Assembly (NCBI RefSeq): GCF_014621695.1
Contig: NZ_CP061281.1
Coordinates: forward strand, 1,426,001-1,490,000
Length of the DNA stretch: 64,000 nt
Reading direction: 5' to 3'
Source: Streptomyces xanthii
GTDB lineage: Bacteria > Actinomycetota > Actinomycetes > Streptomycetales > Streptomycetaceae
Positions 1 to 64,000 of the stretch are shown here, piece after piece. The notes under the pieces were generated by a model, which saw nothing but the letters and a program-made list of their open reading frames with translations, was not told the DNA's origin and did no database searches. Position 1 is the first letter of the stretch, and each line of letters begins with the position of its first letter. Position numbers and translations under genes: made by a program.

Positions 1-1
1 G

Positions 2-724
2 ATCGCAGCGGGCATCAGCGCCTCGCTGGGCTGGCTCGCCCGCACCTATCTGTGGAAACGGAAGCTCCGCCGCAAGCAGGCCTTCTTCGGACTGCCCGAC
101 AACGCGGAGTCGCTGCTGGTGGTGAACCGCGACGCGGGCGGCCCCGAGCTGGCGGTCAAGCGGCACGACGTGTTCGCGCTGCTGGAACTGGCGGCGATCG
201 TCAAGGACTGCGGGGCGCACGCCCAGGTCGTGGCGCACGACACGGCCCAGCAGGGCTTCGGCGAGCGCACCGAGTTCTGTGTCGGGGGGCCGGCGTCGAA
301 CCGGCGGATGGCGGCGCACATGGTGAGCCTGCTGCCGGGGATCCGGGTCAACACGGATCCGGAGCCGGGTCCTGACCGCGGCGCGTTCCAGGTCGGCTCC
401 GAGCGCTACCGGGTGGAGCCGGGCCGTACCGAGTACGTGATCCTGGCGCGGCTGACGGCCGGTGAGTCGCGCGAGGCGCGGCCGGTGTTCCTGTTCTGCG
501 GGCAGCTGCCCATCACGAATCAGGCGGCGACGCGGTATCTGGCCCGCCATCACGAGCGGCTCGCGCGCAAGCACGGCAACAGCTCGTTCGTACTGCTCCT
601 GAAGGTCGTGAACTCGGGCGCCTACGGCCCGGACGTCGTCGAGCTGGTCTCCGACGTGACGCGTGCGGCCCAGCAGCCGCTGCCGGCCACGGCGGCCCCG
701 CGCAACTCCCACCGCGCCAAGTAG
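2..724 (+). CDS. Membrane-anchored protein of unknown function, 3' end only
   Basis: The reading frame is open from the left edge to a TAG at 722-724 (240 residues seen); the start lies outside the window. The visible N-terminus (AAGISASLGWLARTYLWKRK) looks like the end of a membrane segment followed by basic residues, so the rest probably faces one side of the membrane as a soluble mixed alpha/beta domain. Around residues 60-75 it reads VKDCGAHAQVVAHDTA, and near the C-terminus FVLLLKVVNSGAYGPD. I recognise no catalytic motif. The codon bias is strongly Streptomyces-like, so the gene is real. It converges with the glutamate transporter operon, separated by a hairpin. Confidence 0.75.
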   Translation: MAAGISASLGWLARTYLWKRKLRRKQAFFGLPDNAESLLVVNRDAGGPELAVKRHDVFALLELAAIVKDCGAHAQVVAHDTAQQGFGERTEFCVGGPASNRRMAAHMVSLLPGIRVNTDPEPGPDRGAFQVGSERYRVEPGRTEYVILARLTAGESREARPVFLFCGQLPITNQAATRYLARHHERLARKHGNSSFVLLLKVVNSGAYGPDVVELVSDVTRAAQQPLPATAAPRNSHRAK

Positions 725-750
725 GGGGCCCGGACCAAGGAAGAGCGGTA

Positions 751-778
751 CCCCGGCCGCGTACGAATGCGGCAGGGG
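751..778. terminator. Hairpin between convergent genes
   Basis: CCCCGGCCGC (751-760) pairs with GCGGCAGGGG (769-778) with one mismatch and an 8-nt loop. It lies between the 3' ends of the left-edge gene (724) and the transporter permease (892), so it could stop transcription from either side. No U-tract is visible on either strand, as is usual in streptomycetes. The rest of 725-891 shows nothing else. Confidence 0.45.
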
Positions 779-891
779 CCCGCTCGGCCTCGGCAAGCAG
801 GCGGCCCGTCCCGTCCCGCACGCAGCTGACCTTCTCCTCGCGAGGAGTGATCTCCGGCTGCGGCCGGGCGTGGACGGCCGACGCTCTGTGG

Positions 892-1761
892 CTACTGCAC
901 TCCGGGCAGCAGCGTCCCTGGTTCGGCCGGGGCGACGTCCGCGGCCTCGGTCTTGGGATTGCGCCGCTGACGCTTGGCCACCCACTGGGCGAACCACGAC
1001 AGCAACATGCACATCCCGATGTAGATCGGCGAGATCACCATCACCACGGGGATGAAGGGCAAATCGTAGTCGAGGTTCGACGCGATGAGCTTCCCGGCGT
1101 GGAGAAACTCCTCATAGGTGATCAGATACCCCAGCGAGGTGTCCTTCAGGGCGACCACGAGCTGGCTGATGATGGCGGGCAGCATGGCCCGCACCGCCTG
1201 CGGCACCAGGACGTGCGTCATGACCTGCGTCTTGCGCATGCCGAGCGCGAACGCGGCCTCGCGCTGGCCGCGTTCGACCGCGTTGATGCCGGAGCGGAAG
1301 ACCTCGGCGAGCACCGAGCCGTTGTAGAGGGTCAGTCCGGCGACGAGGGCGGGCAGCGGCTCGGCCTTGAGGGCCACGTAGATGAAGAAGATCATCACGA
1401 GGACCGGCATCGCGCGGAAGAACTCCACGAACAGGGTGGCGAGCCAGCGCACGGGGCGGTGGTCGGACAGGCGTCCCACGGCGAGGACCGTGCCGAGCGC
1501 CAGGGACAGCACGGCCGCGATGGCGAAGGCCTTGAGCGTGTTCCCGAGGCCGCGCAGCAGCAGTTCCTGGATGCCCTTGTACTCGAAGGGGGTCCACTTG
1601 GTGCTGGTGAACTGGTCGGTGTCGAAGAGCAGGTAGAGGATCCAGCCGACGAGTGCGAGCAGGATCACGGTGGAGACGAGACCGTACAGCTTGTGGCGGC
1701 GCTCGGTGTTGGGCCCCGGGATGTCGTAGAGGGCGGTGGCGCCGTGGTCGAGGGCTTTCAT
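892..1761 (-). CDS. gluD: Glutamate/amino-acid ABC transporter permease GluD
   Basis: A 289-residue polar-amino-acid-type permease. It has a cytoplasmic N-terminus of about 25 residues, a first membrane segment near residues 28-48 (LVSTVILLALVGWILYLLF) and several more, and the permease signature with the EAA loop around ALTLYNGSVLAEVFRSGINAVERGQREAA, which contacts the ATPase. The basic tail (KRQRRNPKTEA) is cytoplasmic. Its ATG overlaps the gluC stop by 4 bases (1758-1761), so the two are probably translationally coupled and form the heterodimeric membrane channel. It is the last gene of the gluABCD operon. The substrate is inferred from the complete operon order, which matches the actinobacterial glutamate system. 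Confidence 0.88.
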   Translation of the reverse strand: MKALDHGATALYDIPGPNTERRHKLYGLVSTVILLALVGWILYLLFDTDQFTSTKWTPFEYKGIQELLLRGLGNTLKAFAIAAVLSLALGTVLAVGRLSDHRPVRWLATLFVEFFRAMPVLVMIFFIYVALKAEPLPALVAGLTLYNGSVLAEVFRSGINAVERGQREAAFALGMRKTQVMTHVLVPQAVRAMLPAIISQLVVALKDTSLGYLITYEEFLHAGKLIASNLDYDLPFIPVVMVISPIYIGMCMLLSWFAQWVAKRQRRNPKTEAADVAPAEPGTLLPGVQ

Positions 1762-2402
1762 CGGGCGACTCCCCAGCGCTTTTCCATGAGGTTGAACACC
1801 CCGCTGATGGCGAGCGTGATGATGAGGTAGCCGACCGCGATCCAGACGAAGGTCCAGATGATGTTGAAGCCGAGTTCGCTGAGCGTCTTGTAGGTGCCCA
1901 GCAGTTCGGTGACGCTGAAGGCGCCCGCGATCGCCGAGTTCTTGGCGAGCGCGATCAGGTTGGAGCCGACGGGCGCGATCACGGAGCGGAACGCCTGCGG
2001 CAGGATCACCAGGGTCAGGGTCTGGCCGAAGGACATGCCGAGGCTGCGGGCGGCCTCGCCCTGCCCCTTGTGCACGGTGTTGATGCCGGAGCGCAGCGCC
2101 TCGCAGATGAACGCGGAGGTGTAGCAGCCGAGCGCGAGCACCGCGAAGACGGTGAAGGGGAGCACGAGGCCGAAGCGCGGCAGGCCGAGCAGGACAGCGA
2201 AGAACAGCAGGGTCAGCGGGGTGTTGCGCAGGACGGTGACCCAGGCGGTGCCGAAGGCGCGGAAGGAGCCGACGGGCGCGACGCGGAACGACGCCATGAC
2301 GAACCCCAGCACGAGGGCGAGGATCGAGGCGTAGACGGTGAGCTCGACCGTACCGAGGAAGCCTTTCCAGTAGGTCGAGAAGTTTTCGGTCAGTACGTTC
2401 AC
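1758..2402 (-). CDS. gluC: Glutamate/amino-acid ABC transporter permease GluC
   Basis: A 214-residue inner-membrane permease of the polar amino acid (HisM) family, with the GTG start at 2402. It contains about five hydrophobic segments and the conserved cytoplasmic loop (ICEALRSGINTVHKGQGEAA, about residues 92-111) that docks on the ATP-binding subunit. Its length is typical for GluC. It begins 11 bases after the binding-protein stop and ends in an ATGA overlap with gluD. Together with GluD it should form the channel for glutamate import driven by GluA. No operon-internal terminator is visible before it. Confidence 0.88.
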   Translation of the reverse strand: MNVLTENFSTYWKGFLGTVELTVYASILALVLGFVMASFRVAPVGSFRAFGTAWVTVLRNTPLTLLFFAVLLGLPRFGLVLPFTVFAVLALGCYTSAFICEALRSGINTVHKGQGEAARSLGMSFGQTLTLVILPQAFRSVIAPVGSNLIALAKNSAIAGAFSVTELLGTYKTLSELGFNIIWTFVWIAVGYLIITLAISGVFNLMEKRWGVAR

Positions 2403-2413
2403 GGTGCGGGTCC

Positions 2414-3325
2414 TCAGCTCGCCGGATAGCGGTCGATGGCGGGCGGTTTCGGTGCGGGCACGCCGGACAGGCCGAGCGTCGCGTCGTACGCCTTCTTCCA
2501 GTCGCCGTCCTTCTCGCGCTGGGCGAGCGCGGTGTCGACGGCGAAGCGCAGCGCGTTGTCGGAGCGGGGCACGCCGATGCCGTACGGCTCCTCGGAGAAC
2601 GGCTTGCCGACCAGCTTCAGCTCGTCGGGGACCTTGGCCGCGTAGCCGAGCAGGATCGCGTCGTCGGTGGTCACGGCGTCGACCTGGTAGGTCAACAGGT
2701 TGTCGACACAGACCGAGTAGGTGTCGTAGGCGACGAGTTCGGCCTTGGGGTAGTCGGCCTGGATGCGCTGGTACGGGGTCGATCCGGCGGCCGAGCAGAC
2801 GCGTTTGCCGTCGAGGTCCTGGGGGCCGTGGATGTCGTCCTCGTCGGTCCGCACGAGCAGGCTCTGGCCGGCCATGTAGTACGGGCCGCCGAAGCCGACG
2901 AGCTTCTTGCGGTTGTCGTTGATGGTGTACGTGCCGACGTAGTAGTCGATCTGACCGTTCTGCAGGGCCGTCTCGCGGTTGGCGGAGGCGATCGTCTTGA
3001 AGGAGATCTTCTTCGGGTCCAGGCCGAGCGAGGCGGAGATCATCTTGGCGATCTCGATGTCGAAGCCCGAGTAGACGCCGTTGGCGGGGTTCTTCTCACC
3101 GAGGTAGGGCTGGTCCTCCTTGGCGCCGACGACGAAGTGGCCTCGCTTGTCCGCCTTCTTCCAGGTCTTGGAGTCGGGCAGCGAGAAGCCCTGTGCCACT
3201 TGGTACTTGGGGAGTTCGGCAGCCGAGGGGCCCTTGACGGGCGGCGTGCCCTCCTTGCCGCAGGCGGTGGCGGCCAGGGCGGCCACCGCGAGGGCGGTGA
3301 GCAGCCTGAGCGACTTTACGATCAT
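2414..3325 (-). CDS. gluB: Glutamate-binding lipoprotein GluB
   Basis: Extracellular solute-binding protein, family 3, 303 residues from ATG 3325. The signal peptide MIVKSLRLLTALAVAALAA ends in a lipobox (AATAC), so the mature protein is probably a lipoprotein anchored at Cys. The family 3 core follows: VGAKEDQPYLG, then SGFDIEIAKMISASLGLD, GQIDYYVGTYTIND and the hinge/ligand region up to YPAS at the C-terminus. An in-frame GTG at 3337 would add MQHL, but the GGGGGA ribosome-binding sequence abuts that codon, so the ATG is slightly preferred. It lies 20 bases after gluA. It delivers glutamate (inferred substrate) to GluCD. Confidence 0.88.
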   Translation of the reverse strand: MIVKSLRLLTALAVAALAATACGKEGTPPVKGPSAAELPKYQVAQGFSLPDSKTWKKADKRGHFVVGAKEDQPYLGEKNPANGVYSGFDIEIAKMISASLGLDPKKISFKTIASANRETALQNGQIDYYVGTYTINDNRKKLVGFGGPYYMAGQSLLVRTDEDDIHGPQDLDGKRVCSAAGSTPYQRIQADYPKAELVAYDTYSVCVDNLLTYQVDAVTTDDAILLGYAAKVPDELKLVGKPFSEEPYGIGVPRSDNALRFAVDTALAQREKDGDWKKAYDATLGLSGVPAPKPPAIDRYPAS

Positions 3326-3345
3326 GAGGTGCTGCACTCCCCCGG

Positions 3346-4089
<744 letters not shown>

Positions 4090-4118
4090 GCCAGTCCTGC
4101 CCACTCTCAGCTGTCTCG

Positions 4119-4130
4119 GTTTGCGCAAAC
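4119..4130. promoter_or_regulatory. Perfect palindrome upstream of gluA
   Basis: GTTTGCGCAAAC is a perfect 12-bp palindrome 30 bases upstream of the chosen gluA start, inside the only AT-richer stretch of the neighbourhood (4117-4200). Such a position fits an operator overlapping the gluA promoter. The cognate regulator is not in the window, so the assignment is inference. Confidence 0.4.
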
Positions 4131-4208
4131 TATCCACGCTTATAGGGGACTTAACCGACGACACGCACGTATGGGCATTAACCGTATTTGCGGCTCAGAT
4201 CATGCCGC

Positions 4209-4673
4209 TCAGGACTCGGCGGCCTCCGCGTAGAACTGGGAGAGTTCCGGGGCCCCGCTCTCCGCCCACTCCTGTCCGGCCTCCACGACCTCGATCTCCC
4301 GGCCCGACTCCAGGAGCACGACGGGCTGCCCGTCCGGCCGGATCACCCAGGCGGCGCCCGGCACATGGCGCACCAGGACCGTGCCGAGGTACAGGCCCGC
4401 GTCGTTGCCGAGCCAGGGCAGCACTTCGGGGTCCTCGCGCCAGCGCGGCACGAGTTGGTCGAGTTTCTCCAAGGACCGTACGGAGTCGTCGAGTTCGATG
4501 CCCGCCGCGGCCGCCTGCGAGCGCAACAGCTCGCACTCCGAGAGCAGTTCGGCGAGTCCGTCGCCGCCGCCCGTACCAGCGGAACCCGCACCGCCGCCGT
4601 CCGGCGCGGCCGTCGCGACGGCGAGGACGGGCTCGTGCTTCTTGCGCCAATTGTCCACGAACGGGATCTTCAT
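4209..4673 (-). CDS. Conserved Streptomyces protein of unknown function (DUF6278-like)
   Basis: 154 residues from ATG 4673 (MKIPFVDNWRKKHE). Upstream in-frame codons to 4799 read as basic low-quality sequence and were excluded. No signal peptide or membrane segment. A Gly/Ala/Pro-rich linker (about residues 21-42) follows the short N-terminus, then an acidic domain with LLSECELLRSQAAAAG, a Trp-containing stretch (VPRWREDPEVLPWLGNDAG) and VLVRHVPGAAWVIRPDG. I recall a similar family of short actinobacterial proteins called DUF6278, but this assignment is from memory only. It lies downstream of, and divergent to, the secreted esterase, in its own transcription unit. Confidence 0.65.
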   Translation of the reverse strand: MKIPFVDNWRKKHEPVLAVATAAPDGGGAGSAGTGGGDGLAELLSECELLRSQAAAAGIELDDSVRSLEKLDQLVPRWREDPEVLPWLGNDAGLYLGTVLVRHVPGAAWVIRPDGQPVVLLESGREIEVVEAGQEWAESGAPELSQFYAEAAES

Positions 4674-4841
4674 GCCGTCCAGCCTCGCATTCCCCCTGGC
4701 CCCGGCACCACAGGGCGCGCGGACCCGCTGTTCGCGGTGCGTTCGCACCCGCTTCATACGCGCCTCATTGACGCGTCCCTGCCCCCTTCCTACGTTCATG
4801 GCACACCTGTCACGCCCGCCGCACCACGGAGGGAGCCGGCC

Positions 4842-6620
4842 GTGCGCCGACGCACCTGGGGAACAGCTGTCCTACTGGCGGCCTGCGCGGGCCTCGCGCC
4901 CGCGACGACCGCCGAGGCCGCCCCGCACAGACCCGAGCCGCTCCCCCTGGAGCGGCTCTTCGACAATCGGGCCGTCAGCGACGACGACCGGCCCGCCGAG
5001 GCCGACTTCGACGGCGAGGGCGGCTCGCTGTCCGCCCAGGACCTGACGGCGGCGGGCTGGACCCCCGGGCGCCGCCTCGGCGTCCAGGGCGCCGAGCTCC
5101 ACTGGCCGCGCACGGCGGGCGACGGCCCCGACAACGTCCGGGCCGACGGCCAGCGCGTCCGGCTGCGGGGCAGCGGGAACTCGCTCGCCTTCCTCGTCGC
5201 CGGGACCGGCGGCGACGCGAGCGGCACGGGCACGGTCCGCTACACGGACGGCTCGCGCTCCCGGTACACGCTCACCGCCCCGGACTGGCGCACCGGCCCG
5301 CTCGCCACGAAGTCCGTCGCGCTCCCCCATCGCAACACGCCGCAGGGGCAGGTCCCCGACCGGACCCGGCTGTACGTGGTCACCGTGCCGGTCCGCGCGG
5401 ACCGGGCCATCGCCTCCGTCGACCTGCCCGGAGCGCCGGACGAGGCCGGCCGCGCGCTGCATGTCTTCGACGTCTCCGTGCGCCGGGCGACGCACGGCTG
5501 GACGGGCACCTGGGCGGCGTCGACCGCCGGGTACACGACGGTCGGCCCGTGGGCGGACCGGACGGTACGGCTCGTCGTGCACACGAGCACGGGCGGCCCC
5601 CGGGTCCGGATCCGGCTCGACAACACCTTCGCGTCGACGCCCGTACGGATCGGCAGCGCGTCGGTCGCCGTGCGCGAGGCCGGGGCCGCGACGCGCGGCG
5701 CGCCCGTCCCGCTCACCTTCCGAGGCGCCTCCGGGACACAACTGCCCGCCGGGGCACAGGCGTTCAGCGACCCGGTCGACTTCGACGTGCCGGCCGACTC
5801 CGACCTCCTCGTCAGCTTCCACCTGCCCGACCCGGTGCTCAGCGCGCCCGTGCACAGCCAGGCGCTCCAGCGGTCGTACGTGAGCGAGCCCGGGGACCAC
5901 GCGACGGACGCCGCCGGCACGGCCTTCACCTCGACGATCTCGTACTGGCCGCTGCTCACCGGGGTCGACGTGGGCGGCGGGCCCGGATCCGTGGTGCTGC
6001 TCGGGGACTCGATCACGGACGGGGTGAAGTCGACCCAGGACGCGAACAGGCGCTGGCCGAACGTGCTGGCGCGGCGGCTGCTCGGGCAGTCGCAGGTGCC
6101 GCGCTACGGGGTGCTGAACCAGGGGATCTCGGCGAACAAGGTCGTCGGGGACCGGTATCCGGGCGACGGGGTGTCCGTGGACACGGGCGGGGTGAGCGCG
6201 CTGCACCGGATCGACCGGGACGTGTTCGCCCAGACCTCGGCGCGGACCGTCGTCGTCTTCCAGGGGATCAACGATCTCCGGTGGGGCGCGAGTGCCGAGC
6301 AGGTCGTGGCGGGGCTGCGCGAGGTCGCCGCGCTGGCGCGGGCGCGGGGGTTGCGGGTGATCGGGGCGACGATCACCCCGTGCGAGGGGGAGGCCCTGTG
6401 CACGGCTGCCGCTGACGCGGGGCGGGTCGAGGTGAACCGGTTCCTGCGCGGGCCCGGCTCGGGGTTCGACGCGGTGCTGGACTTCGACGCGGTGCTGCGG
6501 GATCCGGGGCGGCCGGCTCGGATGCGGGCCGAGTTCGACAGCGGGGATCATCTGCATCCCGGCGATGCGGGGCTCGCTGCGCTGGGCTCCTCGGTCGACC
6601 TGGGCCTTCTCGCGCCGTAG
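4842..6620 (+). CDS. Secreted SGNH/GDSL-family hydrolase
   Basis: 592 residues from GTG 4842, preceded by GGAGGGAG at 4828-4835. The frame is open further upstream, but this start places a clean signal peptide (VRRRTWGTAVLLAACAGLAP, cleavage near AEA-APH) at the N-terminus. The N-terminal half is a beta-rich domain (for example FDVSVRRATHGWTGTW). The C-terminal half is an SGNH esterase: block I GDSITDG with the nucleophilic Ser, block III with GINDLR, and the acid/His pair in DSGDHLHPGDAG. The probable role is extracellular ester or carbohydrate-ester hydrolysis; the substrate cannot be read from sequence. It is followed by a long inverted repeat shared with other gene ends. Confidence 0.85.
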   Translation: MRRRTWGTAVLLAACAGLAPATTAEAAPHRPEPLPLERLFDNRAVSDDDRPAEADFDGEGGSLSAQDLTAAGWTPGRRLGVQGAELHWPRTAGDGPDNVRADGQRVRLRGSGNSLAFLVAGTGGDASGTGTVRYTDGSRSRYTLTAPDWRTGPLATKSVALPHRNTPQGQVPDRTRLYVVTVPVRADRAIASVDLPGAPDEAGRALHVFDVSVRRATHGWTGTWAASTAGYTTVGPWADRTVRLVVHTSTGGPRVRIRLDNTFASTPVRIGSASVAVREAGAATRGAPVPLTFRGASGTQLPAGAQAFSDPVDFDVPADSDLLVSFHLPDPVLSAPVHSQALQRSYVSEPGDHATDAAGTAFTSTISYWPLLTGVDVGGGPGSVVLLGDSITDGVKSTQDANRRWPNVLARRLLGQSQVPRYGVLNQGISANKVVGDRYPGDGVSVDTGGVSALHRIDRDVFAQTSARTVVVFQGINDLRWGASAEQVVAGLREVAALARARGLRVIGATITPCEGEALCTAAADAGRVEVNRFLRGPGSGFDAVLDFDAVLRDPGRPARMRAEFDSGDHLHPGDAGLAALGSSVDLGLLAP

Positions 6621-6651
6621 CTTCGCCGGTGCGTCGGCGGGTGCGGCCCGG

Positions 6652-6780
6652 TGGGGGCTGGTCGCGCAGTTCCCCGCGCCCCTAGAGGCGAACGGCTTCG
6701 CCGTTCAGCCTCTATCGGGGAAATGCCGCCCGAAGGGCGTGCATTTCAGGGGCGCGGGGAACTGCGCGAGAAGCCCCACC
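6652..6780. repeat. Dispersed inverted-repeat element, copy 1 (full)
   Basis: The left arm (6652-6683, containing CGCGCAGTTCCCCGCGCCCC) is complementary to the right arm (6747-6780, containing GGGGCGCGGGGAACTGCGCG). Two smaller hairpins lie between the arms: one around AACGGCTTCGCCGTT and one with GAAATGC/GCATTTC arms. It sits between the convergent ends of the esterase (6620) and xthA (6796). The same arms recur at seven other places in the window. Confidence 0.9.
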
Positions 6781-6795
6781 GGCGGTCAGGTCGCG

Positions 6796-7575
6796 CTAGA
6801 CGTCGAGGTCGACCACCACGGGAGCGTGGTCCGAGGCGCCCTTGCCCTTGCGTTCGTCGCGGTCGACGTAGGCGTCGGAGACCGCCTTGGCGAACGGCGC
6901 GTTCCCGTAGACCAGGTCGATCCGCATGCCGCGGTTCTTGGGGAAGCCGAGCTGGCGGTAGTCCCAGTACGTGAAGGGGTGGTCGTACTTCAGGGGGCGC
7001 GGCACGACATCGCTGAGCCCCGCTTCGCGCAGCGCCGCCAGCGCGGCCCGCTCGGCCGGCGTCACGTGCGTCGCGCCCTCGAAGACGGAGATGTCCCAGA
7101 CGTCGTCGTCGGTCGGCGCCACGTTGTAGTCGCCCATCACCGCGAACGGGCGGGAGCCCTGCGCGTCGCCGGCCACCGCCGCCTTGAGCGCCTCGAACCA
7201 GCGCAGCTTGTACGCGTAGTGCGGGTGGTCGACCTCCCGCCCGTTCGGCACGTAGACCGACCAGACGCGGACCGGGCCGCAGGTAGCGGAGACGGCGCGG
7301 GGCTCCTCGGCCCCGTCGTAGCCGGGGTCGCCGGGCACGCCCTTGACGACGTCCTCGAGGCCGACGCGGGAGAGCAGCGCCACCCCGTTCCACCTCCCGT
7401 TCGCGTTGACCGCCGACTCGTAGCCGAGCTCGCGCAGCTCCTCCGCCGGGAACTGCTCGGCCGAGCACTTGGTCTCCTGGATGCACAGCACGTCCGTGCC
7501 GCTGCTCTCGAGCCAGGCGAGGAGCCGGGGCAGGCGGGCGGTGATCGAGTTCACGTTCCAGGTAGCGATGCGCAT
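6796..7575 (-). CDS. xthA: Exodeoxyribonuclease III (AP endonuclease)
   Basis: 259 residues from ATG 7575. The Exo III signature is complete: MRIATWNVNSI at the N-terminus, IQETK with the metal-binding Glu near residue 34, VYVPNGRE, GDYNVAPTDDDVWD with catalytic Asp/Asn, RIDLVYGN and the C-terminal SDHAPV. It would cleave DNA 5' of abasic sites and remove 3' blocking groups in base-excision repair in the cytoplasm. It is transcribed divergently from the isochorismatase-like gene; a strong palindrome separates them. Length is normal for the family. Confidence 0.92.
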   Translation of the reverse strand: MRIATWNVNSITARLPRLLAWLESSGTDVLCIQETKCSAEQFPAEELRELGYESAVNANGRWNGVALLSRVGLEDVVKGVPGDPGYDGAEEPRAVSATCGPVRVWSVYVPNGREVDHPHYAYKLRWFEALKAAVAGDAQGSRPFAVMGDYNVAPTDDDVWDISVFEGATHVTPAERAALAALREAGLSDVVPRPLKYDHPFTYWDYRQLGFPKNRGMRIDLVYGNAPFAKAVSDAYVDRDERKGKGASDHAPVVVDLDV

Positions 7576-7611
7576 GTCCCACAACCTACCGGGCGGGTAC
7601 GACAACGGCCT

Positions 7612-7634
7612 TTTCGACAGGTAGCCTGTCGAAA
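7612..7634. promoter_or_regulatory. Perfect 10-bp-arm palindrome, probable operator
   Basis: TTTCGACAGG (7612-7621) and its exact complement CCTGTCGAAA (7625-7634) flank a TAG centre. The site ends one base before the ATG at 7636, so bound protein or a formed hairpin would cover the ribosome-binding region of the hydrolase gene. It lies 37 bases upstream of xthA on the other strand. No regulator gene is adjacent. Confidence 0.6.
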
Positions 7635-7635
7635 T

Positions 7636-8226
7636 ATGAGTGACAGCAGCCTTCCCGCCCCGGCCCTGGACGAGCGCCCCGCCCTCGTCCTCATCGACCT
7701 CCAGCAGGGCATCCTCGGCCTGCCGACCGCCCCGCACCCCGCGGACACGGTGCTCAAGAACGCGGCGCGGCTCGCCGACGCGTTCCGCGCCCGGGGCCTG
7801 CCGGTCGTGCGGGTGCGGGTCGCGTGGTCGCCCGACGGCGGCGACCTGCCGGTGAGCCGGGCCACGACGCCGGGCCTCACCCAGGCGCCACCGGCCGCGT
7901 TCGCCGCGTTCCCCGACGAGCTGGGCCCGCTCGGCGACGACATCGTGATCACCAAGCGGCACTGGGGCGCCTTCACCGGTACGGAGCTGGATCTGCAGCT
8001 GCGCAGGCGCGGGGTCACGCAGCTCGTGCTCGGCGGCATCTCGACGTCGATCGGCGTGGAGTCCACGGCGCGCTCGGCCTTCGAGCTCAGCTACCACCTG
8101 CTGGTGGTAGAGGACGCGACGACCGACACCGACGCCGCGTCCCACGCGCACACCTTCGGCAAGATCTATCCGCGCATCGCCGAGCTGGGCACGACGGACG
8201 AGGTGCTGGAGCTCCTCGCACGCTGA
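7636..8226 (+). CDS. Isochorismatase-family hydrolase lacking the nucleophilic Cys
   Basis: 196 residues. The fold signature is clear: VLIDLQQG with the catalytic Asp near residue 21, and ITKRHWGAF with the catalytic Lys. The third position of the amidase triad, normally Cys in nicotinamidases, falls in GISTSIGVESTAR and is Gly here. That resembles true isochorismatases such as EntB and PhzD, which hydrolyse a vinyl ether without a Cys, more than amidases. The substrate is unknown; no siderophore or phenazine genes are near. No standard ribosome-binding site precedes the ATG: the space is filled by a perfect palindrome. It converges closely (7 bases) with the metallo-hydrolase. Confidence 0.82.
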   Translation: MSDSSLPAPALDERPALVLIDLQQGILGLPTAPHPADTVLKNAARLADAFRARGLPVVRVRVAWSPDGGDLPVSRATTPGLTQAPPAAFAAFPDELGPLGDDIVITKRHWGAFTGTELDLQLRRRGVTQLVLGGISTSIGVESTARSAFELSYHLLVVEDATTDTDAASHAHTFGKIYPRIAELGTTDEVLELLAR

Positions 8227-8233
8227 GGCCGGG

Positions 8234-8875
8234 TCACAGCCGGACGGTGTCGCCCGGCGTCAGGCGCAGGTGCCGGGTGCCGCCGAGCGCGCCGATCTGG
8301 TTGTCGTAGATCGGGCGGGCCAGGTCGGTCAGGAGCGCGTCGTGGATGTCGTAGGCGCGGCTCGGCTTCACCTCGCGCACGTAGTCGATCACTTCGGCGA
8401 TCTTGTTCCAGGGCGCCATGACCGGGAGCATCAGCGTCTCGACGGGCCGGTCGGGGACGGTGAGCGCGTCGCCGGGGTGGAAGACGGCGCCGCCGTCGAG
8501 GAGGTAGCCGACGTTCGTGATGCGCGGGATGTCCGGGTGGATGACGGCGTGCAGTTCGCCGTGGACCTGGACGTCGAAGCCGGCGGCCGTGAACGTGTCG
8601 CCGTGCCCGACCGTGTGGACGCGGCCGGGGAACGCGGCGGAGAGCTTCTCCGCGACCGAGCGCAGGGTCCAGATCTGCGCGCCGGGGCGGGCCTCCATCC
8701 CGGCGCGCAGCCGTGCCTCGTCGAAGTGGTCCGGGTGCTCGTGGGTCACGAGGATCGCGTCGGCGCCGACCGCCGCGTCCGGTTCCGAGAACCCGCCCGG
8801 GTCGACGACGAGGACCTGTCCGTCCTTCTCGAGGCGGACGCAGGCGTGGGACAGCTTCTTGAAGGTGAGCGTCAT
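8234..8875 (-). CDS. MBL-fold metal-dependent hydrolase
   Basis: 213 residues from ATG 8875. It has the zinc-binding motif THEHPDHFD, further metal ligands in HGELHAVIHPD and GDALT, and the C-terminal DIHDALLTD. Fold and length match the UPF0173-like class of small metallo-beta-lactamase-fold hydrolases. An alternative ATG at 8896 overlaps the upstream pcaL stop (ATGA) and would add seven residues; the internal ATG has a GGATGGG stretch just upstream, so both starts are possible. Co-transcription with pcaL is likely. The substrate is unknown. Confidence 0.8.
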   Translation of the reverse strand: MTLTFKKLSHACVRLEKDGQVLVVDPGGFSEPDAAVGADAILVTHEHPDHFDEARLRAGMEARPGAQIWTLRSVAEKLSAAFPGRVHTVGHGDTFTAAGFDVQVHGELHAVIHPDIPRITNVGYLLDGGAVFHPGDALTVPDRPVETLMLPVMAPWNKIAEVIDYVREVKPSRAYDIHDALLTDLARPIYDNQIGALGGTRHLRLTPGDTVRL

Positions 8876-8892
8876 GGTCCCATCCTGCTCGG

Positions 8893-10182
8893 TCATTCCT
8901 GCGGCGTGGTCTCCTCGCGGATGACACGCTGGGCGACCTTGAACGCGGAGTTCGCCGCCGGCACGCCGCAGTAGACGGCCGTCTGCATCAGGATCTCCTT
9001 GATCTCGTCCGCGGTCAGGCCGTTGCGCAGCGCGGCGCGCGTGTGGAAGGCCAGCTCGTCGAGGTGGCCGCCCGCGACGAGGGCGGTGAGCGTCACCGAG
9101 GAGCGCATCCGGCGGTCGAGTCCCGGGCGGGCCCAGATCTCGCCCCACGCGTAGCGGGTCATGAACTCCTGGAACTCGCCGGAGAAGTCGTCGGCCTCGG
9201 CCAGCGCGCCGTCGACGTGCGCGTCGCCGAGCACCTCGCGGCGCACCTTGAGGCCCGTGTCGTGCGGGTCGGGCCGCACGGCCGCCTCGGGCTGGTGCGC
9301 GGCCGGGGCGATCTCGGCGACGGGCCCGGTCGGCGCGGGCGGCGCCAGGACCGGCTTGACGGGCGGCGCGGGGATGGCGTGCTGGCCGGTGTCCTGGGCG
9401 GGCTGCCAGGCCGTGGAGAAGTGCCGGACCAGGAGGTCGGTGACGGCGGCGGGCTGCTCGACCGGGGCCAGGTGCGAGGCGCCGGGGACGACGGCGAGCC
9501 GGGCGTCGGGTATGCCGGCGACGAGGGTGCGGGCCTCGGCCGGACCCGTCACCTGGTCCTCCGAGCCGACGAGGACGAGCGTGGGGACGCCGATGGCGCC
9601 GAGCTCGGTACGGATGTCGAAGGCGGCGAGGGCCTCGCACGCGGCGATGTAGCAGCCCGGGTCGGTCGTGCGGACCATCTGCACGGCCCAGTCCGTGATG
9701 GCGGGCTGGGCGGCGGCGAAGCCGGAGGTGAACCAGCGCTCGGGCGACGTACGGGCGATGGGGTCCAGGCCGTTGCTGCGCACGATGACGCCGCGCTGGC
9801 GGAACTCGTCGGCGGTGCCGAAGCGGGGCGAGGCCGCGATCAGGGCGAGCGACGCGACGCGCTGCGGGTTCCGCAGCGCCAGTTCGGCGCCGATCGCGCC
9901 GCCCAGTGAGCAGCCCGCGTATCCGAAGCGCTGCACGCCGACCTCGTCGAGCGTGGCGAGCAGCCGGGCGGCGAGCTCCCCGACGGAGTCGACGGGGTAC
10001 GCCGGGGCGCCGCCGTGTCCGGGGAGGTCGAAGCGGAACACCCGCCACTGCTTGACCAGCTCGGGGATCTGCCGGTCCCACATGTGCCAGGTGGTGCCCA
10101 GTGAGGGACCCAGGATCAGGACAGGGGCGTCTTCTGGCCCGTCGAAGCGGTATTGCAGGGTGCTCTTCGGTGTCTCACTCAC
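8893..10182 (-). CDS. pcaL: PcaD-PcaC fusion: 3-oxoadipate enol-lactonase / 4-carboxymuconolactone decarboxylase
   Basis: 429 residues with two domains. Residues about 1-260 are an alpha/beta hydrolase with the nucleophile elbow AGCSLGG (Ser92), acid in VGSEDQVTGP and His in PGASHLAPVEQP. After a Pro/Ala-rich linker (about 268-305), residues about 310-429 form a carboxymuconolactone decarboxylase domain with FMTRYAWGEIWARPGLD and the ETTP tail. The fused protein catalyses two consecutive steps of the protocatechuate branch of the beta-ketoadipate pathway, as known in actinobacterial PcaL. The usual pcaGHB and pcaIJF partners are absent from this window, so the gene appears isolated. Confidence 0.88.
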   Translation of the reverse strand: MSETPKSTLQYRFDGPEDAPVLILGPSLGTTWHMWDRQIPELVKQWRVFRFDLPGHGGAPAYPVDSVGELAARLLATLDEVGVQRFGYAGCSLGGAIGAELALRNPQRVASLALIAASPRFGTADEFRQRGVIVRSNGLDPIARTSPERWFTSGFAAAQPAITDWAVQMVRTTDPGCYIAACEALAAFDIRTELGAIGVPTLVLVGSEDQVTGPAEARTLVAGIPDARLAVVPGASHLAPVEQPAAVTDLLVRHFSTAWQPAQDTGQHAIPAPPVKPVLAPPAPTGPVAEIAPAAHQPEAAVRPDPHDTGLKVRREVLGDAHVDGALAEADDFSGEFQEFMTRYAWGEIWARPGLDRRMRSSVTLTALVAGGHLDELAFHTRAALRNGLTADEIKEILMQTAVYCGVPAANSAFKVAQRVIREETTPQE

Positions 10183-10350
10183 TCGCCTGACCCTCTCATC
10201 TGTCGCGCCGGGCCCGATGCCCGGGGTCCGACTACGGCGGGCGGCCCGGCGGCGGAAACCGTTCCGGGTCCGCAGGAGACTCTAGAAGCCCCTGGCCCGC
10301 CTGGGGGAACAGCGGTGGCAGGGCGGAACGGCCGCTCATAGCTTCGCCAT

Positions 10351-11412
10351 GTGACCACACGACAGATTGTGGGCCTCGCCTGCGCCGCGGCCGCCGTCGC
10401 GTCGGGCCTCGGGGCCGCCTCACCGGCCGCCGCCGCCCGGACGGTGCACCACGTGAACCCGGGCGAGTCCATCCAGAAAGCCATCGACGCCGCGAGGCCT
10501 GGGGACGTCGTCCGCCTGGCTCCCGGCACCTACCACGAGAGCGTCGACGTCGACGTGTCGGGCGTGACCCTGCAGGGGTCCGGAGCCCGGTCCACCGTCG
10601 TCGTCCCCGACACCTCCGGCGACAGCGCCTGCGCGAAGGCCGGCAACGGCGTCTGCGTGAGCGGCACCGAGGCCGACCCCGTCAAGAACGTCACCGTGCG
10701 CTCGCTGACGCTGCGCGGCTTCTCCAAGACCGGCCTGTGGGCGACCGGGACCGACCGGCTGCGGGTCGAGGGGGTGCACGCCGAGAAGAACGGCCAGTGG
10801 GGCATCGCCCAGGAGCGGTCCGTGCGGGGCGTGTTCCGCGGGAACACCGCCACCGGCAACGGCGACGCCGGACTGTTCGTCGCCAACACGGTCACCGCCG
10901 AGGAGGGGGCCGTGGACACCCGCCGCGCGGTGATCAGCCACAACCGCCTCGCCGACAACCGGATCGGCCTCACGGTGCGGCGCCTGCGGAACCTGACCGT
11001 CGACCACAACGACGCGACCGGCAACTGCACCGCGATGTTCCTCGTCGGCGACGAGAACACGCCCCGCCCCGGTGAGCTGCGCGTGGTGGCCAACCACGTC
11101 CACGCCAACAACAAGTACTGCGCGAAGACCGCCCGGCTGCCCTATCTGCAGGGCTCGGGGATCATCCTCACCGGCGTCGAGGACTCGCTGGTGGCCGGCA
11201 ACCGCGTCGAGGACAACGTGGGCGAGGCCCCCATGTCGGGCGGCATCGTGCTGGCCAAGAACTTCAAGAACGCCCTCAACCAGCGCAACGCGATCCGCGA
11301 CAACGTGGTCGTGCGCAACGGCACGGCCGACCTGGCCGTCCAGGACGACGGCGAGGGCAACACCTTCCGCGACAACAGGTGCGCGACCTCCCTGCCCGGC
11401 GGATTGTGCTGA
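10351..11412 (+). CDS. Secreted right-handed beta-helix repeat protein
   Basis: 353 residues from GTG 10351. A signal peptide (QIVGLACAAAAVASGLGAAS, cleavage near AAA-RTV) is followed by HHVNPGESIQKAIDAARPGD and APGTYHESVDV, the usual entrance to a parallel beta-helix. Repeating coils then carry N-rich turns (RGNTATGNGDAG, SHNRLADNRIG, DHNDATGNC, VANHVHANN, AGNRVEDNVG, RDNVVVRNG), as in NosD/PbH1 proteins and polysaccharide lyases. Paired cysteines near residues 91 and 96 and at the C-terminus (CATSLPGGLC) suggest disulphides. No lyase catalytic set was identified, so it may be carbohydrate-binding or degrading. No clear ribosome-binding site precedes the start. Confidence 0.8.
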   Translation: MTTRQIVGLACAAAAVASGLGAASPAAAARTVHHVNPGESIQKAIDAARPGDVVRLAPGTYHESVDVDVSGVTLQGSGARSTVVVPDTSGDSACAKAGNGVCVSGTEADPVKNVTVRSLTLRGFSKTGLWATGTDRLRVEGVHAEKNGQWGIAQERSVRGVFRGNTATGNGDAGLFVANTVTAEEGAVDTRRAVISHNRLADNRIGLTVRRLRNLTVDHNDATGNCTAMFLVGDENTPRPGELRVVANHVHANNKYCAKTARLPYLQGSGIILTGVEDSLVAGNRVEDNVGEAPMSGGIVLAKNFKNALNQRNAIRDNVVVRNGTADLAVQDDGEGNTFRDNRCATSLPGGLC

Positions 11413-11492
11413 CCCGTGCCGCCCCTCGCGACAAGTCCCCACCCCCTTCACCCCCATCACGACCCGCATCACGCAGGCAGAAGTGAGGCAAC

Positions 11493-12539
11493 ATGACGAC
11501 CGTCGATCCGGCACCCGCGCCCGGTCTCGCTCCCCCGCCGCCCATGCGGCTGAGGGAGCTCGTCTTCGGGGCGGCGTGCGCCGCCGCCGTCCGCGCGGCC
11601 GCCCGCCTGGGCGTCGCCGACGCCCTGGACGACGTCCCCCTGAGCGTGGACGAACTGGCGGCGGCGGTGAAGACCCAGCCGCACACCCTGCGCCGGCTGC
11701 TGCGCGCGCTGTCCAGCCAGGGTGTCTTCACCGAGCGCCCCGACGGCACGTTCGCGCACACCGAGATGTCCCGGCTGCTGCGCGAGGACGACCCGCACAG
11801 CCTGCGGTACATCGCCCTGTGGTGCACCGAGCCGTGGACGTGGAACGTGTGGCCGAAGCTCGACGAGGCGGTGCGCTCGGGCCGGAACGTCTTCGAGGAC
11901 GTGTACGACCGGGAGTTCTTCACCTACCTCAACTCCGAGGCCCCCGAGTCGGCGCACGTGTTCAACCGGGCCATGACCACGTCCAGCAGGCAGTCCGCGC
12001 AGGACGTCGCCGAACTCCTCGACCTGCGGGACGTGACCTCGGTCGCGGACATCGGCGGTGGCCAGGGGCACGTGGTGGCCAGCCTGCTGGAGAAGCACCC
12101 CGCGATGCACGGCACCCTGCTCGACCTGCCGGGCGTCGTCGACAACGCCGACCCGCGGCTGCGCGAGGGCGGCGCCCTCGCCTCACGGGTGCGCATCGTG
12201 CCCGGCGACTGCCGTGAGGCCGTCCCGGTCGAGGCGGACGTCTACATCATCAAGAACATCCTGGAGTGGGACGACGAGAGCACCCGCCGGACGCTGGCCA
12301 ACGTCCGCGCGGCGGCCCGGCCCGGGGCCCGGGTCGTCGTCATCGAGAACCTCGTCGACGACACCCCGTCGATGAAGTTCACGACCTCGATGGACCTGCT
12401 GCTGCTCCTCAACGTCGGCGGTGCCAAGCACACACGGCAGAGCATGGTGGAGCGGCTGACCGACGCGGGGCTCGCCATCGGCGAGATCCGCCCCGTCAAC
12501 CCGTACCTGCACGCCTTCGAGTGCACCGTGCCCGCCTGA
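11493..12539 (+). CDS. O-methyltransferase at the edge of the spore-pigment cluster
   Basis: 348 residues of the plant-type/actinobacterial polyketide O-methyltransferase family. The N-terminal dimerisation/winged-helix part (LRELVFGAACAAAVRAAARL, then HTLRRLLRALSSQGVF) precedes the SAM-binding fold with the glycine motif ADIGGGQGH (about residues 185-193), LLDLPGVV, and catalytic-region IIKNILEWDD. AGTGAGG lies upstream of ATG 11493. It converges with the pigment operon and shares its strong terminator, so it is likely a tailoring enzyme that methylates a phenolic hydroxyl of the spore pigment. That role is inferred from position and family. Confidence 0.82.
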   Translation: MTTVDPAPAPGLAPPPPMRLRELVFGAACAAAVRAAARLGVADALDDVPLSVDELAAAVKTQPHTLRRLLRALSSQGVFTERPDGTFAHTEMSRLLREDDPHSLRYIALWCTEPWTWNVWPKLDEAVRSGRNVFEDVYDREFFTYLNSEAPESAHVFNRAMTTSSRQSAQDVAELLDLRDVTSVADIGGGQGHVVASLLEKHPAMHGTLLDLPGVVDNADPRLREGGALASRVRIVPGDCREAVPVEADVYIIKNILEWDDESTRRTLANVRAAARPGARVVVIENLVDDTPSMKFTTSMDLLLLLNVGGAKHTRQSMVERLTDAGLAIGEIRPVNPYLHAFECTVPA

Positions 12540-12551
12540 GCGGACCCGCAC

Positions 12552-12595
12552 CGAGGCCGCCGGCCCCGCGTCCCACGCGGTGGCCGGCGGCCTCG
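12552..12595. terminator. Long perfect hairpin between methyltransferase and pigment operon
   Basis: CGAGGCCGCCGGCC (12552-12565) pairs perfectly with GGCCGGCGGCCTCG (12582-12595), and the stem continues inwards with CCGCG/CGCGG around a TCCCA loop, giving about 19 base pairs with one bulge. It lies between two gene ends (12539 and 12616), so it can act on both strands. Confidence 0.8.
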
Positions 12596-12615
12596 TGTCG
12601 TTCCCGGGCGCCCGG

Positions 12616-12948
12616 TCAGGACGGGGCGCTCCGCTCCCAGCGGTAGAAGCAGTGCGCCATGGCGTCCTTGGGGCTGCGCCAGGTCGTCGGGTCGTACGCG
12701 CTGACGTACGCCGACAGCTGCTCGCTGACGCTGCGGAACTCGGGGTGCCCGGCCATCTTCGCGATGGCGGGCGAGGGGTCCCGCTCGGACTCGATGAGGT
12801 GCAGGTACACGTCGCCGAACTGGAACAGGCTGCGCCGGTCGACACCGATGAGGTGCGGGAGTTCACCGCTGTCGGAGGCGGCGAACACGTCGGAGATCGC
12901 GGGCGCCGAGCCGGGCGCCATGCGGGCGACGATCAGGGAGTGGTGCAT
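12616..12948 (-). CDS. TcmI-type aromatic polyketide cyclase (WhiE ORF VII)
   Basis: 110 residues, the normal size for TcmI-family cyclases with a ferredoxin-like fold. Recognisable parts are MHHSLIVARMAPGSAPAISDVFAAS at the start (the first 20 residues already show the family start), the VDRRSLFQFGDVYLHL strand region and a C-terminus with the YRWER element. Such enzymes close late rings of the reactive poly-beta-ketone after the first ring has been set. It is the last gene of the seven-gene pigment operon, 24 bases after the aromatase/cyclase gene. Confidence 0.85.
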   Translation of the reverse strand: MHHSLIVARMAPGSAPAISDVFAASDSGELPHLIGVDRRSLFQFGDVYLHLIESERDPSPAIAKMAGHPEFRSVSEQLSAYVSAYDPTTWRSPKDAMAHCFYRWERSAPS

Positions 12949-12972
12949 CGGGTTTCCTTCCTCGCCGGGCCG

Positions 12973-13711
<739 letters not shown>

Positions 13712-13737
13712 GCGGGTGTTCTCCTTCCCGCCCGGTG

Positions 13738-14985
13738 CTATAGGGCGGATCCGTCGCAGCGGCGCACTACGAGCGCCGCGTTGGAGCCCATGAGTCCCCG
13801 GCTGAGGACCAGGGCCGTGCGCAGCTCGGCGGGGCGAGCGCGGGACATCACCAGATCCAGGTCGTGGCAGATGTCGAACACGTTGGGCGTGGGGGGAATC
13901 TGGCCGTGCTCCATGGCGTACACGGCGGCCGCCACGTCCAGCACGGACGCCGCGCAGTAGGCGCGCCCCATGCCGCTCTTGGGGGCCGTGACGGGGACGC
14001 GGGTGCCGTGGGCGCCCAGGGCGTCGGCGAGGGCCAGGGCCTCGGCGCGGTCGGCCTCCGGGACGCCGAGGGCGTCGGCGAACACGACGTCGATCTCCTC
14101 GGGCGCGCAGCCGGCCTCGTCGAGGGCGCCGCGGATCGCCTGCGCGAGGCCTTCTCTGGAGCGCTCCCACCGGGACGCGCCCGTGAAGGTGGCGGCGTGT
14201 CCGGCGACGACGGCGCGCAGCGGCGCTTCGCGCTCGCGGGCGCGGTTCTCCTCCTCCACGACGAGGACGGCGCCGCCCTCGGCGGGCGCGAACCCGCGGG
14301 CCGCCGTGGTGAAGGGCAGATAGGCGCGTTCGGGTTCCTCGGCGGTGCTGAGCTCGGGGTAGCCGAGCTGGCACACCATCGAGTACGGGGCGAGCGGGGC
14401 CTCCGTGGCGCCGACGACCAGGGCCTCGGTGCCGCGCCGCACGGCGCGGGCCGCGTGTGCGACGGCGTCCAGGCCGCCGGCCTCGTCGCTGGCGACGACT
14501 CCGCACGGTCCCTTGAAGCCGCTCCAGATGGAGATCTGGCCGGTGCTGGCCGCGTAGAACCAGGCGATGGACTGGTAGGGGCCGACGAACTTGGAGCCCT
14601 GGCCCCACAGTTTCTGCAGTTCGCGCTGGCCGAACTCGCCGCCGCCGGACCCGGCGGCGGTGAACACGCCGATGGAGTACGGGTCGTCGGGCGCCCCGCG
14701 TCCGATGCCCGCGTCGTCGAGGGCCTGGGCCGCCGCGGCCATGGCGAAGTGGCTGAACCGGTCCGTCTGGACCAGGAACGGCTCCTCGATGTGGTCCTCG
14801 GCGTCGAAGCTGCGGACCTCGCCGCCGACGCGCAGCGGCAGGTTCCCGCAGCCCTCGCGGGTGATCCGGTCCAGGACGAACAGGCCCTCCCGGACGGATT
14901 TCCAGTAGGCGTCCGCGTGCAGTCCGTTGGGGGCGATCACACCGGTGCCGGTGATGACCGCGCGCCGGGCGCGTCGACCGCTCAT
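13738..14985 (-). CDS. Ketosynthase beta / chain length factor (WhiE ORF IV)
   Basis: 415 residues from ATG 14985, which overlaps the KS-alpha stop in ATGA. The thiolase-like fold is complete ([13 protein letters not shown] at the N-terminus, SKGMGRA-type region [14 protein letters not shown] near the C-terminus), but the active-site Cys of KS-alpha is replaced: the equivalent stretch is [11 protein letters not shown] with Glu168. Most chain length factors are described with Gln at this position. The partner His motifs are also altered. It forms a heterodimer with KS-alpha and sets chain length; many family members also decarboxylate malonyl-ACP for priming. Confidence 0.9.
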
Positions 14986-16250
14986 CGTGTCCTCCCGCCT
15001 GGCCCGGCCAGGAGCACCGCGGACTGGAAGCCGCCGAATCCGCTGCCGACGGAGAGCACGTTCCTCAGCTTCCGGGGGCGGGCGGTGCGCGGTACGTAGT
15101 CCAGGTCGCACTCGGGGTCGGGCGTCTCGTAGTTCGCGGTGGGCGGCACCACCTGGTGCTGGAGCGCGAGGACGCAGGCGGCCACCTCGATCGCACCGAT
15201 CGCGCCCAGGGAGTGGCCCACCATGGATTTGATGGAGCTCATCGGGGTGTCGTAGGCGTGGGCGCCCAGCGACAGCTTGACGGCGGCCGTCTCGTGCCGG
15301 TCGTTCTGCCGGGTGCCGGAGCCGTGGGCGTTGACGTAGTCGATCAGCGTGGGGTCGAGCCGGGCCTGGCCGAGGGCGGTGTCGATCGCCCGGGCCATCT
15401 CCCGGCCCTCGCTGGTCAGACCGGTCATGTGGTACGCGTTGCCGTACGTGGCGTAGCCGCTGATCTCGCAGTACACGTGGGCGCCGCGCGCGCGGGCGTG
15501 CCCGGCCTCCTCCAGGACGAGGACCGCCGCTCCCTCCCCCATGACGAAGCCGTTGCGGTCCGCGTCGAAGGGTCTGGAGGCGTGCTCGGGGTCGTCGTTG
15601 TTCGGCGAGGTCGCCCGGATGGCGTCGAAGCACGCCATCGTGATGGGTGAGACCGGGGAGTCGGAGGCGCCCGCGATGCAGACGTCGGCCCGGCCCTCCT
15701 GGACGGTGTGGAAGGCGTAGCCCACCGCGTCGAGTCCGGAGGTGCATCCGGTGGAGACGGTCTGCACGGGGCCCTGCGCGCCGAACTGTTCGGCGACGAC
15801 CGCGGCGAGCGTGCTCGGCGAGAAGGCCCGGTGGAGCTGGGGTTCGGCCGCGCGGTGGTCCACGTCCCAGCGCTTGCCGCGCTCGCTGACGAGGACGTAG
15901 TCGTGCTCCAGGCGGGTGGTCCCGCCGATGGCGCTGCCGAGGGAGACGCCGATCCGCCAGGGGTCCTCGCGGCCGGTGTCGAGTCCGGAGTCGCGTACGG
16001 CCTCGCCGGCGGCGGCGACCGCGAACTGGATGTACCGGTCCGTGTGGTCGCGCACGTCGAGGGGCAGGCCGTGGGCGTCCGGGTCCCAGTCGCACTCGGC
16101 GGCGATCCGCGAGCGCAGGCCCGCCGGGTCGAACAGCGTGATGCCGCGGGTCGCCGTCCGGCCGTTGGAGAGCAGGTCCCAGAACGCCGTGGCGCCGATT
16201 CCCCCGGGCGCCACCACGCCGACGCCGGTGACCGCCACCCGCCGGGTCAC
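14982..16250 (-). CDS. Ketosynthase alpha (WhiE ORF III)
   Basis: 422 residues of a type II PKS ketosynthase. The active-site Cys169 lies in [11 protein letters not shown], the two catalytic His residues in [13 protein letters not shown] and [15 protein letters not shown]. The N-terminus ([15 protein letters not shown]) and C-terminus ([18 protein letters not shown]) are typical. With KS-beta and ACP it forms the minimal synthase that builds the poly-beta-ketone chain of the pigment. It overlaps both neighbours by four bases (ATGA), so cupin, KS-alpha and KS-beta are translationally coupled, giving balanced subunit levels. Confidence 0.93.
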
Positions 16251-16651
16251 CTTATGACCTCACTTGGCTCGGGCTCCTCGGTGTCGACGTGTCCGAGGCG
16301 CGGCTCCGGGGCGAGCGGGCCGAGGTGGAAGACCATGCGGGCCTCCACGTCGCCGACGTTGCGGAAGCGGTGCCGCACGTCGATCGGGATGAGCAGCCCC
16401 TGGTCGGGGCGCAGTTCGTGCGTCTCGCCGTCCAGGTCGACCTCGAGGGCGCCCTGCACGACGTACACGAACTCCTCGGAGTACGGGTGGTAGTGCTCGC
16501 CGATGCGCTCTCCGGGCTGGATCAGGGCGAGGCCCATGAAGCCGCTGGTGGAGCCGACCGTGGCGGGCGTGAGCATGGCCCGCAGGTCACCTCCGCGCCG
16601 GCGGTTGGGCTCGGTCTCGCTCAGGTCCACGATGCGTGGATGCTTGATCAT
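16247..16651 (-). CDS. Cupin-domain protein of the spore-pigment operon (WhiE ORF II)
   Basis: 134 residues with one cupin barrel: motif 1 around [18 protein letters not shown] and motif 2 around [16 protein letters not shown], giving a likely His/Glu metal site (HYH, E, H). Homologues in whiE, sch and cur clusters occupy the same place between ORF I and KS-alpha. The biochemical step is not established to my knowledge; a role in ring formation or oxygenation of the pigment is usually proposed. Its stop overlaps the KS-alpha start in ATGA. Confidence 0.85.
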
Positions 16652-16715
16652 GCGTGATACCTCCGGGTGAGTGGTGGCGTGGCGGGCCCGGCCCGCGGAC
16701 GCCGGCGGCGGTGCG

Positions 16716-17840
16716 TCAGGAGTCGGCCGAGCTGCGGTCGGTGACCGGCGTCATGTCGATGTGCGACAGGAGCCGGTTGATGTTGCGCTCCGTGTGCAGG
16801 GAGCCCTCCACGCCGATCGCGGCGAGGTCGATGAGGCGCTCGGCCTCCCCGTCCCGCTCCAGGCCCTTGAGTCCGACGGACGCGACGGGGTCCGCGTCGA
16901 GCTCGCCCGTGATGTCGATGAGGCGCACCACGATGTCGTCGCGCTGGAAGACCGTCGACGCGTACACGGGGCTGTGCGGGTCGTCGGCCGCGGCCGCGTC
17001 CTGGAGGGCGAGCAGCCGGGCCAGGTCCATCCCGCGGCCTTCCTTGGCCGGGTAGTGCAGCGCGTGCCGGCTCAGGCCCTCGGGGGCCGGGCGGTCGGAC
17101 ACGACGTGGTGGACGGCGGGGAGCGCGGCCCGGGTGAAGAAGACGCGCGCCGACTCGGGGTCGGTCAGGTCGCGGTCCTGCTCCAGGTACGGGTTGACGG
17201 CCTCCTCGACGGCCCGGATCTCCGGCTGGCGGGCCACGTGGCGCAGCGCCGCGAGGAGGTCGCCCTCGACCTCCACGGCGCGCACGACGCGGTTGCCGTG
17301 CATGAACAGCGAGGTGCGGCGCAGCCGTGTGGTGTCGTCGACCTGGGCCTGGGGCGACCGGTACGCGGCGAGGATCTCCGCGACCTTGGACTCGGAGCCC
17401 GGCTTGACGGTGAACGTGAGGGCGTGGCGCGCCGCGCCGTCGCCGACCCGGGCCACCGCCTGCGTGGTCGCCGCCGCCGGTTCGGGGGTGGTCGGCCCGG
17501 CGGGGGTGGTCTCGCGCAGGATGCTGTAGCGCATCGAGCGGGTGTCCCGGACGCAGTTGTGCATCGGGCGGACGGTCTCGACGTGCTCCTCGCTGTTCAC
17601 CCAGGCGAGGAACGGCGGCGCGCTCTCCCACTCGCTGGTGATGAGCCACTGCGAGGGGTTCTCGATCGACTGGCACAGCTGGTCGCTGAGGTGACCGGGC
17701 ACCGACGCGACCTGGTTGCGCATGTGCTCGTACGCGTCGAGGAACTGCTGCTGGGCCCCTTCGTACAGGTCGAGCAGGAGGATCACCCGCAGCCTGGAAC
17801 CGTCGAACGCCGACTGCGATATGCGTCCTGAGATGGACAT
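16716..17840 (-). CDS. SchA/CurD-like protein with monooxygenase-type domains (WhiE ORF I)
   Basis: 374 residues from ATG 17840. The N-terminal ~100 residues resemble an antibiotic-biosynthesis monooxygenase (dimeric ferredoxin-like) domain: [20 protein letters not shown] then [17 protein letters not shown] linker ([11 protein letters not shown]) leads to a second similar [21 protein letters not shown] region and a C-terminal part ([20 protein letters not shown]) typical of SchA/CurD-like proteins found only in spore-pigment clusters. First gene of the operon; the leader upstream contains three 24-bp repeats. Function in pigment assembly is inferred from conserved position. Confidence 0.85.
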
Positions 17841-17866
17841 ACCGGCACGCCTCTCTCTTTGCCGTG

Positions 17867-17938
17867 GAGGGTCTGGTGCGACGCCCGGTCGAGGGTCTGG
17901 TGCGACTCCTCGTCGAGGGTCTGGTGCGGCCGGCGCGT
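17867..17938. repeat. Three 24-bp tandem repeats in the pigment operon leader
   Basis: The 14-mer GAGGGTCTGGTGCG occurs at 17867, 17891 and 17915, exactly 24 bases apart; the intervening 10 bases are partly conserved between units. The block lies 27-98 bases upstream of the WhiE ORF I start, in the 282-base region shared with the divergent hydroxylase. Direct repeats on one face at a fixed period suggest regulator binding, but could also be a simple duplication. Confidence 0.75.
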
Positions 17939-18122
17939 CCGGGACAGCGCGGTCGCCATGTGCCGATCGTCGACGCGGGTCCCGGCGTCGCGCGAACCGC
18001 ACGGTCCGGTCGGGTGAAATAGGTGCCCGGTAGGTGCTTCCGACGCGCGAAGTGGTACAGCGCGGCGTGCAATGTGGGCGAAATCCCTCACTCACGTCGC
18101 AGGTGACGCTGGAGGCAGTCAC

Positions 18123-19853
18123 ATGACCCGTTCGCACGAGGCCCCCGAGGCCGTGCAGCACACATCCGTCCTCATCGTCGGCGGCTCCCTCGTGGGCCTG
18201 TCGACCTCGCTGTTCCTGGGGCGTCTCGGCGTCCCGCACATGCTCGTCGAGCGCCATTCGGGCACGTCGATCCACCCGCGCGGGCGCGGCAACAACGTGC
18301 GCACGATGGAGCTGTTCCGGGTGGCCGGGGTGCAGCGGCGCATCGAGGAGGCGGCGTCGGTCCTGGCCGGCAACCACGGCATCCTCCAGACACCGACGCT
18401 GGTGGGGGACGCCGGCGAGTGGCTGTTCAAGGAGATCGACCCCGGGGGCGGGCTCGCCCGCTTCAGCCCGAGCGGCTGGTGCCTGTGCAGCCAGAACGAC
18501 CTGGAGCCGGTGCTGCTCGACAGCGCCCGGGAGCAGGGCGGCGACCTGCGCTACGGCACGGAGCTGATGTCGTTCGAGCAGGACGCCGAGGGGGTGACCG
18601 CTCGGCTCAAGGCGCGGGACACCGGCGAGCACACGACCGTCCGCGCGGACTACCTGGTCGCGGCGGACGGGCCGCGCAGCCCGGTCCGTGAGCACCTCGG
18701 CATCGGGCAGAGCGGCCCGGGCGACCTGTTCCACAACGTGAGCGTCACGTTCACCTCGCGCGCTCTCGCCGATGTCGTGGGCGAGAGGCGCTTCATCGTG
18801 TGCTACCTCACCGACCCGGAGGCGGACGGCGCGCTGCTGCCCGTCGACAACCGCGAGCACTGGGTCTTCCACGCGCCGTGGCACCCCGAACACGGCGAGA
18901 CGCTGGAGGAGTTCACCGACGAGCGGTGCGTCGCGCACATCCGGCGGGCCGTCGGGGTGCCGGACCTCGACGTGGAGATCACCGGCAGGGCCGCGTGGCA
19001 CGCGGCCGAGCGGGTCGCCGAACGGTACGGGGAGCGCCGGGTGTTCCTCGCCGGGGACTCGGCCCACGAGATGTCGCCCACCGGGGCGTTCGGTTCCAAC
19101 ACCGGCATCCAGGACGCGCACAACCTCGCGTGGAAGCTGGCCGCCGTACTGGGCGGCTGGGCCGGGCCCGGCCTGCTGGAGACGTACGACGCGGAGCGCC
19201 GGCCGGTCGCGGAGGCGACGAGCGCGCGGGCGTCCTCGCGCTCGGTCGAGCACAGCCACCCCGGCTACACGCCCGGCCCGGAAGCCGGCGGTGCGGGCGG
19301 TCCCGGCGGCGGCCCCGGCGGCCCTGGCGGCCCTGGTGGCCCGGGTGGCGGTCCCGGTGGCAGGAAGGGCGGGATCCTCAACGTGGCGCTCGCCTACCGC
19401 TATCCGCGCGGCGCGGTCCTCGGCACCGACCCGGCGGCCCCGGTCGTGCCCGACGGCGTACGGCTGGCGGGCGAGCCCGGAACCCGCGCCCCGCACCTGT
19501 GGCTGAACCGCGCCGGGGACCGGATCTCCACCCTCGACCTGTACGAGCGCTCGCTCGTGCTCCTCAGCTCGGAGGACAGCGGCGACGGGACCGACGCCGG
19601 CTGGCACGCGGCGGCGCGGCGCCTCGCGGCGGAGCTGTCCGTCCCCCTCGACGCGTACCGGATCGGCACCGGTCCCGCGGCCGAGCTGACGCCCGCGTCC
19701 GACACGGACTGGGCCGAGGCGCACGGCGTCGGCGGGGGCGGCGCGGTACTGGTCCGTCCGGACGGATTCGTCGCGTGGCGGTCCGAAGGGCCGGTGGCGG
19801 ACCCGGAGCCGGCGCTTCGGGAGGCGCTCACCGCGGTCCTGGCCCGCACCTGA
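18123..19853 (+). CDS. FAD-dependent polyketide hydroxylase (WhiE ORF VIII)
   Basis: 576 residues from ATG 18123, with GGAGG about 8 bases upstream. It is an aromatic hydroxylase of the PheA/TfdB class: Rossmann motif VLIVGGSLVGLSTSLFLG, DG motif AADGPRSPVREHLG and GD motif FLAGDSAHEMSPTGAFG for FAD ribose binding. The C-terminal thioredoxin-like domain (GTRAPHLWLNRAGD and later) is present. Between them, residues about 388-416 form a Gly/Pro-rich collagen-like stretch not typical of the family. It is transcribed away from the pigment operon, as in S. coelicolor whiE, and should add a hydroxyl late in pigment synthesis. Confidence 0.9.
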   Translation: MTRSHEAPEAVQHTSVLIVGGSLVGLSTSLFLGRLGVPHMLVERHSGTSIHPRGRGNNVRTMELFRVAGVQRRIEEAASVLAGNHGILQTPTLVGDAGEWLFKEIDPGGGLARFSPSGWCLCSQNDLEPVLLDSAREQGGDLRYGTELMSFEQDAEGVTARLKARDTGEHTTVRADYLVAADGPRSPVREHLGIGQSGPGDLFHNVSVTFTSRALADVVGERRFIVCYLTDPEADGALLPVDNREHWVFHAPWHPEHGETLEEFTDERCVAHIRRAVGVPDLDVEITGRAAWHAAERVAERYGERRVFLAGDSAHEMSPTGAFGSNTGIQDAHNLAWKLAAVLGGWAGPGLLETYDAERRPVAEATSARASSRSVEHSHPGYTPGPEAGGAGGPGGGPGGPGGPGGPGGGPGGRKGGILNVALAYRYPRGAVLGTDPAAPVVPDGVRLAGEPGTRAPHLWLNRAGDRISTLDLYERSLVLLSSEDSGDGTDAGWHAAARRLAAELSVPLDAYRIGTGPAAELTPASDTDWAEAHGVGGGGAVLVRPDGFVAWRSEGPVADPEPALREALTAVLART

Positions 19854-19866
19854 GGGTCCGTCCGGC

Positions 19867-20535
19867 TCAGACGAGGTGGGCGAAGACGACGAGGTTGTCG
19901 GTGTAGTCCCGCACCGAGCGGTCGTAGTCACCGGCACAGGTGATCAGCCGGACCTGGGCCTGCGGGGTGTCCGCGTACACGCGCTTGTCGGGGAAGTCGT
20001 CCTTCGCGAAGGTCTCGACGCTGTCCACGACGAAGGAGGCGGTCCGCCGGTCGGACCGCTTCACGGTGAACCGGTCGCCCTTCTTCAGGTCGCTGAGGCT
20101 CGCGAACACCGCGGGGGACGTCTTCGTGTCGACGTGCCCGGCGATGATCGCCGTGCCCACCTCGCCCGGTGACACTCCGTCGGCCTGCCAGCCGACCAGG
20201 TTCGTGTCGTCGGCGGGCGGCGGTTCGAGCTGGCCCGTGGGGCCGATGGCGAGGCCGGTGAAGGGGGCGTCGACGCCGATCTTCGGGATGAGGAGCCGCT
20301 TCGGCCGGGCCCGCGGCAGGTGTTTGCCGGTGGCGCGCGGGGCCGCCGAGGCCGGTGCGTGCGTCGCGGAGGAGCCGGTCGTGCCCGAGGGCGCGGGCGG
20401 TTCGTCGTGCCCGCCGAACAGGCTCGTCCCGAGGACGAGGAGGCCGAGGGCCCAGGCGACCCAGACGCCGGGACGGGACCGCTGCCCGGGCGGCGCGGGA
20501 TCGGTTTCAGCGGGGGAAGGCGACCGGGCTGCCAT
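19867..20535 (-). CDS. Class F sortase
   Basis: 222 residues from ATG 20535, which has GAGGTGG upstream; an ATG seven codons earlier lacks this. A basic N-terminus and one membrane segment (VWVAWALGLLVLGTSLFGG, residues 24-42) anchor it outside the cell. A Pro/Ala/Thr linker leads to the sortase barrel: catalytic His134 in IAGHVDT, Cys200 in LITCAGD, and Arg in DRSVRD. No TLXTC-flanking class A features; size and LITCAG fit class F. It would cleave a sorting signal and attach the protein to cell wall. The next gene downstream of its start region encodes a candidate substrate. Confidence 0.88.
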   Translation of the reverse strand: MAARSPSPAETDPAPPGQRSRPGVWVAWALGLLVLGTSLFGGHDEPPAPSGTTGSSATHAPASAAPRATGKHLPRARPKRLLIPKIGVDAPFTGLAIGPTGQLEPPPADDTNLVGWQADGVSPGEVGTAIIAGHVDTKTSPAVFASLSDLKKGDRFTVKRSDRRTASFVVDSVETFAKDDFPDKRVYADTPQAQVRLITCAGDYDRSVRDYTDNLVVFAHLV

Positions 20536-20682
20536 CAGAGACCACCTCGAGAACAAGCGGAAAGGAAGTACGGAAGAGCGGGAGGAACCGGCCCGGAACG
20601 GCCGGGCGGAGATGCGGGAGGGGCCAGCCGGGCCGCCGCGCGAGGTTCAGGCGGCGGCCCCGGCCGCTATGACAGGCACCGG

Positions 20683-21258
20683 TCAGGACAGGTCGGACGC
20701 GCTCTTGCGGCGCATCGCGTACAGTCCGGCCGCGGCGACACCGAGGACCGCCAGGCCGCCGGCCGTGACACCCGGGTTCGCGAGCCCGCCGCCACCGGTG
20801 TGCATGCCGCCGGTCGGCTTCTCGTGGTCGGAGCCGCCCCAGGACTCGTTGCCGCTGTCGTTCTTGTACGTCTCGGGGTCGTACTTCTCCTTGTCCTTGG
20901 TCCAGTCGTCGGGCTTGTCCGCCGTCAGCGCGCCGCCGCCGGTGTGCATCCCGCCGCTCGGCTTGCCGTGCTCCTCGCCGCCGCCCCAGTCCTTGCGCTC
21001 GTCGCCGCCGGAGTCGGAGCCGCCCTTCTCCTTGTCCTTCTGCCAGTCGTCACCCTGGACCGCCGTCAGCGCGCCGCCGCCGGTGTGCATCCCGCCGTGC
21101 GGCTTGCCGTGGTCGCTGTCCTTGTCGTGCTCCTTGCTGTAGGAAGAGTCGTCGTTGTTGTTCCAGTCGCCCCCGGAGGCGGCGAAGGCGCCGGGCGCGG
21201 CGATGGCGAGCGCGGCCGTGGCCGTCGCGGTGGCGAGGAGAATGCGGGCAGAACGCAT
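20683..21258 (-). CDS. Secreted repeat protein with C-terminal anchor, candidate sortase substrate
   Basis: 191 residues. A signal peptide (MRSARILLATATATAALAIA, cleavage near AFA-ASG) is followed by a very hydrophilic Lys/Asp/Gly/Trp-rich region. The sequence GGMHTGGG is repeated three times (residues 55-62, 102-109, 150-157), each preceded by KP[HST]. After the third copy come GLANPGVTAGGLAVLGVAAA (membrane segment) and a basic tail MRRKSASDLS, the architecture of a cell-wall sorting signal. No LPXTG or LAXTG is present; HTG within the repeat is the only Thr-Gly in the right position. Encoded 147 bases upstream of the sortase on the same strand. Confidence 0.82.
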   Translation of the reverse strand: MRSARILLATATATAALAIAAPGAFAASGGDWNNNDDSSYSKEHDKDSDHGKPHGGMHTGGGALTAVQGDDWQKDKEKGGSDSGGDERKDWGGGEEHGKPSGGMHTGGGALTADKPDDWTKDKEKYDPETYKNDSGNESWGGSDHEKPTGGMHTGGGGLANPGVTAGGLAVLGVAAAGLYAMRRKSASDLS

Positions 21259-21702
21259 CGTCGGTTTCCTTCCGCCGTGGCCAGGCCGCTGACCTCATGT
21301 CAGCTGTGTGACCAGCCCCGGCGTGATCACCGTCGGCCAGTCCCGACCCGCGCACCACTCGAGCCGTCCGCCCGGATCACCCTGCCGGGGCCTTGCGCCG
21401 GATCCCGGCCCTGGCCCGGCCCGGCCCAGCCACCCGCCCTGAGCAGGCATTTAACGGCGTGTGAGAAGTCGTACGCACTCTGCGGCGCGTCGCGCTGGAC
21501 AACCCGATCGGCGGCGACACGACTGCCCACGGCCCGTCCCCCGAACGCCCGGCCCGGCATCCCGTTCGCTGACGGTCCGTCCGGGGGGGGGAGGCCGAGG
21601 AGGGGGACACGGAGGGGGCCGGGGAGGGAGCGCGGCTCCATCCGCCTTGAGGGCGGGTCAACTGTGCGCGGACCGTGGCCACTTGGTCCGGAGCGGGCTC
21701 CG
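21259..21702. other. Intergenic region with no supported gene
   Basis: Four hundred bases between the start of the repeat protein and the end of the next minus-strand gene. Open frames here lack Streptomyces codon bias and match nothing recognisable. It holds a run of nine G (21583-21591) and a G-rich tract continuing to about 21640, plus the likely promoter of the sortase-substrate pair next to 21259. Nothing else stands out. Confidence 0.5.
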
Positions 21703-21879
21703 TCAGGCGTAGTGGTCCTCGGCGCCGACCAGGACCGGGGTGACATGGCGCGGCAGGCTGGTGGAGACCCGCCCCTCCCCCGGCCGCCACAGCTCGACCG
21801 CCGTCACGACGGCCCCCTCCTCGGCGAGCGCCTGGACGCCGAGCCGCAGCGGGCCCACGCCGTGCGGCGGGTCGAGCAC
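21703..21879 (-). CDS. Short coding segment, possible gene remnant
   Basis: Fifty-eight residues from GTG 21879 (VLDPPHGVGPLRLGVQALAE and on to EDHYA). Codon third positions are almost uniformly G or C and the amino-acid composition is natural, so this is or was coding sequence. No standard ribosome-binding site precedes the GTG at the right distance; AGGAG lies about 20 bases upstream, at the end of the flavoprotein gene. The start of a DPPHGVGPLRLG type domain followed so soon by a stop suggests either a very small protein or the decayed rest of a longer one. No function assigned. Confidence 0.45.
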   Translation of the reverse strand: MLDPPHGVGPLRLGVQALAEEGAVVTAVELWRPGEGRVSTSLPRHVTPVLVGAEDHYA

Positions 21880-21893
21880 GAGGTCCGGCGGTC

Positions 21894-23417
21894 CTACTTC
21901 TCCTGCCCGGTGAGAAGCGTGGTGATCTCGCGGGCGAGGTCCTCGCCGAGTTCGCCCCAGCCGTCCTTGTAGCCGTAGACGCTCGCGAGGGTGCGGGCGT
22001 CGTAGTCGCCGTTCATGATCTCGATGTCGGTGGCGGTGATGAGCGCCGGGTGGGCGACGCCGACGGCGCCCGAGACCTTCAGGAGTTCCTTGCGCAGGGT
22101 GCGCAGGTAGACGGCGGCCCGGGTGGACTTCGAGGCGGGGTCGACGCCGCGCACCAGCCAGGGGTCCTGGGTGGCGATGCCGGTGGGGCACTTGTCGGTG
22201 TGGCACTTCTGGGCCTGGATGCAGCCGATGGACAGCATCGCCTCGCGCCCTACGTTGATCATGTCGACGCCGAGGGCGAAGGCGACGGCGGCGTTCTCGG
22301 GCAGGCCGAGCTTGCCGGAGCCGATGAAGGTGACGGAGTCGGTCAGGCCACGCTCGGCGAAGGTGCTGTAGACGCGGGAGAAGCCCATGCGGAAGGGCAG
22401 CGACACCGAGTCGGTGAAGATGAGCGGGGCGGCGCCGGTGCCGCCCTCGCCGCCGTCGATCGTGACGAAGTCGACGCCGCGGTCGCCGCGCGACATCAGC
22501 GTGGCGAGCTCCTGCCAGAAGTCCATCTCGCCGACCGCGCTCTTGATGCCGACCGGCAGACCGGTCGCGTCCGCGATCCGCTCCACGAAGTCGAGCATCG
22601 AGTCGACGTCGTGGAACGCGGTGTGCCGGGAGGGGGACGCGCAGTCCTTGCCGGCCGGGATACCGCGTATGGCCGCGATCTCGGGGGTGACCTTCGCGCC
22701 GGGGAGCATGCCGCCCAGGCCCGGCTTGGCGCCCTGCGACAGCTTGATCTCGATGGCCTTGACGGGCGCTCCGGCGACGACCTCCTTGAGCTTGTCGAGG
22801 TCGAACATGCCGTTCTCGTCGCGGCAGCCGAAGTACGAGGTGCCGATCTGGAGGATCAGGTCGCCGCCGTTGCGGTGGTACGGGGACAGGCCGCCCTCGC
22901 CCGTGTTCTGCATCGTGCCGGCGAGCGCCGCGCCCTTGTTGAGCGCGGTGATGGCGGCGCCGGAGAGCGAGCCGAAACTCATCGCGGAGATGTTCACGAC
23001 GCTCGCGGGACGGAACGCCTTGGCACGGCCGCGCGGGCCGCCCAGGACCTTGGCCGAGGGCAGCGGGGCCTGCGGGTCGTGCAGATCGGGCAGCGGCCCG
23101 GCGAACGTGCGCTGCTTCACGTACGCGTGCCCCTGGATGTGCTCGACGTCGACGTCGGTGCCGAAGCCGAAGTAGTTGTTCTCCTCCTTCGCCGACGCGT
23201 AGATCCAGGTGCGCTGGTCGCGGCTGAAGGGGCGCTCCTCCTCGTTGGAGGTCACGACGTACTGCCGCAGCTCGGGGCCGATCGTCTCCAGCAGGTACCG
23301 GGCGTGCCCGATGACGGGGAAGTTCCTCAGCAGCGCGTGCTTCTTCTGGACGAGGTCCCGGGCCGCCACCAGGGCCACTGCCGTGACCGCCGCCGCACCG
23401 ATACTCCGAGCACGCAT
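21894..23417 (-). CDS. FMN-binding glutamate-synthase-family protein
   Basis: 507 residues from ATG 23417, preceded by GGAGAGGAAC. The N-terminus has one membrane-like stretch (IGAAAVTAVALVAARDLV). The rest matches the FMN/synthase domain of GltB: SAMSFGSLSGAAITALNKGA, GEGGLSPYHRNGGDL, IEIKLSQGAKPGLGGMLPG, TIDGGEGGTGAAPL and the iron-sulphur cluster motif with Cys in CIQAQKCHTDKCPTG. It lacks the glutaminase domain, so it cannot use glutamine as the large GltB does. Such stand-alone proteins are widespread in actinobacteria with uncertain substrate; redox or amino-acid metabolism is likely. Confidence 0.85.
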   Translation of the reverse strand: MRARSIGAAAVTAVALVAARDLVQKKHALLRNFPVIGHARYLLETIGPELRQYVVTSNEEERPFSRDQRTWIYASAKEENNYFGFGTDVDVEHIQGHAYVKQRTFAGPLPDLHDPQAPLPSAKVLGGPRGRAKAFRPASVVNISAMSFGSLSGAAITALNKGAALAGTMQNTGEGGLSPYHRNGGDLILQIGTSYFGCRDENGMFDLDKLKEVVAGAPVKAIEIKLSQGAKPGLGGMLPGAKVTPEIAAIRGIPAGKDCASPSRHTAFHDVDSMLDFVERIADATGLPVGIKSAVGEMDFWQELATLMSRGDRGVDFVTIDGGEGGTGAAPLIFTDSVSLPFRMGFSRVYSTFAERGLTDSVTFIGSGKLGLPENAAVAFALGVDMINVGREAMLSIGCIQAQKCHTDKCPTGIATQDPWLVRGVDPASKSTRAAVYLRTLRKELLKVSGAVGVAHPALITATDIEIMNGDYDARTLASVYGYKDGWGELGEDLAREITTLLTGQEK

Positions 23418-23526
23418 GAAAGGTTCCTCTCCTGGACTGACGTCGTGGCCCCCGCGGGCGATCGTAGAGGCCACATGCTGAGACGCTGCGCGAGGGGCGA
23501 TGGTTCAGGCGCGCCGGGCCCCGGGC

Positions 23527-24147
23527 TCAGCCCGACCCGGGCTCGCCCCAGCCGAGCGGATGCGGCGGTCCGGCCGCGTCGTCGGCGAGCGGCACCGGAG
23601 GTTCGCCGACCGCCTCGTTGAACGCGGTCAGCGCGTCGATGAGCGCGGCACGCCGCTCGGGGGCCAGGCGCTGGACGATCGCCGCGATCTCCCGGCGGCG
23701 GCGCGCGGTGACGTCCTCGACCGTGCGCCGGCCCTCGTCGGTGAGCTGGAGGATGGTCTCGCGGCGGTTGTCCGGGTTGATCCGGCGGTCGGCTAGCCCG
23801 GCCGCGATGAGCCGGTCGACCATGCGCATGGCGGTCGACGGCGCGACCCCCAACAGGTCGGCGAGCGCGACGAGTTTGGTCGCACCGCGCGTCGACAGGA
23901 CGACCAGCATGCGGAACTGAGGGAGCGTCACCCCGTCCTCGACCTCGGCGAGGGAACGGGCGGAGAGCGCGACGAGCACCCGCGACGCCGTCAGCACGGC
24001 GCGTGTCACGGCGTCCACGTCGTCGAGCCCGGCTCCGGCCAGCGCCGGACCGGCGCCCCGCTCCGGGCCGGCCTCGGCCGCGCGCTCCGGGCGTCCGGGG
24101 TGCTCCGGGCTGGGGTCGTGCTCCGCCGGAGCCGGTTTCCTGGGCAT
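23527..24147 (-). CDS. MarR-family transcriptional regulator
   Basis: 206 residues. A Pro/Glu/Gly-rich N-terminal extension of about 40 residues precedes the winged-helix domain: LPQFRMLVVLSTRG, LADLLGVAPSTAMRMVDRLIAAGL as recognition helix, DRRINPDNRRETILQLTDEG as the wing, and helical dimerisation parts (RREIAAIVQRLAPERRAALIDAL). Its target is unknown. It sits 9 bases downstream of the SpoIIE-type phosphatase stop-start boundary on the same strand and may be co-transcribed with it. It may respond to a small aromatic ligand, as usual in this family. Confidence 0.85.
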   Translation of the reverse strand: MPRKPAPAEHDPSPEHPGRPERAAEAGPERGAGPALAGAGLDDVDAVTRAVLTASRVLVALSARSLAEVEDGVTLPQFRMLVVLSTRGATKLVALADLLGVAPSTAMRMVDRLIAAGLADRRINPDNRRETILQLTDEGRRTVEDVTARRRREIAAIVQRLAPERRAALIDALTAFNEAVGEPPVPLADDAAGPPHPLGWGEPGSG

Positions 24148-24156
24148 GGGACCTTT

Positions 24157-25272
24157 CTATCCTGCGTCGCCGGCCGGCCGGGGGTCCGGGCCCGCGTCCC
24201 GGTGGCGCAGGAGGAGCATCGCCGCGTCGTCGTGGAGGGGGCCCGCGGTGTGGCGGACGAGATCGGTGCGCAGTTCCTCCAGGGCGGCCTCCGGGTCGGC
24301 CGCCTTGAGCAGTTCCGTGCGCTCGTCCAGGGGATAGAAGCGGCCCGCCGCGTCACGGGCCTCGCTCACCCCGTCCGTGTAGAGCAGGATCTGGTCGCCG
24401 GGCTCGAACGCGACGCGGAACGGCTCCGGTTCGTCCCCGCCGTGCACGCCGAGGCCGAGCGGCAGCGCGAACCGGGGCGGCTCCGGGAACAGGGGCCTGC
24501 CGTCGGCGCGCACCACCATCGGCGCCGGATGACCGAAGTTCAGGAACGTCACCTCGCGGCCCTCCCCGGTCACCTCCGCGAGCAGCGCGGTGACGAACTT
24601 CTCGCCGTGCAGCTCGCGGTCCACCGCCCGGCGCAGCCGCCGGCTGAGCCCGTCGAGGTCCGGGTCGTCGTGCGCGGCCTCGCGGAACGCGGCGAGGATC
24701 AGCGCCGCCGTCTCCACCGCTTCGAGTCCCTTGCCCTGGACGTCGCCGATGAGGACCCGGGTGCCGCCGGGCGCGGCCACGACCTCGTACAGGTCGCCGC
24801 CGATGCGGGCCTGCGCCACGGCCGAGGTGTACGACACGGCGACGCGCAGCGGGCCCGCGACCCGGGGCACGGGCCGCAGCAGCACCCGCTGGGCGACCTC
24901 CGCGATGGAGCGGACGCTCGCCAGCTCGGCGTCGCGGCGCTCGCGCAGCACCGCCGCGACGAGTCCGGCCGCGGTCACTCCGGCGACGCAGACCAGGGCG
25001 ATGGAGATGCGGCGACGGCCCAACTGGCCGTCGTACAGGGCCAGGAGCAGGCACATGAGGCCGGCGAGCGAGCCGATCCACGCGGTGCGCCAGCGGGTGC
25101 CGACGAGTCCGGCGAAGGCGGGGCCGAGCGAGAGCAGCGGCAGCATGCCGAAGCCGGGCGGGGTCAGCAGTTCGGCCGCGGTGGCCAGGCCCATCACGCC
25201 GTAGGGCAGCGCGAAGAGCACACGGGACCCGCCGGCCCGCTCAGCCTTCTCGGTCATGTCGCTTCCGGTCAT
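24157..25272 (-). CDS. Membrane PP2C/SpoIIE-type serine phosphatase
   Basis: 371 residues from ATG 25272, preceded by AGGGGGA. The N-terminal ~115 residues hold several membrane segments (VLFALPYGVMGLATAAELL, FAGLVG, AWIGSLAGLMCLLLALY, SIALVCVAGVTAAGLVAAVL). The cytoplasmic SpoIIE domain follows: ARIGGDLYEVV with metal-binding Asp, LIGDVQGKGLEAV, LNFGHPAPMVV, LLYTDGVSEARD and the terminal DDAAMLLLRHRD. It likely dephosphorylates a STAS anti-sigma antagonist; a STAS gene lies 0.9 kb upstream at 26160. It overlaps the upstream membrane-protein gene by 32 bases. Confidence 0.87.
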   Translation of the reverse strand: MTGSDMTEKAERAGGSRVLFALPYGVMGLATAAELLTPPGFGMLPLLSLGPAFAGLVGTRWRTAWIGSLAGLMCLLLALYDGQLGRRRISIALVCVAGVTAAGLVAAVLRERRDAELASVRSIAEVAQRVLLRPVPRVAGPLRVAVSYTSAVAQARIGGDLYEVVAAPGGTRVLIGDVQGKGLEAVETAALILAAFREAAHDDPDLDGLSRRLRRAVDRELHGEKFVTALLAEVTGEGREVTFLNFGHPAPMVVRADGRPLFPEPPRFALPLGLGVHGGDEPEPFRVAFEPGDQILLYTDGVSEARDAAGRFYPLDERTELLKAADPEAALEELRTDLVRHTAGPLHDDAAMLLLRHRDAGPDPRPAGDAG

Positions 25273-26068
25273 CGGTGTCCCCCTGTGTTCCGCCCTGCGT
25301 CCCTCGCTGCCACTCCCCCGGCGTCCGGCCCTCCGGCTGCCCCTGCGTCTTCCGGTGCGTCTTCCTGTGCGTCTCAGCTTGCGCGGTCGACGCCGTCAGC
25401 CGGAAGGACCGTACGACGGCGAGCGCGGACATCAGTGCGACGCCCAGAGCCAGGGCGGCCAGCCGCAGGGCGGTCGCCCGACGCTCGTGCGGCTGGGCGG
25501 AGCCGCGCAGCGGGGCGCGGCCCCGCGGGTCGTACACGATCGTGAGGTCGTCGCCGGGTCCGGTGGCGGCGGTGCAGCCGCGCCAGATCCGGGTGCCGGG
25601 CGGGGCGTGCGGCGACTCAGGTACCAGTTCGCAGAAGGAACGGCGGTGGCCGGGCACCCGCTCCACGGAGGCCACCTTGGCCTGCTCGACGCGGCCGCGC
25701 TCGGCGAGCGCGAGGCCGGCGGCGGCCTGCGGCACGGTCAGCGTCAGGCACACGCCGAGCACGGCGACGATGCCGACGAGGGCGCGCCCGGCGCGCAGGA
25801 CGGCGAGGTACACGACGAGGGCGGCGACCACCATGAGACCGGCCTCGCCGCGGGCGAGGACCGGCGGGCCCGCCCACATGCCGACCGCGCCCGCCGCCGT
25901 GACGGCCCCGGTGCCCGCGGCCCCGACCGCGAGGCCGTGCGCGAGCAGGCCGGGGCCGGGCGGACCGACGAACTCCGCGGGGCCCCACAGGGCCGCGCGC
26001 ATCCGGTCCGCGAGGCAGGGCTCGCGCGCCGGGCGGGCCCGGCCGGACCCCCGCTGACTCGCTGCCAC
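25241..26068 (-). CDS. Membrane protein of unknown function
   Basis: 275 residues. After about 45 residues there are four membrane segments (GLAVGAAGTGAVTAAGAVG; AGLMVVAALVVYLAVL; VGIVAVLGVCLTLTV; and LRLAALALGVALMSALAVV near residue 210). Between the third and fourth lies a soluble loop with two Cys (RSFCELVPESPHA, RIWRGCTAATG) and DDLTIVYDPRGRAPL, an arrangement reminiscent of DUF3592 proteins. The C-terminal tail is low-complexity with short repeats (HRKTHRKTQ; RGTQGGTQGDT). Translationally overlaps the phosphatase gene, so the two may act together. No function assigned. Confidence 0.7.
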   Translation of the reverse strand: MAASQRGSGRARPAREPCLADRMRAALWGPAEFVGPPGPGLLAHGLAVGAAGTGAVTAAGAVGMWAGPPVLARGEAGLMVVAALVVYLAVLRAGRALVGIVAVLGVCLTLTVPQAAAGLALAERGRVEQAKVASVERVPGHRRSFCELVPESPHAPPGTRIWRGCTAATGPGDDLTIVYDPRGRAPLRGSAQPHERRATALRLAALALGVALMSALAVVRSFRLTASTAQAETHRKTHRKTQGQPEGRTPGEWQRGTQGGTQGDTDDRKRHDREG

Positions 26069-26159
26069 CGCCGTGCCCTCCGGCCGTCCTCACTGTTCCA
26101 AAAAGTTCGGCTTTAGCCTATGCAAAGGTCGGCGTGGGGCCCGCGCGGCTCGGGGTCCG

Positions 26160-26561
26160 TTACCCGATCGAGTCCGGGGTCGGCCGGCCGCGGCCGCCGG
26201 CGGCCCGGGACCGGCAGGCGGCGAGGGCGTCGGCGCGGGTGGCGTGCAGGCCGCCGCTCACGCGTCCCGCGCCGGCGGCGAGCAGGGCGCGGCGCACGGC
26301 GGTGCCGGCGACCACGGCGAGGACGGCGCCGGCGGCCCCGAGCCGCAGGGCGGCCTCGGCGAAGCGCAGGGCGCCGTCGGAGCGCACCGCGTCGACCGCC
26401 GCGAGGTCCACGACGAAGTGCCGCCGGCCGATCCGGGTCATCCGCAGCAGGGGCTCGCACAGCCGCTCCGCCCGGTCGGCGTCGAACTCGCCCGCGACGT
26501 CGACGACGAGGACGCCGCCGTCCTCCCAGTGCGCGCTGTCAGCCGGTCGCGGTGGCACCAC
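26160..26561 (-). CDS. STAS-domain protein (anti-sigma factor antagonist-like)
   Basis: 133 residues from GTG 26561 (VVPPRPADSAHWEDGGVLVV), with GGGGGAAGC just upstream; longer open frame upstream has no natural composition. The STAS fold is recognisable in VVDVAGEFDADRAERL, RRHFVVDLAAVDAVRSDGALRFAEAA and AVLAVVAGTAVRRALLAAGA. In canonical SpoIIAA proteins a phosphorylatable Ser sits in DLSGVxxIDSxG; here the sequence is DLAAVDAVRSDG, so Ser is retained one position from the usual spot. Possible partner of the membrane phosphatase 0.9 kb downstream in a partner-switching pathway. Confidence 0.72.
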   Translation of the reverse strand: MVPPRPADSAHWEDGGVLVVDVAGEFDADRAERLCEPLLRMTRIGRRHFVVDLAAVDAVRSDGALRFAEAALRLGAAGAVLAVVAGTAVRRALLAAGAGRVSGGLHATRADALAACRSRAAGGRGRPTPDSIG

Positions 26562-26653
26562 GCTTCCCCCTCGGTCCCGGGGCCGACGTCCGGTCGCGGG
26601 CCCACCTCTGCGCGCCTGCCCATCCCGGGGCGTCCCACACCGCACGCGCCGGG

Positions 26654-27184
26654 TCAGGGCAGCCGCTGCCCCGGCTCGGCGACCAGGCGGACGAACGGGA
26701 TGCCGCGTCCCGCGCGCCGGTAGGCCGCCGCGCTGCCGTCGACCTCGAAGCCCATGAAGGCGCACAGCCTGCGGGCGGTGCGCGGGTGGCGCGGCGCGTA
26801 CTCGGCCATGATCTCGGCGCCCTCGCGCTCGGTCAGGAAGCGGGCGGTGACCGCGTAGCGGCGGTTGCCGACCTGGACGACGGTCCGCGGTTCTGCGCGC
26901 AGGTTCCGGTACCAGTCGGCGCGGGGCCCGAACCCGGAGGCGAGGATCCAGCTGCGGCGGGCCGGGTCGTACGCGACGACCTCGAGCACCACCGTGCGGT
27001 CGAGGCCCGACACGCGCCCCTTGTGGTGCAGCAGGAGCAGGCGCCCGCCGAACAGGGGGCCGAGTCCGACGCGGAAGAGACCGACGGGCAGCCGGGCGAG
27101 GCGGCGGCGGAGGCCGCGCGGCAGCGCGGGCCGGCGCCGCTCCGGGTCCCACCCGGCTCCGTCCCGGTCCCCGCCCGCCGTCAT
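26654..27184 (-). CDS. Deazaflavin (F420)-dependent nitroreductase-family protein
   Basis: 176 residues of the DDN/FDOR family with split-barrel fold: LLLLHHKGRVSGLDRTVVLE, SWILASGFGPRADWYRNLRA and EPRTVVQVGNRRYAV, which form the usual F420-binding elements. Homologues transfer hydride from reduced F420 to quinones or nitro compounds. A basic N-terminus (RGLRRRLARLPVGLF) could contact membrane. It lies 10 bases downstream of the small membrane protein gene on the same strand. Substrate not predictable. Confidence 0.82.
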   Translation of the reverse strand: MTAGGDRDGAGWDPERRRPALPRGLRRRLARLPVGLFRVGLGPLFGGRLLLLHHKGRVSGLDRTVVLEVVAYDPARRSWILASGFGPRADWYRNLRAEPRTVVQVGNRRYAVTARFLTEREGAEIMAEYAPRHPRTARRLCAFMGFEVDGSAAAYRRAGRGIPFVRLVAEPGQRLP

Positions 27185-27194
27185 CGCGCGCCGG

Positions 27195-27773
27195 TCAGGG
27201 GTGGGTCGTCGAGACGACGAAGACCATCGGGTGGTCGGGGTTCGACCGGTTCACGACCACGCTGAGCGTGGGCGCGGGGTTCTTCTGGTCGTGCGTGAGG
27301 CCGTACCAGGGGCCGGGACCGGTGAAGTCCCAGCCGGCGACGTGCCGGTCGCGGGCGCCGATCGCCTCGTCGTCCCGCTTCAGCTTCGACGGGTCGGAGC
27401 CGACGTTGCGCAGGAACGTGTCGAGTCCCGTGTTGCTCGTGAGGAACTGCGCGTACAGGCGGCTGACCTTGTAGTTGTTCGTCTCGTAGTACGCGACGTT
27501 GCGCGAGTACGCCGGTACGGGTATCTCGTACAGGCGGCGCTGCACCCGGGACGGCCAGCCGACGGTGAGGCCCGTCGCGGAGTACTTCTCCTCCTTGTCC
27601 TTGCCGCTGTCCCGGCTCTGGTTCGCCGAGATCACCAGGTAGCCGGCGGGGATGCCGATGAGCAGCACGATGGTCAGGAGGGTGAGGGCGCGGCGGCGGA
27701 TCACATGGCCGCGGGCCTCCGCCTCGCGCGGCGGCTCCGCGTCGGGGTCCGGGGACGGGCGGGACGTGGTCAT
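27195..27773 (-). CDS. Membrane-anchored protein of unknown function
   Basis: 192 residues from ATG 27773, which has AGGAAC upstream; a GTG six codons earlier is an alternative. A cytoplasmic part rich in Pro/Asp/Glu (about 28 residues) is followed by one membrane segment (RALTLLTIVLLIGIPAGYLV) and an extracytoplasmic domain with YEIPVPAYSRNVAYYETNNY, WDFTGPGPWYGLTHDQ and a Pro/His-rich end. No cysteine and no known motif. Lies 46 bases downstream of the ROK kinase gene and 10 bases upstream of the deazaflavin reductase, probably in one operon with both. Confidence 0.68.
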   Translation of the reverse strand: MTTSRPSPDPDAEPPREAEARGHVIRRRALTLLTIVLLIGIPAGYLVISANQSRDSGKDKEEKYSATGLTVGWPSRVQRRLYEIPVPAYSRNVAYYETNNYKVSRLYAQFLTSNTGLDTFLRNVGSDPSKLKRDDEAIGARDRHVAGWDFTGPGPWYGLTHDQKNPAPTLSVVVNRSNPDHPMVFVVSTTHP

Positions 27774-27819
27774 CGCTGGGGTTCCTGTCACTTCACTACG
27801 GTCTCGGTCGGCCGGCCGG

Positions 27820-28947
27820 TCAGCCCTGGTCGGCGCCGGTGCGGGCCTGGGAGTAACGCTCGTATCGCTCGTAGCGTTCCACGCGGCGGCGCTTGGCGCG
27901 GCGGAAGCGGCGGGCGACGAGCCGGGCCAGGTCGGCGGCGCCGACCATGCCGGCCTCGGGGCCGAGCTGGGCGCGGGCGATGCGGGCCTCGGGGCGGTAG
28001 CCGCGGCCGGTCAGCTGGCGCTTGAACGCGTCGCGGGCCGGACCGATCAGCAGGTCGTCGGCCGCGGAGACGCCGCCGCCGATGACGAAGCAGGACGGAT
28101 CGAGGGCCGCGGCGAGGTTGGCGATGCCGACGCCGAGCCACTGGCCGATGTCCTGGAGCAGCTCGACGCACATGGCGTCGCCCTCACGGGCCAGCTCGGT
28201 GATGAGCGGGCCCGTGATGTCCGGGACGTTGCCCTTGACCCGCTCGATGATGTTGTACGCGACCGGGGAGTCGGCGGCGGCCAGCTCGCGGGCCTCCCTG
28301 ACCAGCGCGTTGCCCGAGCTGTACTGCTCCCAGCAGCCACGGTTGCCGCACGGGCAGCGGTGCCCGCCGGGGACGACCTGCATGTGGCCGAACTCACCGG
28401 CGACGCCGAACTTGCCGCGCTTGACCTGGCCGTCCTCCAGGATCGCGCCGCCGATGCCCGTACCGAGCGTGATCATCACGAGGTGGTCCTCGCCGCGCCC
28501 GGCGCCGAAGCGCCACTCCGCCCAGGCGGCGGTGTTCGCGTCGTTGTCGACGAGCACGGGGACCGAGAGGCGGCCGGAGAGACGGTCACGCAGGGGTTCG
28601 TTGCGCCAGGACAGGTGCGGGGCGAACAGGACGCGGTTGCGGTCCGCGTCGACCCAGCCCGCGGCGCCGATGCCCACCGCGTGCACGTCGTGGCGGTCGG
28701 ACAGGTCCAGGACGAGCTCGACGATGGTGTCCTCGACGACCTTCGGGCTCTTCGACTTGTCCGGGGTCTCGGTGCGCAGCGTCTCCAGGATGGTGCCGTC
28801 GGCGTCGACGACGCCGGCCATCACCTTGGTGCCGCCGATGTCGATGCCGACCGTGGGGACGCGGGGGGCGGTCAGGTGCGAGCGTCGTTCCCTCGTGCCG
28901 ACCGTTCGCAGGACGGTCGCGCGGGCGCTGCCACGGTAGGTACTCAT
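27820..28947 (-). CDS. ROK-family glucokinase
   Basis: 375 residues from ATG 28947. The sugar kinase core starts near residue 33 with VGIDIGGTKVMAGVVD (phosphate-1), followed by AVGIGAAGWVD, VDNDANTAAWAEW, LGTGIGGAILEDG and the zinc-binding ROK signature HRCPCGNRGCWEQY with catalytic His upstream (EFGHMQVV). The N-terminal 32 residues and the basic tail (RRFRRAKRRRVERYERYERY) exceed the about 317 residues of S. coelicolor GlkA, so this is probably a paralogue of it. It would phosphorylate glucose or a related sugar with ATP. Not preceded by a winged helix, so an enzyme and not a ROK repressor. Confidence 0.86.
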   Translation of the reverse strand: MSTYRGSARATVLRTVGTRERRSHLTAPRVPTVGIDIGGTKVMAGVVDADGTILETLRTETPDKSKSPKVVEDTIVELVLDLSDRHDVHAVGIGAAGWVDADRNRVLFAPHLSWRNEPLRDRLSGRLSVPVLVDNDANTAAWAEWRFGAGRGEDHLVMITLGTGIGGAILEDGQVKRGKFGVAGEFGHMQVVPGGHRCPCGNRGCWEQYSSGNALVREARELAAADSPVAYNIIERVKGNVPDITGPLITELAREGDAMCVELLQDIGQWLGVGIANLAAALDPSCFVIGGGVSAADDLLIGPARDAFKRQLTGRGYRPEARIARAQLGPEAGMVGAADLARLVARRFRRAKRRRVERYERYERYSQARTGADQG

Positions 28948-29034
28948 TGCCGCGATTCTGCCACGCGGGGCGCCCTCTTTCGCGGGACGCCCACGGCCCG
29001 GGGGGCGTCGCCGCCGTGTCGCGGCCGCGGGCCG

Positions 29035-29187
29035 GTGGGGCTTCTCGCGCAGTTCCCCGCGCCCCTGAAATGCATGCCCTTCGGGCGCATTTCCCCGATC
29101 AAGGCGCACGGCGCCTTTCATCGGGGGAAGGCGCGGCGAAGCCGCAGCCTTCCAGGGGCGCGGGGAACTGCGCGACCAGCCCCCACC
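29035..29187. repeat. Dispersed inverted-repeat element, copy 2 (full)
   Basis: Both arms are intact: left 29035-29068 and right 29152-29187, the latter containing GGGGCGCGGGGAACTGCGCG. Internal hairpins include CCCTTCGGGCGCATTTCCCC and AAGGCGCGGCGAAGCCGC-type stems. Unlike the other copies it lies between two genes on the same (-) strand: downstream of the sugar ABC ATPase (29225) and upstream of the ROK kinase. Confidence 0.88.
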
Positions 29188-29224
29188 GGAGCCGCGGCCG
29201 AGATCCCGCCTCCGCCCAGGGCGG

Positions 29225-30061
29225 CTACGCGGCGTCCGGTCCCCCGAGGTGCCGTGGAGCCGGAGCCCGCTCCAGTTCGTGACGGAGATCATCCAGTTCG
29301 CTGCCCCCGGCCATCTGCCGGGTCAGCTCGTCCAGCGAGATCTCGTCCCGCGCATGACTGCCGAACATCGCCCCGCGCTTGAGCAGGATGAAGTGATCGC
29401 CGACCAGATACGCGTGGTGCGGGTTGTGCGTGATGAGCACCACGCCGAGCCCCGCGTCCCGCGCCGCCGCCACGTACTTGAGGACGACCCCGGACTGCTT
29501 CACGCCGAGCGCCGCGGTCGGCTCGTCGAGCACGAGCACCTTCGCGCCGAAGTAGACGGCCCGGGCGATGGCGACGCACTGCCGCTCGCCGCCGGACAGC
29601 GTGCCGATCGGCTGGTCCACGTCGCGCAGGTCGATCCCCATGCGGAGCAGCTCCGCGTGGGTGGTGCGGCGCATGAAGTCGACGTCGAGCCGCTTGAACG
29701 GCCCGCTCCCCTTCGTCGGCTCGGAGCCGAGGAAGAAGTTCCGCCACACCGGCATCAGGGGTACGACGGCCAGGTCCTGGTAGACCGTGGCGATGCCCCG
29801 GTTGAGCGCGTCGCGCGGATTGGCGAGCTTCGTCTCCTCGCCCTCGACGGCGAACGAGCCGGCGTCGTGCTGGTGCAGCCCCGCGATGATCTTGATGAGG
29901 GTGGACTTGCCCGCGCCGTTGTCACCGAGGACACAGGTGATGTCCCCCGCGTTCACGGTGAGCGAGACGTCCTCCAGCGCCCGGATGTTGCCGTAGTACT
30001 TGCTGACCCCGGCCAGCTCGACCAGCGGCACGTTCGGCTGCTCGCTGTTCTTCTCGCTCAC
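29225..30061 (-). CDS. Sugar ABC transporter ATP-binding protein (single domain)
   Basis: 278 residues from GTG 30061, which overlaps the permease stop (GTGA). It has Walker [10 protein letters not shown], signature LSGGERQ, Walker [12 protein letters not shown] and the H-loop in [11 protein letters not shown]. Family CUT2 ATPases usually have two fused ABC domains of about 500 residues; this one has only one, so it must act as a homodimer, as in some inositol/rhizopine-type importers. Last gene of the operon. The C-terminus ([14 protein letters not shown]) is short. Confidence 0.88.
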
Positions 30062-31125
30062 TTGATCGCCTCCGCGCGCTTGCGGACCCACGCGTTGAGC
30101 AGGGTCGCGAGGAGCAGCATCGCTCCGAGGAAGAACTTGAACCAGTCCGAGTTCCACTCGGCGAACACGATGCCCTTGCTGGTCATGCCGAAGATCAGCG
30201 CGCCGATGGCGGCGCCGACCGCCGAGCCGTATCCGCCGGTGATGAGGCAGCCGCCGATGACGGCCGCGACGATGTAGATCAGCTCGTTTCCGACGCCCTC
30301 GCCGGACTGGACGACGTCGAACGAGAACAGCAGGTGCTGGCCGGAGATCCAGGCGCCGAACGCGACGCCCATGTAGAGGCCGATCTTGGTCTTGTTGACC
30401 GGGACGCCGACCGCGCGGGCCGCGTCCACGTCACCGCCGACCGCGAAGATCCAGTTGCCGACCCGGGTGCGCAGGAGCAGCCAGGTGGCCACGAGGACGA
30501 GGGCCAGCCACCACAGGATGGTGATCTTGAAGTCGACGCCGCCGATGGTGAACGTGGAGGCGAAGACGTCCTTGGCGGATTCGAAGCCCTCCATGTCGGA
30601 GATCGACTTGGTGGAGACGGTGCCGCTGATGAGCTTGGTGAAGCCCAGGTTCATGCCGGTCAGCATCAGGAAGGTGCCGAGCGTGATGATGAAGCTGGGC
30701 AGTTTCGTCCGGGTCAGCATGAAGCCGTTGAACGCGCCGATGGCGAGCGTGACCAGGAGCGAGACGCCGACGCCGACCCAGGTGTTGGCCGTCATCTGAT
30801 AGCTGAACATCGACGAGACCAGCGCGGACGAGGTCACGAGGACACCGGCCGACAGGTCGAACTCGCCGCCGATCATGAGCAGCGCCACCGGTACGGCCAT
30901 GATGCCGAGGGTCGAGGACGCGTAGAGGACGGTCGCGAGGCTGGAGGCTCGCAGGAAGCTGTCGGCGAAGACCGAGAAGAAGACGAAGACCGCGATGGCG
31001 CCGACGACGGAGCCGAGCTCGGGCCGCCCCATCAGTTTCTTCAGCGGCGAGGTCTTGATCAGGCGTTCGTCGAGTCGCTCCGCGGGCTCGCGCCCGGGCT
31101 GCTTCTCGGGAACCGTGGTGGTCAT
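30058..31125 (-). CDS. Sugar ABC transporter permease (RbsC/XylH type)
   Basis: 355 residues from ATG 31125. About ten hydrophobic segments, starting with [17 protein letters not shown], and the conserved CUT2 permease elements [48 protein letters not shown] and [20 protein letters not shown]. The first ~35 residues are cytoplasmic. It forms the homodimeric channel served by the ATPase and the binding proteins. Four-base overlaps with both neighbours (31122-31125 and 30058-30061) indicate coupled translation. Confidence 0.9.
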
Positions 31126-32126
31126 CGTGTCCCCCGCTTCGCGAATTCCTCCAGCTCGGCGGCCTGATCCTTGGTCACGATCTGCGGGCCGGTGAGGACC
31201 GGCCGGCCGCCGCCGAGCACATTGGCGTTGTACCGGTAGAGCCAGAGCAGGTCGACGGCCTCGTACCCCTGGAGATAGGGCTGCTGGTCGACGGCGAAGC
31301 CGAGGTCGCCGCTCCTCAGGCCCTGGGCGACCTTCTCGTTGAGGTCGAAGGTGTCGATCTCGGCCTTGCTGCCCGCGTCCTGCTTGGCCTTGACGGCGGT
31401 GGCGGCGAACGGGGCGCCGAGCGTGACGACCGAGTCGATCGACTTGTCGGACTGCAGCTTGGCCTCGATGGCGGACTGCACGTCGGGCATGTTCGTGCCC
31501 TCGACGTAGAGGTTCGCCATCTTGCCGTCGAAGGTGGACTTGGCGCCCGCGCAGCGCTGCTCGTGGCCGACGTTGCCCTGCTCGTGCAGGACGCACAGGG
31601 CCTTCTTGCGACCGCGCTCGTTCAGCTCCTCGCCGACGGCCTCGCCCGCGATCGTCTCGTCCTGCCCGATATGGGTGAGGGCGCCGAACTTCTTGGACTC
31701 GGCCGAGCCGGAGTTCACCGTGATGACGGGGATGCCGGCCTTGCGGGCACGGGCGACGGCCGCCTTCATCGCGTCGGGCTTTGCGAGTGTGACGATGATG
31801 CCGTCGACTTTCTTGTCGACGGCGGCGTCCACGAGCTGCGCCTGCTGCTGGGCCTCGTCGTTGTGCGAGTAGACGAAGTTGATGTTGTCCTTGCGCGCGG
31901 CCTCCTCGGCCCCGCTCTGGACGATGTCCCAGAAGGTGTCGCCATCGCCCGAATGGGTGATCATGGCGAAGGTCCAGCGCGGGGTGCTCACCGCCGCCTT
32001 GCCCCGCGCGGCACTGGCCTTGCGGGCGTCCTCCGCCCGCTTGCCGCCGGTGCTGCTGCATCCCGCCAGCGAGAGGCCGAGCGCCCCCGCTACGGCGATG
32101 CTCACCCAGGTCCGAAACCGTGCCAC
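31122..32126 (-). CDS. Sugar-binding lipoprotein of ABC transporter (second copy)
   Basis: 334 residues from GTG 32126. Signal peptide VARFRTWVSIAVAGALGLSL with lipobox LAGC. The periplasmic-binding fold of the RbsB family follows: FAMITHSGDGDTFWDIVQSG, VDGIIVTLAKPDAMKAAV, GIPVITVNSG, HIGQDETIAGEA, LCVLHEQGNVGHEQRC and AVDQQPYLQGYEAVDLLWL. It is closely similar along its length to the protein encoded just upstream (32267-33265), with matching start and end motifs. Directly coupled to the permease by ATGA, so probably the binding protein stoichiometrically tied to the channel. Confidence 0.88.
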   Translation of the reverse strand: MARFRTWVSIAVAGALGLSLAGCSSTGGKRAEDARKASAARGKAAVSTPRWTFAMITHSGDGDTFWDIVQSGAEEAARKDNINFVYSHNDEAQQQAQLVDAAVDKKVDGIIVTLAKPDAMKAAVARARKAGIPVITVNSGSAESKKFGALTHIGQDETIAGEAVGEELNERGRKKALCVLHEQGNVGHEQRCAGAKSTFDGKMANLYVEGTNMPDVQSAIEAKLQSDKSIDSVVTLGAPFAATAVKAKQDAGSKAEIDTFDLNEKVAQGLRSGDLGFAVDQQPYLQGYEAVDLLWLYRYNANVLGGGRPVLTGPQIVTKDQAAELEEFAKRGTR

Positions 32127-32189
32127 GAGGCCGTGCCCTTCTTGGTCTGCTGCGTCGTTCACCGGGACCGGCGCGCGGCCCGTCCCAGC

Positions 32190-32228
32190 GGACCGTTCAC
32201 CGGTCCCCGGGGACCGCTTCGCGGTCCC
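32190..32228. terminator. Two adjacent hairpins between the paralogous binding-protein genes
   Basis: GGACCG (32190-32195) pairs with CGGTCC (32201-32206), and GGGACCGC (32210-32217) pairs with GCGGTCCC (32221-32228) over a TTC loop. The sequence GTTCACCGG recurs three times in the 140-base gap (32157, 32196, 32273 regions). A partial terminator or RNA stabiliser here would let the first binding-protein gene be expressed more than the rest of the operon. Confidence 0.5.
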
Positions 32229-32266
32229 AAACGCACAAGTATGGGTCACGGGGATCATGCATCCGT

Positions 32267-33265
32267 TCACCGGGTACCGCGCGCGGTGTACTTCTCCAGG
32301 CGCGGTACGTCCTTCCCGGTGACGAGCGCGGGGCCGGTGAGGACGGGCTTGCCGCCGCCCAGCACGTTGGCGTTGGTCCTGTAGAGCCACAGTTCGTCGA
32401 CGGCGAGATAGCCCTGGAGGTAGGGCTGCTGGTCGACGGCGAAGCCGACCTCCTTCGCCTTGAGGCGGCGCACCACCTCGGCGTTCAGGTCGAAGGTCGC
32501 GATCTCCGCCTTGCTGTCCGCGTCGTCCTTGGCCTTGACGGCGAGCGCGGCGATCGGGGCGCCGAGCGCGACGACGGCGTCGATCGACGGGTCGGCCTGG
32601 AGTTTGGCCTCGATGGAGGACTGGGAGCTGGGTGCGTTCGTGCCGTCCACGTTCAGGTTCTCGACCTTGCCGTCGAAGGTCTTCTTGACGCCGGCGCAGC
32701 GCTGCTCCAGCGAGACGTTGCCCTGCTCGTGGATGACGCAGAGGACCTTCTTGCGGCCCTCCTTGCCGAGCTGGGTGCCGACGGCCTCGCCGGCGACGCT
32801 CTCGTCCTGGCCGATGTGGCTGAGCGCGCCGAACTTCGCGGAGAACTCGGAGCCCGAGTTGATCGACACGACCGGGATGCCCGCCTGCTCCGCCTTCTTG
32901 AGGACGGCCTCCATGGCCTCGGGCTTGGCGAGCGTGACGACGATCCCGTCGACCTTCTTGTCGATCGCGGCCTGGACCAGCTCGGCCTGCCCCTTGGCCT
33001 CCTTGTCGTTGGAGTAGAGGAAGTCGACGTTGTCCTTCGCGGCGGCCTGCTTCGCGCCCTTCTGCACGATGTCCCAGAAGGTGTCGCCCTCGCCGGAGTG
33101 CGTGATCATCGCGATCTTGAGGCGCGGGGTGTCGACGGCCCTGCCGCCCTGTGCGCCCTCGCTCTTGTCCTCGGAGTCCTTGCCGCCCGAGCCGCTGCAT
33201 CCGGCGGCGAGCGCGATCACCGCGACGAGGGCCGCGGCCGTACGGGCCGTACGCGTCGTGAGCAT
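32267..33265 (-). CDS. Sugar-binding lipoprotein of ABC transporter (first copy)
   Basis: 332 residues. Signal peptide MLTTRTARTAAALVAVIALA with lipobox LAAGC, then an acidic Gly/Ser/Asp/Lys linker and the RbsB-type fold: IAMITHSGEGDTFWDIVQKG, VDGIVVTLAKPEAMEAV, GIPVVSINSGSEFS, HIGQDESVAGEAVG, CVIHEQGNVSLEQRC and AVDQQPYLQGYLAVDELWLY. The two Cys near the middle, also present in the second copy, may form a disulphide. First gene of the transporter operon, 120 bases downstream of the GntR gene on the same strand and preceded by an operator-like site. Confidence 0.88.
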   Translation of the reverse strand: MLTTRTARTAAALVAVIALAAGCSGSGGKDSEDKSEGAQGGRAVDTPRLKIAMITHSGEGDTFWDIVQKGAKQAAAKDNVDFLYSNDKEAKGQAELVQAAIDKKVDGIVVTLAKPEAMEAVLKKAEQAGIPVVSINSGSEFSAKFGALSHIGQDESVAGEAVGTQLGKEGRKKVLCVIHEQGNVSLEQRCAGVKKTFDGKVENLNVDGTNAPSSQSSIEAKLQADPSIDAVVALGAPIAALAVKAKDDADSKAEIATFDLNAEVVRRLKAKEVGFAVDQQPYLQGYLAVDELWLYRTNANVLGGGKPVLTGPALVTGKDVPRLEKYTARGTR

Positions 33266-33343
33266 GGTCGAGCCACCTCTCCTCCGCCGCCCCGTGCGGC
33301 TGGAGGATTTTGTAGCGGGGGCCGCGCGGCGCGGTCAATGGAA

Positions 33344-33355
33344 TTGTCAGAACAT
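33344..33355. promoter_or_regulatory. Operator-like site upstream of the sugar ABC operon
   Basis: TTGTCAGAACAT lies 79 bases upstream of the first binding-protein gene. It differs by two bases from TTGTCAGGACAA, which is found in the GntR/dehydrogenase divergent region at 34242-34253. Its position fits the promoter of the operon; it suggests control by the adjacent GntR regulator. Confidence 0.45.
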
Positions 33356-33385
33356 TCGGACCCCGCGGGCTCGGGCCCGGGGGCC

Positions 33386-34150
33386 TCAGGGCCGGACGAG
33401 GAGCTGGAACTCGAAGGAGTAGCGGGAGGCGCGGTACACGTGGGCGCCGAACTCGACGGCGCGGCCGGTGGCGTCGAAGGTGGTGCGCCGCATGGTGAGC
33501 AGCGGCGCGCCCTCCGCCTCGCCGAGGTGTCCGGCCTCGGCGGGGGTGGCGGCGCGCGCCCCGACGGACTGGCGGGCGCTGTGCAGGGTGAGGCCGGCGG
33601 AGCGCATCAGCCGGTACAGGCCGGTGGCCTCCAGGCGGGAGTCCTCCAGGGAGAGGAGTCCGGTGGGCAGGTGGTTGCACAGGTACGCGACGGGCTCGCC
33701 GTGGGCCAGGCGCAGCCGCTCCACGCGGTGCACCGGCTCGCCCTCGGCCAGTCCGAGTTCGGCGGCGACCTCGGCGGTGGCGGGTACGAGGATGTTGGTG
33801 TGGACGCGGGTCTCGGGGCGCTGGCCGGCGGCGGCGAGGTCGTCGTAGAGGCTGCTGAGTTCGAGGGGGCGGCGGACCTGGCTGTGCACGACCTGGGTGC
33901 CGACGCCGCGGCGGCGCACGAGAAGGCCCTTGTCGACGAGGGCCTGAATGGCCTGGCGGACGGTGGGCCGGGACAGGCCGAGCCGGCCCGCGAGGTCGAT
34001 CTCGTTGCCGAGCAGGCTGCCCGGGCTGAGCGCGCCGCGCTCGATCGCCGCCTCCAGCTGCTGGGACAGCTGGAAGTAGAGCGGCACCGGGCTGCTGCGG
34101 TCGACGCCGAGCTCCAGGGTGCCGGTCGGATCGGCTACGGGTTTGGCCAC
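33386..34150 (-). CDS. GntR-family (HutC-type) transcriptional regulator
   Basis: 254 residues from GTG 34150; an upstream extension to 34204 would run into the operator and was rejected. Winged helix-turn-helix at residues about 15-80: PLYFQLSQQLEAAIERG, NEIDLAGRLGLSRPTVRQAIQALVDKG. The C-terminal UbiC-type ligand domain (LSSLYDDLAAAGQRPET, GEPVHRVERLRLAHGEPVAY, SARQSVGARAATPAEA) binds a small effector, probably the sugar or its phosphate. Divergent from the dehydrogenase and upstream of the ABC operon, so it likely controls both and itself. Confidence 0.87.
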   Translation of the reverse strand: MAKPVADPTGTLELGVDRSSPVPLYFQLSQQLEAAIERGALSPGSLLGNEIDLAGRLGLSRPTVRQAIQALVDKGLLVRRRGVGTQVVHSQVRRPLELSSLYDDLAAAGQRPETRVHTNILVPATAEVAAELGLAEGEPVHRVERLRLAHGEPVAYLCNHLPTGLLSLEDSRLEATGLYRLMRSAGLTLHSARQSVGARAATPAEAGHLGEAEGAPLLTMRRTTFDATGRAVEFGAHVYRASRYSFEFQLLVRP

Positions 34151-34192
34151 GCGGGCGAGGTTAGCGGCGGGAACGGTTGACGGGAAGTCCGG

Positions 34193-34254
34193 TTGTCCGG
34201 ACAAAACGGCCGGGAGGCGGCGGGGCCGGGCGGACGGGTGTTTGTCAGGACAAA
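34193..34254. promoter_or_regulatory. Two related palindromes, probable GntR operators
   Basis: TTGTCCGGACAA (34193-34204) is a perfect 12-bp palindrome, and TTTGTCAGGACAAA (34241-34254) has perfect 6-bp arms around AG. Their common pattern is TTGTC-N-GGACAA-like with near-identical arms. They occupy the 143-base divergent region between the GntR gene and the dehydrogenase, one near each start. Confidence 0.7.
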
Positions 34255-34293
34255 GGATTGACAGGTTCCCGGCGGGGCGGCACGTTGAGTCCC

Positions 34294-35292
34294 ATGCGCA
34301 TCGGACTGATCGGAACGGGCCGCATCGGCACCTTTCACGCGGGGGTTCTGGAGCGTGAGGTGGGTTCGCTCGTCGTCACCGACGCCGAGCCCGGGCGGGC
34401 TCAGGCGCTCGCCGAGCGGATCGGCGCGACGGCCGCGCCGAGCGTCGACGAGATCTTCAAGTGGGGCGTGGACGCGCTGGTGATCACCGCCGCGACGGCC
34501 GCGCACGCGGAGCTGATCGGGCGGGCGGCGCGGGCCGGTCTCCCCGTCTTCTGCGAGAAGCCCATCGCCCTCGACCTGCCGGGGACGCTGGCCGCGCTGC
34601 GGGAGGTCGAGGCGGCGGGCACCGTGCTGCAGCTCGGGTTCCAGCGGCGCTTCGACGCCGGGTACACGGCGGCGCGGGCCGCCGTGCGCGAGGGAAAGCT
34701 CGGCCGGGTGCACACCGTGCGCGCGATGACCTCGGACCCGGCGCCGCCGCCGGCCGCGTACCTGCCGCTGTCGGGCGGGCTGTACCGGGACTGCCTGGTG
34801 CACGACTTCGACGCGCTGCGCTGGGTGACCGGGCGGGAGATCGTCGAGGTGTACGCGACGGGGTCCGACGCGGGGCCGCCCATGTTCCGCGAGGCCGGGG
34901 ACGTGGACACGGCGGCGGTCGTCCTGACCCTGGACGACGGGACGCTGGCGACGGCCACGGCGACGCGGTGCAACGGCGCGGGGTACGACGTGCGCATGGA
35001 GCTGTCGGGCGAGCGGGACACGGTCGTCGTCGGCCTCGACGACCGCACGCCGATCGCCTCCACGGAGCCGGAGGGGCCGCGGGCCGCGCCCAAGCCGTGG
35101 CCCGGGTTCCTGGAGCGGTTCGCCCCGGCGTACGAGGCCGAGCTCAAGGCGTTCGTGTCCGTGGCCCAGGGCGAGCGGGACAATCCCTGCGACGGGTGGG
35201 AGGCGCTGGCCGCTCTGCGGGTCGCCGAGGCCTGCGAGCTGTCCCGCGCGGAGCGCAGGGTTGTCCGCCTGTCCGAGATCCCCGGCACCTGA
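34294..35292 (+). CDS. Gfo/Idh/MocA-family oxidoreductase (inositol 2-dehydrogenase-like)
   Basis: 332 residues. NAD-binding motif MRIGLIGTGRIGTFHAG, the EKP motif in FCEKPIALDLPGTL, and the active-site region RDCLVHDFDALRWVTG with catalytic Asp/His, as in IolG. The C-terminal domain (VRMELSGERDTVVVGLDD, then FAPAYEAELKAFVSV) completes the family pattern. With the transporter it would oxidise an imported inositol or related polyol to the keto form using NAD. The exact substrate is inferred from family resemblance only. Preceded by two operator-like palindromes. Confidence 0.86.
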   Translation: MRIGLIGTGRIGTFHAGVLEREVGSLVVTDAEPGRAQALAERIGATAAPSVDEIFKWGVDALVITAATAAHAELIGRAARAGLPVFCEKPIALDLPGTLAALREVEAAGTVLQLGFQRRFDAGYTAARAAVREGKLGRVHTVRAMTSDPAPPPAAYLPLSGGLYRDCLVHDFDALRWVTGREIVEVYATGSDAGPPMFREAGDVDTAAVVLTLDDGTLATATATRCNGAGYDVRMELSGERDTVVVGLDDRTPIASTEPEGPRAAPKPWPGFLERFAPAYEAELKAFVSVAQGERDNPCDGWEALAALRVAEACELSRAERRVVRLSEIPGT

Positions 35293-35328
35293 TCGCCGCT
35301 CCCGCCCGGGTGGGGTGCCGGGTCGTCG

Positions 35329-35443
35329 CACGGCTGCGGGCCGGCGTGTGCGGGCTCGTACGCGGCTGCGGGCCGGTAGGTGCGGGCTCGTGCGCGGTCG
35401 CGGGCCGGTAGGTGCGGGCTCGTGCGCGGTCGCGGGCCGGTGG
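35329..35443. repeat. 32-bp tandem repeat, about 3.6 copies
   Basis: Units start at 35329, 35361, 35393 and 35425. They share GCGGGCCGGTAGGTGCGGGC with few changes; the middle two are nearly identical. The last, partial unit runs straight into the inverted-repeat element at 35440, whose left flank (GCGGGCCGGTGGGG) matches the repeat. This suggests slippage or duplication at the element border. Confidence 0.85.
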
Positions 35444-35592
35444 GGCTTCTCGCGCAGTTCCCCGCGCCCCTGAAATGCGAGCCCTTCGGGCGCATTTCCC
35501 CGATCAAGGTGCGGGGTGCCTGTCATCGGGGGAAGGCGCGGCGAAGCCGCTGCCTTCCAGGGGCGCGGGGAACTGCGCGATCAGCCCCCACC
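35440..35592. repeat. Dispersed inverted-repeat element, copy 3 (full)
   Basis: The two long arms are at 35440-35474 and 35557-35592; the internal sequence resembles copy 2 closely (CCCTTCGGGCGCATTTCCCC, then a GGGGGAAGGCGCGGCGAAGC stretch). It lies between the convergent ends of the dehydrogenase (35292) and the P450 (35648). Confidence 0.9.
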
Positions 35593-35647
35593 CACCCGCA
35601 CCCGGCGACGACCCGGCACCCGCCGAGCTGGAAGCCGAAGCCGCCCC

Positions 35648-36835
35648 CTACCAGCGGACGCGCAGCTCGCGCACCCCCCGCATCAGCATGCCCGGCAGCC
35701 ACTGACCAGGAACCTCGTCCAGGCGGAGCCCCGGGCACCGCTCGAGCAGCCCCCGAAGCACGACCCGCCCCTCCAGCCGAGCCAGCGGAGCGCCCAGGCA
35801 GTAGTGGATCCCGTGCCCGAACGCGAGATGCCCGCGCGCGTCCCGCCGGATGTCGAAGTCGTCCGGCGCGGGGAACCGCTCCGGGTCCCGCCCACCCGTC
35901 CCGACCCCGATGAGCACCGGCTGCCCCTCCGGGATCACCGTCCCGCCGATCTCGACGGGCGCCGCGGAGAAGCGGTACGTGGAGGTCTCGACCGGCCCGT
36001 CGTAGCGCAGCATCTCCTCCACCGCCCCGTCGAGCAGCGACATGTCGGCCCGCAGCGCGGCGAGCTGCTCGGGGTGGTCGAGCAGCGCCCGTACGCCGTT
36101 CCCGATCAGGTTCACCGTCGTCTCGTGGCCCGCGATCAGCAGCAGGAAGGCCATGCCGCGCAGCTCGGTGGGCGACAGCCGGTCGCCGTCCTCCGCGGTG
36201 GTGCGGATGAGGGCGCCGAGCAGGTCGTCGGCGGGGGCGGAGCACCGTTTGTCCTCGATCAACGCGTCGAAGAACTCGATGAGTTCGAGCATCAGGCTGC
36301 CGTCGGGCGCCGCGGTCGGCGCCACGACCTCGGTCGACATGCGCCGGAACCGGTCGCGGTCGATGTCGGGCACGCCGAGCAGCTCGCAGATGACGGCGAA
36401 CGGGAGCGGGAAGGCGAGCGCCTCGATGAGGTCGGCGGAGCCGAGCGGCACCATCGCGTCGAGCAGCTCGTCGGTGATCTTCTGGATGCGCGGGGCGAGC
36501 GCCTCCACCCGGCGCGGGGTGAACTCGCGGGTCACGAGGGCTCGCAGCCGGCCGTGCTCGGGCGGGTCGGCGACCAGAAGGTGGCGGCCGATCGGGTCCA
36601 TCTCCCGTACGCCGGGCGTGGTCTTGACGAGGCTCGGGTGGGTGAACGCGGCGCGGGAGGCCTCGTGCCCGACGACGAGCCACAGGTCCTGACGGGGCTC
36701 GGGGCCCGGAACGCGTACGTGGTGGACGGGTCCGAGCTTCCGCAGCCGCTCGTAGGTGGGGTACGGGTCGGCCCAGAACGCCTCGGCTCCGCCCGCGTAC
36801 TCCTCCAGGTCCACCGGTCCTCGTGCTGAGCCCAT
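35648..36835 (-). CDS. Cytochrome P450 (CYP107-like)
   Basis: 395 residues, all P450 landmarks present: I-helix LLLIAGHETTVNLIGNG, ExxR in AVEEMLRYDG, the meander RDPERFPAPDDFDIRRDARG and the heme loop FGHGIHYCLGAPLARLE with the axial Cys. The I-helix keeps the acid-alcohol pair region (AGHETT). No ferredoxin or reductase gene is adjacent, so redox partners must come from elsewhere. The overall pattern is closest to the bacterial CYP107 group, which hydroxylates macrolides and other small substrates; no natural-product cluster surrounds it here. Stand-alone gene. Confidence 0.9.
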   Translation of the reverse strand: MGSARGPVDLEEYAGGAEAFWADPYPTYERLRKLGPVHHVRVPGPEPRQDLWLVVGHEASRAAFTHPSLVKTTPGVREMDPIGRHLLVADPPEHGRLRALVTREFTPRRVEALAPRIQKITDELLDAMVPLGSADLIEALAFPLPFAVICELLGVPDIDRDRFRRMSTEVVAPTAAPDGSLMLELIEFFDALIEDKRCSAPADDLLGALIRTTAEDGDRLSPTELRGMAFLLLIAGHETTVNLIGNGVRALLDHPEQLAALRADMSLLDGAVEEMLRYDGPVETSTYRFSAAPVEIGGTVIPEGQPVLIGVGTGGRDPERFPAPDDFDIRRDARGHLAFGHGIHYCLGAPLARLEGRVVLRGLLERCPGLRLDEVPGQWLPGMLMRGVRELRVRW

Positions 36836-36941
36836 GTGCCGTGGCCTCCCTCTCCCCGCCTGTCCGGTCGTCCCTGGTCCAACTCCCCCGGCGCGCCGAG
36901 GGTTCCCGAACGGCTGCGCGGAGGTGGTGAATTGAGCGCGG

Positions 36942-37607
36942 TCAGGGCGCGTCGAGCAGGTCCGCGTCGTGGACGAGCAGGGCGATCTGCACCCGGTTGT
37001 TGAGGTCCAGCTTCGTCATGACGCGGGAGACGTGGGTCTTGACGGTGGCGACGCTCATGTAGAGGGTCGCGGCGATCTCCGCGTTGGACTTGCCGCGGCC
37101 CACTTCGAGGGCGACGTCGCGCTCGCGCTCGGCGAGCAGGGCCACGCGCGCGCGGGCGCGCGCGGAGCGGTTCTCGCGCTCGGTCGCGGCGGCGTGGGTC
37201 ATCAACTGCCGTGTGACGGCCGGGGAGAGGACGGGGTCGCCGGCCGCGACGCTGCGCACCGCGCCGAGGATCTCGGCCGGTGTGGCGTCCTTGAGGACGA
37301 ATCCGGCCGCGCCCGCGCGCAGGGCCCGCAGGACCTGTTCGTCGGCGTGGAAGGTGGTGAGGACGACGACCTCGGGGGCGTCGGGCGCCGCGCGCAGCCG
37401 TTCCGTGGCGGTGAGCCCGTCCATGACCGGCATCCGGATGTCCATGAGGACGACGTCGGGCCGCGCCGTGGCGGCGAGTTCGACGGCCTGTGCCCCGTCG
37501 GAGGCCTCTCCGACGATCTCGACGTCGTCGGCACCGCCCAGCATGAGTCTGAGGCCGGAGCGGACGAGGGCGTCGTCGTCGACGAGCAGCAGTCGGGTCG
37601 GGTTCAT
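36942..37607 (-). CDS. NarL/LuxR-type response regulator
   Basis: 221 residues. The receiver domain has RLLLVDDDALVRSGLRLML with the acidic pair, the phosphorylated Asp in VVLMDIRMPVMDG, Thr in VVLTTFHADEQV and Lys in GFVLKDATPAEI. The C-terminal LuxR helix-turn-helix reads ERDVALEVGRGKSNAEIAATLYMSVATVKTHVSRVMTKL (shown in parts: GKSNAEIAATLYMSVATVKT). It follows the sensor kinase gene by 91 bases on the same strand. Its cognate kinase gene is interrupted by a stop codon, so signal input may be lost or changed. Confidence 0.9.
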   Translation of the reverse strand: MNPTRLLLVDDDALVRSGLRLMLGGADDVEIVGEASDGAQAVELAATARPDVVLMDIRMPVMDGLTATERLRAAPDAPEVVVLTTFHADEQVLRALRAGAAGFVLKDATPAEILGAVRSVAAGDPVLSPAVTRQLMTHAAATERENRSARARARVALLAERERDVALEVGRGKSNAEIAATLYMSVATVKTHVSRVMTKLDLNNRVQIALLVHDADLLDAP

Positions 37608-37698
37608 GTCCCCACCGTAGTCATGTGGTCGTCACCGGGGTCATCAAGATCAGGGGCAGGGACGGCGTGCGGCGCCCCGTCGCCGTGGCCGGGTGTCA

Positions 37699-38958
37699 TC
37701 AGGGCCACGGGAGCCAGGCCTTCACCGCGAAGCCTCCGTCGGGGGCCGGGCCGTGGTCGAGGCGGCCGCCCGCGAGCGTGGCGCGTTCGGTGAGTCCGAT
37801 CAGGCCCTGTCCGGAGCCGGGGACGTGCGGGACCGGGCCGGGTGGCGGCGGGTTGGTGACGGTGACGGTGAGCCCGTCGCCGGGGGCGCCGTCGACGGTG
37901 ACGGTGACCTCGGCGCCGGGGGCGTGCTTGCGGGCGTTGGTCAGGCCCTCCTGGGCGATGCGGTAGGCGGTGCGTCCGACGGAGGCGGGGGCGGCCGCCG
38001 GTTCGCGGACCCGGTTGTCGAGGCCGACCTTCATCCCGGCCTCGCGGGACTCGGCGACGAGCCCGTCGAGCGCGGCGAGGGTGGGCTGGGGGCGTCCCGG
38101 TTCGTCGCCCTGGTCGCCGGCCCGCAGCACGCCGATGATCTCGCGCAGGTCCTGCAGCGCCTCGTGCGCGCTCTCCCGGATGACTCCGGCGGCGCGGGCG
38201 ATCTCCGCGCGGGGAGCGTCGGGCCGGAACTCGAGGGCGCCCGCGTGCACGCTGAGCAGGGTGAGCCGGTGGGCGAGGACGTCGTGCATCTCGCGGGCGA
38301 TGGCCTCCCGGGCCAGGCGCTGGGCCTGTTCGGCGCGGAGCCCGGCCTCGGTCTCGGCACGCCGGGCCCGCTCGCGCAGCGACAGCAGGAGCTGGCGCCG
38401 GGACCGGACGAACATGCCCCAGCCGACCACCGTGATCAGCAGGACGACGGTGAACGCGACGGACACCCCGTACGAGGTCCCGGCCTCGGGCCGCCACCAG
38501 TAGAAGAGCGGCATGAGGGCCGCCGAGACGCCCGCGACCCAGGCGGCGTCGCGGAACGGGCGGTGCACGGCCACCGTGAAGACCGAGATCAGGACGGCGC
38601 CGCCCGCGGTGTTGGAGAGGAACCCGGCCGGGATCATCGCGACCGCGTAGCCGAGCGGCCAGCGCCGCCGCAGCCACACACCGGCGCAGGCGAGGGCGCC
38701 GACGGCCTGGTCGAGGAGGGCGACGGCGCGCGGCAGGTCCGGGTCGTCCTAGACCTCCTGGGAGAAGGTCAGCCCGAGGAAGACGGCGATGAGGAAGCAG
38801 CCGAAGTCGACGGTCCAGTCACGGGCGGTGCGCCGGCGGCGGCCCGGCCTCCCCTCGGGGTCGAGGTCGAGCTCGTCGGCGGCCGGGGGCAGCCGGCGCC
38901 AGGGCGGCCGCGGGCGGTCCGCGGTCGTCGGGGCGGCGCTCTGCCGGGGTGTCTCCAT
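37699..38958 (-). pseudogene. Sensor histidine kinase interrupted by an in-frame TAG
   Basis: Translation from ATG 38958 runs for 69 residues (METPRQSAAPTT start, membrane segment FGCFLIAVFLGLTFS) and stops at TAG 38749-38751. The same frame continues without another stop to 37699 with DDPDLPRAVALLDQAVGA, more membrane segments (ISVFTVAVHR, VVLLITVVGWGMFV), the phosphoacceptor His in AREMHDVLAHRLTLLS and the ATPase motifs QEGLTNARKHAPGA and GLIGLTERATLAGG. Spliced across the stop, it is a normal 420-codon NarL-type kinase. A GTG at 38679 could restart translation but would lack the first membrane segment and a ribosome-binding site. Either a nonsense mutation or a sequencing error. Confidence 0.8.
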
Positions 38959-39008
38959 GGTCGACAAATCTACGCACGGCAGACGGCCGGGGCCGTCTCC
39001 TGCGCCCG

Positions 39009-39051
39009 GCGCGCGACCGAAGTCGCACGGAGAACGACTTCGGTCGCGCGC
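39009..39051. promoter_or_regulatory. Long inverted repeat in divergent kinase/small-protein region
   Basis: GCGCGACCGAAGTCG (39011-39025) pairs perfectly with CGACTTCGGTCGCGC (39035-39049) over a 9-nt spacer, and pairing continues two bases outwards. A second hairpin, AGACGGCC/GGCCGTCT (38981-38998), lies closer to the kinase start. Because both flanking genes start here, a terminator is unlikely; an operator or leader structure fits better. Confidence 0.6.
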
Positions 39052-39137
39052 GCACCGCCGGGGAGGCGACCTTTGGGGCGTGCGCCTCGCCCCGCGGCCG
39101 ATGCGGGTGGGGGGTCCGCGGGGCGAGGGTCCTGGGT

Positions 39138-39458
39138 ATGGACGACACGGAGAAGAAGCGGGTGCGGCACGCCCTGGAGGCCGTCGGCGGAATCATGATG
39201 ATGCAGGGCGTCGTGGGCCTGATCCACGCGTTCACCGGTCGGCTGACCTGGGGCCTGATCCGGCATCTCGGCTTTCTCGACGGCCGCGAGGTGTACGGCA
39301 GCATCACGCTGATCGTGCTGGCGGTCGCCGTGCTCGCGGCCGCCGAGAGCCGGCTCGGTCCGCGCCCGGACCCCGAGGACCCGGACCGCGAGGACCCGGA
39401 CCCTGAGGGCCCGGGTCCGAAGGGCTCGGGTCCGAAGGGCTCGGATCAGCAGGCGTAG
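39138..39458 (+). CDS. Small membrane protein with acidic Pro-rich tail
   Basis: 106 residues from ATG 39138. Two membrane segments are likely (AVGGIMMMQGVVGLIHAF and YGSITLIVLAVAVLAA). The C-terminal 35 residues are a low-complexity tail of Asp-Pro repeats (PRPDPEDPDREDPDPEGPGP) changing to GPKGSGPKGS. No known family recognised; membrane topology resembles DUF-type two-helix proteins of actinomycetes. Its 3' end overlaps that of the convergent ribonuclease gene by 13 bases. Confidence 0.72.
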   Translation: MDDTEKKRVRHALEAVGGIMMMQGVVGLIHAFTGRLTWGLIRHLGFLDGREVYGSITLIVLAVAVLAAAESRLGPRPDPEDPDREDPDPEGPGPKGSGPKGSDQQA

Positions 39459-39859
39459 TCGACCAGGTCGAACGTCGCGTAGTGGTCGGCGGTGTAGTAG
39501 TCCTCCTGGCTGCGCTCGCCGGTCACGATGCGGCGGGCGCCGCGGGTGTCGGAGCCCGGGGTGATGACCGTGTACTCGTGGTAGTAGCCGGTGGTCTGCT
39601 GGGGCAGGACGCCCTCGCGGTTCTGGAAGACGGTGCCGTCCTGCTCGTACGGGTACGGGCCGCCCTGCTCGATGAGGTCCAGGGTGTCGTGCGCCTGCGA
39701 GGGCAGGGCCGAGTAGCAGATGTCGCCGACGGCGGCGGTGGACAGGACGGACGCGGAGACCGGGGCCGGGGCGGCCTCGGCGGCGACGGTGGCGGGGCCG
39801 CCGAGGAAGAGGGCGGCTGCGATCGCGGCGACGCTGATGAAGCGTGGGGGAATCTTCAT
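39446..39859 (-). CDS. Secreted guanyl-specific ribonuclease (RNase Sa family)
   Basis: 137 residues: a signal peptide (MKIPPRFISVAAIAAALFLG, cleavage near AEA) and a mature domain of about 95 residues. The match to RNase Sa from memory is close: CYSALPSQAHDTLDLIEQGG, PYEQDGTVFQNREGVLP, the catalytic Glu in YYHEYTVITPG, Arg in TRGARRIVTGE and His in DHYATFDLVDYAC, with two Cys forming the usual disulphide between first and last strands. It cleaves RNA 3' of guanosine outside the cell. No barstar-like inhibitor gene is adjacent, as normal for secreted Sa-type enzymes. Confidence 0.93.
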   Translation of the reverse strand: MKIPPRFISVAAIAAALFLGGPATVAAEAAPAPVSASVLSTAAVGDICYSALPSQAHDTLDLIEQGGPYPYEQDGTVFQNREGVLPQQTTGYYHEYTVITPGSDTRGARRIVTGERSQEDYYTADHYATFDLVDYAC

Positions 39860-40053
39860 GCCTTCAGTGTGACGCGCGTAGAGGAGCCGTCAACACCAAC
39901 TGCGCCTTGTTTTCCAGGAGTTAACCCGTCGCGCTGACGCCCCGTGAGGCCGCGCCGCCTCGGCGTCCGATTGCCGCCAGCTTCCGTAGCCGCGGCCGAC
40001 TGGAATGGCGGGACAGGAAGGCGACGAGCCGACGACAAGCCCTGGAGGCGGAC

Positions 40054-40785
40054 ATGAACGGCAAGGTGGCTCTGGTGACCGGCGGCGGCCGCGGGATCGG
40101 CGCGGCGACGGCGCTGCGGCTGGCCCGCGACGGTTTCGACGTGGCGGTCACGTACGTACGGGACAAGGACGCGGCCCAGGAGGTGGTGCGCGGGATCGAG
40201 GCGGCGGGGCGGCGCGGGGTCGCGGTGCGGGCCGACTCGGCGGACGCGGCCGAGGCGGCCGGGGCGGTGCGGACGACGGCGGACCGGCTGGGCGGGCTCG
40301 ACGTACTGGTCAACAATGTGGGCGTCGGGGTGCTCGGCCCGCTCGACGGGCTCACGCTCGCGGACGTGGACCGGGTCCTCGCGGTCAACGTGCGGGGCGT
40401 CTTCCTCGCCTCGCAGGCCGCGGCGGGCGTCCTGGGCGAGGGCGGCCGGATCGTCACGATCGGCACGTGCATGACCCAGCGGGTGCCGGGCCCCGGCGGC
40501 ACGCTGTACGCGATGAGCAAGGCGGCGCTGACGGGTCTGACGAAGGCGCTGGCCCGGGAGCTGGGCGGGCGCGGGATCACGGCGAACATCGTGCATCCGG
40601 GGCCGATCGACACGGACATGAACCCGGCCGGCGGCCCGTTCGCGGCGGGCCAGGCGCAGATGACGGCGCTCGGCCGGTTCGGCACGGCCGACGAGGTCGC
40701 GCGGACGGTCGCCCATCTGGCGGGCCCGGGCGGGAGTTACGTGACGGGCGCCGAGTTCGCGGTCGACGGCGGGCACGCCGCGTAG
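40054..40785 (+). CDS. Short-chain dehydrogenase/reductase
   Basis: 243 residues, with CTGGAGG upstream of ATG 40054. Cofactor motif TGGGRGIGAATALRL, then DVLVNNVGVGVLG (NNxG), the catalytic YAMSKAAL (Tyr-x3-Lys) and the C-terminal GGSYVTGAEFAVDGGHAA. The catalytic Ser usually 13 residues before Tyr is Cys in IGTCMTQRV, with Thr next to it. Arg and Lys after the second strand (VTYVRDKDAA) suggest NADP preference. Likely a 3-oxoacyl reductase-like enzyme; substrate unknown. Confidence 0.85.
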   Translation: MNGKVALVTGGGRGIGAATALRLARDGFDVAVTYVRDKDAAQEVVRGIEAAGRRGVAVRADSADAAEAAGAVRTTADRLGGLDVLVNNVGVGVLGPLDGLTLADVDRVLAVNVRGVFLASQAAAGVLGEGGRIVTIGTCMTQRVPGPGGTLYAMSKAALTGLTKALARELGGRGITANIVHPGPIDTDMNPAGGPFAAGQAQMTALGRFGTADEVARTVAHLAGPGGSYVTGAEFAVDGGHAA

Positions 40786-40808
40786 CGCGCGGCGCGGGAC
40801 ACGAAGAC

Positions 40809-40846
40809 GCGGGGCGCACCGGTGCTGTCAGGCCGGTGCGCCCCGC
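40809..40846. terminator. Perfect 14-bp hairpin between convergent genes
   Basis: GCGGGGCGCACCGG (40809-40822) pairs perfectly with CCGGTGCGCCCCGC (40833-40846) around a 10-nt loop. It lies between the end of the SDR (40785) and the end of allantoinase (40866), so it is probably a bidirectional terminator. It belongs to no repeat family seen elsewhere in the window. Confidence 0.85.
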
Positions 40847-40865
40847 AGGTCCCGTACGGGACGGC

Positions 40866-42206
40866 TTACTTGGAGCGGTCGAGCAGCTTGCCCTGCGGCT
40901 CGGTGAACTCGCCCTCGGAGACGATGCGCTCGCCGCGCAGCCAGGTCGACTTGACGACACCGTGCAGCGTCTTGCCGGCGTAGGCGGTGACGCGGTTGCG
41001 GTGCTGGAGCTCGGCCGGGTCGACCGTGAAGGTCTCCTCGGGGGCGAGGACGGCGAAGTCGGCGTCGCGGCCGACGGCGATGGCGCCCTTGCGGTCGTCG
41101 AGACCGACCAGCGCGGAGGTCCGCTCGGACATCCAGCGGACGACGTCCTCGAGGGAGTGGCCGCGCTTGCGGGCCTCGGTCCAGATCGCCGAGAGGCTCA
41201 GCTGGAGACCGGAGATGCCGCCCCACGCGGTGGCGAAGTCGTCGGTCTTGAGGTCGGCGGTGGACGGCGAGTGGTCGGTGACGACGCAGTCGATGGTGCC
41301 GTCGGCCAGCGCCTGCCACAGCAGGTCCTGGTTGGCCGCCTCGCGGATGGGCGGGCAGCACTTGAACTCGCTGGCGCCGTCCGGGACTTCCTCGGCGGTG
41401 AGCGTGAGGTAGTGCGGGCAGGTCTCGACGGTGAGCTTGACGCCCTCGGCCTTGGCGGCGGCGATCAGCGGCAGCGCGTCGGAGGACGACAGGTGCAGGA
41501 TGTGGACGCGGGCGCCGATCCGCTTGGCGGTGTCGATCAGGCCCTTGATCGCGACGTCCTCGGAGACGCGCGGGCGGGTCGCGAGGTAGTCGTCGTACTT
41601 CGGGCCGCTGTTGTGCGGGGCGACGTCCAGCTCGTGCGGGTCCTCGGCGTGCACGATGAGCAGGCCGCCGAAGCCGGCGATCTCGGCCATGGAGGCGGTG
41701 AGCTGGTCGCTGTTCAGGTGCGGGAACTCGTCGACGCCGGAGGGCGACAGGAAGCACTTGAAGCCGAAGACGCCGGCCTCGTGCAGCGGGCGCAGGTCCT
41801 TGACGTTGTCCGGCAGGGCGCCGCCCCAGAAGCCGACGTCGATGTGCGCCTTGGCCGCGGCGACCTCCTGCTTGGTGCGCAGGTTGTCGACCGTGGTGGT
41901 GGGCGGCAGCGAGTTCAGCGGCATGTCGACGAGGGTCGTGATGCCGCCGGCCGCAGCGGCGCGGGTGGCCGTCCAGAAGCCTTCCCACTCGGTGCGGCCC
42001 GGGTCGTTGACGTGGACGTGCGTGTCCACGATGCCGGGCAGCAGGACGTGGTCGCCGAAGTCCTCGAGGCGGGCCCCGGCCGGCACCTCGGCGTCGTGCG
42101 CGAGCACCCCGACGATCTTCCCGCCGGCGACGGCGACCGAAGCGGGCCGCGTACCTTCGGGGGTGATGACGCGGCTCGAGCGCAGTACCAGTTCGACGTC
42201 CGACAC
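40866..42206 (-). CDS. allB: Allantoinase
   Basis: 446 residues from GTG 42206, chosen because AGGAGG lies 6 bases upstream; an ATG five codons earlier has no such site. It is an amidohydrolase of the allantoinase type: metal ligands [16 protein letters not shown], the carboxylated Lys in [29 protein letters not shown], and catalytic Asp in VVTDHSPS. It hydrolyses allantoin to allantoate, a step of purine degradation for nitrogen. Regulator AllR is encoded divergently; palindromes lie between them. The usual downstream allantoicase gene is not present next to it. Confidence 0.92.
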
Positions 42207-42221
42207 CGTGGACCTCCTCAT

Positions 42222-42296
42222 TTCAACGTTCTGTTGAAGGAGTTTTCACTCCGACATGCGAGCCGTCAAGGCTCTGGATGTTTCCACAAAGTGGAA
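42222..42296. promoter_or_regulatory. AllR-box-like palindromes upstream of allB
   Basis: TTCAAC/GTTGAA (42222-42238, 5-nt spacer) overlaps the region just before the allB start, and TTCCACAAAGTGGAA (42282-42296) is a perfect 15-bp palindrome farther up. Both have the 15-17-bp IclR-operator form. They lie in the 208-base divergent region between allB and allR. Confidence 0.7.
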
Positions 42297-42414
42297 TTAT
42301 GATTCCGATACGCAGAACGTAGCTACCGACGAACTTAGGGGTCAAGACAGGACCCGGAAGGAAACCGCCGGGTAGGCTGCACCACTGCCTGCCTGTCCTC
42401 GAAAGGAACGCGCC

Positions 42415-43227
42415 GTGCCGACGCCGTCCCACGCCAGCACCACCGAGACCGCCAAACCCGCGGCCGGTGGTGTCCAGTCCCTCGAGCGCGCCTTCGACCT
42501 GCTCGAGCGGATGGCCGACGCCGGCGGCGAGGTCGGCCTGAGCGAGCTCTCCGCCAGCAGCGGCCTGCCGCTGCCCACGATCCACCGCCTGATGCGCACC
42601 CTGGTCGCCTGCGGCTACGTACGCCAGCAGCCGAACCGGCGCTACGCGCTGGGCCCCCGCCTGATCCGCCTCGGCGAGTCGGCCTCCCGACTGCTCGGCA
42701 CCTGGGCCCGCCCCTACCTGGCCCGCCTGGTCGAGGAGACCGGCGAGACGGCGAACATGGCGCTGCTCGACGGTGACGAGATCGTCTACGTCGCCCAGGT
42801 CCCCTCCAAGCACTCGATGCGCATGTTCACCGAGGTCGGCCGGCGCGTGCTGCCGCACTCGACCGGCGTGGGCAAGGCGCTGCTCGCGCACACGCCCGCG
42901 GACGAGGTGCGGGCGCTGCTCGCCCGTACGGGGATGCCGGCGGCGACCGAGAAGACGATCACGACGCCGGACGGGTTCCTGGACGCGCTGGAAGAGGTGC
43001 GCGGGCTCGGGTACGCGGTCGACGACAACGAGCAGGAAATAGGAGTCCGGTGCCTCGCGGTGCTCGTGCCGGACTCGCCGACGGCGGCGGCGATCTCCAT
43101 CTCCGGCCCCGCGGGCCGGGTCACGGAGGCGGCGACGGACAAGATCGTGCCGGTGCTCCAGCAGGTGGCGCGTGAGTTGTCGACTGCGCTGGCCAACACG
43201 GGTAACGGGAACGGGGCGGGTCTCTAG
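42415..43227 (+). CDS. allR: IclR-family allantoin regulator AllR
   Basis: 270 residues from GTG 42415, with AAAGGAA about 8 bases upstream. N-terminal winged helix: GVQSLERAFDLLERMAD, LSELSASSGLPLPTIHRLMRTLVACGY. C-terminal effector domain of IclR type: GRRVLPHSTGVGKALLAHTPADEV, AVDDNEQEIGVRCLAVLVPD and AAISISGPAGRV. In S. coelicolor the AllR protein represses the allantoin genes and malate synthase and is released by an intermediate; the same role is inferred here from divergence with allB and shared boxes. Confidence 0.88.
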   Translation: MPTPSHASTTETAKPAAGGVQSLERAFDLLERMADAGGEVGLSELSASSGLPLPTIHRLMRTLVACGYVRQQPNRRYALGPRLIRLGESASRLLGTWARPYLARLVEETGETANMALLDGDEIVYVAQVPSKHSMRMFTEVGRRVLPHSTGVGKALLAHTPADEVRALLARTGMPAATEKTITTPDGFLDALEEVRGLGYAVDDNEQEIGVRCLAVLVPDSPTAAAISISGPAGRVTEAATDKIVPVLQQVARELSTALANTGNGNGAGL

Positions 43228-43250
43228 GTCTCGTCGCGGGGTGCGGGTGC

Positions 43251-43400
43251 GTGGGGGCTGGTTGCGCCCCGCGGCGCAGCCGCTGATGTCACAGCCCCGC
43301 GCCCCTGAAATGCAGGCGCTGCGCGCCGCATTTCTCAGATGAAGGCTGAGCGGCGAAGCCGCTCGCCTTCAGGGGCGCGGGGAACTGCGCGACCAGCCAC
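43251..43400. repeat. Dispersed inverted-repeat element, copy 4 (left arm altered)
   Basis: The right arm (43367-43400, containing GGGGCGCGGGGAACTGCGCG) is intact. The left arm is disturbed: after GTGGGGGCTGGTTGCGCCCC it diverges for about 30 bases before CCCCGCGCCCCTGAAATGCA resumes. It lies between convergent allR (43227) and the ABC ATPase gene (43425). Confidence 0.8.
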
Positions 43401-43424
43401 GACGAGACGTGCGGGCGGCGACGG

Positions 43425-44117
43425 TCAGGCCGTCCCACCCCGGACGCCGGCCTCGGCGAGAACCCCGTCCACCATCTCGACGACCTGATCGGCGACCCCG
43501 AGTTGCCCGCGATCATGGGTGACCAGCACCGTGGCTGTCCCCCGCTCCCGCGTGAGCCCCCCGATCAGCTCCAGCACGGCCGCCCCCCGCTCATGATCCA
43601 GCGCACTGGTCGGCTCGTCGACCAGCAGCACCCGCGGCCCGTTCATGAGCGCCCGCGCGATGTTGATCCGCTGCCGCTGCCCGCCGGACAGCTGGTGCGG
43701 CCGGCGGTGCGCCTGCCCCGCGAGGCCGACGGAGTCGAGCAGTTCCGCCGCCCGCTCCCGCACGTCCCGCGGCCGGCCCCCGCCCAGGTGGGCCATGACC
43801 TGGAGCTGTTCCAGGGCGGTCAGCGACGGCAGCAGATTGGGCTGCTGGAAGACGATCCCGACGGCCCGGCGCCGCAGCGCCGCCGCGTCGGCCCGGCTCA
43901 GCCCCGTCGCCTCCGTACCGTCGATGACGACCCGCCCGCTGTCCGGCGTGACCAGCGTCGCGGCGACCGCGAGCAGGCTGGACTTGCCGGAGCCGGAGGG
44001 GCCGACCACTGCGGTCAGGGTCCCGGCGGGCACCTCCAGGCCGACGCGGTCGAGCGCGGTGAGCCGCCCGTCCCCGTCGGGGTAGGTGAGCGTGATGTCG
44101 TCGAGCAGCAGGGTCAT
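43425..44117 (-). CDS. ABC transporter ATPase (LolD/MacB-like)
   Basis: 230 residues from ATG 44117, overlapping the permease stop in ATGA. Walker [10 protein letters not shown] (about residues 39-47), Q-loop in GIVFQQPNLLPSL, signature LSGGQRQR, Walker [13 protein letters not shown] and H-loop VTHDRGQLG. This is the 3.A.1.122/125-type ATPase that pairs with FtsX-like permeases, usually in efflux of lipoproteins, peptides or signals. Substrate unknown. A two-component system lies just upstream on the other strand, as is common for antibiotic- or envelope-stress ABC modules. Confidence 0.9.
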   Translation of the reverse strand: MTLLLDDITLTYPDGDGRLTALDRVGLEVPAGTLTAVVGPSGSGKSSLLAVAATLVTPDSGRVVIDGTEATGLSRADAAALRRRAVGIVFQQPNLLPSLTALEQLQVMAHLGGGRPRDVRERAAELLDSVGLAGQAHRRPHQLSGGQRQRINIARALMNGPRVLLVDEPTSALDHERGAAVLELIGGLTRERGTATVLVTHDRGQLGVADQVVEMVDGVLAEAGVRGGTA

Positions 44118-45175
44118 CGGGCGCTCCCGAGGGCGGTGAGGGGGTCGACGGCGGTGATCCGCCGGACGGACAGGGCGGCGCCGACGAGACCGAGCACGGT
44201 CATCACCGCGGCGGGGCCGAGCACGGTCACGGGTTCGAGGACGAACGGCACGCCGTCCGGCACGATCGTCCCGAAGAGCCAGGCGAGCAGCGTCCCGACG
44301 GCCGTGCCGCCGACGAGCATCACGACGGCCTGCCCGAGCGCGTCGCGCAGCAGGTACGGCGTGGAGGAGCCGAGCGCCTTCAGGACGGCGATGTCGCCGC
44401 TGCGCTGGATGGTCCAGACGGTGAAGAACGCGCCGACGACGAGCGCCGAGATCACGAAGAGGAAGCCGCGCATCAGCTGCAGGGAGCCGTTCTCCGCCTG
44501 GTAGGAGCCTATGGCGGCCAGCGCGCCCTCGATGGTCGTCGACTCGGTGCCGGCGGCCCGGTCGGCGGCGGCGAGGTCCGCACCGCCCGAGGTGCGCAGT
44601 GCGACGACCGTGGCGCCGGTCGAGTGCGCGAGGGACTGCCAGTCGCCGAGATCGGCCCAGACGACGGGCGTGTGGCTGTACGAGTCCTGGCCGGACACGG
44701 CGGTGACGGTGAGCCGCCGCCCGCCCAGCTCGATCCGGTCGCCGCGTGCGGCGCCGAGCTCGTCGGCGGCCTTCGCGGAGAGGACCACGGAGCCGGGCCC
44801 GGTGGCGGCGGGCGACAGCCCGGAGTCCGGCCGCACTCCGAACACGGACACGGCCGCGCTCTGCCGCCCCGCCTCGGCGTTGACCGTACGGATCCCGATC
44901 GGCTCGGCGCTGTCCACCCCCGGACGCCCGCCCAGCTCCCGCCACTGTTTCTCCGTGACGTCGGAGCCGGTGAAGGACACCGACTGGCCGGCGGCGGGCC
45001 GGGCGAAGGCGAGGTGGTCGGCGGGCAGTGCGGTCAGCGCGGACGTGTTGTCCCGGGCCAGGCCCGCGGTCAGTCCCGACAGCAGTCCCACCAGCAGTGT
45101 GATCAGTACGATCACGGTCCCCATCAGGGCGAACCGGCCCCTGGCGAACCGTAGGTCTCTCCATGCGACGAACAT
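44114..45175 (-). CDS. FtsX-like ABC transporter permease
   Basis: 353 residues from ATG 45175. One N-terminal membrane segment (GTVIVLITLLVGLLSGLTAG), a long extracytoplasmic domain (residues about 40-230, VSFTGSDVTEKQWRELGG, VVLSAKAADELGAARGDRIEL), then three membrane segments forming the FtsX domain (FLFVISALVVGAFFTVWTI, AVVMLVGGTAVGTLLAWL, PAAVMTVLGLVGAALSVR). This MacB-type arrangement extrudes or mechanotransmits and does not pump through a channel. Paired with the ATPase by a 4-base overlap. Divergent from the kinase at 45313. Confidence 0.88.
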   Translation of the reverse strand: MFVAWRDLRFARGRFALMGTVIVLITLLVGLLSGLTAGLARDNTSALTALPADHLAFARPAAGQSVSFTGSDVTEKQWRELGGRPGVDSAEPIGIRTVNAEAGRQSAAVSVFGVRPDSGLSPAATGPGSVVLSAKAADELGAARGDRIELGGRRLTVTAVSGQDSYSHTPVVWADLGDWQSLAHSTGATVVALRTSGGADLAAADRAAGTESTTIEGALAAIGSYQAENGSLQLMRGFLFVISALVVGAFFTVWTIQRSGDIAVLKALGSSTPYLLRDALGQAVVMLVGGTAVGTLLAWLFGTIVPDGVPFVLEPVTVLGPAAVMTVLGLVGAALSVRRITAVDPLTALGSAR

Positions 45176-45312
45176 GAGGTCCACCCTGCGGCCCGGGACC
45201 CCGCGCGGGCATCGCGCCACAGCACGCTTCACCCGAATCGAAGGTGGGAGGCCGCTTTCAAACTTTCGGTTGACCGCGCCGCCGCGTCCGGCTCCGTACG
45301 CTGGTGAGCGGT

Positions 45313-46491
45313 ATGGATCCACGTTCACTCACCCCCGCCCTGCGCGTCCTGCGCCTCTGCCTGCACCTGCTGACGGCGGGGCTGCTCGCGCTCGTCGTGG
45401 TCCGCGCGGCCACGGGACGGTCGGACGAGCCGGCCGGGGCGGTGGTGGCCGTCGCCGTCGTGATGGGCGGCGTCTACGCGGCGGGCTCCCTCGTGCCGGC
45501 CGTACGCGGCGCCCGCACCGGTGCCGCCGTCTGGCTGGCCGCGCTCGGCACGGTGTGGGCGGTGCTGCTCGTCCTGTCCCCCGACGCCCTGTGGCTGGCC
45601 TTCCCCCTGTACTTCCTGCTGCTGCATCTGCTGCCGGCCCGCTGGGCGGTCCCGGCGGTGGTGCTCGCGGCGGGCGCGGCCATCGCCTCGTACGTGGGGC
45701 ACGACGGGGCGGTGAACCCGGGCGCGTTCATCGGGCCGCTGCTCGGGGCCGCCGTCGCCGTCGCGACCGTGCTCGGCTATCAGGCTCTGTACCGGGAGAG
45801 CGAGCGCAGACGGCGGCTGATCGAGGAGCTGATCGCGACCCGGGCCGAGCTCGCCGACGCGGAGCGCGCCGCGGGCACGCTCGCGGAGCGGGAGCGGCTC
45901 GCCCGCGAGATCCACGACACGCTGGCGCAGGGCCTGTCCTCGATCCAGCTGCTGCTGCGCGCGGCCCAGCGCGACCTGCCCGGGGACTCCCCGGCCGCCG
46001 CGCACATCGAGCAGGCGCGGGCGGCGGCGCAGGACAATCTCGCCGAGGCCCGCCGCTTCGTACGGGCGCTCACGCCGCCGGATCTGGCGCACGGTTCGCT
46101 GGCCGGGGCGCTGGAGCGGCTGTGCGCGACCGCGCCGGGCCTGACCGCCCGGTGCACGGTGAGCGGCACACCGCTGGAGCTGCCGACCCCGTACGAGGTG
46201 GCGCTGCTGCGGATCGCGCAGTCGGCGCTCGGCAACACGGTGCGGCACGCGCACGCGCGCCGCGCGGAGATCACTCTCAGCTTCATGGAGACCTCGGTGG
46301 CCCTGGACGTGGTGGACGACGGCGACGGCTTCGATCCGGAACGGGCGGTGTCCGGCGACGGCGGCTTCGGCCTGCCGGCGATGCGGGCGCGGGTGCGGGA
46401 GCTCGGCGGCACGTTCACGGTCGAGTCGGCGCCCGGGCGCGGCACGGCCGTCGCGGTGACCCTGCCGGTGCCAGTCGGGGGTGACGCGTGA
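45313..46491 (+). CDS. Sensor histidine kinase (NarL-system type)
   Basis: 392 residues from ATG 45313; a GTG three codons earlier is also possible. Five to six membrane segments in the first 160 residues (HLLTAGLLALVVVRAA, AVVAVAVVMGGVYAAG, VWLAALGTVWAVLLVL, LWLAFPLYFLLLHLLPA, VLAAGAAIASYV, LLGAAVAVATVLGY). Cytoplasmic part: coiled coil, phosphoacceptor His in LAREIHDTLAQGLSSIQLLL, and HATPase_c (LLRIAQSALGNTVRHAHARR, DDGDGFDPER, GFGLPAMRARVRELGG). Overlaps the response regulator by 4 bases. Likely controls the neighbouring ABC pair. Confidence 0.9.
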   Translation: MDPRSLTPALRVLRLCLHLLTAGLLALVVVRAATGRSDEPAGAVVAVAVVMGGVYAAGSLVPAVRGARTGAAVWLAALGTVWAVLLVLSPDALWLAFPLYFLLLHLLPARWAVPAVVLAAGAAIASYVGHDGAVNPGAFIGPLLGAAVAVATVLGYQALYRESERRRRLIEELIATRAELADAERAAGTLAERERLAREIHDTLAQGLSSIQLLLRAAQRDLPGDSPAAAHIEQARAAAQDNLAEARRFVRALTPPDLAHGSLAGALERLCATAPGLTARCTVSGTPLELPTPYEVALLRIAQSALGNTVRHAHARRAEITLSFMETSVALDVVDDGDGFDPERAVSGDGGFGLPAMRARVRELGGTFTVESAPGRGTAVAVTLPVPVGGDA

Positions 46492-47111
46492 TCCGGCTGC
46501 TGCTCGCCGACGACCATCCCGTCGTACGGGCCGGACTGCGGGCCGTGCTCGACGCGGAGCCGGACTTCGAGATCGTCGCGGAGGCCGCCACGGCGGAGCG
46601 GGCGGTCGAGCTGGCCGGTGCGGGCGGGATCGACGTCGTCCTGATGGACCTGCAGTTCGGCACGGGGATGCACGGGGCGGAGGCCACGCAGCGGATCGCC
46701 GCGCTCGACGGTGCGCCGCGCGTCCTGGTCCTGACGACGTACGACACGGACGCGGACATTCTGGCGGCGGTCGAGGCGGGGGCCTCCGGCTATCTGCTGA
46801 AGGACGCTCCGCCGGAGGAGCTGGCGGCTGCGGTGCGGACGGCCGCGTCGGGGCGGTCGGCGCTGGCCCCGGCGATCGCGCTCCGCCTGATGGACCGGAT
46901 GCGGGCGCCGTCGGAGGCGCTCAGCCGGCGGGAGCTGGAGGTTCTTCAGCTCGTACGGGACGGGTTGTCCAACGCGGAGATCGCGGGTCAGCTCTTCCTG
47001 AGCCAGGCGACGGTGAAGTCCCATCTGGTGCACATCTACGCGAAGCTCGGGGTCGAGTCGCGGACGGCGGCGGTGGCGCGGGCGACGCGGCAGGGGTTGC
47101 TGCGGCCGTAG
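46488..47111 (+). CDS. NarL/LuxR-type response regulator
   Basis: 207 residues, GTG start overlapping the kinase stop (GTGA). Receiver: MIRLLLADDHPVVRAGLRAV, phospho-Asp in DVVLMDLQFGTGMHG, Thr in VLVLTTYDTDADI, Lys in GYLLKDAPPEE. The usual RMP after the phospho-Asp is replaced by LQFGTGMHGAEA, as in DesR-like regulators. LuxR domain: LSRRELEVLQLVRDGLSNAE then IAGQLFLSQATVKSHLVHIY. Partner of the kinase just upstream. Confidence 0.9.
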   Translation: MIRLLLADDHPVVRAGLRAVLDAEPDFEIVAEAATAERAVELAGAGGIDVVLMDLQFGTGMHGAEATQRIAALDGAPRVLVLTTYDTDADILAAVEAGASGYLLKDAPPEELAAAVRTAASGRSALAPAIALRLMDRMRAPSEALSRRELEVLQLVRDGLSNAEIAGQLFLSQATVKSHLVHIYAKLGVESRTAAVARATRQGLLRP

Positions 47112-47119
47112 CGGTGGCG

Positions 47120-47188
47120 GGTGGGGAAATGCGACCCGAAGGGTCTGCATTTCAGGGGCGCGGGGAACTGCGCGAGAAGCCCCACCGG
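47120..47188. repeat. Dispersed inverted-repeat element, copy 5 (right arm only)
   Basis: Only the right arm (47151-47188, containing GGGGCGCGGGGAACTGCGCG) plus the small GAAATGC/GCATTTC hairpin preceding it remain; the left long arm is missing. It lies between the convergent ends of the response regulator (47111) and the UspA-like gene (47225), so position has been kept though the long stem has been lost. Confidence 0.82.
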
Positions 47189-47224
47189 GCCGCGGCCGCC
47201 GACGAGACGGGCCGGACCGAGCTC

Positions 47225-47728
47225 TCAGCCACTCAGGTCGAAGTCCGACGGAGTCGCCCGGCGCAGGGCACGCAATTGGGCCCGCGGAACCGAGCGGAGC
47301 GGAACCGTCAGCACCGGACACACCGCCCCCCGCCGCACCCCGCGGACGACCCTCCCCCGCCGCATTCGGTGCGGCCGGACGCCGAGGACGAGGAGGTCGT
47401 CGGGCTGGTCGGCGAAGGAGAGGAGCGCGGGCGCGGGCCGCTCGCGGACCACCCGGAGCTCCACGTCCAGGCCCACCGGAACCCCGCCGAGCGCCCGCTC
47501 CACGGCCCGGGCCAGCTCCCGCCGGGCCTCCCCGAACCAGTGCCGCGCCCACTGGGGATCGGGCCAGCGCCGGTACAGCCCCTCCCCCTCCGGCGGCTCC
47601 CAGGCGAGCACCACGACGAGCGCCCGCCCCGACCGCCCCGCCTCCGCGGCGGCGACCCGCAGCGCCCCCAGGCTCGCCGCCGATCCTCCGACGCCGACCA
47701 CGACGCGCCCGCTCCTGCCGGTCTCCAT
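47225..47728 (-). CDS. UspA-domain (universal stress) protein
   Basis: 167 residues from ATG 47728. The Usp fold is visible in GRVVVGVGGSAASLGALRVA (first strand and loop), ALVVVLAWEPPEGEGLYR, VELRVVRERPAPALL, DDLLVLGVRP and CPVLTVPLRS at the end. The ATP-binding G-2x-G-9x-G(S/T) motif is degenerate: GVRPHRMRRGRVVRGVRRGA has no clean match, so it may not bind ATP. Divergent from the MocR regulator, with a palindrome in the 91-base gap, suggesting it is the MocR target. Confidence 0.8.
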   Translation of the reverse strand: METGRSGRVVVGVGGSAASLGALRVAAAEAGRSGRALVVVLAWEPPEGEGLYRRWPDPQWARHWFGEARRELARAVERALGGVPVGLDVELRVVRERPAPALLSFADQPDDLLVLGVRPHRMRRGRVVRGVRRGAVCPVLTVPLRSVPRAQLRALRRATPSDFDLSG

Positions 47729-47781
47729 GCCCTTGTCTCCTTCGCTCCCGCCCAGGCCACTGGACGGGATTCTGTAGGCTG

Positions 47782-47805
47782 ATTGGCCTGGACGGCAGGG
47801 CCAAT
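47782..47805. promoter_or_regulatory. Inverted repeat between UspA and MocR genes
   Basis: ATTGGCC (47782-47788) and its complement GGCCAAT (47799-47805) are separated by 10 bases, placing the arms about 17 bp apart centre to centre. The site lies 15 bases before the MocR ATG and 54 bases before the UspA-like start, fitting autoregulation and control of the divergent gene. Confidence 0.5.
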
Positions 47806-47819
47806 ATCGGAGATGTGGC

Positions 47820-49286
47820 ATGGCAGGTGGCGGTGTGGACGGCTCGGCGGTCGTGCTGGGCAGCAGACGGCTCGGCACGCTCGTGACGGGGGTGACGGGC
47901 GAGCGCCCCGGCTACCGGGCTCTGGCCCAGGGCGTGCGGACGCTGCTGCTCGACGGCCGGATCGCCCTGCACGCACGGCTGCCCGCGGAGCGCGAGTTCG
48001 CGGCGGCGCTCGGGGTGAGCCGGGCCACCGTGACCGCCGCGTACGACCTGCTGCGGGAGAGCGGGTACGCGCGCAGCAGGCGCGGCGCCGGCACCTGGAC
48101 CGAGCTCCCGGACGGGGTGCGGCCGACGAGCGTGGCGACCCCGGCGGCGGGCGACGACGTGATCGACCTCGCGATCGCCGCGCCGGGCGCGATCGCGGAC
48201 GAGCTGTCGGCGGCCTACACGGCTGCGGCGCCCGACGTGACCCGGCACGCGGAGACCGCGGGCTACCACCCGTACGGGCTGCCCGAGCTGCGGGCCGCCA
48301 TCGCCGAGCGGTACACGCGGCGCGGGCTGCCGACGCTGCCCGACCAGATCCTCGTCACGACCGGCGCCCAGCAGGCGGTGTCCCTGACTCTGACGCTGCT
48401 CGGCCGGCCCGGCGACCGGATCATGGTCGAGAACCCCTCGTACGCGAACGCGCTGTCGGTGATCCGGCGGCTCGGCCTGCGCACGGTGCCCGTACCGGTG
48501 TCGGCGGACGGCTGGGACTCCGAGCTGATGGAGGCGACGCTGCGGCAGGGCACGCCCCGGCTCGCCTACCTGATCCCCGACTTCCAGAACCCGACGGGCC
48601 GCGTGATGCCGCCCGGGACCCGGCAGCGGCTGCTGGCCGCGGCGCGGGCGACGGGCACCTGGCTGGTCATCGACGAGACGGTGGCGGACATCGCGCTGGA
48701 CGTGCCGACGCCGCCGCCGTTCGGGGCGCTGGCCACGGGCGGCGGCGGGGAGCAGATCGTCACCGTCGGCTCGCTCAGCAAGGGGCACTGGAGCGGGCTG
48801 CGGGTCGGCTGGGTGCGGGCGGGGACGCGGCTCATCACCGAACTCACGACGCTCCGCGTGACGGCCGACATGTCGGGCTCGGTGCTCGATCAGCTGGTCG
48901 CGGGGCGGCTGCTGGAGCGGGAGGAGGAGATTCTGCGGCGCCGGTTGCCGATCCTGCGGGCGCAGCGGGATCATCTCGTGGAGCGGCTCGGGGAGGCGTT
49001 CCCCGAGTGGCGGTGGCGGCTGCCGGCCGGGGGTCTGTCGCTGTGGGTCGATCTGGGGCGGCCGATCGCGTCGGCGCTCGCACAGGGGGCGCTCCGGCAC
49101 GGGGTGCGGATCGAAGGGGGGTCCCGCTTCGGTGCGGATCCGGGGACCTTCGAGCATCGATTGCGGTTTCCCTACACGCAGCCGGCGGAGGTGGCGGAGG
49201 AGGCGATCCGGCGTATCGCGACGGGACTCTCCGAGGGGCTGGCGGGAGCTGACCTCGCCCCGAGCCGGCCCCCGTGGGTGGCCTGA
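47820..49286 (+). CDS. MocR-type regulator (GntR HTH fused to aminotransferase domain)
   Basis: 488 residues. N-terminal GntR winged helix (residues about 30-95): PGYRALAQGVRTLLLDGRIA, REFAAALGVSRATVTAAYDL. The aminotransferase-like domain follows: YHPYGLPELRAAIAERYTRR, VTTGAQQAVSLTLTLLG, VENPSYANAL, DFQNPTGRVM, DETVADIAL and PLP-binding Lys in VGSLSKGHWSGLRVGW. MocR proteins sense PLP or an amino-acid adduct and switch transcription; many regulate vitamin B6 or amino-acid genes. Divergent to the UspA-like gene. Ends at an inverted-repeat element. Confidence 0.9.
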   Translation: MAGGGVDGSAVVLGSRRLGTLVTGVTGERPGYRALAQGVRTLLLDGRIALHARLPAEREFAAALGVSRATVTAAYDLLRESGYARSRRGAGTWTELPDGVRPTSVATPAAGDDVIDLAIAAPGAIADELSAAYTAAAPDVTRHAETAGYHPYGLPELRAAIAERYTRRGLPTLPDQILVTTGAQQAVSLTLTLLGRPGDRIMVENPSYANALSVIRRLGLRTVPVPVSADGWDSELMEATLRQGTPRLAYLIPDFQNPTGRVMPPGTRQRLLAAARATGTWLVIDETVADIALDVPTPPPFGALATGGGGEQIVTVGSLSKGHWSGLRVGWVRAGTRLITELTTLRVTADMSGSVLDQLVAGRLLEREEEILRRRLPILRAQRDHLVERLGEAFPEWRWRLPAGGLSLWVDLGRPIASALAQGALRHGVRIEGGSRFGADPGTFEHRLRFPYTQPAEVAEEAIRRIATGLSEGLAGADLAPSRPPWVA

Positions 49287-49311
49287 CCCGCCTCGTGGCC
49301 GGGTGCGGCCC

Positions 49312-49399
49312 GGTGGGGCTTCTCGCGCAGTTCCCCGCGCCCCTGAGGGCGCACGGAGTGTGCCCCTTCAGGGGCGCGGGGAACTGCGCGACCAGCCAC
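49312..49399. repeat. Dispersed inverted-repeat element, copy 6 (compact, full)
   Basis: The shortest complete copy: left arm 49312-49345, a hairpin around GGGCGCACGGAGTGTGCCCC, and right arm 49365-49399. The arms contain CGCGCAGTTCCCCGCGCCCC and its complement. Between convergent MocR (49286) and the small coding sequence at 49429. Confidence 0.9.
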
Positions 49400-49428
49400 G
49401 ACGTACGTGTCACCCGGCGACGAGACGT

Positions 49429-49743
49429 TCAGCCCCGCGGCGGGCCGCCGAACAGCTCCACAGCCCCCCGCACCTGAGCCAGCGCAGCGGAGAGCGCCGA
49501 GACCGACCCGACGGCCCCGGCGACGAGCAGCAGCGACCGCCGTAACCGGGGAACCTCGGGCACCCCGCCCCGAGCCATCGCGTCCAGCGCCGCCAACTCG
49601 TCCTCCGCGATCCCCCGATCCGGGAACTCCACGGCGTACCCGGCGAGTTCACGCCGCAGCCGGGACACCGCGGTCCGCAGCTCGGCCACCCGCGGATCCT
49701 CGCCGCTGCCCGTCACCCGCCCCTGCTCCACGCTCCGCAACAC
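49429..49743 (-). CDS. Conserved actinobacterial protein (DUF5955-like)
   Basis: 104 residues from GTG 49743 (VLRSVEQGRVTGSGEDPRVA), with GGGGAGAG upstream; longer in-frame codons were rejected for that reason. The sequence is helical: ELRTAVSRLRRELAGYAVEF, GIAEDELAALDAMARGG and a hydrophobic C-terminal part (SLLLVAGAVGSVSALSAALA) that could insert in or lie on the membrane. I recall very similar proteins named DUF5955; function is unknown. Divergent from the nucleotidyltransferase gene. Confidence 0.72.
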   Translation of the reverse strand: MLRSVEQGRVTGSGEDPRVAELRTAVSRLRRELAGYAVEFPDRGIAEDELAALDAMARGGVPEVPRLRRSLLLVAGAVGSVSALSAALAQVRGAVELFGGPPRG

Positions 49744-49898
49744 AGCTCTCCCCCTCGCACATCGTTGTGCGTGCACCCCTGGCGGACGTCACCCAAAAAG
49801 CTCAACCGGGCTTTGTGGGCGCCCAGTTAACGCCACACATCGCCGCTCCGCCAGCCCGTTGCGCAAGGCAACCTCATCGGGTGCGGTATGCAGGGGCC

Positions 49899-50498
49899 AT
49901 GACGACGAACAAGGCGCAGGTGGCGGGGCTGCTTCTGGCGGCGGGCGGTGGCCGGCGGCTCGGTGGACGCCCGAAGGCTCTGTTGACGCATCGCGGCCGG
50001 CCGCTGGTGGAGCACGCCCTCGAAGTGCTGCGCGCGGGCGGTTGCGGTCCGCTGCACGTGGTACTCGGGGCGGCGGCCGGCACCGTACGGGAGCGGGCGC
50101 GGCTCGACGGGGTGACGACGGTGACGAATCCGGAGTGGGCCGAGGGCATGGGGTCCTCGCTGCGGGCGGGCCTGGAGTCGCTGGCGGCGAGCGGCGCCGA
50201 CGCGGCGCTCGTCCTCCTGGTGGACCAGCCGGGCATCGGGGCCGCGGCGGTGGCCCGCGTCCGGGAGGCGTACCGCTCTCCGGCGTCCCTGGCGGCGGCG
50301 TCGTACGACGGGGAACGGGGGCATCCGGTGCTGTTCGGGCGGGAGCACTGGGCGGGGATCGCGGCGAGCGCGACCGGCGACCGCGGTGCGCGCGCCTATC
50401 TGAAGGAGCACCGTGGTGCTGTGGAGCTCGTCGAGTGCGGGGACGTCGCGGAGGCCTACGACATCGACACCGAGGCGGATCTCGGCCATCTCGAGTAG
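49899..50498 (+). CDS. MobA/MocA-like nucleotidyltransferase (molybdenum cofactor)
   Basis: 199 residues from ATG 49899. The nucleotide-binding loop LLLAAGGGRRLGGRPKALL is at the N-terminus, followed by LVEHALEVLRAGG, VTNPEWAEGMGSSLRAGLES, LLVDQPGIGAA and GERGHPVLFGREHW, the MobA/MocA family pattern. MocA attaches CMP to molybdopterin for xanthine dehydrogenases. In this neighbourhood such a role would support purine degradation to allantoin, but no xanthine dehydrogenase genes are in the window. A weak ribosome-binding sequence precedes the start. Confidence 0.8.
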   Translation: MTTNKAQVAGLLLAAGGGRRLGGRPKALLTHRGRPLVEHALEVLRAGGCGPLHVVLGAAAGTVRERARLDGVTTVTNPEWAEGMGSSLRAGLESLAASGADAALVLLVDQPGIGAAAVARVREAYRSPASLAAASYDGERGHPVLFGREHWAGIAASATGDRGARAYLKEHRGAVELVECGDVAEAYDIDTEADLGHLE

Positions 50499-50589
50499 CT
50501 GCCCCGTACAGCCACCTTGAGTGAAGGACGTGGCACCGAGCGCCACGTTCTGTCGACTCAGAGAATCTCGACATCAACAAACCTTGAAC

Positions 50590-50604
50590 TTCCACGATAA
50601 GGAA
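50590..50604. promoter_or_regulatory. AllR-box-like site upstream of malate synthase
   Basis: TTCCACGATAAGGAA lies 116 bases upstream of the aceB start. It matches the perfect allB palindrome TTCCACAAAGTGGAA in the whole left half and four of six bases of the right half. The rest of 50499-50719 is AT-richer around 50570-50615, as expected for the promoter. Confidence 0.55.
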
Positions 50605-50719
50605 ACTAGTATCCACTTCTCAGAAGGGCCGGTCCCCGGAAGCGGGGCCAGCAGCCATACCCAGGCGCCCCGGCACTCGGTGCCGCACGCGTCCGTTCGC
50701 TGAAGGAAGTGACAGCCTC

Positions 50720-52342
50720 ATGTCCGCACCAGCGCCGTCCCCGCTGGCCATCGTCGACGCCGAGCCCCTGCCCCGGCAGGACGAGGTGCTCACCGATGCG
50801 GCCCTCGCCTTCGTGGCCGAGCTGCACCGGCTGTTCACGCCCCGGCGTGACGAGCTCCTCGCCCGCCGCGCCGAGCGCCGCGCCGAGATCGCCCGCACCT
50901 CCACGCTCGACTTCCGCCCCGAGACCGCCGCGATCCGCGCCGACGACTCGTGGAAGGTCGCCGAGGCCCCGGCCGCGCTGAACGACCGCCGCGTCGAGAT
51001 CACCGGCCCCACCGACCGCAAGATGACGATCAACGCCCTGAACTCGGGCGCCCGCGTGTGGCTGGCCGACTTCGAGGACGCCTCGGCCCCGACCTGGGAG
51101 AACGTCGTCGGTGGTCAGCTGAACCTGACCGCGGCCTACAACCGCACCATCGACTTCACCGACGAGCGCACCGGCAAGTCGTACGCCCTCAAGGACGCCG
51201 ACCAGCTCGCGACCGTCGTGATGCGTCCGCGCGGCTGGCACCTCGAGGAGCGCCACCTGGTGGACGAGAGCGGCAAGCCGGTCCCCGGCGCCCTCGTCGA
51301 CTTCGGCCTGTACTTCTTCCACAACGCCAAGCGCCTCATCGAGCTCGGCAAGGGCCCGTACTTCTACCTCCCGAAGACGGAGTCGTACCTGGAGGCCCGC
51401 CTCTGGAACGACATCTTCGTCTTCGCCCAGGACTACGTCGGCATCCCGCAGGGCACCGTCCGCGCCACCGTCCTCATCGAGACGATCACGGCCGCGTACG
51501 AGATGGAGGAGATCCTCTACGAGCTGCGCGACCACGCCGCGGGTCTGAACGCCGGCCGCTGGGACTACCTGTTCTCCATCGTCAAGAACTTCCGTGACGG
51601 CGGCTCCAAGTTCGTCCTGCCGGACCGCAACGCGGTGACGATGACCGCCCCGTTCATGCGCGCCTACACCGAGCTGCTCGTGCGCACCTGCCACAAGCGC
51701 GGTGCCCACGCCATCGGCGGCATGGCGGCCTTCATCCCGTCCCGCAAGGACGCCGAGGTCAACAAGGTGGCGTTCGAGAAGGTCCGCGCCGACAAGGACC
51801 GCGAGGCCGGCGACGGCTTCGACGGCTCCTGGGTCGCCCACCCCGACCTGGTCCCGATCGCGATGGCGTCCTTCGACAAGGTCCTCGGCGACAAGCCGAA
51901 CCAGAAGGACCGCCTGCGCGAGGACGTCTCCGTCGCCGCCGGCGACCTCATCGCCATCGACTCGCTCGACGCGAAGCCCACGTACGACGGTCTCGTCAAC
52001 GCCGTCCAGGTCGGCATCCGCTACATCGAGGCGTGGCTGCGCGGCCTCGGCGCCGTCGCCATCTTCAACCTGATGGAGGACGCCGCCACCGCCGAGATCT
52101 CGCGCTCGCAGATCTGGCAGTGGATCAACGCGGGCGTCGTCTTCGAGAACGGGCAGCCCGCGACCGCCGAGCTGGCGCGCACGGTCGCCGGCGAGGAGCT
52201 CGCGAAGATCAAGGCCGAGATCGGTGAGGAGGCCTTCGCGGCCGGCAAGTGGCAGCAGGCCCACGACCTGCTCCTCCAGGTCTCCCTGGACGCCGACTAC
52301 GCGGACTTCCTGACGCTCCCCGCGTACGAGCAGCTCCGCTGA
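50720..52342 (+). CDS. aceB: Malate synthase A
   Basis: 540 residues, ATG 50720 with GAAGGAAG upstream. The malate synthase A pattern is complete: TGPTDRKMTINALNSGARVW, DFEDASAPTWENVV, the acetyl-CoA/glyoxylate site region VVMRPRGWHL, LIETITAAYEMEEILYELR with catalytic Glu/Asp, FIPSRKDAEVNKVA and HPDLVPIAM. It condenses acetyl-CoA with glyoxylate to malate. In streptomycetes a copy near allantoin genes handles glyoxylate released from ureidoglycolate, consistent with the upstream AllR-like box. Confidence 0.93.
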   Translation: MSAPAPSPLAIVDAEPLPRQDEVLTDAALAFVAELHRLFTPRRDELLARRAERRAEIARTSTLDFRPETAAIRADDSWKVAEAPAALNDRRVEITGPTDRKMTINALNSGARVWLADFEDASAPTWENVVGGQLNLTAAYNRTIDFTDERTGKSYALKDADQLATVVMRPRGWHLEERHLVDESGKPVPGALVDFGLYFFHNAKRLIELGKGPYFYLPKTESYLEARLWNDIFVFAQDYVGIPQGTVRATVLIETITAAYEMEEILYELRDHAAGLNAGRWDYLFSIVKNFRDGGSKFVLPDRNAVTMTAPFMRAYTELLVRTCHKRGAHAIGGMAAFIPSRKDAEVNKVAFEKVRADKDREAGDGFDGSWVAHPDLVPIAMASFDKVLGDKPNQKDRLREDVSVAAGDLIAIDSLDAKPTYDGLVNAVQVGIRYIEAWLRGLGAVAIFNLMEDAATAEISRSQIWQWINAGVVFENGQPATAELARTVAGEELAKIKAEIGEEAFAAGKWQQAHDLLLQVSLDADYADFLTLPAYEQLR

Positions 52343-52356
52343 TCCACCCGCGACTC

Positions 52357-52388
52357 AGGCCCCCGGCACCGCACAGCGCCGGGGGCCT
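52357..52388 (+). terminator. Intrinsic-type hairpin after malate synthase
   Basis: AGGCCCCCGGC (52357-52367) pairs perfectly with GCCGGGGGCCT (52378-52388), followed by TT. It lies 15 bases beyond the aceB stop. A decayed copy of the dispersed inverted repeat follows immediately, so the gene end seems doubly protected. Confidence 0.8.
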
Positions 52389-52414
52389 TTGCGTGGCGTC
52401 GGCGCCTGCGGGCC

Positions 52415-52500
52415 GGTGGGGCTTCTCGCGCAGTTCCCCGCGCCCCTGAGATGCGCACTTCGTGCGCGATCTCATCGGGGAAATGCGGCGCGACCAGCCA
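52415..52500. repeat. Dispersed inverted-repeat element, copy 7 (right arm lost)
   Basis: The left arm is intact (52415-52449, containing CGCGCAGTTCCCCGCGCCCC) and an internal GAGATGCGCAC/GTGCGCGATCTC hairpin follows. The right arm is deleted: GGGAAATGCGGC joins directly to GCGACCAGCCACGAC, the end seen in other copies. Between convergent aceB (52342) and the HipA-like kinase (52555). Confidence 0.82.
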
Positions 52501-52554
52501 CGACGCCGGGAGAGCCGCCACGGGAGCGCACCCGGCAGACGCATCCGCGCCCGC

Positions 52555-53469
52555 TCAGCCGAGGTGAACCGACCAGTCCTGTTCCGCCCCCGGCTTGCCG
52601 TGAAGGTCGGGGACCCGCTTGAGCCAGGCCGGACGATCCCGCTCCATGGCGGCAGCCCGCCGCGCATCGGCGGCGGCCAACTCGTCCCGCGACGGGAACT
52701 CCGTCGGCAGCCAGGAGGCCGAGCTGCGGGCGCGGGCCAGCAGAAAGTCCACGTACGCGCCCCGCACCGCCTCGGGCCCGTCGAATCCGGGCTCGTCCAC
52801 CAGCCACGCGTCCGGCACCAGCGCGAGCACCTCCCGCAGCATCTCCTCGGTCACCCGCGGAGCGAGCTCCGCGTCGGCCGCCCGCACGTCGGGCCCGTAC
52901 ACCCCGAGCGCGTGATGCCGGAAGTCGTACGCCTTCTCCGGCGCGGCCCCGTCCCAGCGGTGGTGAAAGACGAGCGCCGCCCCGTGGTCGATGAGCCACA
53001 GGCGCGGCTGCGCCGTGCCGAAGGTGGGCCAGACCATCAGGTTCGAGCTGTGGACGGTGCGGTCCACGTTGACCGTCAGCGCGTCGAGCCAGACGATCCG
53101 CCCGGCCTCCAGCGGGTCGACAGGGAACACCCCGGCGATCTCGGGCGTGAAGTCGGCGGCGCCCGGCAGGAAGTCCATGCCGAGGTTGATCCCGGCGCTG
53201 GCCCGCAGCAGGTCCTGCACCTCCTGGTGCGGCTCGTCCGCGGCGACGGCCGGGTCGAAGTGCGCGAGCACGAGCTCGGGGAAGCGCAGTCCGAGCCGTC
53301 GCGCGAGCTCCCCGACCACGATCTCCGCGACGAGCGCCTTCACGCCCTGTGCCGAGCCGGTGAACTTCAGGACGTAGGTGCCGAGGTCGTCCGCCTCGAC
53401 CACACCGGGGACCGAACCTCCGGTGTGCAGGGGGTTCAGATAGCGGACGGCAGTCACTTCGCGCAGCAC
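52555..53469 (-). CDS. HipA-family kinase-like protein
   Basis: 304 residues from GTG 53469. It resembles the C-terminal kinase core of HipA: YVLKFTGSAQGVKALVAEIV, LARRLGLRFPELVLAHFDP, WLDALTVNVDRTVHSSNLMV with the catalytic Asp and downstream Asn, and WLIDHGAALVFHHRWDG as the metal-binding segment. The N-terminal subdomain of full HipA and any HipB-like DNA-binding partner are missing, so a classical toxin-antitoxin module is not supported. Target unknown. Stand-alone, divergent from the FAD monooxygenase. Confidence 0.78.
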   Translation of the reverse strand: MLREVTAVRYLNPLHTGGSVPGVVEADDLGTYVLKFTGSAQGVKALVAEIVVGELARRLGLRFPELVLAHFDPAVAADEPHQEVQDLLRASAGINLGMDFLPGAADFTPEIAGVFPVDPLEAGRIVWLDALTVNVDRTVHSSNLMVWPTFGTAQPRLWLIDHGAALVFHHRWDGAAPEKAYDFRHHALGVYGPDVRAADAELAPRVTEEMLREVLALVPDAWLVDEPGFDGPEAVRGAYVDFLLARARSSASWLPTEFPSRDELAAADARRAAAMERDRPAWLKRVPDLHGKPGAEQDWSVHLG

Positions 53470-53577
53470 ATCGCCACTGTAGATCAGGGAACGCGGCCGG
53501 TTCCTGTCGGTTTCCGCACGGCAGGGGCGCGGGGCTGGAATGATCACGCGCGGTGTCGTCGACCGCAGGGAGTGGGC

Positions 53578-54816
53578 ATGCGCAGGGGTCAGGGTCCGTC
53601 CGTCGCCGTCGTGGGCGGCAGCATCGCGGGATGTGCCGCGGCGCTGGCGCTGCGGCGGGGTGGTGCGGGGGCGGTGACCGTGCACGAGCGGGCGACCGGC
53701 CCCCTGGACGCGCGGGGCGTCGGTGTGGCCCTGCACGACGACCGGTACGCCGAGCTGGCCGCGTCCGGCTATGTCGACGCGTCGATGCCGTGGGTCCAGA
53801 TGAGGCGGCGGCGCTGGTACGTGCGGGACGACGCGGCCCTCTCGCCGCTGGGCCGCGACCTGTGGACGACCCCGTTCCCGTTCCGCGCGTACAACTGGGG
53901 TTCCCTGTGGCGGGAGCTGCGGCGCCGGGTGCCCGCGGACGTGGAGGTGCGGTCGGGTTCGCCGGTGCGGGAGGTGGCCGCGGATCCGGACGGGGACGGG
54001 GTGCTCCTTCGGACCGGGACGGGCGCGCCCGAGCGGTTCGACCTGGTGGTCGGCGCGGACGGCTACCGCTCGGTGGTGCGGGCCGCGGCCTGCGGAGACG
54101 TACGCCCCGAGTACGCGGGGTACACGGCGTGGCGCGGCGCGTTCCCGGTCGAGCGGCTCGCGGCGCCCGGCCTCTGGCCCGAGGACGAGTGCGCGTACGT
54201 CGTCTTCCCGGGCGGCCATCTGATCGTGTACCGCATCCCGGAGGGGTCCGGCGGCGGACGGCACGCCAACTGGGTGCTGTACACGACGCCGCCGCCCGGC
54301 CACGCCCCGGCGCCCGACTCCCCGGTGAGCCTGCCGCCGGGCACCGCGCCCGCGCCGCTGCGCGATCATCTCGCGTACGTCGCCGCGGAGTTGCTGCCCC
54401 CGTACTGGGGCGACCTGGTCCGGCAGACGACGCCGGAGGAGCTGATCCTTCAGCCGCTGTACGACTTCACGGCGGCGCGGTACACGGCGCCGGGGATGGC
54501 GCTGACGGGCGACGCGGCGACGGTGGCCCGGCCGCACACCGGGGCGGGAGCGGTGAAGGCGCTGCAGGACGCGACGGCCCTGGAGGCGGCGATGTCCGGG
54601 ACGTCCACCCTGTCCGCCGCGCTCGCCGCGTACGACGCCGACCGGGCCGCGGTGGGCCGCACGATGGTGACGCTCGGGCGCCGGCTCGGCCGGGAACTGG
54701 TGGAGCGGACCCCGCGCTGGGGGGACATGGACCGTACGGAGCTGGAGAAGTGGTGGGGCGGGCTGGACGGTTCCGGCGCGTTCGGCGGGCGCAGTCTCAC
54801 GCGGCGCACCGGCTGA
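53578..54816 (+). CDS. FAD-dependent monooxygenase
   Basis: 412 residues, CAGGGAG upstream of ATG 53578. Group A flavoprotein monooxygenase of the salicylate-hydroxylase-like type: VAVVGGSIAGCAAALALRRG (Rossmann), VVGADGYRSVVRAAA (DG motif), ALTGDAATVARPHTGAGAVK (GD motif). The second half contains YTAWRGAFPVERLA and WGDMDRTELEKWW. One polypeptide uses NAD(P)H and FAD to hydroxylate an aromatic or related substrate. No pathway neighbours to indicate which one. Confidence 0.87.
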   Translation: MRRGQGPSVAVVGGSIAGCAAALALRRGGAGAVTVHERATGPLDARGVGVALHDDRYAELAASGYVDASMPWVQMRRRRWYVRDDAALSPLGRDLWTTPFPFRAYNWGSLWRELRRRVPADVEVRSGSPVREVAADPDGDGVLLRTGTGAPERFDLVVGADGYRSVVRAAACGDVRPEYAGYTAWRGAFPVERLAAPGLWPEDECAYVVFPGGHLIVYRIPEGSGGGRHANWVLYTTPPPGHAPAPDSPVSLPPGTAPAPLRDHLAYVAAELLPPYWGDLVRQTTPEELILQPLYDFTAARYTAPGMALTGDAATVARPHTGAGAVKALQDATALEAAMSGTSTLSAALAAYDADRAAVGRTMVTLGRRLGRELVERTPRWGDMDRTELEKWWGGLDGSGAFGGRSLTRRTG

Positions 54817-54920
54817 CGGCGGGGGCGCGCGAAGTCCTCCGGGACGCAAAGCGGCTGATCCCCTATCAGAACCCGGTCGCCGTTTTGGCATCGACGCGCC
54901 CGGCTCCATAGGATCCGCCG

Positions 54921-56216
54921 ATGATCACTAGAAAACGGCTGGCGGCGGGCGCGAGCGCCCTGCTCGCCGCCGTCGCCCTCGGCGGGTTCGGTCCCGTCGG
55001 CAGCGCGGCGGCCGCCGACGAGCCCGCGGGGGACAAGCCCGCCCCCAAGGTCGAACTCGTCCTGGACGTCAGCGGGTCCATGCGGGCCCGCGACATCGAC
55101 GGCGACTCCCGGATGGCCGCCGCGAAGCAGGCGTTCAACGAGGTGCTCGACGCGACGCCCGAGGAGGTCGAGCTCGGCATACGCACCCTCGGTGCGAACT
55201 ATCCCGGCGAGGACCGCAAGACGGGCTGCAAGGACACCGCGCAGCTCTACCCCGTGGGCCCGCTGGACCGCACCGAGGCGAAGACCGCCGTGGCGACGCT
55301 GCGGCCGACCGGCTGGACGCCGATCGGCCCGGCGCTGCTGAAGGCGGCCGACGACCTGGAGGGCGGTGACGGCACCCGCCGGATCGTCCTCATCAGCGAC
55401 GGCGAGGACACCTGCCAGCCCCTCGACCCGTGCGAGGTGGCCCGCGAGATCGCGGCGAAGGGCATCGGCCTCACCATCGACACGCTCGGCCTCGTCGCCG
55501 ACGCCAAGACGCGGGCACAGCTGTCCTGCATCGCGGACGCCACCGGCGGCACGTACACCTCCGTCCGTCACAAGGACGAACTGACCGACCGTGTCGGCCA
55601 GTTGGTCGACCGAGCCGCCGACCCGGTCGTGACGCCGGTCGCCGTCGAGGGCGCGGCGCAGTGCGCGAGCGCCCCGCAGCTCAAGCCCGGCCTGTACACC
55701 GACCGCGAGAAGTTCGGCGAGCACCGCTACTACCGGGTCGACGTCGAGCCCGGCAAGGAGCTGCGCGCCGCGGTGAGCGTCGCCGCGGACCGGGCCGTGA
55801 ACCGGGACTACGGGGTGCTGCTGCGCGCCGTCACCACGCACGGCCGGGAGATCGTACGCGGCCAGGGTGCCGGGGACGGACGCACGGACGTCGTCTCGAC
55901 GGGCCTGCGCTACCCGAAGCCGGACGCCGACTCCGACTCCGGTTCCGACGGCACCGATGAGCCGCAGGCCGAGACGGTGTGCCTCCAGGTGTCCAACTCC
56001 TACTCCGCTCCGGCCTCCGTCAAGACCACGCCCGGTCTCCCGGTCGAGCTCACGGTCGACGTCGTGGACGGGCCCGACGGCTCCTCCGACGTGGCGGCGT
56101 TCGGTCTGGGACGCGGCTGGTGGCTGCTCGGCGCGCTCGTCGTGGCCGGGTTCCTCACCGGCGTGATCTGGGGCTGGCTGTCGCGCTGGCGGGTGGCCGT
56201 CTGGAGGACGAACTGA
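54921..56216 (+). CDS. Secreted, membrane-anchored von Willebrand factor A protein
   Basis: 431 residues. Signal peptide (MITRKRLAAGASALLAAVAL, cleavage near AAA-ADE). VWA domain (about 43-235) with an intact metal site: DVSGS (49-53), Thr in GWTPIGPALL and Asp in LISDGEDTCQP; the latter includes paired Cys (TCQPLDPCE) likely in a disulphide. A second beta-rich domain (255-390, HRYYRVDVEPGKELRAAVSV) contains a Ser/Asp-rich tract (PDADSDSGSDGTDE). A C-terminal membrane segment (WWLLGALVVAGFLTGVIWGW) ends in a basic tail. Overlaps its partner gene by TGATG. Confidence 0.88.
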   Translation: MITRKRLAAGASALLAAVALGGFGPVGSAAAADEPAGDKPAPKVELVLDVSGSMRARDIDGDSRMAAAKQAFNEVLDATPEEVELGIRTLGANYPGEDRKTGCKDTAQLYPVGPLDRTEAKTAVATLRPTGWTPIGPALLKAADDLEGGDGTRRIVLISDGEDTCQPLDPCEVAREIAAKGIGLTIDTLGLVADAKTRAQLSCIADATGGTYTSVRHKDELTDRVGQLVDRAADPVVTPVAVEGAAQCASAPQLKPGLYTDREKFGEHRYYRVDVEPGKELRAAVSVAADRAVNRDYGVLLRAVTTHGREIVRGQGAGDGRTDVVSTGLRYPKPDADSDSGSDGTDEPQAETVCLQVSNSYSAPASVKTTPGLPVELTVDVVDGPDGSSDVAAFGLGRGWWLLGALVVAGFLTGVIWGWLSRWRVAVWRTN

Positions 56217-56944
56217 TGCGACGCGCACGAATTCTGACGGGCGCCCTGCTGGGCGGACTGATGTCCCTGCTGGCGTTCGCGGGCCCCGCGGTGGCCGACG
56301 ACGAGGACGCGGAGCAGAAGGCGCCGACCGAGGCGGGCACGTCGTTCCGTACGGCGACCCCGTTCGAGCAGGGCCAGAAGCCGACCGCGAGCGCGTCGAC
56401 CGGCGACTACCTGTACTGGTCGTTCCCCGCGGACGCCGGGCAGCGCCCGACGGTCCGGGCGAGCGTCGCACTCCCCGACGCGCAGGCCCGGCACGGGGCG
56501 CAGAGCTGGCGGATCGACGTGTACGACGGGCTGCGGCGCCGCCAGTCGTGCATGTACGGGACGCAGGCGCGCACGGTGCCCGCGGACGCGGCGAAGGTCG
56601 AACTGGCCTGCACGCTGCGGACGGTGCGGGCCTGGTCCGAGCCGTGGGCCGATGACCCGCTGCCCGGCTCCTACTACGTGCGGCTCACGGTGACGGGGCT
56701 CGACGACGCGGACCTCGGTCTGCCGGTGTCGGCGTCGCTGGAGGCGACGTCGAAGGAGATCGGCGCGGCCGCGGCGGTGGACGGTGCCCTGTCCGAGCCC
56801 CTGGTCGCGCCCGGCGTCCCGGACGACCACGACTGGTCCTCCCCGTGGTGGACCACGCGCTGGCTCTGGACCGCGCTCGGCGCGGCGCTCGCCGCCCTGG
56901 CCGGCATCTGGGGCTACGTCCTGACCCGCCCCCGCCGGGCCTGA
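56216..56944 (+). CDS. Secreted, membrane-anchored partner of the vWA protein
   Basis: 242 residues; ATG 56216 overlaps the vWA stop and has GGAGG upstream. Signal peptide (MRRARILTGALLGGLMSLLA, cleavage near AVA-DDE), an extracytoplasmic domain with GTSFRTATPFEQGQKPTASA, GDYLYWSFPADAGQRPTVRA and PGSYYVRLTVTGL, in the style of pre-peptidase C-terminal (PPC) domains, then a membrane segment (WLWTALGAALAALAGIWGYV) and a basic tail. The beta domain resembles the second domain of the vWA protein, suggesting they form a complex outside the membrane. No function known to me. Confidence 0.8.
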   Translation: MRRARILTGALLGGLMSLLAFAGPAVADDEDAEQKAPTEAGTSFRTATPFEQGQKPTASASTGDYLYWSFPADAGQRPTVRASVALPDAQARHGAQSWRIDVYDGLRRRQSCMYGTQARTVPADAAKVELACTLRTVRAWSEPWADDPLPGSYYVRLTVTGLDDADLGLPVSASLEATSKEIGAAAAVDGALSEPLVAPGVPDDHDWSSPWWTTRWLWTALGAALAALAGIWGYVLTRPRRA

Positions 56945-56951
56945 GATCAAC

Positions 56952-56987
56952 GCCCCTGGGAGCGCACAAAACGCGCCTCCCAGGGGC
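56952..56987. terminator. Hairpin after the vWA gene pair
   Basis: GCCCCTGGGAG (56952-56962) pairs perfectly with CTCCCAGGGGC (56977-56987) and continues inwards with CGC/GCG. It lies eight bases after the stop at 56944. A second set of stem sequences follows in 57028-57189, so this convergent gap holds three hairpin systems. Confidence 0.75.
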
Positions 56988-57027
56988 TCCGCCCCCGTCG
57001 GGCAGGCAAAGAGAGCGCCGTACGCCG

Positions 57028-57085
57028 CCCCTGGGGCGCACGAAGTGCGCCTTCAGGGGCGCGGGGAACTGCGCGAGAAGCCCCA
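57028..57085. repeat. Dispersed inverted-repeat element, copy 8 (left arm mostly lost)
   Basis: The right arm is intact (57052-57085, containing GGGGCGCGGGGAACTGCGCG); of the left arm only CGCCCCTG remains before the GGCGCACGAAGTGCGCC hairpin. Between the convergent ends of the vWA pair (56944) and HxlR (57200). Confidence 0.8.
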
Positions 57086-57130
57086 ACGGCCCGCACCCGG
57101 CGACGAAATCACAAGCCCCAACGGCGGCAC

Positions 57131-57189
57131 CCCCTGGGGCTCCGCCCCAGACCCCGCTCCTCAATCGCCGGAGGGGCTTGATTTGCCGA
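57131..57189. repeat. Second intergenic repeat type
   Basis: CCCTGGGGCTCCGCCCCAGA contains a GGGGC/GCCCC hairpin and is followed by CCCGCTCCTCAATCGCCGGA and GGGGCTTGA. Its sequence differs from the eight-copy element, and its first part also resembles AGGGGCTCCGCCCCCGTCGG at 56982-57001. I recall similar sequences scattered in many Streptomyces genomes, but that is from memory. Confidence 0.6.
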
Positions 57190-57199
57190 CCCACCCCCG

Positions 57200-57844
57200 T
57201 CAGGCGCGCGAAGGGTCGGTCATGAGCGCCTTCGCCAAGGCCCCGGTGCCGGTGACGGTCACCGCTCCCTCGCGCGCGGCCGCGACCACATCCCGCTCAC
57301 CGCGAGCGATCGCCCCGGCCACCTCCGCGTCCAGCACCAGCCGCACATCCGCCTCGCCGCCCCCGAACACGCCCTCCCCGTACGGGTCCCCGTCCAGACC
57401 GACCCGTACGAAGAACTCGCCCTCGTCGACCCGGACGGTCACGACCCCGCTCTCCCCCAGCCCGGCGAGTCCGCGCAGCACGGGAAGGGCCAGCCAGTGG
57501 GCCCGGACCGCGTCCGTGGCCCGGCGCTCGGCCAGCAGCGGCCCGCCCCACTCCCCGAGCGCCTGCAGCACGGGCAGCAACTCGCGTCCGCGCGGGGTGA
57601 GTTCATACACGTAGGAGGAGGCGGGCGGCGCGAGGCGGCGGCGCACGGCGACCCCGTCCCGCTCCAGGTCCTTGAGCCGCGCGGCCAGCATGTCCGTGCT
57701 GACGCCGGGCAGATCGGCGTGCAGGTCGGTGTAGCGGCGCGGCCCGGCGAGGAGTTCCCGCACGATCAACAGCGTCCAGCGGTCCCCGACGACGTCGAGA
57801 GCGCGGGCGGCGGCGCAGTACTGGTCGTAGCTTCGGCGGCTCAT
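57200..57844 (-). CDS. HxlR-family regulator with C-terminal lipid-binding-like domain
   Basis: 214 residues from ATG 57844; six upstream codons were dropped. HxlR winged helix in the first ~105 residues: MSRRSYDQYCAAARALDVVG with the conserved Cys near residue 10, DRWTLLIVRELLAGPRRYTD, STDMLAARLKDLERDG and the wing VYELTPRGRELLPVL. The C-terminal ~100 residues (VRVDEGEFFVRVG, EADVRLVLDAEVAGAIARGE, VTVTGTGALAKAL) resemble an SCP2-type sterol carrier fold, which may sense a hydrophobic ligand. Divergent from the aminotransferase, with palindromes between them. Confidence 0.85.
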   Translation of the reverse strand: MSRRSYDQYCAAARALDVVGDRWTLLIVRELLAGPRRYTDLHADLPGVSTDMLAARLKDLERDGVAVRRRLAPPASSYVYELTPRGRELLPVLQALGEWGGPLLAERRATDAVRAHWLALPVLRGLAGLGESGVVTVRVDEGEFFVRVGLDGDPYGEGVFGGGEADVRLVLDAEVAGAIARGERDVVAAAREGAVTVTGTGALAKALMTDPSRA

Positions 57845-57875
57845 GACCGGCAGTCTATGCAACTTGTTGGACTTT

Positions 57876-57901
57876 CCAAGCTCCAGCTTGGTAAAACCAA
57901 G
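57876..57901. promoter_or_regulatory. Two overlapping palindromes, probable HxlR operator
   Basis: CCAAGCT/AGCTTGG (57876-57891, CC centre) overlaps CTTGGT/ACCAAG (57887-57901, AAA centre); they share the CTTGG half-site. The site fills the middle of the 80-base gap between HxlR and the aminotransferase and would cover the promoters of both. Confidence 0.7.
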
Positions 57902-57924
57902 TACCCCAGCAAGGAGGCACGCAC

Positions 57925-59133
57925 ATGGAGTTCCGGCAGTCGAGCAAGCTGAGCGAGGTCTGCTACGAGATCCGCGGCCCGGTGATCGAGCACGCCAACG
58001 CGCTCGAGGAGGCCGGCCACAGCGTGCTGCGTCTCAACACCGGAAACCCCGCTCTCTTCGGCTTCGAGGCGCCGGAGGAGATCGTCCAGGACATGATCCG
58101 GATGCTCCCGCGGGCGCACGGGTACACCGACTCGCGCGGCATCCTGTCCGCCCGCCGCGCGGTGGCCCAGCGCTACCAGGCGCTCGGCCTGGAGGTGGGC
58201 GTCGACGACGTGTTCCTCGGCAACGGCGTCTCCGAGCTGGTCTCCATGGCCGTACAGGCGCTCCTGGAGGACGGCGACGAAGTCCTGATCCCCGCCCCGG
58301 ACTTCCCGCTGTGGACGGCGGTGACGACGCTGTCCGGCGGCAAGGCCGTGCACTACCTGTGCGACGAGCAGTCCGAGTGGTACCCGGACCTCGACGACAT
58401 GGCCGCGAAGATCACGGACCGCACCAAGGCCGTCGTCATCATCAACCCGAACAATCCGACCGGCGCGGTCTACCCGAAGGAGATCGTCGAGGGCATCCTC
58501 GACCTCGCCCGCCGGCACGGCCTGATGGTGTTCGCCGACGAGATCTACGACCAGATCCTGTACGACGACGCGGTGCACCACAGCGCCGCCGCCCTCGCCC
58601 CCGACCTGGTCGTGCTCACCTTCTCCGGGCTCTCGAAGACGTACCGGGTGGCGGGCTTCCGATCGGGCTGGCTGGTCGTCACGGGCCCGCGGCAGCACGC
58701 CAGGAGCTACCTGGAGGGCCTGACCATGCTGGCCTCCATGCGCCTGTGCCCGAACGCGCCGGCCCAGTACGCCATCCAGGCCGCGCTCGGCGGACGCCAG
58801 TCGATCCGTGAACTCACCGCGCCGGGCGGCCGACTGCACGAGCAGCGCGACAAGGCGTGGGAGAAGCTCAACGAGATCCCGGGCGTCAGCTGCGTCAAGC
58901 CGAAGGGCGCGCTGTACGCGTTCCCGCGCATCGACCCGGCCGTGCATCCGATCGTGGACGACGAGAAGTTCGTCCTCGACCTGCTGCTGCGGGAGAAGAT
59001 CCAGGTGGTGCAGGGCACGGGCTTCAACTGGCCGCGCCCCGACCACTTCCGCATCCTGACCCTCCCCCACGCCGACGACCTCGACGCCGCGATCAGCCGC
59101 ATCGGCCGCTTCCTGAGCGGCTACCGGCAGTAG
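57925..59133 (+). CDS. Pyridoxal-phosphate aminotransferase (AlaA-type)
   Basis: 402 residues, AAGGAGG upstream of ATG 57925. Class I aminotransferase: RLNTGNPALFGFEAPEEIVQ, YTDSRGILSARRAVAQRY, FLGNGVSELVSMAVQALLED, NPNNPTGAVY, DEIYDQILYD, the PLP Lys in FSGLSKTYRVAGFRSGW and Arg near the C-terminus (HFRILTLPHADDL). The pattern is closest to the AlaA glutamate-pyruvate group, converting pyruvate and glutamate to alanine and 2-oxoglutarate. Probably controlled by the divergent HxlR regulator. Confidence 0.88.
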   Translation: MEFRQSSKLSEVCYEIRGPVIEHANALEEAGHSVLRLNTGNPALFGFEAPEEIVQDMIRMLPRAHGYTDSRGILSARRAVAQRYQALGLEVGVDDVFLGNGVSELVSMAVQALLEDGDEVLIPAPDFPLWTAVTTLSGGKAVHYLCDEQSEWYPDLDDMAAKITDRTKAVVIINPNNPTGAVYPKEIVEGILDLARRHGLMVFADEIYDQILYDDAVHHSAAALAPDLVVLTFSGLSKTYRVAGFRSGWLVVTGPRQHARSYLEGLTMLASMRLCPNAPAQYAIQAALGGRQSIRELTAPGGRLHEQRDKAWEKLNEIPGVSCVKPKGALYAFPRIDPAVHPIVDDEKFVLDLLLREKIQVVQGTGFNWPRPDHFRILTLPHADDLDAAISRIGRFLSGYRQ

Positions 59134-59134
59134 G

Positions 59135-59869
59135 TCACCGCCCGCCGGGTCCGCCGACCGCCTCCACGACGAAGAAGAGGAAGCAGGGCTGCGTCGTGAG
59201 CTTGTCGTAGCCGTCGGGGAAGAGCGCGCGGGCGGCCGGGTCGGGCCGCGGCTCGCTCAGGGCGGTGACGCGGAAGCCGGCGGCGGCGAAGGCCCCGGTC
59301 ATCGCGTGGATCGGCCTGCGCCACAGCCGCATCGGCAGACTCCGGCCACCGAACTCCCACGTGAAGGTGTAGCTGCTGGTCGCGAAGTAGTCGGGCCGCG
59401 CGCCCGGGTGCGTATACGCGACGAAGGGGTGGTCCACGGACGCGATCAGCCGGCCGCCGGGCCGCAGCACGCGGCGCAGTTCGGCGAGGGTCGGCCCCCA
59501 GTCCTCCAGGTAGTGCAGTACCAGGGACGCGATGACGTCGTCGAACGCGCCGTCGCCGAAGGGCAGCGGGTCGCGCAGGTCCCCCACGTGCAGGCCGGCG
59601 CGGTCCCCGAGACGGCGGCGGGCGAGCGCGATCATCGCGGCGCTCGCGTCGATGCCCGTGACCCGCGCCCCGCGTTCGGCCAGTGCGGCGGACAGCGGGC
59701 CCGCGCCGCAGCCGGCGTCGAGGACGCGGCGGCCGGTGACGTCACCGGCGAGGCCGAGCGCGGCCGGCCGCTCGTAGTAGGCGTTCGCGAGGCTGTGCTC
59801 GGTGGCCTCGGCGTACACCTCGGCGAACCGGTCGTAGTCGTTCTCCGTCGTGCCCGTCGGACGATCCAT
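59135..59869 (-). CDS. SAM-dependent class I methyltransferase
   Basis: 244 residues. SAM-binding motif I VLDAGCGAGPLSAALAERGA (about residues 49-68), acidic loop VTGIDASAAMI, motif IV region LPFGDGAFDDVIASLVLHYL and post-motif LAELRRVLRPGGRLIASVDH. The Trp/Phe-rich C-terminal region (YTFTWEFGGRSLPMRLWRRP) shapes the substrate pocket. Substrate not predictable. Its 3' end is one base away from that of the aminotransferase gene, a tight convergent pair with no space for a hairpin terminator. Confidence 0.82.
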   Translation of the reverse strand: MDRPTGTTENDYDRFAEVYAEATEHSLANAYYERPAALGLAGDVTGRRVLDAGCGAGPLSAALAERGARVTGIDASAAMIALARRRLGDRAGLHVGDLRDPLPFGDGAFDDVIASLVLHYLEDWGPTLAELRRVLRPGGRLIASVDHPFVAYTHPGARPDYFATSSYTFTWEFGGRSLPMRLWRRPIHAMTGAFAAAGFRVTALSEPRPDPAARALFPDGYDKLTTQPCFLFFVVEAVGGPGGR

Positions 59870-59945
59870 CGAGGCAGCCTACGGGGCCGGCCGGAACCCG
59901 AGGGGGGCTGAACGAGCCGTTCCGGGGGCGGGTTACGGTCGGGGG

Positions 59946-61043
59946 ATGGAGAACGTACTGCGCCCGCTGATCGTCCTCGGCGGTTCCGTCGTGCTCACAC
60001 TCCTCGTCGGGTGGGCCGTCGACCGTCTGCTGCAACGCGCCGACCGGCGCCACCCGGAGACCCCATTGTGGGATCTGCTGCGCCGCTGCAGGCTCCCGTA
60101 CCAACTGGTGCTGTGCTCGGCCCTGCTGCGCGGCTCGTACGACCAGGCGCGGATCGCCCGGGACCACACGGCGTTCATCGGCCAGGTGCTCAGTCTCGTG
60201 CTGATCGGCGCCACCGCGTGGCTCGTCGTGCGGATCGCGACGGCGATCGTCGAGTCGTCCTACACGCGCTACGCCGACCAGCACCGCGACGCGGCGCGGG
60301 TCCGGCGGGTGCGCACGCAGATCACGCTCATCCAGCGGATCGTGACCGCCGTCGTCGGCGTGGTGGCGGTCGCCGCGATGCTCCTGATGTTCCCGTCGTT
60401 CCGCGCGGCGGGTGCCTCGCTGCTCGCGTCCGCGGGCATCATCAGCGTCGTCGCCGGTGTCGCGGCGCAGTCGACGCTGGGCAATCTGTTCGCCGGGTTC
60501 CAGATCGCGTTCGGCGACATGGTGCGGATAGGTGACACCGTCGTGGTCGACGGCGAATGGGGCACCATCGAGGAGGTCACCCTGACCTACCTCGCCGTCC
60601 GCACCTGGGACGAGCGGCGGATCACGATGCCGGTCTCGTACTTCACGTCGAAGCCGTTCGAGAACTGGTCGCGGGGCGGCGCCCAGATGACCGGCACGGT
60701 CTTCTTCCACCTGGACCACAGCGCCCCGATCGACGCGATGCGCGAGAAGCTGCACGACATCCTGCGCGAGTGCCCGGCCTGGGACGGCCGCAACTGGGGC
60801 CTCGCCGTCACCGACACGACGCCGAGCACGCTCGAGGTCCGCGCGGTGGTCACCGCCAAGGACGCGGACGACATCTGGACGGTCCGCGTCACCGTCCGCG
60901 AGCACCTGGTCCGCTGGCTCGCCGACCAGCACCCCTACGCCCTCCCGCGCGTGAACACCGCCGCGGCCGTCCTTCCTCCGGACACGGACTCGGTCGTCTC
61001 CCTGAGCCGCGACGGCCGCCCGCCCCGCACCGGCCGGGGCTGA
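59946..61043 (+). CDS. MscS-family mechanosensitive channel
   Basis: 365 residues from ATG 59946, immediately after a GGGGG stretch. Membrane segments: PLIVLGGSVVLTLLVGWAV, GQVLSLVLIGATAWLVVRIA, IVTAVVGVVAVAAMLLMF; then the pore-lining helix SLLASAGIISVVAGVAAQST and LGNLFAGFQIAFGDMVRIGD, and the beta domain VVVDGEWGTIEEVTLTYLAV. The C-terminal alpha/beta part (VFFHLDHSAPIDAMREKL) is cytoplasmic. Small relative to larger MscS paralogues. It would release solutes under osmotic downshock. Confidence 0.9.
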   Translation: MENVLRPLIVLGGSVVLTLLVGWAVDRLLQRADRRHPETPLWDLLRRCRLPYQLVLCSALLRGSYDQARIARDHTAFIGQVLSLVLIGATAWLVVRIATAIVESSYTRYADQHRDAARVRRVRTQITLIQRIVTAVVGVVAVAAMLLMFPSFRAAGASLLASAGIISVVAGVAAQSTLGNLFAGFQIAFGDMVRIGDTVVVDGEWGTIEEVTLTYLAVRTWDERRITMPVSYFTSKPFENWSRGGAQMTGTVFFHLDHSAPIDAMREKLHDILRECPAWDGRNWGLAVTDTTPSTLEVRAVVTAKDADDIWTVRVTVREHLVRWLADQHPYALPRVNTAAAVLPPDTDSVVSLSRDGRPPRTGRG

Positions 61044-61070
61044 CCCCGCCCTTCCGGCGGCCACGCCGGG

Positions 61071-61706
61071 TCAGCCGGCGCCGGGCCCGTCGTGGACGGT
61101 CAGGGCTCCGGCGAGGTCGAGGTCGGCGTTGGTGCCGTGGGCGCCGGCGCGGACGAGCAGCACGGCGCCGAGCGCGGTGCTCCAGAAGGTCCTGGCCTCC
61201 ACGTCGAACGGCCGGCCGGCGCTCCAGCCGCGTGTCTCGGCGAGCCGGCTCACATAGCGCTCCGACTGCCGGAACAGCAGTTGGAGGTGCTGGTCGACCA
61301 CGGGCGCGAGCTCGGGCTTGGAGATCCCGGCGGCCAGGGCGCGGGCGACCGACGGCAGCGAGGGCATGGCCAGGACGGCGCGCGCGATGTTGCGCCGGAA
61401 CGCCGCCGCGTCGGGGGCCTGCCGTCCGATGCGTTCGATGCGCCGGGCGTCGTGCAGCAGGCCGAGGAACGCGGCGTGCACGAGCAGCGCGTCCTTGGAC
61501 CCGAAGTGGTACGTGACCTGGTTCGGGAAGACGCCCGCCGCCGCCGCGATCTCCGCGACGCTCACCTCGGCGCCGGGCCGCTCCTCGCAGAGCCGCGCCG
61601 TCTCCTCGATCAGTTTGCGCTTGGTCGCGCGCCCGCGGTCGCGCGGCCGGGCCGCGGCCTGTCGCGCCCCGGTGGGCTGCTTCTTCGCCTTCTCCGCTTT
61701 CTCCAC
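61071..61706 (-). CDS. TetR-family regulator
   Basis: 211 residues from GTG 61706. An ATG further upstream (61740 region) would code through an operator and was rejected. Lys/Ala/Arg-rich start (VEKAEKAKKQPTGARQAAAR), then the TetR helix-turn-helix: KRKLIEETARLCEERPG, VSVAEIAAAAGVFPNQVTYH, FGSKDALLVHAAFLGLL. The C-terminal ligand domain is hydrophobic (FWSTALGAVLLVRAGAHG) and may bind an acyl or polyketide-like ligand. Divergent from a ketosynthase gene with two perfect operator copies between them. Confidence 0.87.
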   Translation of the reverse strand: MEKAEKAKKQPTGARQAAARPRDRGRATKRKLIEETARLCEERPGAEVSVAEIAAAAGVFPNQVTYHFGSKDALLVHAAFLGLLHDARRIERIGRQAPDAAAFRRNIARAVLAMPSLPSVARALAAGISKPELAPVVDQHLQLLFRQSERYVSRLAETRGWSAGRPFDVEARTFWSTALGAVLLVRAGAHGTNADLDLAGALTVHDGPGAG

Positions 61707-61713
61707 CCCGGAA

Positions 61714-61758
61714 TTGTATGTGATACAACATGGCTTCATTCGTTTGTATCGCATACAA
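61714..61758. promoter_or_regulatory. Two perfect TetR-type operators, 30 bp apart
   Basis: TTGTATGTGATACAA (61714-61728) and TTGTATCGCATACAA (61744-61758) are perfect palindromes with identical 6-bp arms (TTGTAT/ATACAA) and different 3-bp centres. Their starts are exactly 30 bp apart. They fill the 67-base gap between the TetR gene and the ketosynthase and cover the promoters of both. Confidence 0.9.
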
Positions 61759-61773
61759 GAAAGGTCGAAGCGC

Positions 61774-63000
61774 ATGCACCGGACCGAAGTCGTCGTGACC
61801 GGACTCGGCGCGATCACACCGCTCGGGGCGGACGTCGCGTCCACCTGGGAGGCCCTGCTCGCCGGCGCGTCCGGCATCCGCGGCGGCGCCCTTCCCGGCC
61901 ACGAGGACATCGGCCTGCCCGACGTCCCGGCGGGCCCGATGGCGGCCGATCCCGCCGTGTCGCTGCCCCCGGCGCGGGCCAGGCGGCTCGACCGTTCGCA
62001 ACAGGCGGCCTTCACCGCGGCGGCGGAGGCCTGGGCCGACGCCGGTGCCCCGCAGGCCGACCCGGACCGGCTCGCGGCGGCGATCGGCACGGGCATCGGC
62101 GGTGTACGGACGCTGCTGAAGGAGGACGACATCCTGGAGGCGGCCGGGACCCGGCGTGTCTCGCCGCGCACGGTGCCCATGCTCATGCCGAACGCGGCGG
62201 CCGCGCTGATCAGCATCGAGTACGGCGCCCGGGCCGGCGCCTACACGCCCGTCTCGGCCTGCTCCTCGGGGGCCGAGGCGATCGCGCTGGGCGCCCGGCT
62301 CATCCGGGCCGGCGAGGCGGACGTCGTCATCGCGGGCGGCACCGAGGCCGCGCTCACCCCCATCACCGTCGCGGGCTTCACGCAGGCGCAGGCGCTGTCG
62401 CGGCACACCGGCGAACCCGCTTCCGCGTCCCGGCCGTTCGCCGTCGACCGCAGCGGTTTCGTCCTCGGCGAGGGCGCCGCCGTCCTGGTCCTCGAGAGCG
62501 CCGAGCACGCCGAGGCGCGCGGCGCCCGCGTCCACGCGGTGCTCGCGGGGGCCGGCATCGCCGCCGACGCCCACCACATCACGGCGCCCGCCCCCGACGG
62601 CGCCGGCCAGGTCTCGGCCATGCGCAAGGCCCTCGCCCAGGCCGGTCTGGCCCCGGAGCGGATCGGCCACGTCAACGCGCACGCCACCGGGACGCCGGTC
62701 GGTGACGCCGCCGAGGCGCGCGCGATCCGGGAGGTCCTGGGCCGCGCCACCGTGACCGCGCCCAAGGCGGCGCTCGGCCATCTCTTCGGCGCGGCGGGCG
62801 CGATCGAGGCGCTCGTCGCCACCCTCAGCGTGCGGGACGGCGTGATCCCACCGACCCGCAACCTCACCCCGTCCGGCGTCGACCCCGCCATCGGCCTCGA
62901 TGTCGTCACGGAGCGCCGCGACGTCCCCCAGGAGGCCGTGCTGAGCAACTCCTTCGGCTTCGGCGGGCAGAACGTGTCCCTCGTCCTGCGCCGGCCCTAG
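61774..63000 (+). CDS. Stand-alone beta-ketoacyl synthase (FabF/KAS II-like)
   Basis: 408 residues, AAGG about 11 bases upstream of ATG 61774. KAS II fold with all catalytic residues: Cys in VSACSSGAEAIALG, His in VNAHATGTPVGDAAE and His in ALGHLFGAAGAIEA; the N-terminus (VVVTGLGAITPLGADVASTW) and C-terminus (SNSFGFGGQNVSLVLRRP) are typical of FabF. No acyl carrier protein, ketoreductase or malonyl transferase is adjacent, so it must draw on the cell's fatty-acid ACP. A dedicated TetR repressor and twin operators imply inducible expression, unlike housekeeping fabF. Confidence 0.9.
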   Translation: MHRTEVVVTGLGAITPLGADVASTWEALLAGASGIRGGALPGHEDIGLPDVPAGPMAADPAVSLPPARARRLDRSQQAAFTAAAEAWADAGAPQADPDRLAAAIGTGIGGVRTLLKEDDILEAAGTRRVSPRTVPMLMPNAAAALISIEYGARAGAYTPVSACSSGAEAIALGARLIRAGEADVVIAGGTEAALTPITVAGFTQAQALSRHTGEPASASRPFAVDRSGFVLGEGAAVLVLESAEHAEARGARVHAVLAGAGIAADAHHITAPAPDGAGQVSAMRKALAQAGLAPERIGHVNAHATGTPVGDAAEARAIREVLGRATVTAPKAALGHLFGAAGAIEALVATLSVRDGVIPPTRNLTPSGVDPAIGLDVVTERRDVPQEAVLSNSFGFGGQNVSLVLRRP

Positions 63001-63058
63001 GTTCCGTCCACACTCGACAGCGGGGGACCGATCGGGTTGAGTTCGTGCCGGCCGGTGT

Positions 63059-63082
63059 TCGGTGAGTCGATCGGTGAGTCGA
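63059..63082. repeat. 12-bp tandem duplication
   Basis: TCGGTGAGTCGA occurs twice back to back (63059-63070, 63071-63082), 14 bases before the start of the next gene. A similar short tandem (CCGGTGA three times) follows that gene at 63551-63572. Confidence 0.75.
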
Positions 63083-63095
63083 GGGGTGCGAGGCG

Positions 63096-63557
63096 ATGGA
63101 AGCGGCGCTGATTGCCGTGCTGGGAACGCTGTTGGGGTCCGTGGTCACGCACTTCTTCCAGGGGCGGGCCACCGTGCGCAGCGCCGAACTGGCGCGGGCC
63201 GAGCAGATGCGGCAGGAGCGGATCTCCTGCTACAGCGCGTTCGCCGGAGAGCTGCACGACTACCGGCGGGCCCAGAACGACCGCTGGTACCGGGCCCACG
63301 AGGACGGCCCCGGCAGTACCGCCGACGCCTCCCGCTTCGCCTCCTACGAGGCCCGGATCGCCGCCCGCGCCGCGCTCACCCGCGTCCAGCTGGTCTGCGC
63401 GGACCCCGCACTGCGCGAACTGGCCGCGCGGGCCTTCCAGTTCACGCACTGCATGCACGAGGCGACCGACGAGGCCGACCGCGACCGCCGCTCCCGCGAG
63501 GCGAAGGCGGCCCTCGACACGTTCGTCACCCGCGCCGGACCGACCGTGCACCGGTGA
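63096..63557 (+). CDS. Small protein with N-terminal membrane segment, unknown function
   Basis: 153 residues from ATG 63096, GAGGCG upstream. A short hydrophobic N-terminus (MEAALIAVLGTLLGSVVTHF) is followed by a long helical, charged region with RSAELARAEQMRQERISCYS, DYRRAQNDRWYRAHEDG and ATDEADRDRRSREAKAALDT, likely a cytoplasmic coiled-coil-like domain. Two or three Cys are present (ISCYS, VCADP, THCMHE). No family recognised. Short tandem repeats flank it on both sides. Confidence 0.75.
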   Translation: MEAALIAVLGTLLGSVVTHFFQGRATVRSAELARAEQMRQERISCYSAFAGELHDYRRAQNDRWYRAHEDGPGSTADASRFASYEARIAARAALTRVQLVCADPALRELAARAFQFTHCMHEATDEADRDRRSREAKAALDTFVTRAGPTVHR

Positions 63558-63571
63558 CCGGTGACCGGTGA

Positions 63572-64000
63572 TCAGGTGAGGCCGAGCAGCGAGTCGAGTG
63601 CCGCCACCGGGTCCGGGGACGGCTCGCCGCGGGGCCACCAGTCCTCGCGGCCGGGGTCGGACTCGTAGCCGTACCAGCGGCCGTCGCGGCCCAGGCGGAG
63701 CTGGAGGGACGGGGTCGACAGGCGGTTGCGGCGGGGGCGGAACTCGGGGTGGCCCGTGGCGAGGAGCGCGGGGCGGGCGCGGTCGAAAGGCCCGGCCGGC
63801 GGGTCCCACTCCTCCTCCAGGACGCCGAGGCCCGCGAACCCGCCCTGACGCCAGGCGGCGACCGCGCGGGCGAGGTCGCCGGGGGTGCGGCCGGTGCCGC
63901 GGGCCAGGGACGCGTACAGGGTGCGGGTCGCCGCGGTGAGGCCGGAGCCGGGGTGTGCGGCGGCGAGCCGGACCGCGTCCTGCCACGGCGTGAATCCGGC
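63572..64000 (-). CDS. C-terminal part of a protein running off the right edge (SWIM-protein-like)
   Basis: 142 residues, open to the window edge, TGA at 63572-63574. The sequence starts AGFTPWQDAVRLAAAHPGSG, continues with YASLARGTGRTPGDLARAV and LGVLEEEWDPPAG, and ends with LRLGRDGRWYGYESDPGRED, WWPRGEPSPDPVAALDSLLG. The LRLGRDGRWYxY plus WWPxG ending resembles, from memory, the C-terminus of actinobacterial SWIM zinc-finger proteins; the zinc finger itself would be outside the window. The reading frame has typical Streptomyces codon bias. Convergent with the preceding small protein gene. Confidence 0.6.
   Translation of the reverse strand, partial: AGFTPWQDAVRLAAAHPGSGLTAATRTLYASLARGTGRTPGDLARAVAAWRQGGFAGLGVLEEEWDPPAGPFDRARPALLATGHPEFRPRRNRLSTPSLQLRLGRDGRWYGYESDPGREDWWPRGEPSPDPVAALDSLLGLT

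Follow-up and report, generated by a model that had tools for sequence, protein, structure and literature searches.

The published systems closest to the locus described here, known to us through excerpts of the papers cited, begin with the sortases that cut the Thr-Gly bond of an LPXTG signal and pass the threonine to lipid II (PMC5148588, PMC13251363). The class E enzyme SrtE1 of Streptomyces acts on LAXTG, a non-canonical signal that stands before a C-terminal helix (PMC5148588). The physiological roles of class F sortases are described as unknown (PMC13251363). In Cutibacterium acnes (C. acnes), SrtF, the only sortase of the species, is reported to recognise LPXTG (PMC7913060, PMC13257024). 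In Actinoplanes missouriensis, the neighbours of SrtF1 and SrtF4 (AMIS_11010 and AMIS_36440) possess a signal peptide, a helix and a basic tail; no recognised pentapeptide is reported for them in the excerpt of that study, the authors of which suggest that they are possible substrates (PMC13251363). A further case is GlyGly-CTERM: a glycine-containing motif, a helix and a basic tail mark the targets of rhombosortase, and target and enzyme genes are adjacent in most genomes that have a single target (PMC3237569).

Here we analyse a class F sortase gene and its neighbour within a 64,000-nucleotide stretch of Streptomyces xanthii DNA (the window). The neighbour's protein product resembles substrates of the class E system in carrying a non-canonical signal before its C-terminal helix, in similar bacteria; unlike LAXTG, with Leu at P4 and Ala at P3, the signal has Gly at P4 and, across its family, Met, Val or Ile at P3, and the window enzyme has Asn in the position of the catalytic Arg of class E. 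The window sortase shares its class by name with C. acnes SrtF but, in contrast to the excerpted description of that enzyme, it would be dedicated to one neighbouring partner with a glycine-rich signal. In its motif, helix and basic tail, and in the adjacency of the two genes, the locus also resembles GlyGly-CTERM; however, rhombosortase is not a sortase but a rhomboid-family protease, described in Gram-negative genera (PMC3237569).

A class F sortase gene and its upstream partner

The window sortase (Table 1) scores 205.2 bits against the class F model NF033748 (cut-off 166) and 82.4 bits against PF04203. Its start is probably ATG 20535, which has GAGGTG about 10 bases upstream, rather than TTG 20556. 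His134 and Cys200 are conserved, and Asn214 takes the place of Arg; in an aligned class F set (n=171) the His is present in 166, the Cys in 170, and Asn substitutes for Arg in 165, just before the last strand. No Arg occurs within 16 residues after the Cys in 64 of these 171 enzymes, whereas the class E enzymes of the same genome retain the catalytic Arg. The exchange of the catalytic Arg for Asn in class F has already been published (PMC6998099, citing Malik and Kim 2019). A sequence search of solved structures gave four repeat-protein matches that look spurious, plus one weak match to a class C sortase.

Table 1. Features of the sortase locus, in coordinates of the window
Feature	Position	Strand	Basis
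Class F sortase, 222 aa from ATG 20535 (ORF reading extends to TTG 20556)	19867..20535	-	NF033748, PF04203, alignment
Proposed class F sortase substrate, 191 aa	20683..21258	-	ORF, NCBIfam/Pfam profiles, sequence
Signal peptide, residues 1-26 (…APGAFA|ASGGDW)	21181..21258	-	cut site by eye
GGMHTGGG copy 1, internal, residues 55-62	21073..21096	-	sequence; also matched by genome DNA pattern
GGMHTGGG copy 2, internal, residues 102-109	20932..20955	-	sequence; also matched by genome DNA pattern
Terminal GGMHTGGG, residues 150-157, proposed sorting motif	20788..20811	-	sequence
C-terminal membrane segment and RRK tail, residues 163-191	20686..20772	-	hydropathy
Beta-ketoacyl synthase	14982-16250	-	
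Cupin	16247-16651	-	
Aromatic-ring hydroxylase	18072-19853	+	

The partner gene lies upstream of the sortase gene on the same strand, with a gap of 126 bases as measured to the longest sortase ORF. Because we found no promoter or terminator consensus in 19700-21700, and because the intergenic fold is not more stable than that of shuffled sequences (z -0.22), we do not claim a terminator between the two genes. The pair is adjoined by type II polyketide-like genes (beta-ketoacyl synthase, cupin and aromatic-ring hydroxylase); a class F sortase of S. yeochonensis has been reported within a predicted type II PKS cluster (PMC6998099, seen in excerpt).

The 191-aa partner is a secreted-looking, low-complexity and charged protein, in which a 128-residue glycine-rich chain separates the signal peptide from the proposed terminal cut site. 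We infer the scissile bond of the terminal copy to be T154-G155, a register taken from the class F matrix described below. The hydrophobic segment starts at residue 163, and the protein ends …LYAMRRKSASDLS, of which RRKSASDLS is the tail. Lysine accounts for about 11% of residues in the mature chain. NCBIfam and Pfam profiles gave no match to a pilin domain, and L[PA]xTG is absent from the protein, so it has no canonical LPXTG or LAXTG anchor. The initial annotation is confirmed in its descriptive points: the signal peptide, three GGMHTGGG copies, the C-terminal helix, the basic tail, the lack of LPXTG and the adjoining class F sortase. At least one copy of GGMHTGGG arose in only 1 of 100,000 shuffles of residues 27-191. 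When G[GA][MVI]HTG with G, S or R as the next residue is written as a DNA pattern, the 8.35-Mb genome gives three matches, all of them in this gene; the reversed pattern, a control, gives none.

Partners of the other sortases in the genome

PF04203 finds 11 sortases in this genome, and the surroundings of all 11 were read. The class F profile recognises seven: the window sortase and those in loci L034-L039. Near each of the seven there is a secreted-looking protein that ends in a helix and a basic tail, with [VM]x[TAG]GxG[GS] ahead of the helix; at the six other loci this motif is AAVHAGGGG, GHVKTGVGG, GPVGAGGGG, GGVRGGLGG, RGVRAGVGG or GAMHTGSGS. The RGVRAGVGG locus contains a second protein, with HGVHAGDGG: here (L038; 8378-9055, plus strand, and 5849-6370, minus strand) one class F sortase is accompanied by two motif proteins (GVRAGVGGS, GVHAGDGGS), the GVHAGDGGS protein being in opposite orientation and about 2.5 kb away. 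The remaining four sortases (L032, L033) are taken as class E; no partner with motif, helix and tail was seen in their surroundings.

An existing NCBIfam model, NF058571 (GVDTG_CTERM; cut-off 29 bits), recognises one of these partners in full, namely the protein in L035, which neighbours another of the seven class F sortases (34.4 bits); that in L039 just misses the cut-off (26.6 bits); the other partners score lower or have no match. A six-frame search of the genome with the model passes the same two places, at 37.7 and 30.5 bits, and its matches adjoin class F sortases both in the window genome and in several relatives. The window protein itself scores 19.5 bits, at residues 148-184, which by score places it outside the family, as does the 18.2 bits of an ortholog (L040). 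By our own reading of the model, as distinct from a published definition, the window protein nevertheless has the expected layout, namely a GVxTG-like motif, a helix and a basic tail beside a class F sortase. The motif is shared in the P4-P1' register; the differences are M-H at P3-P2 and two internal copies that fall outside the 44-position model. Since GVDTG_CTERM recognises partner proteins in this genome, the NCBI curators already have the core of the signal, of which the window motif is probably a variant.

The motif beside actinobacterial class F sortases

The initial annotation had proposed to look for similar motifs beside class F sortases in actinobacteria. We assembled 165 class F loci: 30 from the order (60 genomes searched), a further 21 from the class (148 genomes, 64 of which have a class F sortase above the model cut-off), and 114 that were the stronger ones among the matches listed for the class, with at most 3 kb fetched on each side. 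A profile that replaced an over-strict regular expression recovered the sortase in all 165, although one of these picks (L301) looks misframed. The training set of a position matrix (consensus P-x-G-G-[V/P/A]-x-[T/A]-G-x-G-G) was confined to loci of the window genus (44 motif windows); the matrix was then applied to other genera at a threshold of 6 bits. Before counting, we dropped ORFs and segments in which third-position GC was not the highest, segments shorter than 70 residues or ending within the sortase domain, and candidates lying beyond 1.5 kb of the sortase; the sortase-neighbour ORF listings also left out any ORF that had more than four hydrophobic stretches.

Outside the training genus, the matrix found the motif at 66 of the 94 class F loci; within that genus it did so at 62 of the 71 loci, a figure that is not independent of the training. 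In contrast, the motif occurred in just 1 of 97 control segments, which were drawn under the same filters from 800 kb of the same genome set (40 stretches, each 20 kb long and placed at a round coordinate). The glycine that follows T/A is invariant (44/44 training and 66/66 test windows). At this threshold 28 of the 94 loci of other genera, and 9 of the 71 in the training genus, show no motif neighbour; the misses include all 20 of the 165 loci that had no candidate segment. Among 48 loci classed as empty by an earlier filter, a less strict scan gave a six-frame match in 17, not all of them convincing. This comparison offers good support for the proposal that the protein carries an unusual sorting motif cleaved within HTG, and we consider that reading of the motif to be probably right. 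L[PA]xTG was found in none of the 165 candidate ORFs near class F sortases, which is weak evidence by itself because the 66 controls also had none.

Another observation to emerge from these loci concerns the P1 residue. In a FastTree phylogeny of 135 sortase domains, the partner's P1 is T for 89, A for 35 and G for 11, and it changes 13 times on the tree, versus 40-42 times in the six shuffles listed out of 60. This pattern fits a common descent of enzyme and partner as well as it fits co-adaptation. The window sortase belongs to a clade of seven members (support 99), and the partners of all seven carry G[MV]HTGGG.

Orthologs and copy number

Close sortase relatives were found at 235 loci, of which we took the best 80, in named Streptomyces and Kitasatospora genomes; the nearest are all from Streptomyces apart from one from Kitasatospora. 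An automatic call placed a partner upstream of the sortase at 72 of the 80, and a six-frame scan recovered it at seven of the other eight (one of these, L045, is near a contig end), for a total of 79/80; at L094 neither procedure found a partner. Among 73 proteins (the 72 plus that of the window), the motif is present once in 6, twice in 44, three times in 14, four times in 7 and five times in 2. A further protein, in L118, outside the 73, is also single-copy. Bearing in mind that some orthologs carry just one copy, the internal copies are not indispensable. One of the six single-copy calls (L070, 3400-3900) proved to be a gene that is split over two frames and contains further copies, with one motif copy in a different frame from the rest. 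Each of the best 120 of 714 database relatives has at least two copies, as counted with a loose expression on a list ranked by similarity.

Selection of loci by motif instead of by sortase leads to the same association. The motif DNA pattern is present in 54 of 121 same-genus genomes, and its control matches none of the 121; 30 of the motif-picked loci were examined, and in 27 of these a class F sortase lies inside the 3-kb locus. Of the three exceptions, L361 ends early at a contig edge, and L357 and L369 show no sortase in the 3 kb fetched. L357 (G001, contig 1 near 1419000) encodes a second GGMHTGGG protein, and it is about 24 kb from another motif protein that does have a sortase; it may be an orphan substrate of the same enzyme.

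A second lineage with internal copies

Nine of 130 class F neighbours that have the terminal motif also have an internal one: five are from the window family, and the others are from L267 (a fragment at a contig end), L293, L300 and L305. L300 and L305 represent another actinobacterial family (group f21), for which a related DNA pattern is present in 14 of 22 genomes, with single control matches in 4 of the 22. We examined closely 12 of 40 new loci, and all 12 contain a class F sortase. At nine (nine genomes of one genus) the neighbour consists of a signal peptide, a D/G run, one or two copies of [QR]APSGGVNTG, a terminal copy, a helix and an RR tail; the terminal copy is QAPSGGVDTG in six, and QAPAGGVDTG, QAPSGGIDTG and QAPSGGVNTG in one each. 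Of the other three loci, two have no ORF under our filters and one encodes a protein of a different type with a single copy. We judge this family, its sequences having been read by eye, to be unrelated to the window family outside the signal.

Conservation of the internal copies

The 73 proteins of the window family contain 101 internal copies, at spacings of 12 to 113 residues. The Pro three residues before the motif and the Ala-Leu after the glycines are kept in all 101, Thr in 100 and His in 98; some glycines were fixed by the search expression and therefore are no evidence of conservation, and strongly degraded copies would have escaped that expression. The residue after the third Gly is Ala in 101 of 101 internal copies, versus Ala in 43 and Gly in 30 terminal copies, and this difference means that internal and terminal copies may differ in their jobs. 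It bears upon an explanation that we regard as possible, with somewhat less than an even chance of being correct: that the terminal copy alone is the sorting signal, and the internal copies are uncut docking sites that provide avidity for the sortase. Known sorting signals act beside a membrane helix (PMC5148588, as excerpted), and the second lineage also separates the two kinds of copy, with mostly GVNTGV or GVNTGI internally versus a terminal GVDTGAGG. Yet the scissile Thr-Gly is kept as strictly in the internal copies (the Thr in 100/101), for which docking alone has no obvious need.

In 67 proteins compared at the first internal copy, 12-residue identity is 0.91, whereas the flanks give 0.43 in the ten residues before it and 0.58, 0.24 and 0.15 in successive stretches after it; this comparison is ungapped, so changes in linker length depress the flank figures. 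Furthermore, first internal copies differ by 0.41 synonymous versus 0.039 non-synonymous changes per codon, no internal copy (0/101) has the same DNA as the terminal copy of its own protein, and 88 of the 101 DNA sequences are distinct. The synonymous divergence and the distinct DNA of the copies argue against recent duplication, or a constraint at the DNA level, as the main cause of this conservation. Purifying selection acts strongly on the internal copies; for this reason, and because they recur in a second lineage, they probably have a function.

These data make it unlikely that the internal copies arose simply as repeats expanded in a disordered protein and lack any function. The variable copy number (one to five) and spacing are what such expansion would leave, but the copies stay 91% identical while the linkers diverge, synonymous differences are about ten times commoner than non-synonymous ones, DNA is never shared with the terminal copy, and internal copies also appear in a different substrate family. 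In an open-access library we found no precedent for conserved internal copies of a sorting signal: the one match for multiple or internal LPXTG is, by title, an engineered minicellulosome, the papers listed for GVDTG- or HTGGG-type strings are unrelated by title, and none turned up for non-canonical sorting motifs.

Proposed mechanism

Bearing in mind that the arrangement is conserved, and that a terminal GG[MVI]HTG followed by glycines belongs to a motif found beside the class F sortases of many actinobacteria, we think it likely that the two genes encode a dedicated sortase-substrate pair, in which the class F enzyme cuts the terminal motif while the internal copies serve as recognition sites kept by selection. 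It is very unlikely that the motif is instead meant for a rhombosortase-like intramembrane protease, as in GlyGly-CTERM, or is a plain glycine linker in front of an ordinary membrane anchor: GlyGly-CTERM proteins do likewise combine a motif, a helix and a basic tail (PMC3237569, in excerpt), but a class F sortase adjoins at 79 of 80 ortholog loci picked by sortase and is present at 27 of 30 picked by motif, a similar motif accompanies class F sortases widely, and a linker needs neither the invariant G after T/A nor the frequent P at P7. A pilus-like polymer, in which the Thr of one chain is joined to lysines of the next, is likewise very unlikely: the window protein is lysine-rich, but it matched no pilin domain, and since all nine mature proteins of the second multi-copy lineage are free of lysine, lysine as an acceptor cannot be required by the internal-copy feature that the lineages share, and lysine linkage is disfavoured as a general role.

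In the dedicated-pair model, the 191-aa protein would be exported by Sec and then held by its C-terminal helix; the class F sortase would cut Thr154|Gly155, with G-M-H-T|G occupying P4-P1' in place of L-P-x-T|G, and hand Thr154 to a cell-wall precursor. The outcome would be a 128-residue, apparently disordered chain, rich in D, K, E, H and G, on the wall. On present sequence evidence, the protein is best read as a disordered coat protein that is anchored to the wall by a class F sortase of its own.

Less certainly, the same sortase may also read the internal copies, because each is identical to the terminal copy over P5-P3' and also has Pro at P7 and Leu at P5'. They could then be extra points of cleavage and attachment, or docking sites that strengthen the sortase's hold on the chain. 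Cuts at all three copies would leave segments 33, 47 and 48 residues long; the later two would each start GGGALTA and end GGMHT. GGG is the kind of acceptor that is used in sortase ligation. The initial annotation had raised the idea of several cross-link points per chain; the corresponding proposal, a sortase polyprotein that is cut at internal and terminal T-G bonds to yield several wall peptides per chain, with segments that can be joined head to tail, strikes us as tentative and rather doubtful. A freed middle segment would have a GGG acceptor at its start and a GGMHT donor at its end, and if the proposal is true, the polyprotein would be a lysine-free route to a sortase polymer with chains of varying length.

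The generality of a glycine-rich class F signal has to be weighed against the C. acnes class F sortase, which is described, in the excerpts that we cite, as recognising LPXTG (PMC7913060, PMC13257024). The deletion of all four class F sortases of Actinoplanes missouriensis caused no phenotypic change according to the excerpt of that study (PMC13251363).

Implications

The sorting signal itself is partly catalogued already; the conserved internal copies are the part for which no precedent was found. A predicted signal for most class F sortases, which are common in actinobacteria, offers testable enzyme-substrate pairs, and the seven pairs with different motifs in one genome bear on how sortase specificity is set. 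If the internal copies are cut, this would be a new means of giving one chain several attachment points, and might supply ligases that are independent of LPXTG.
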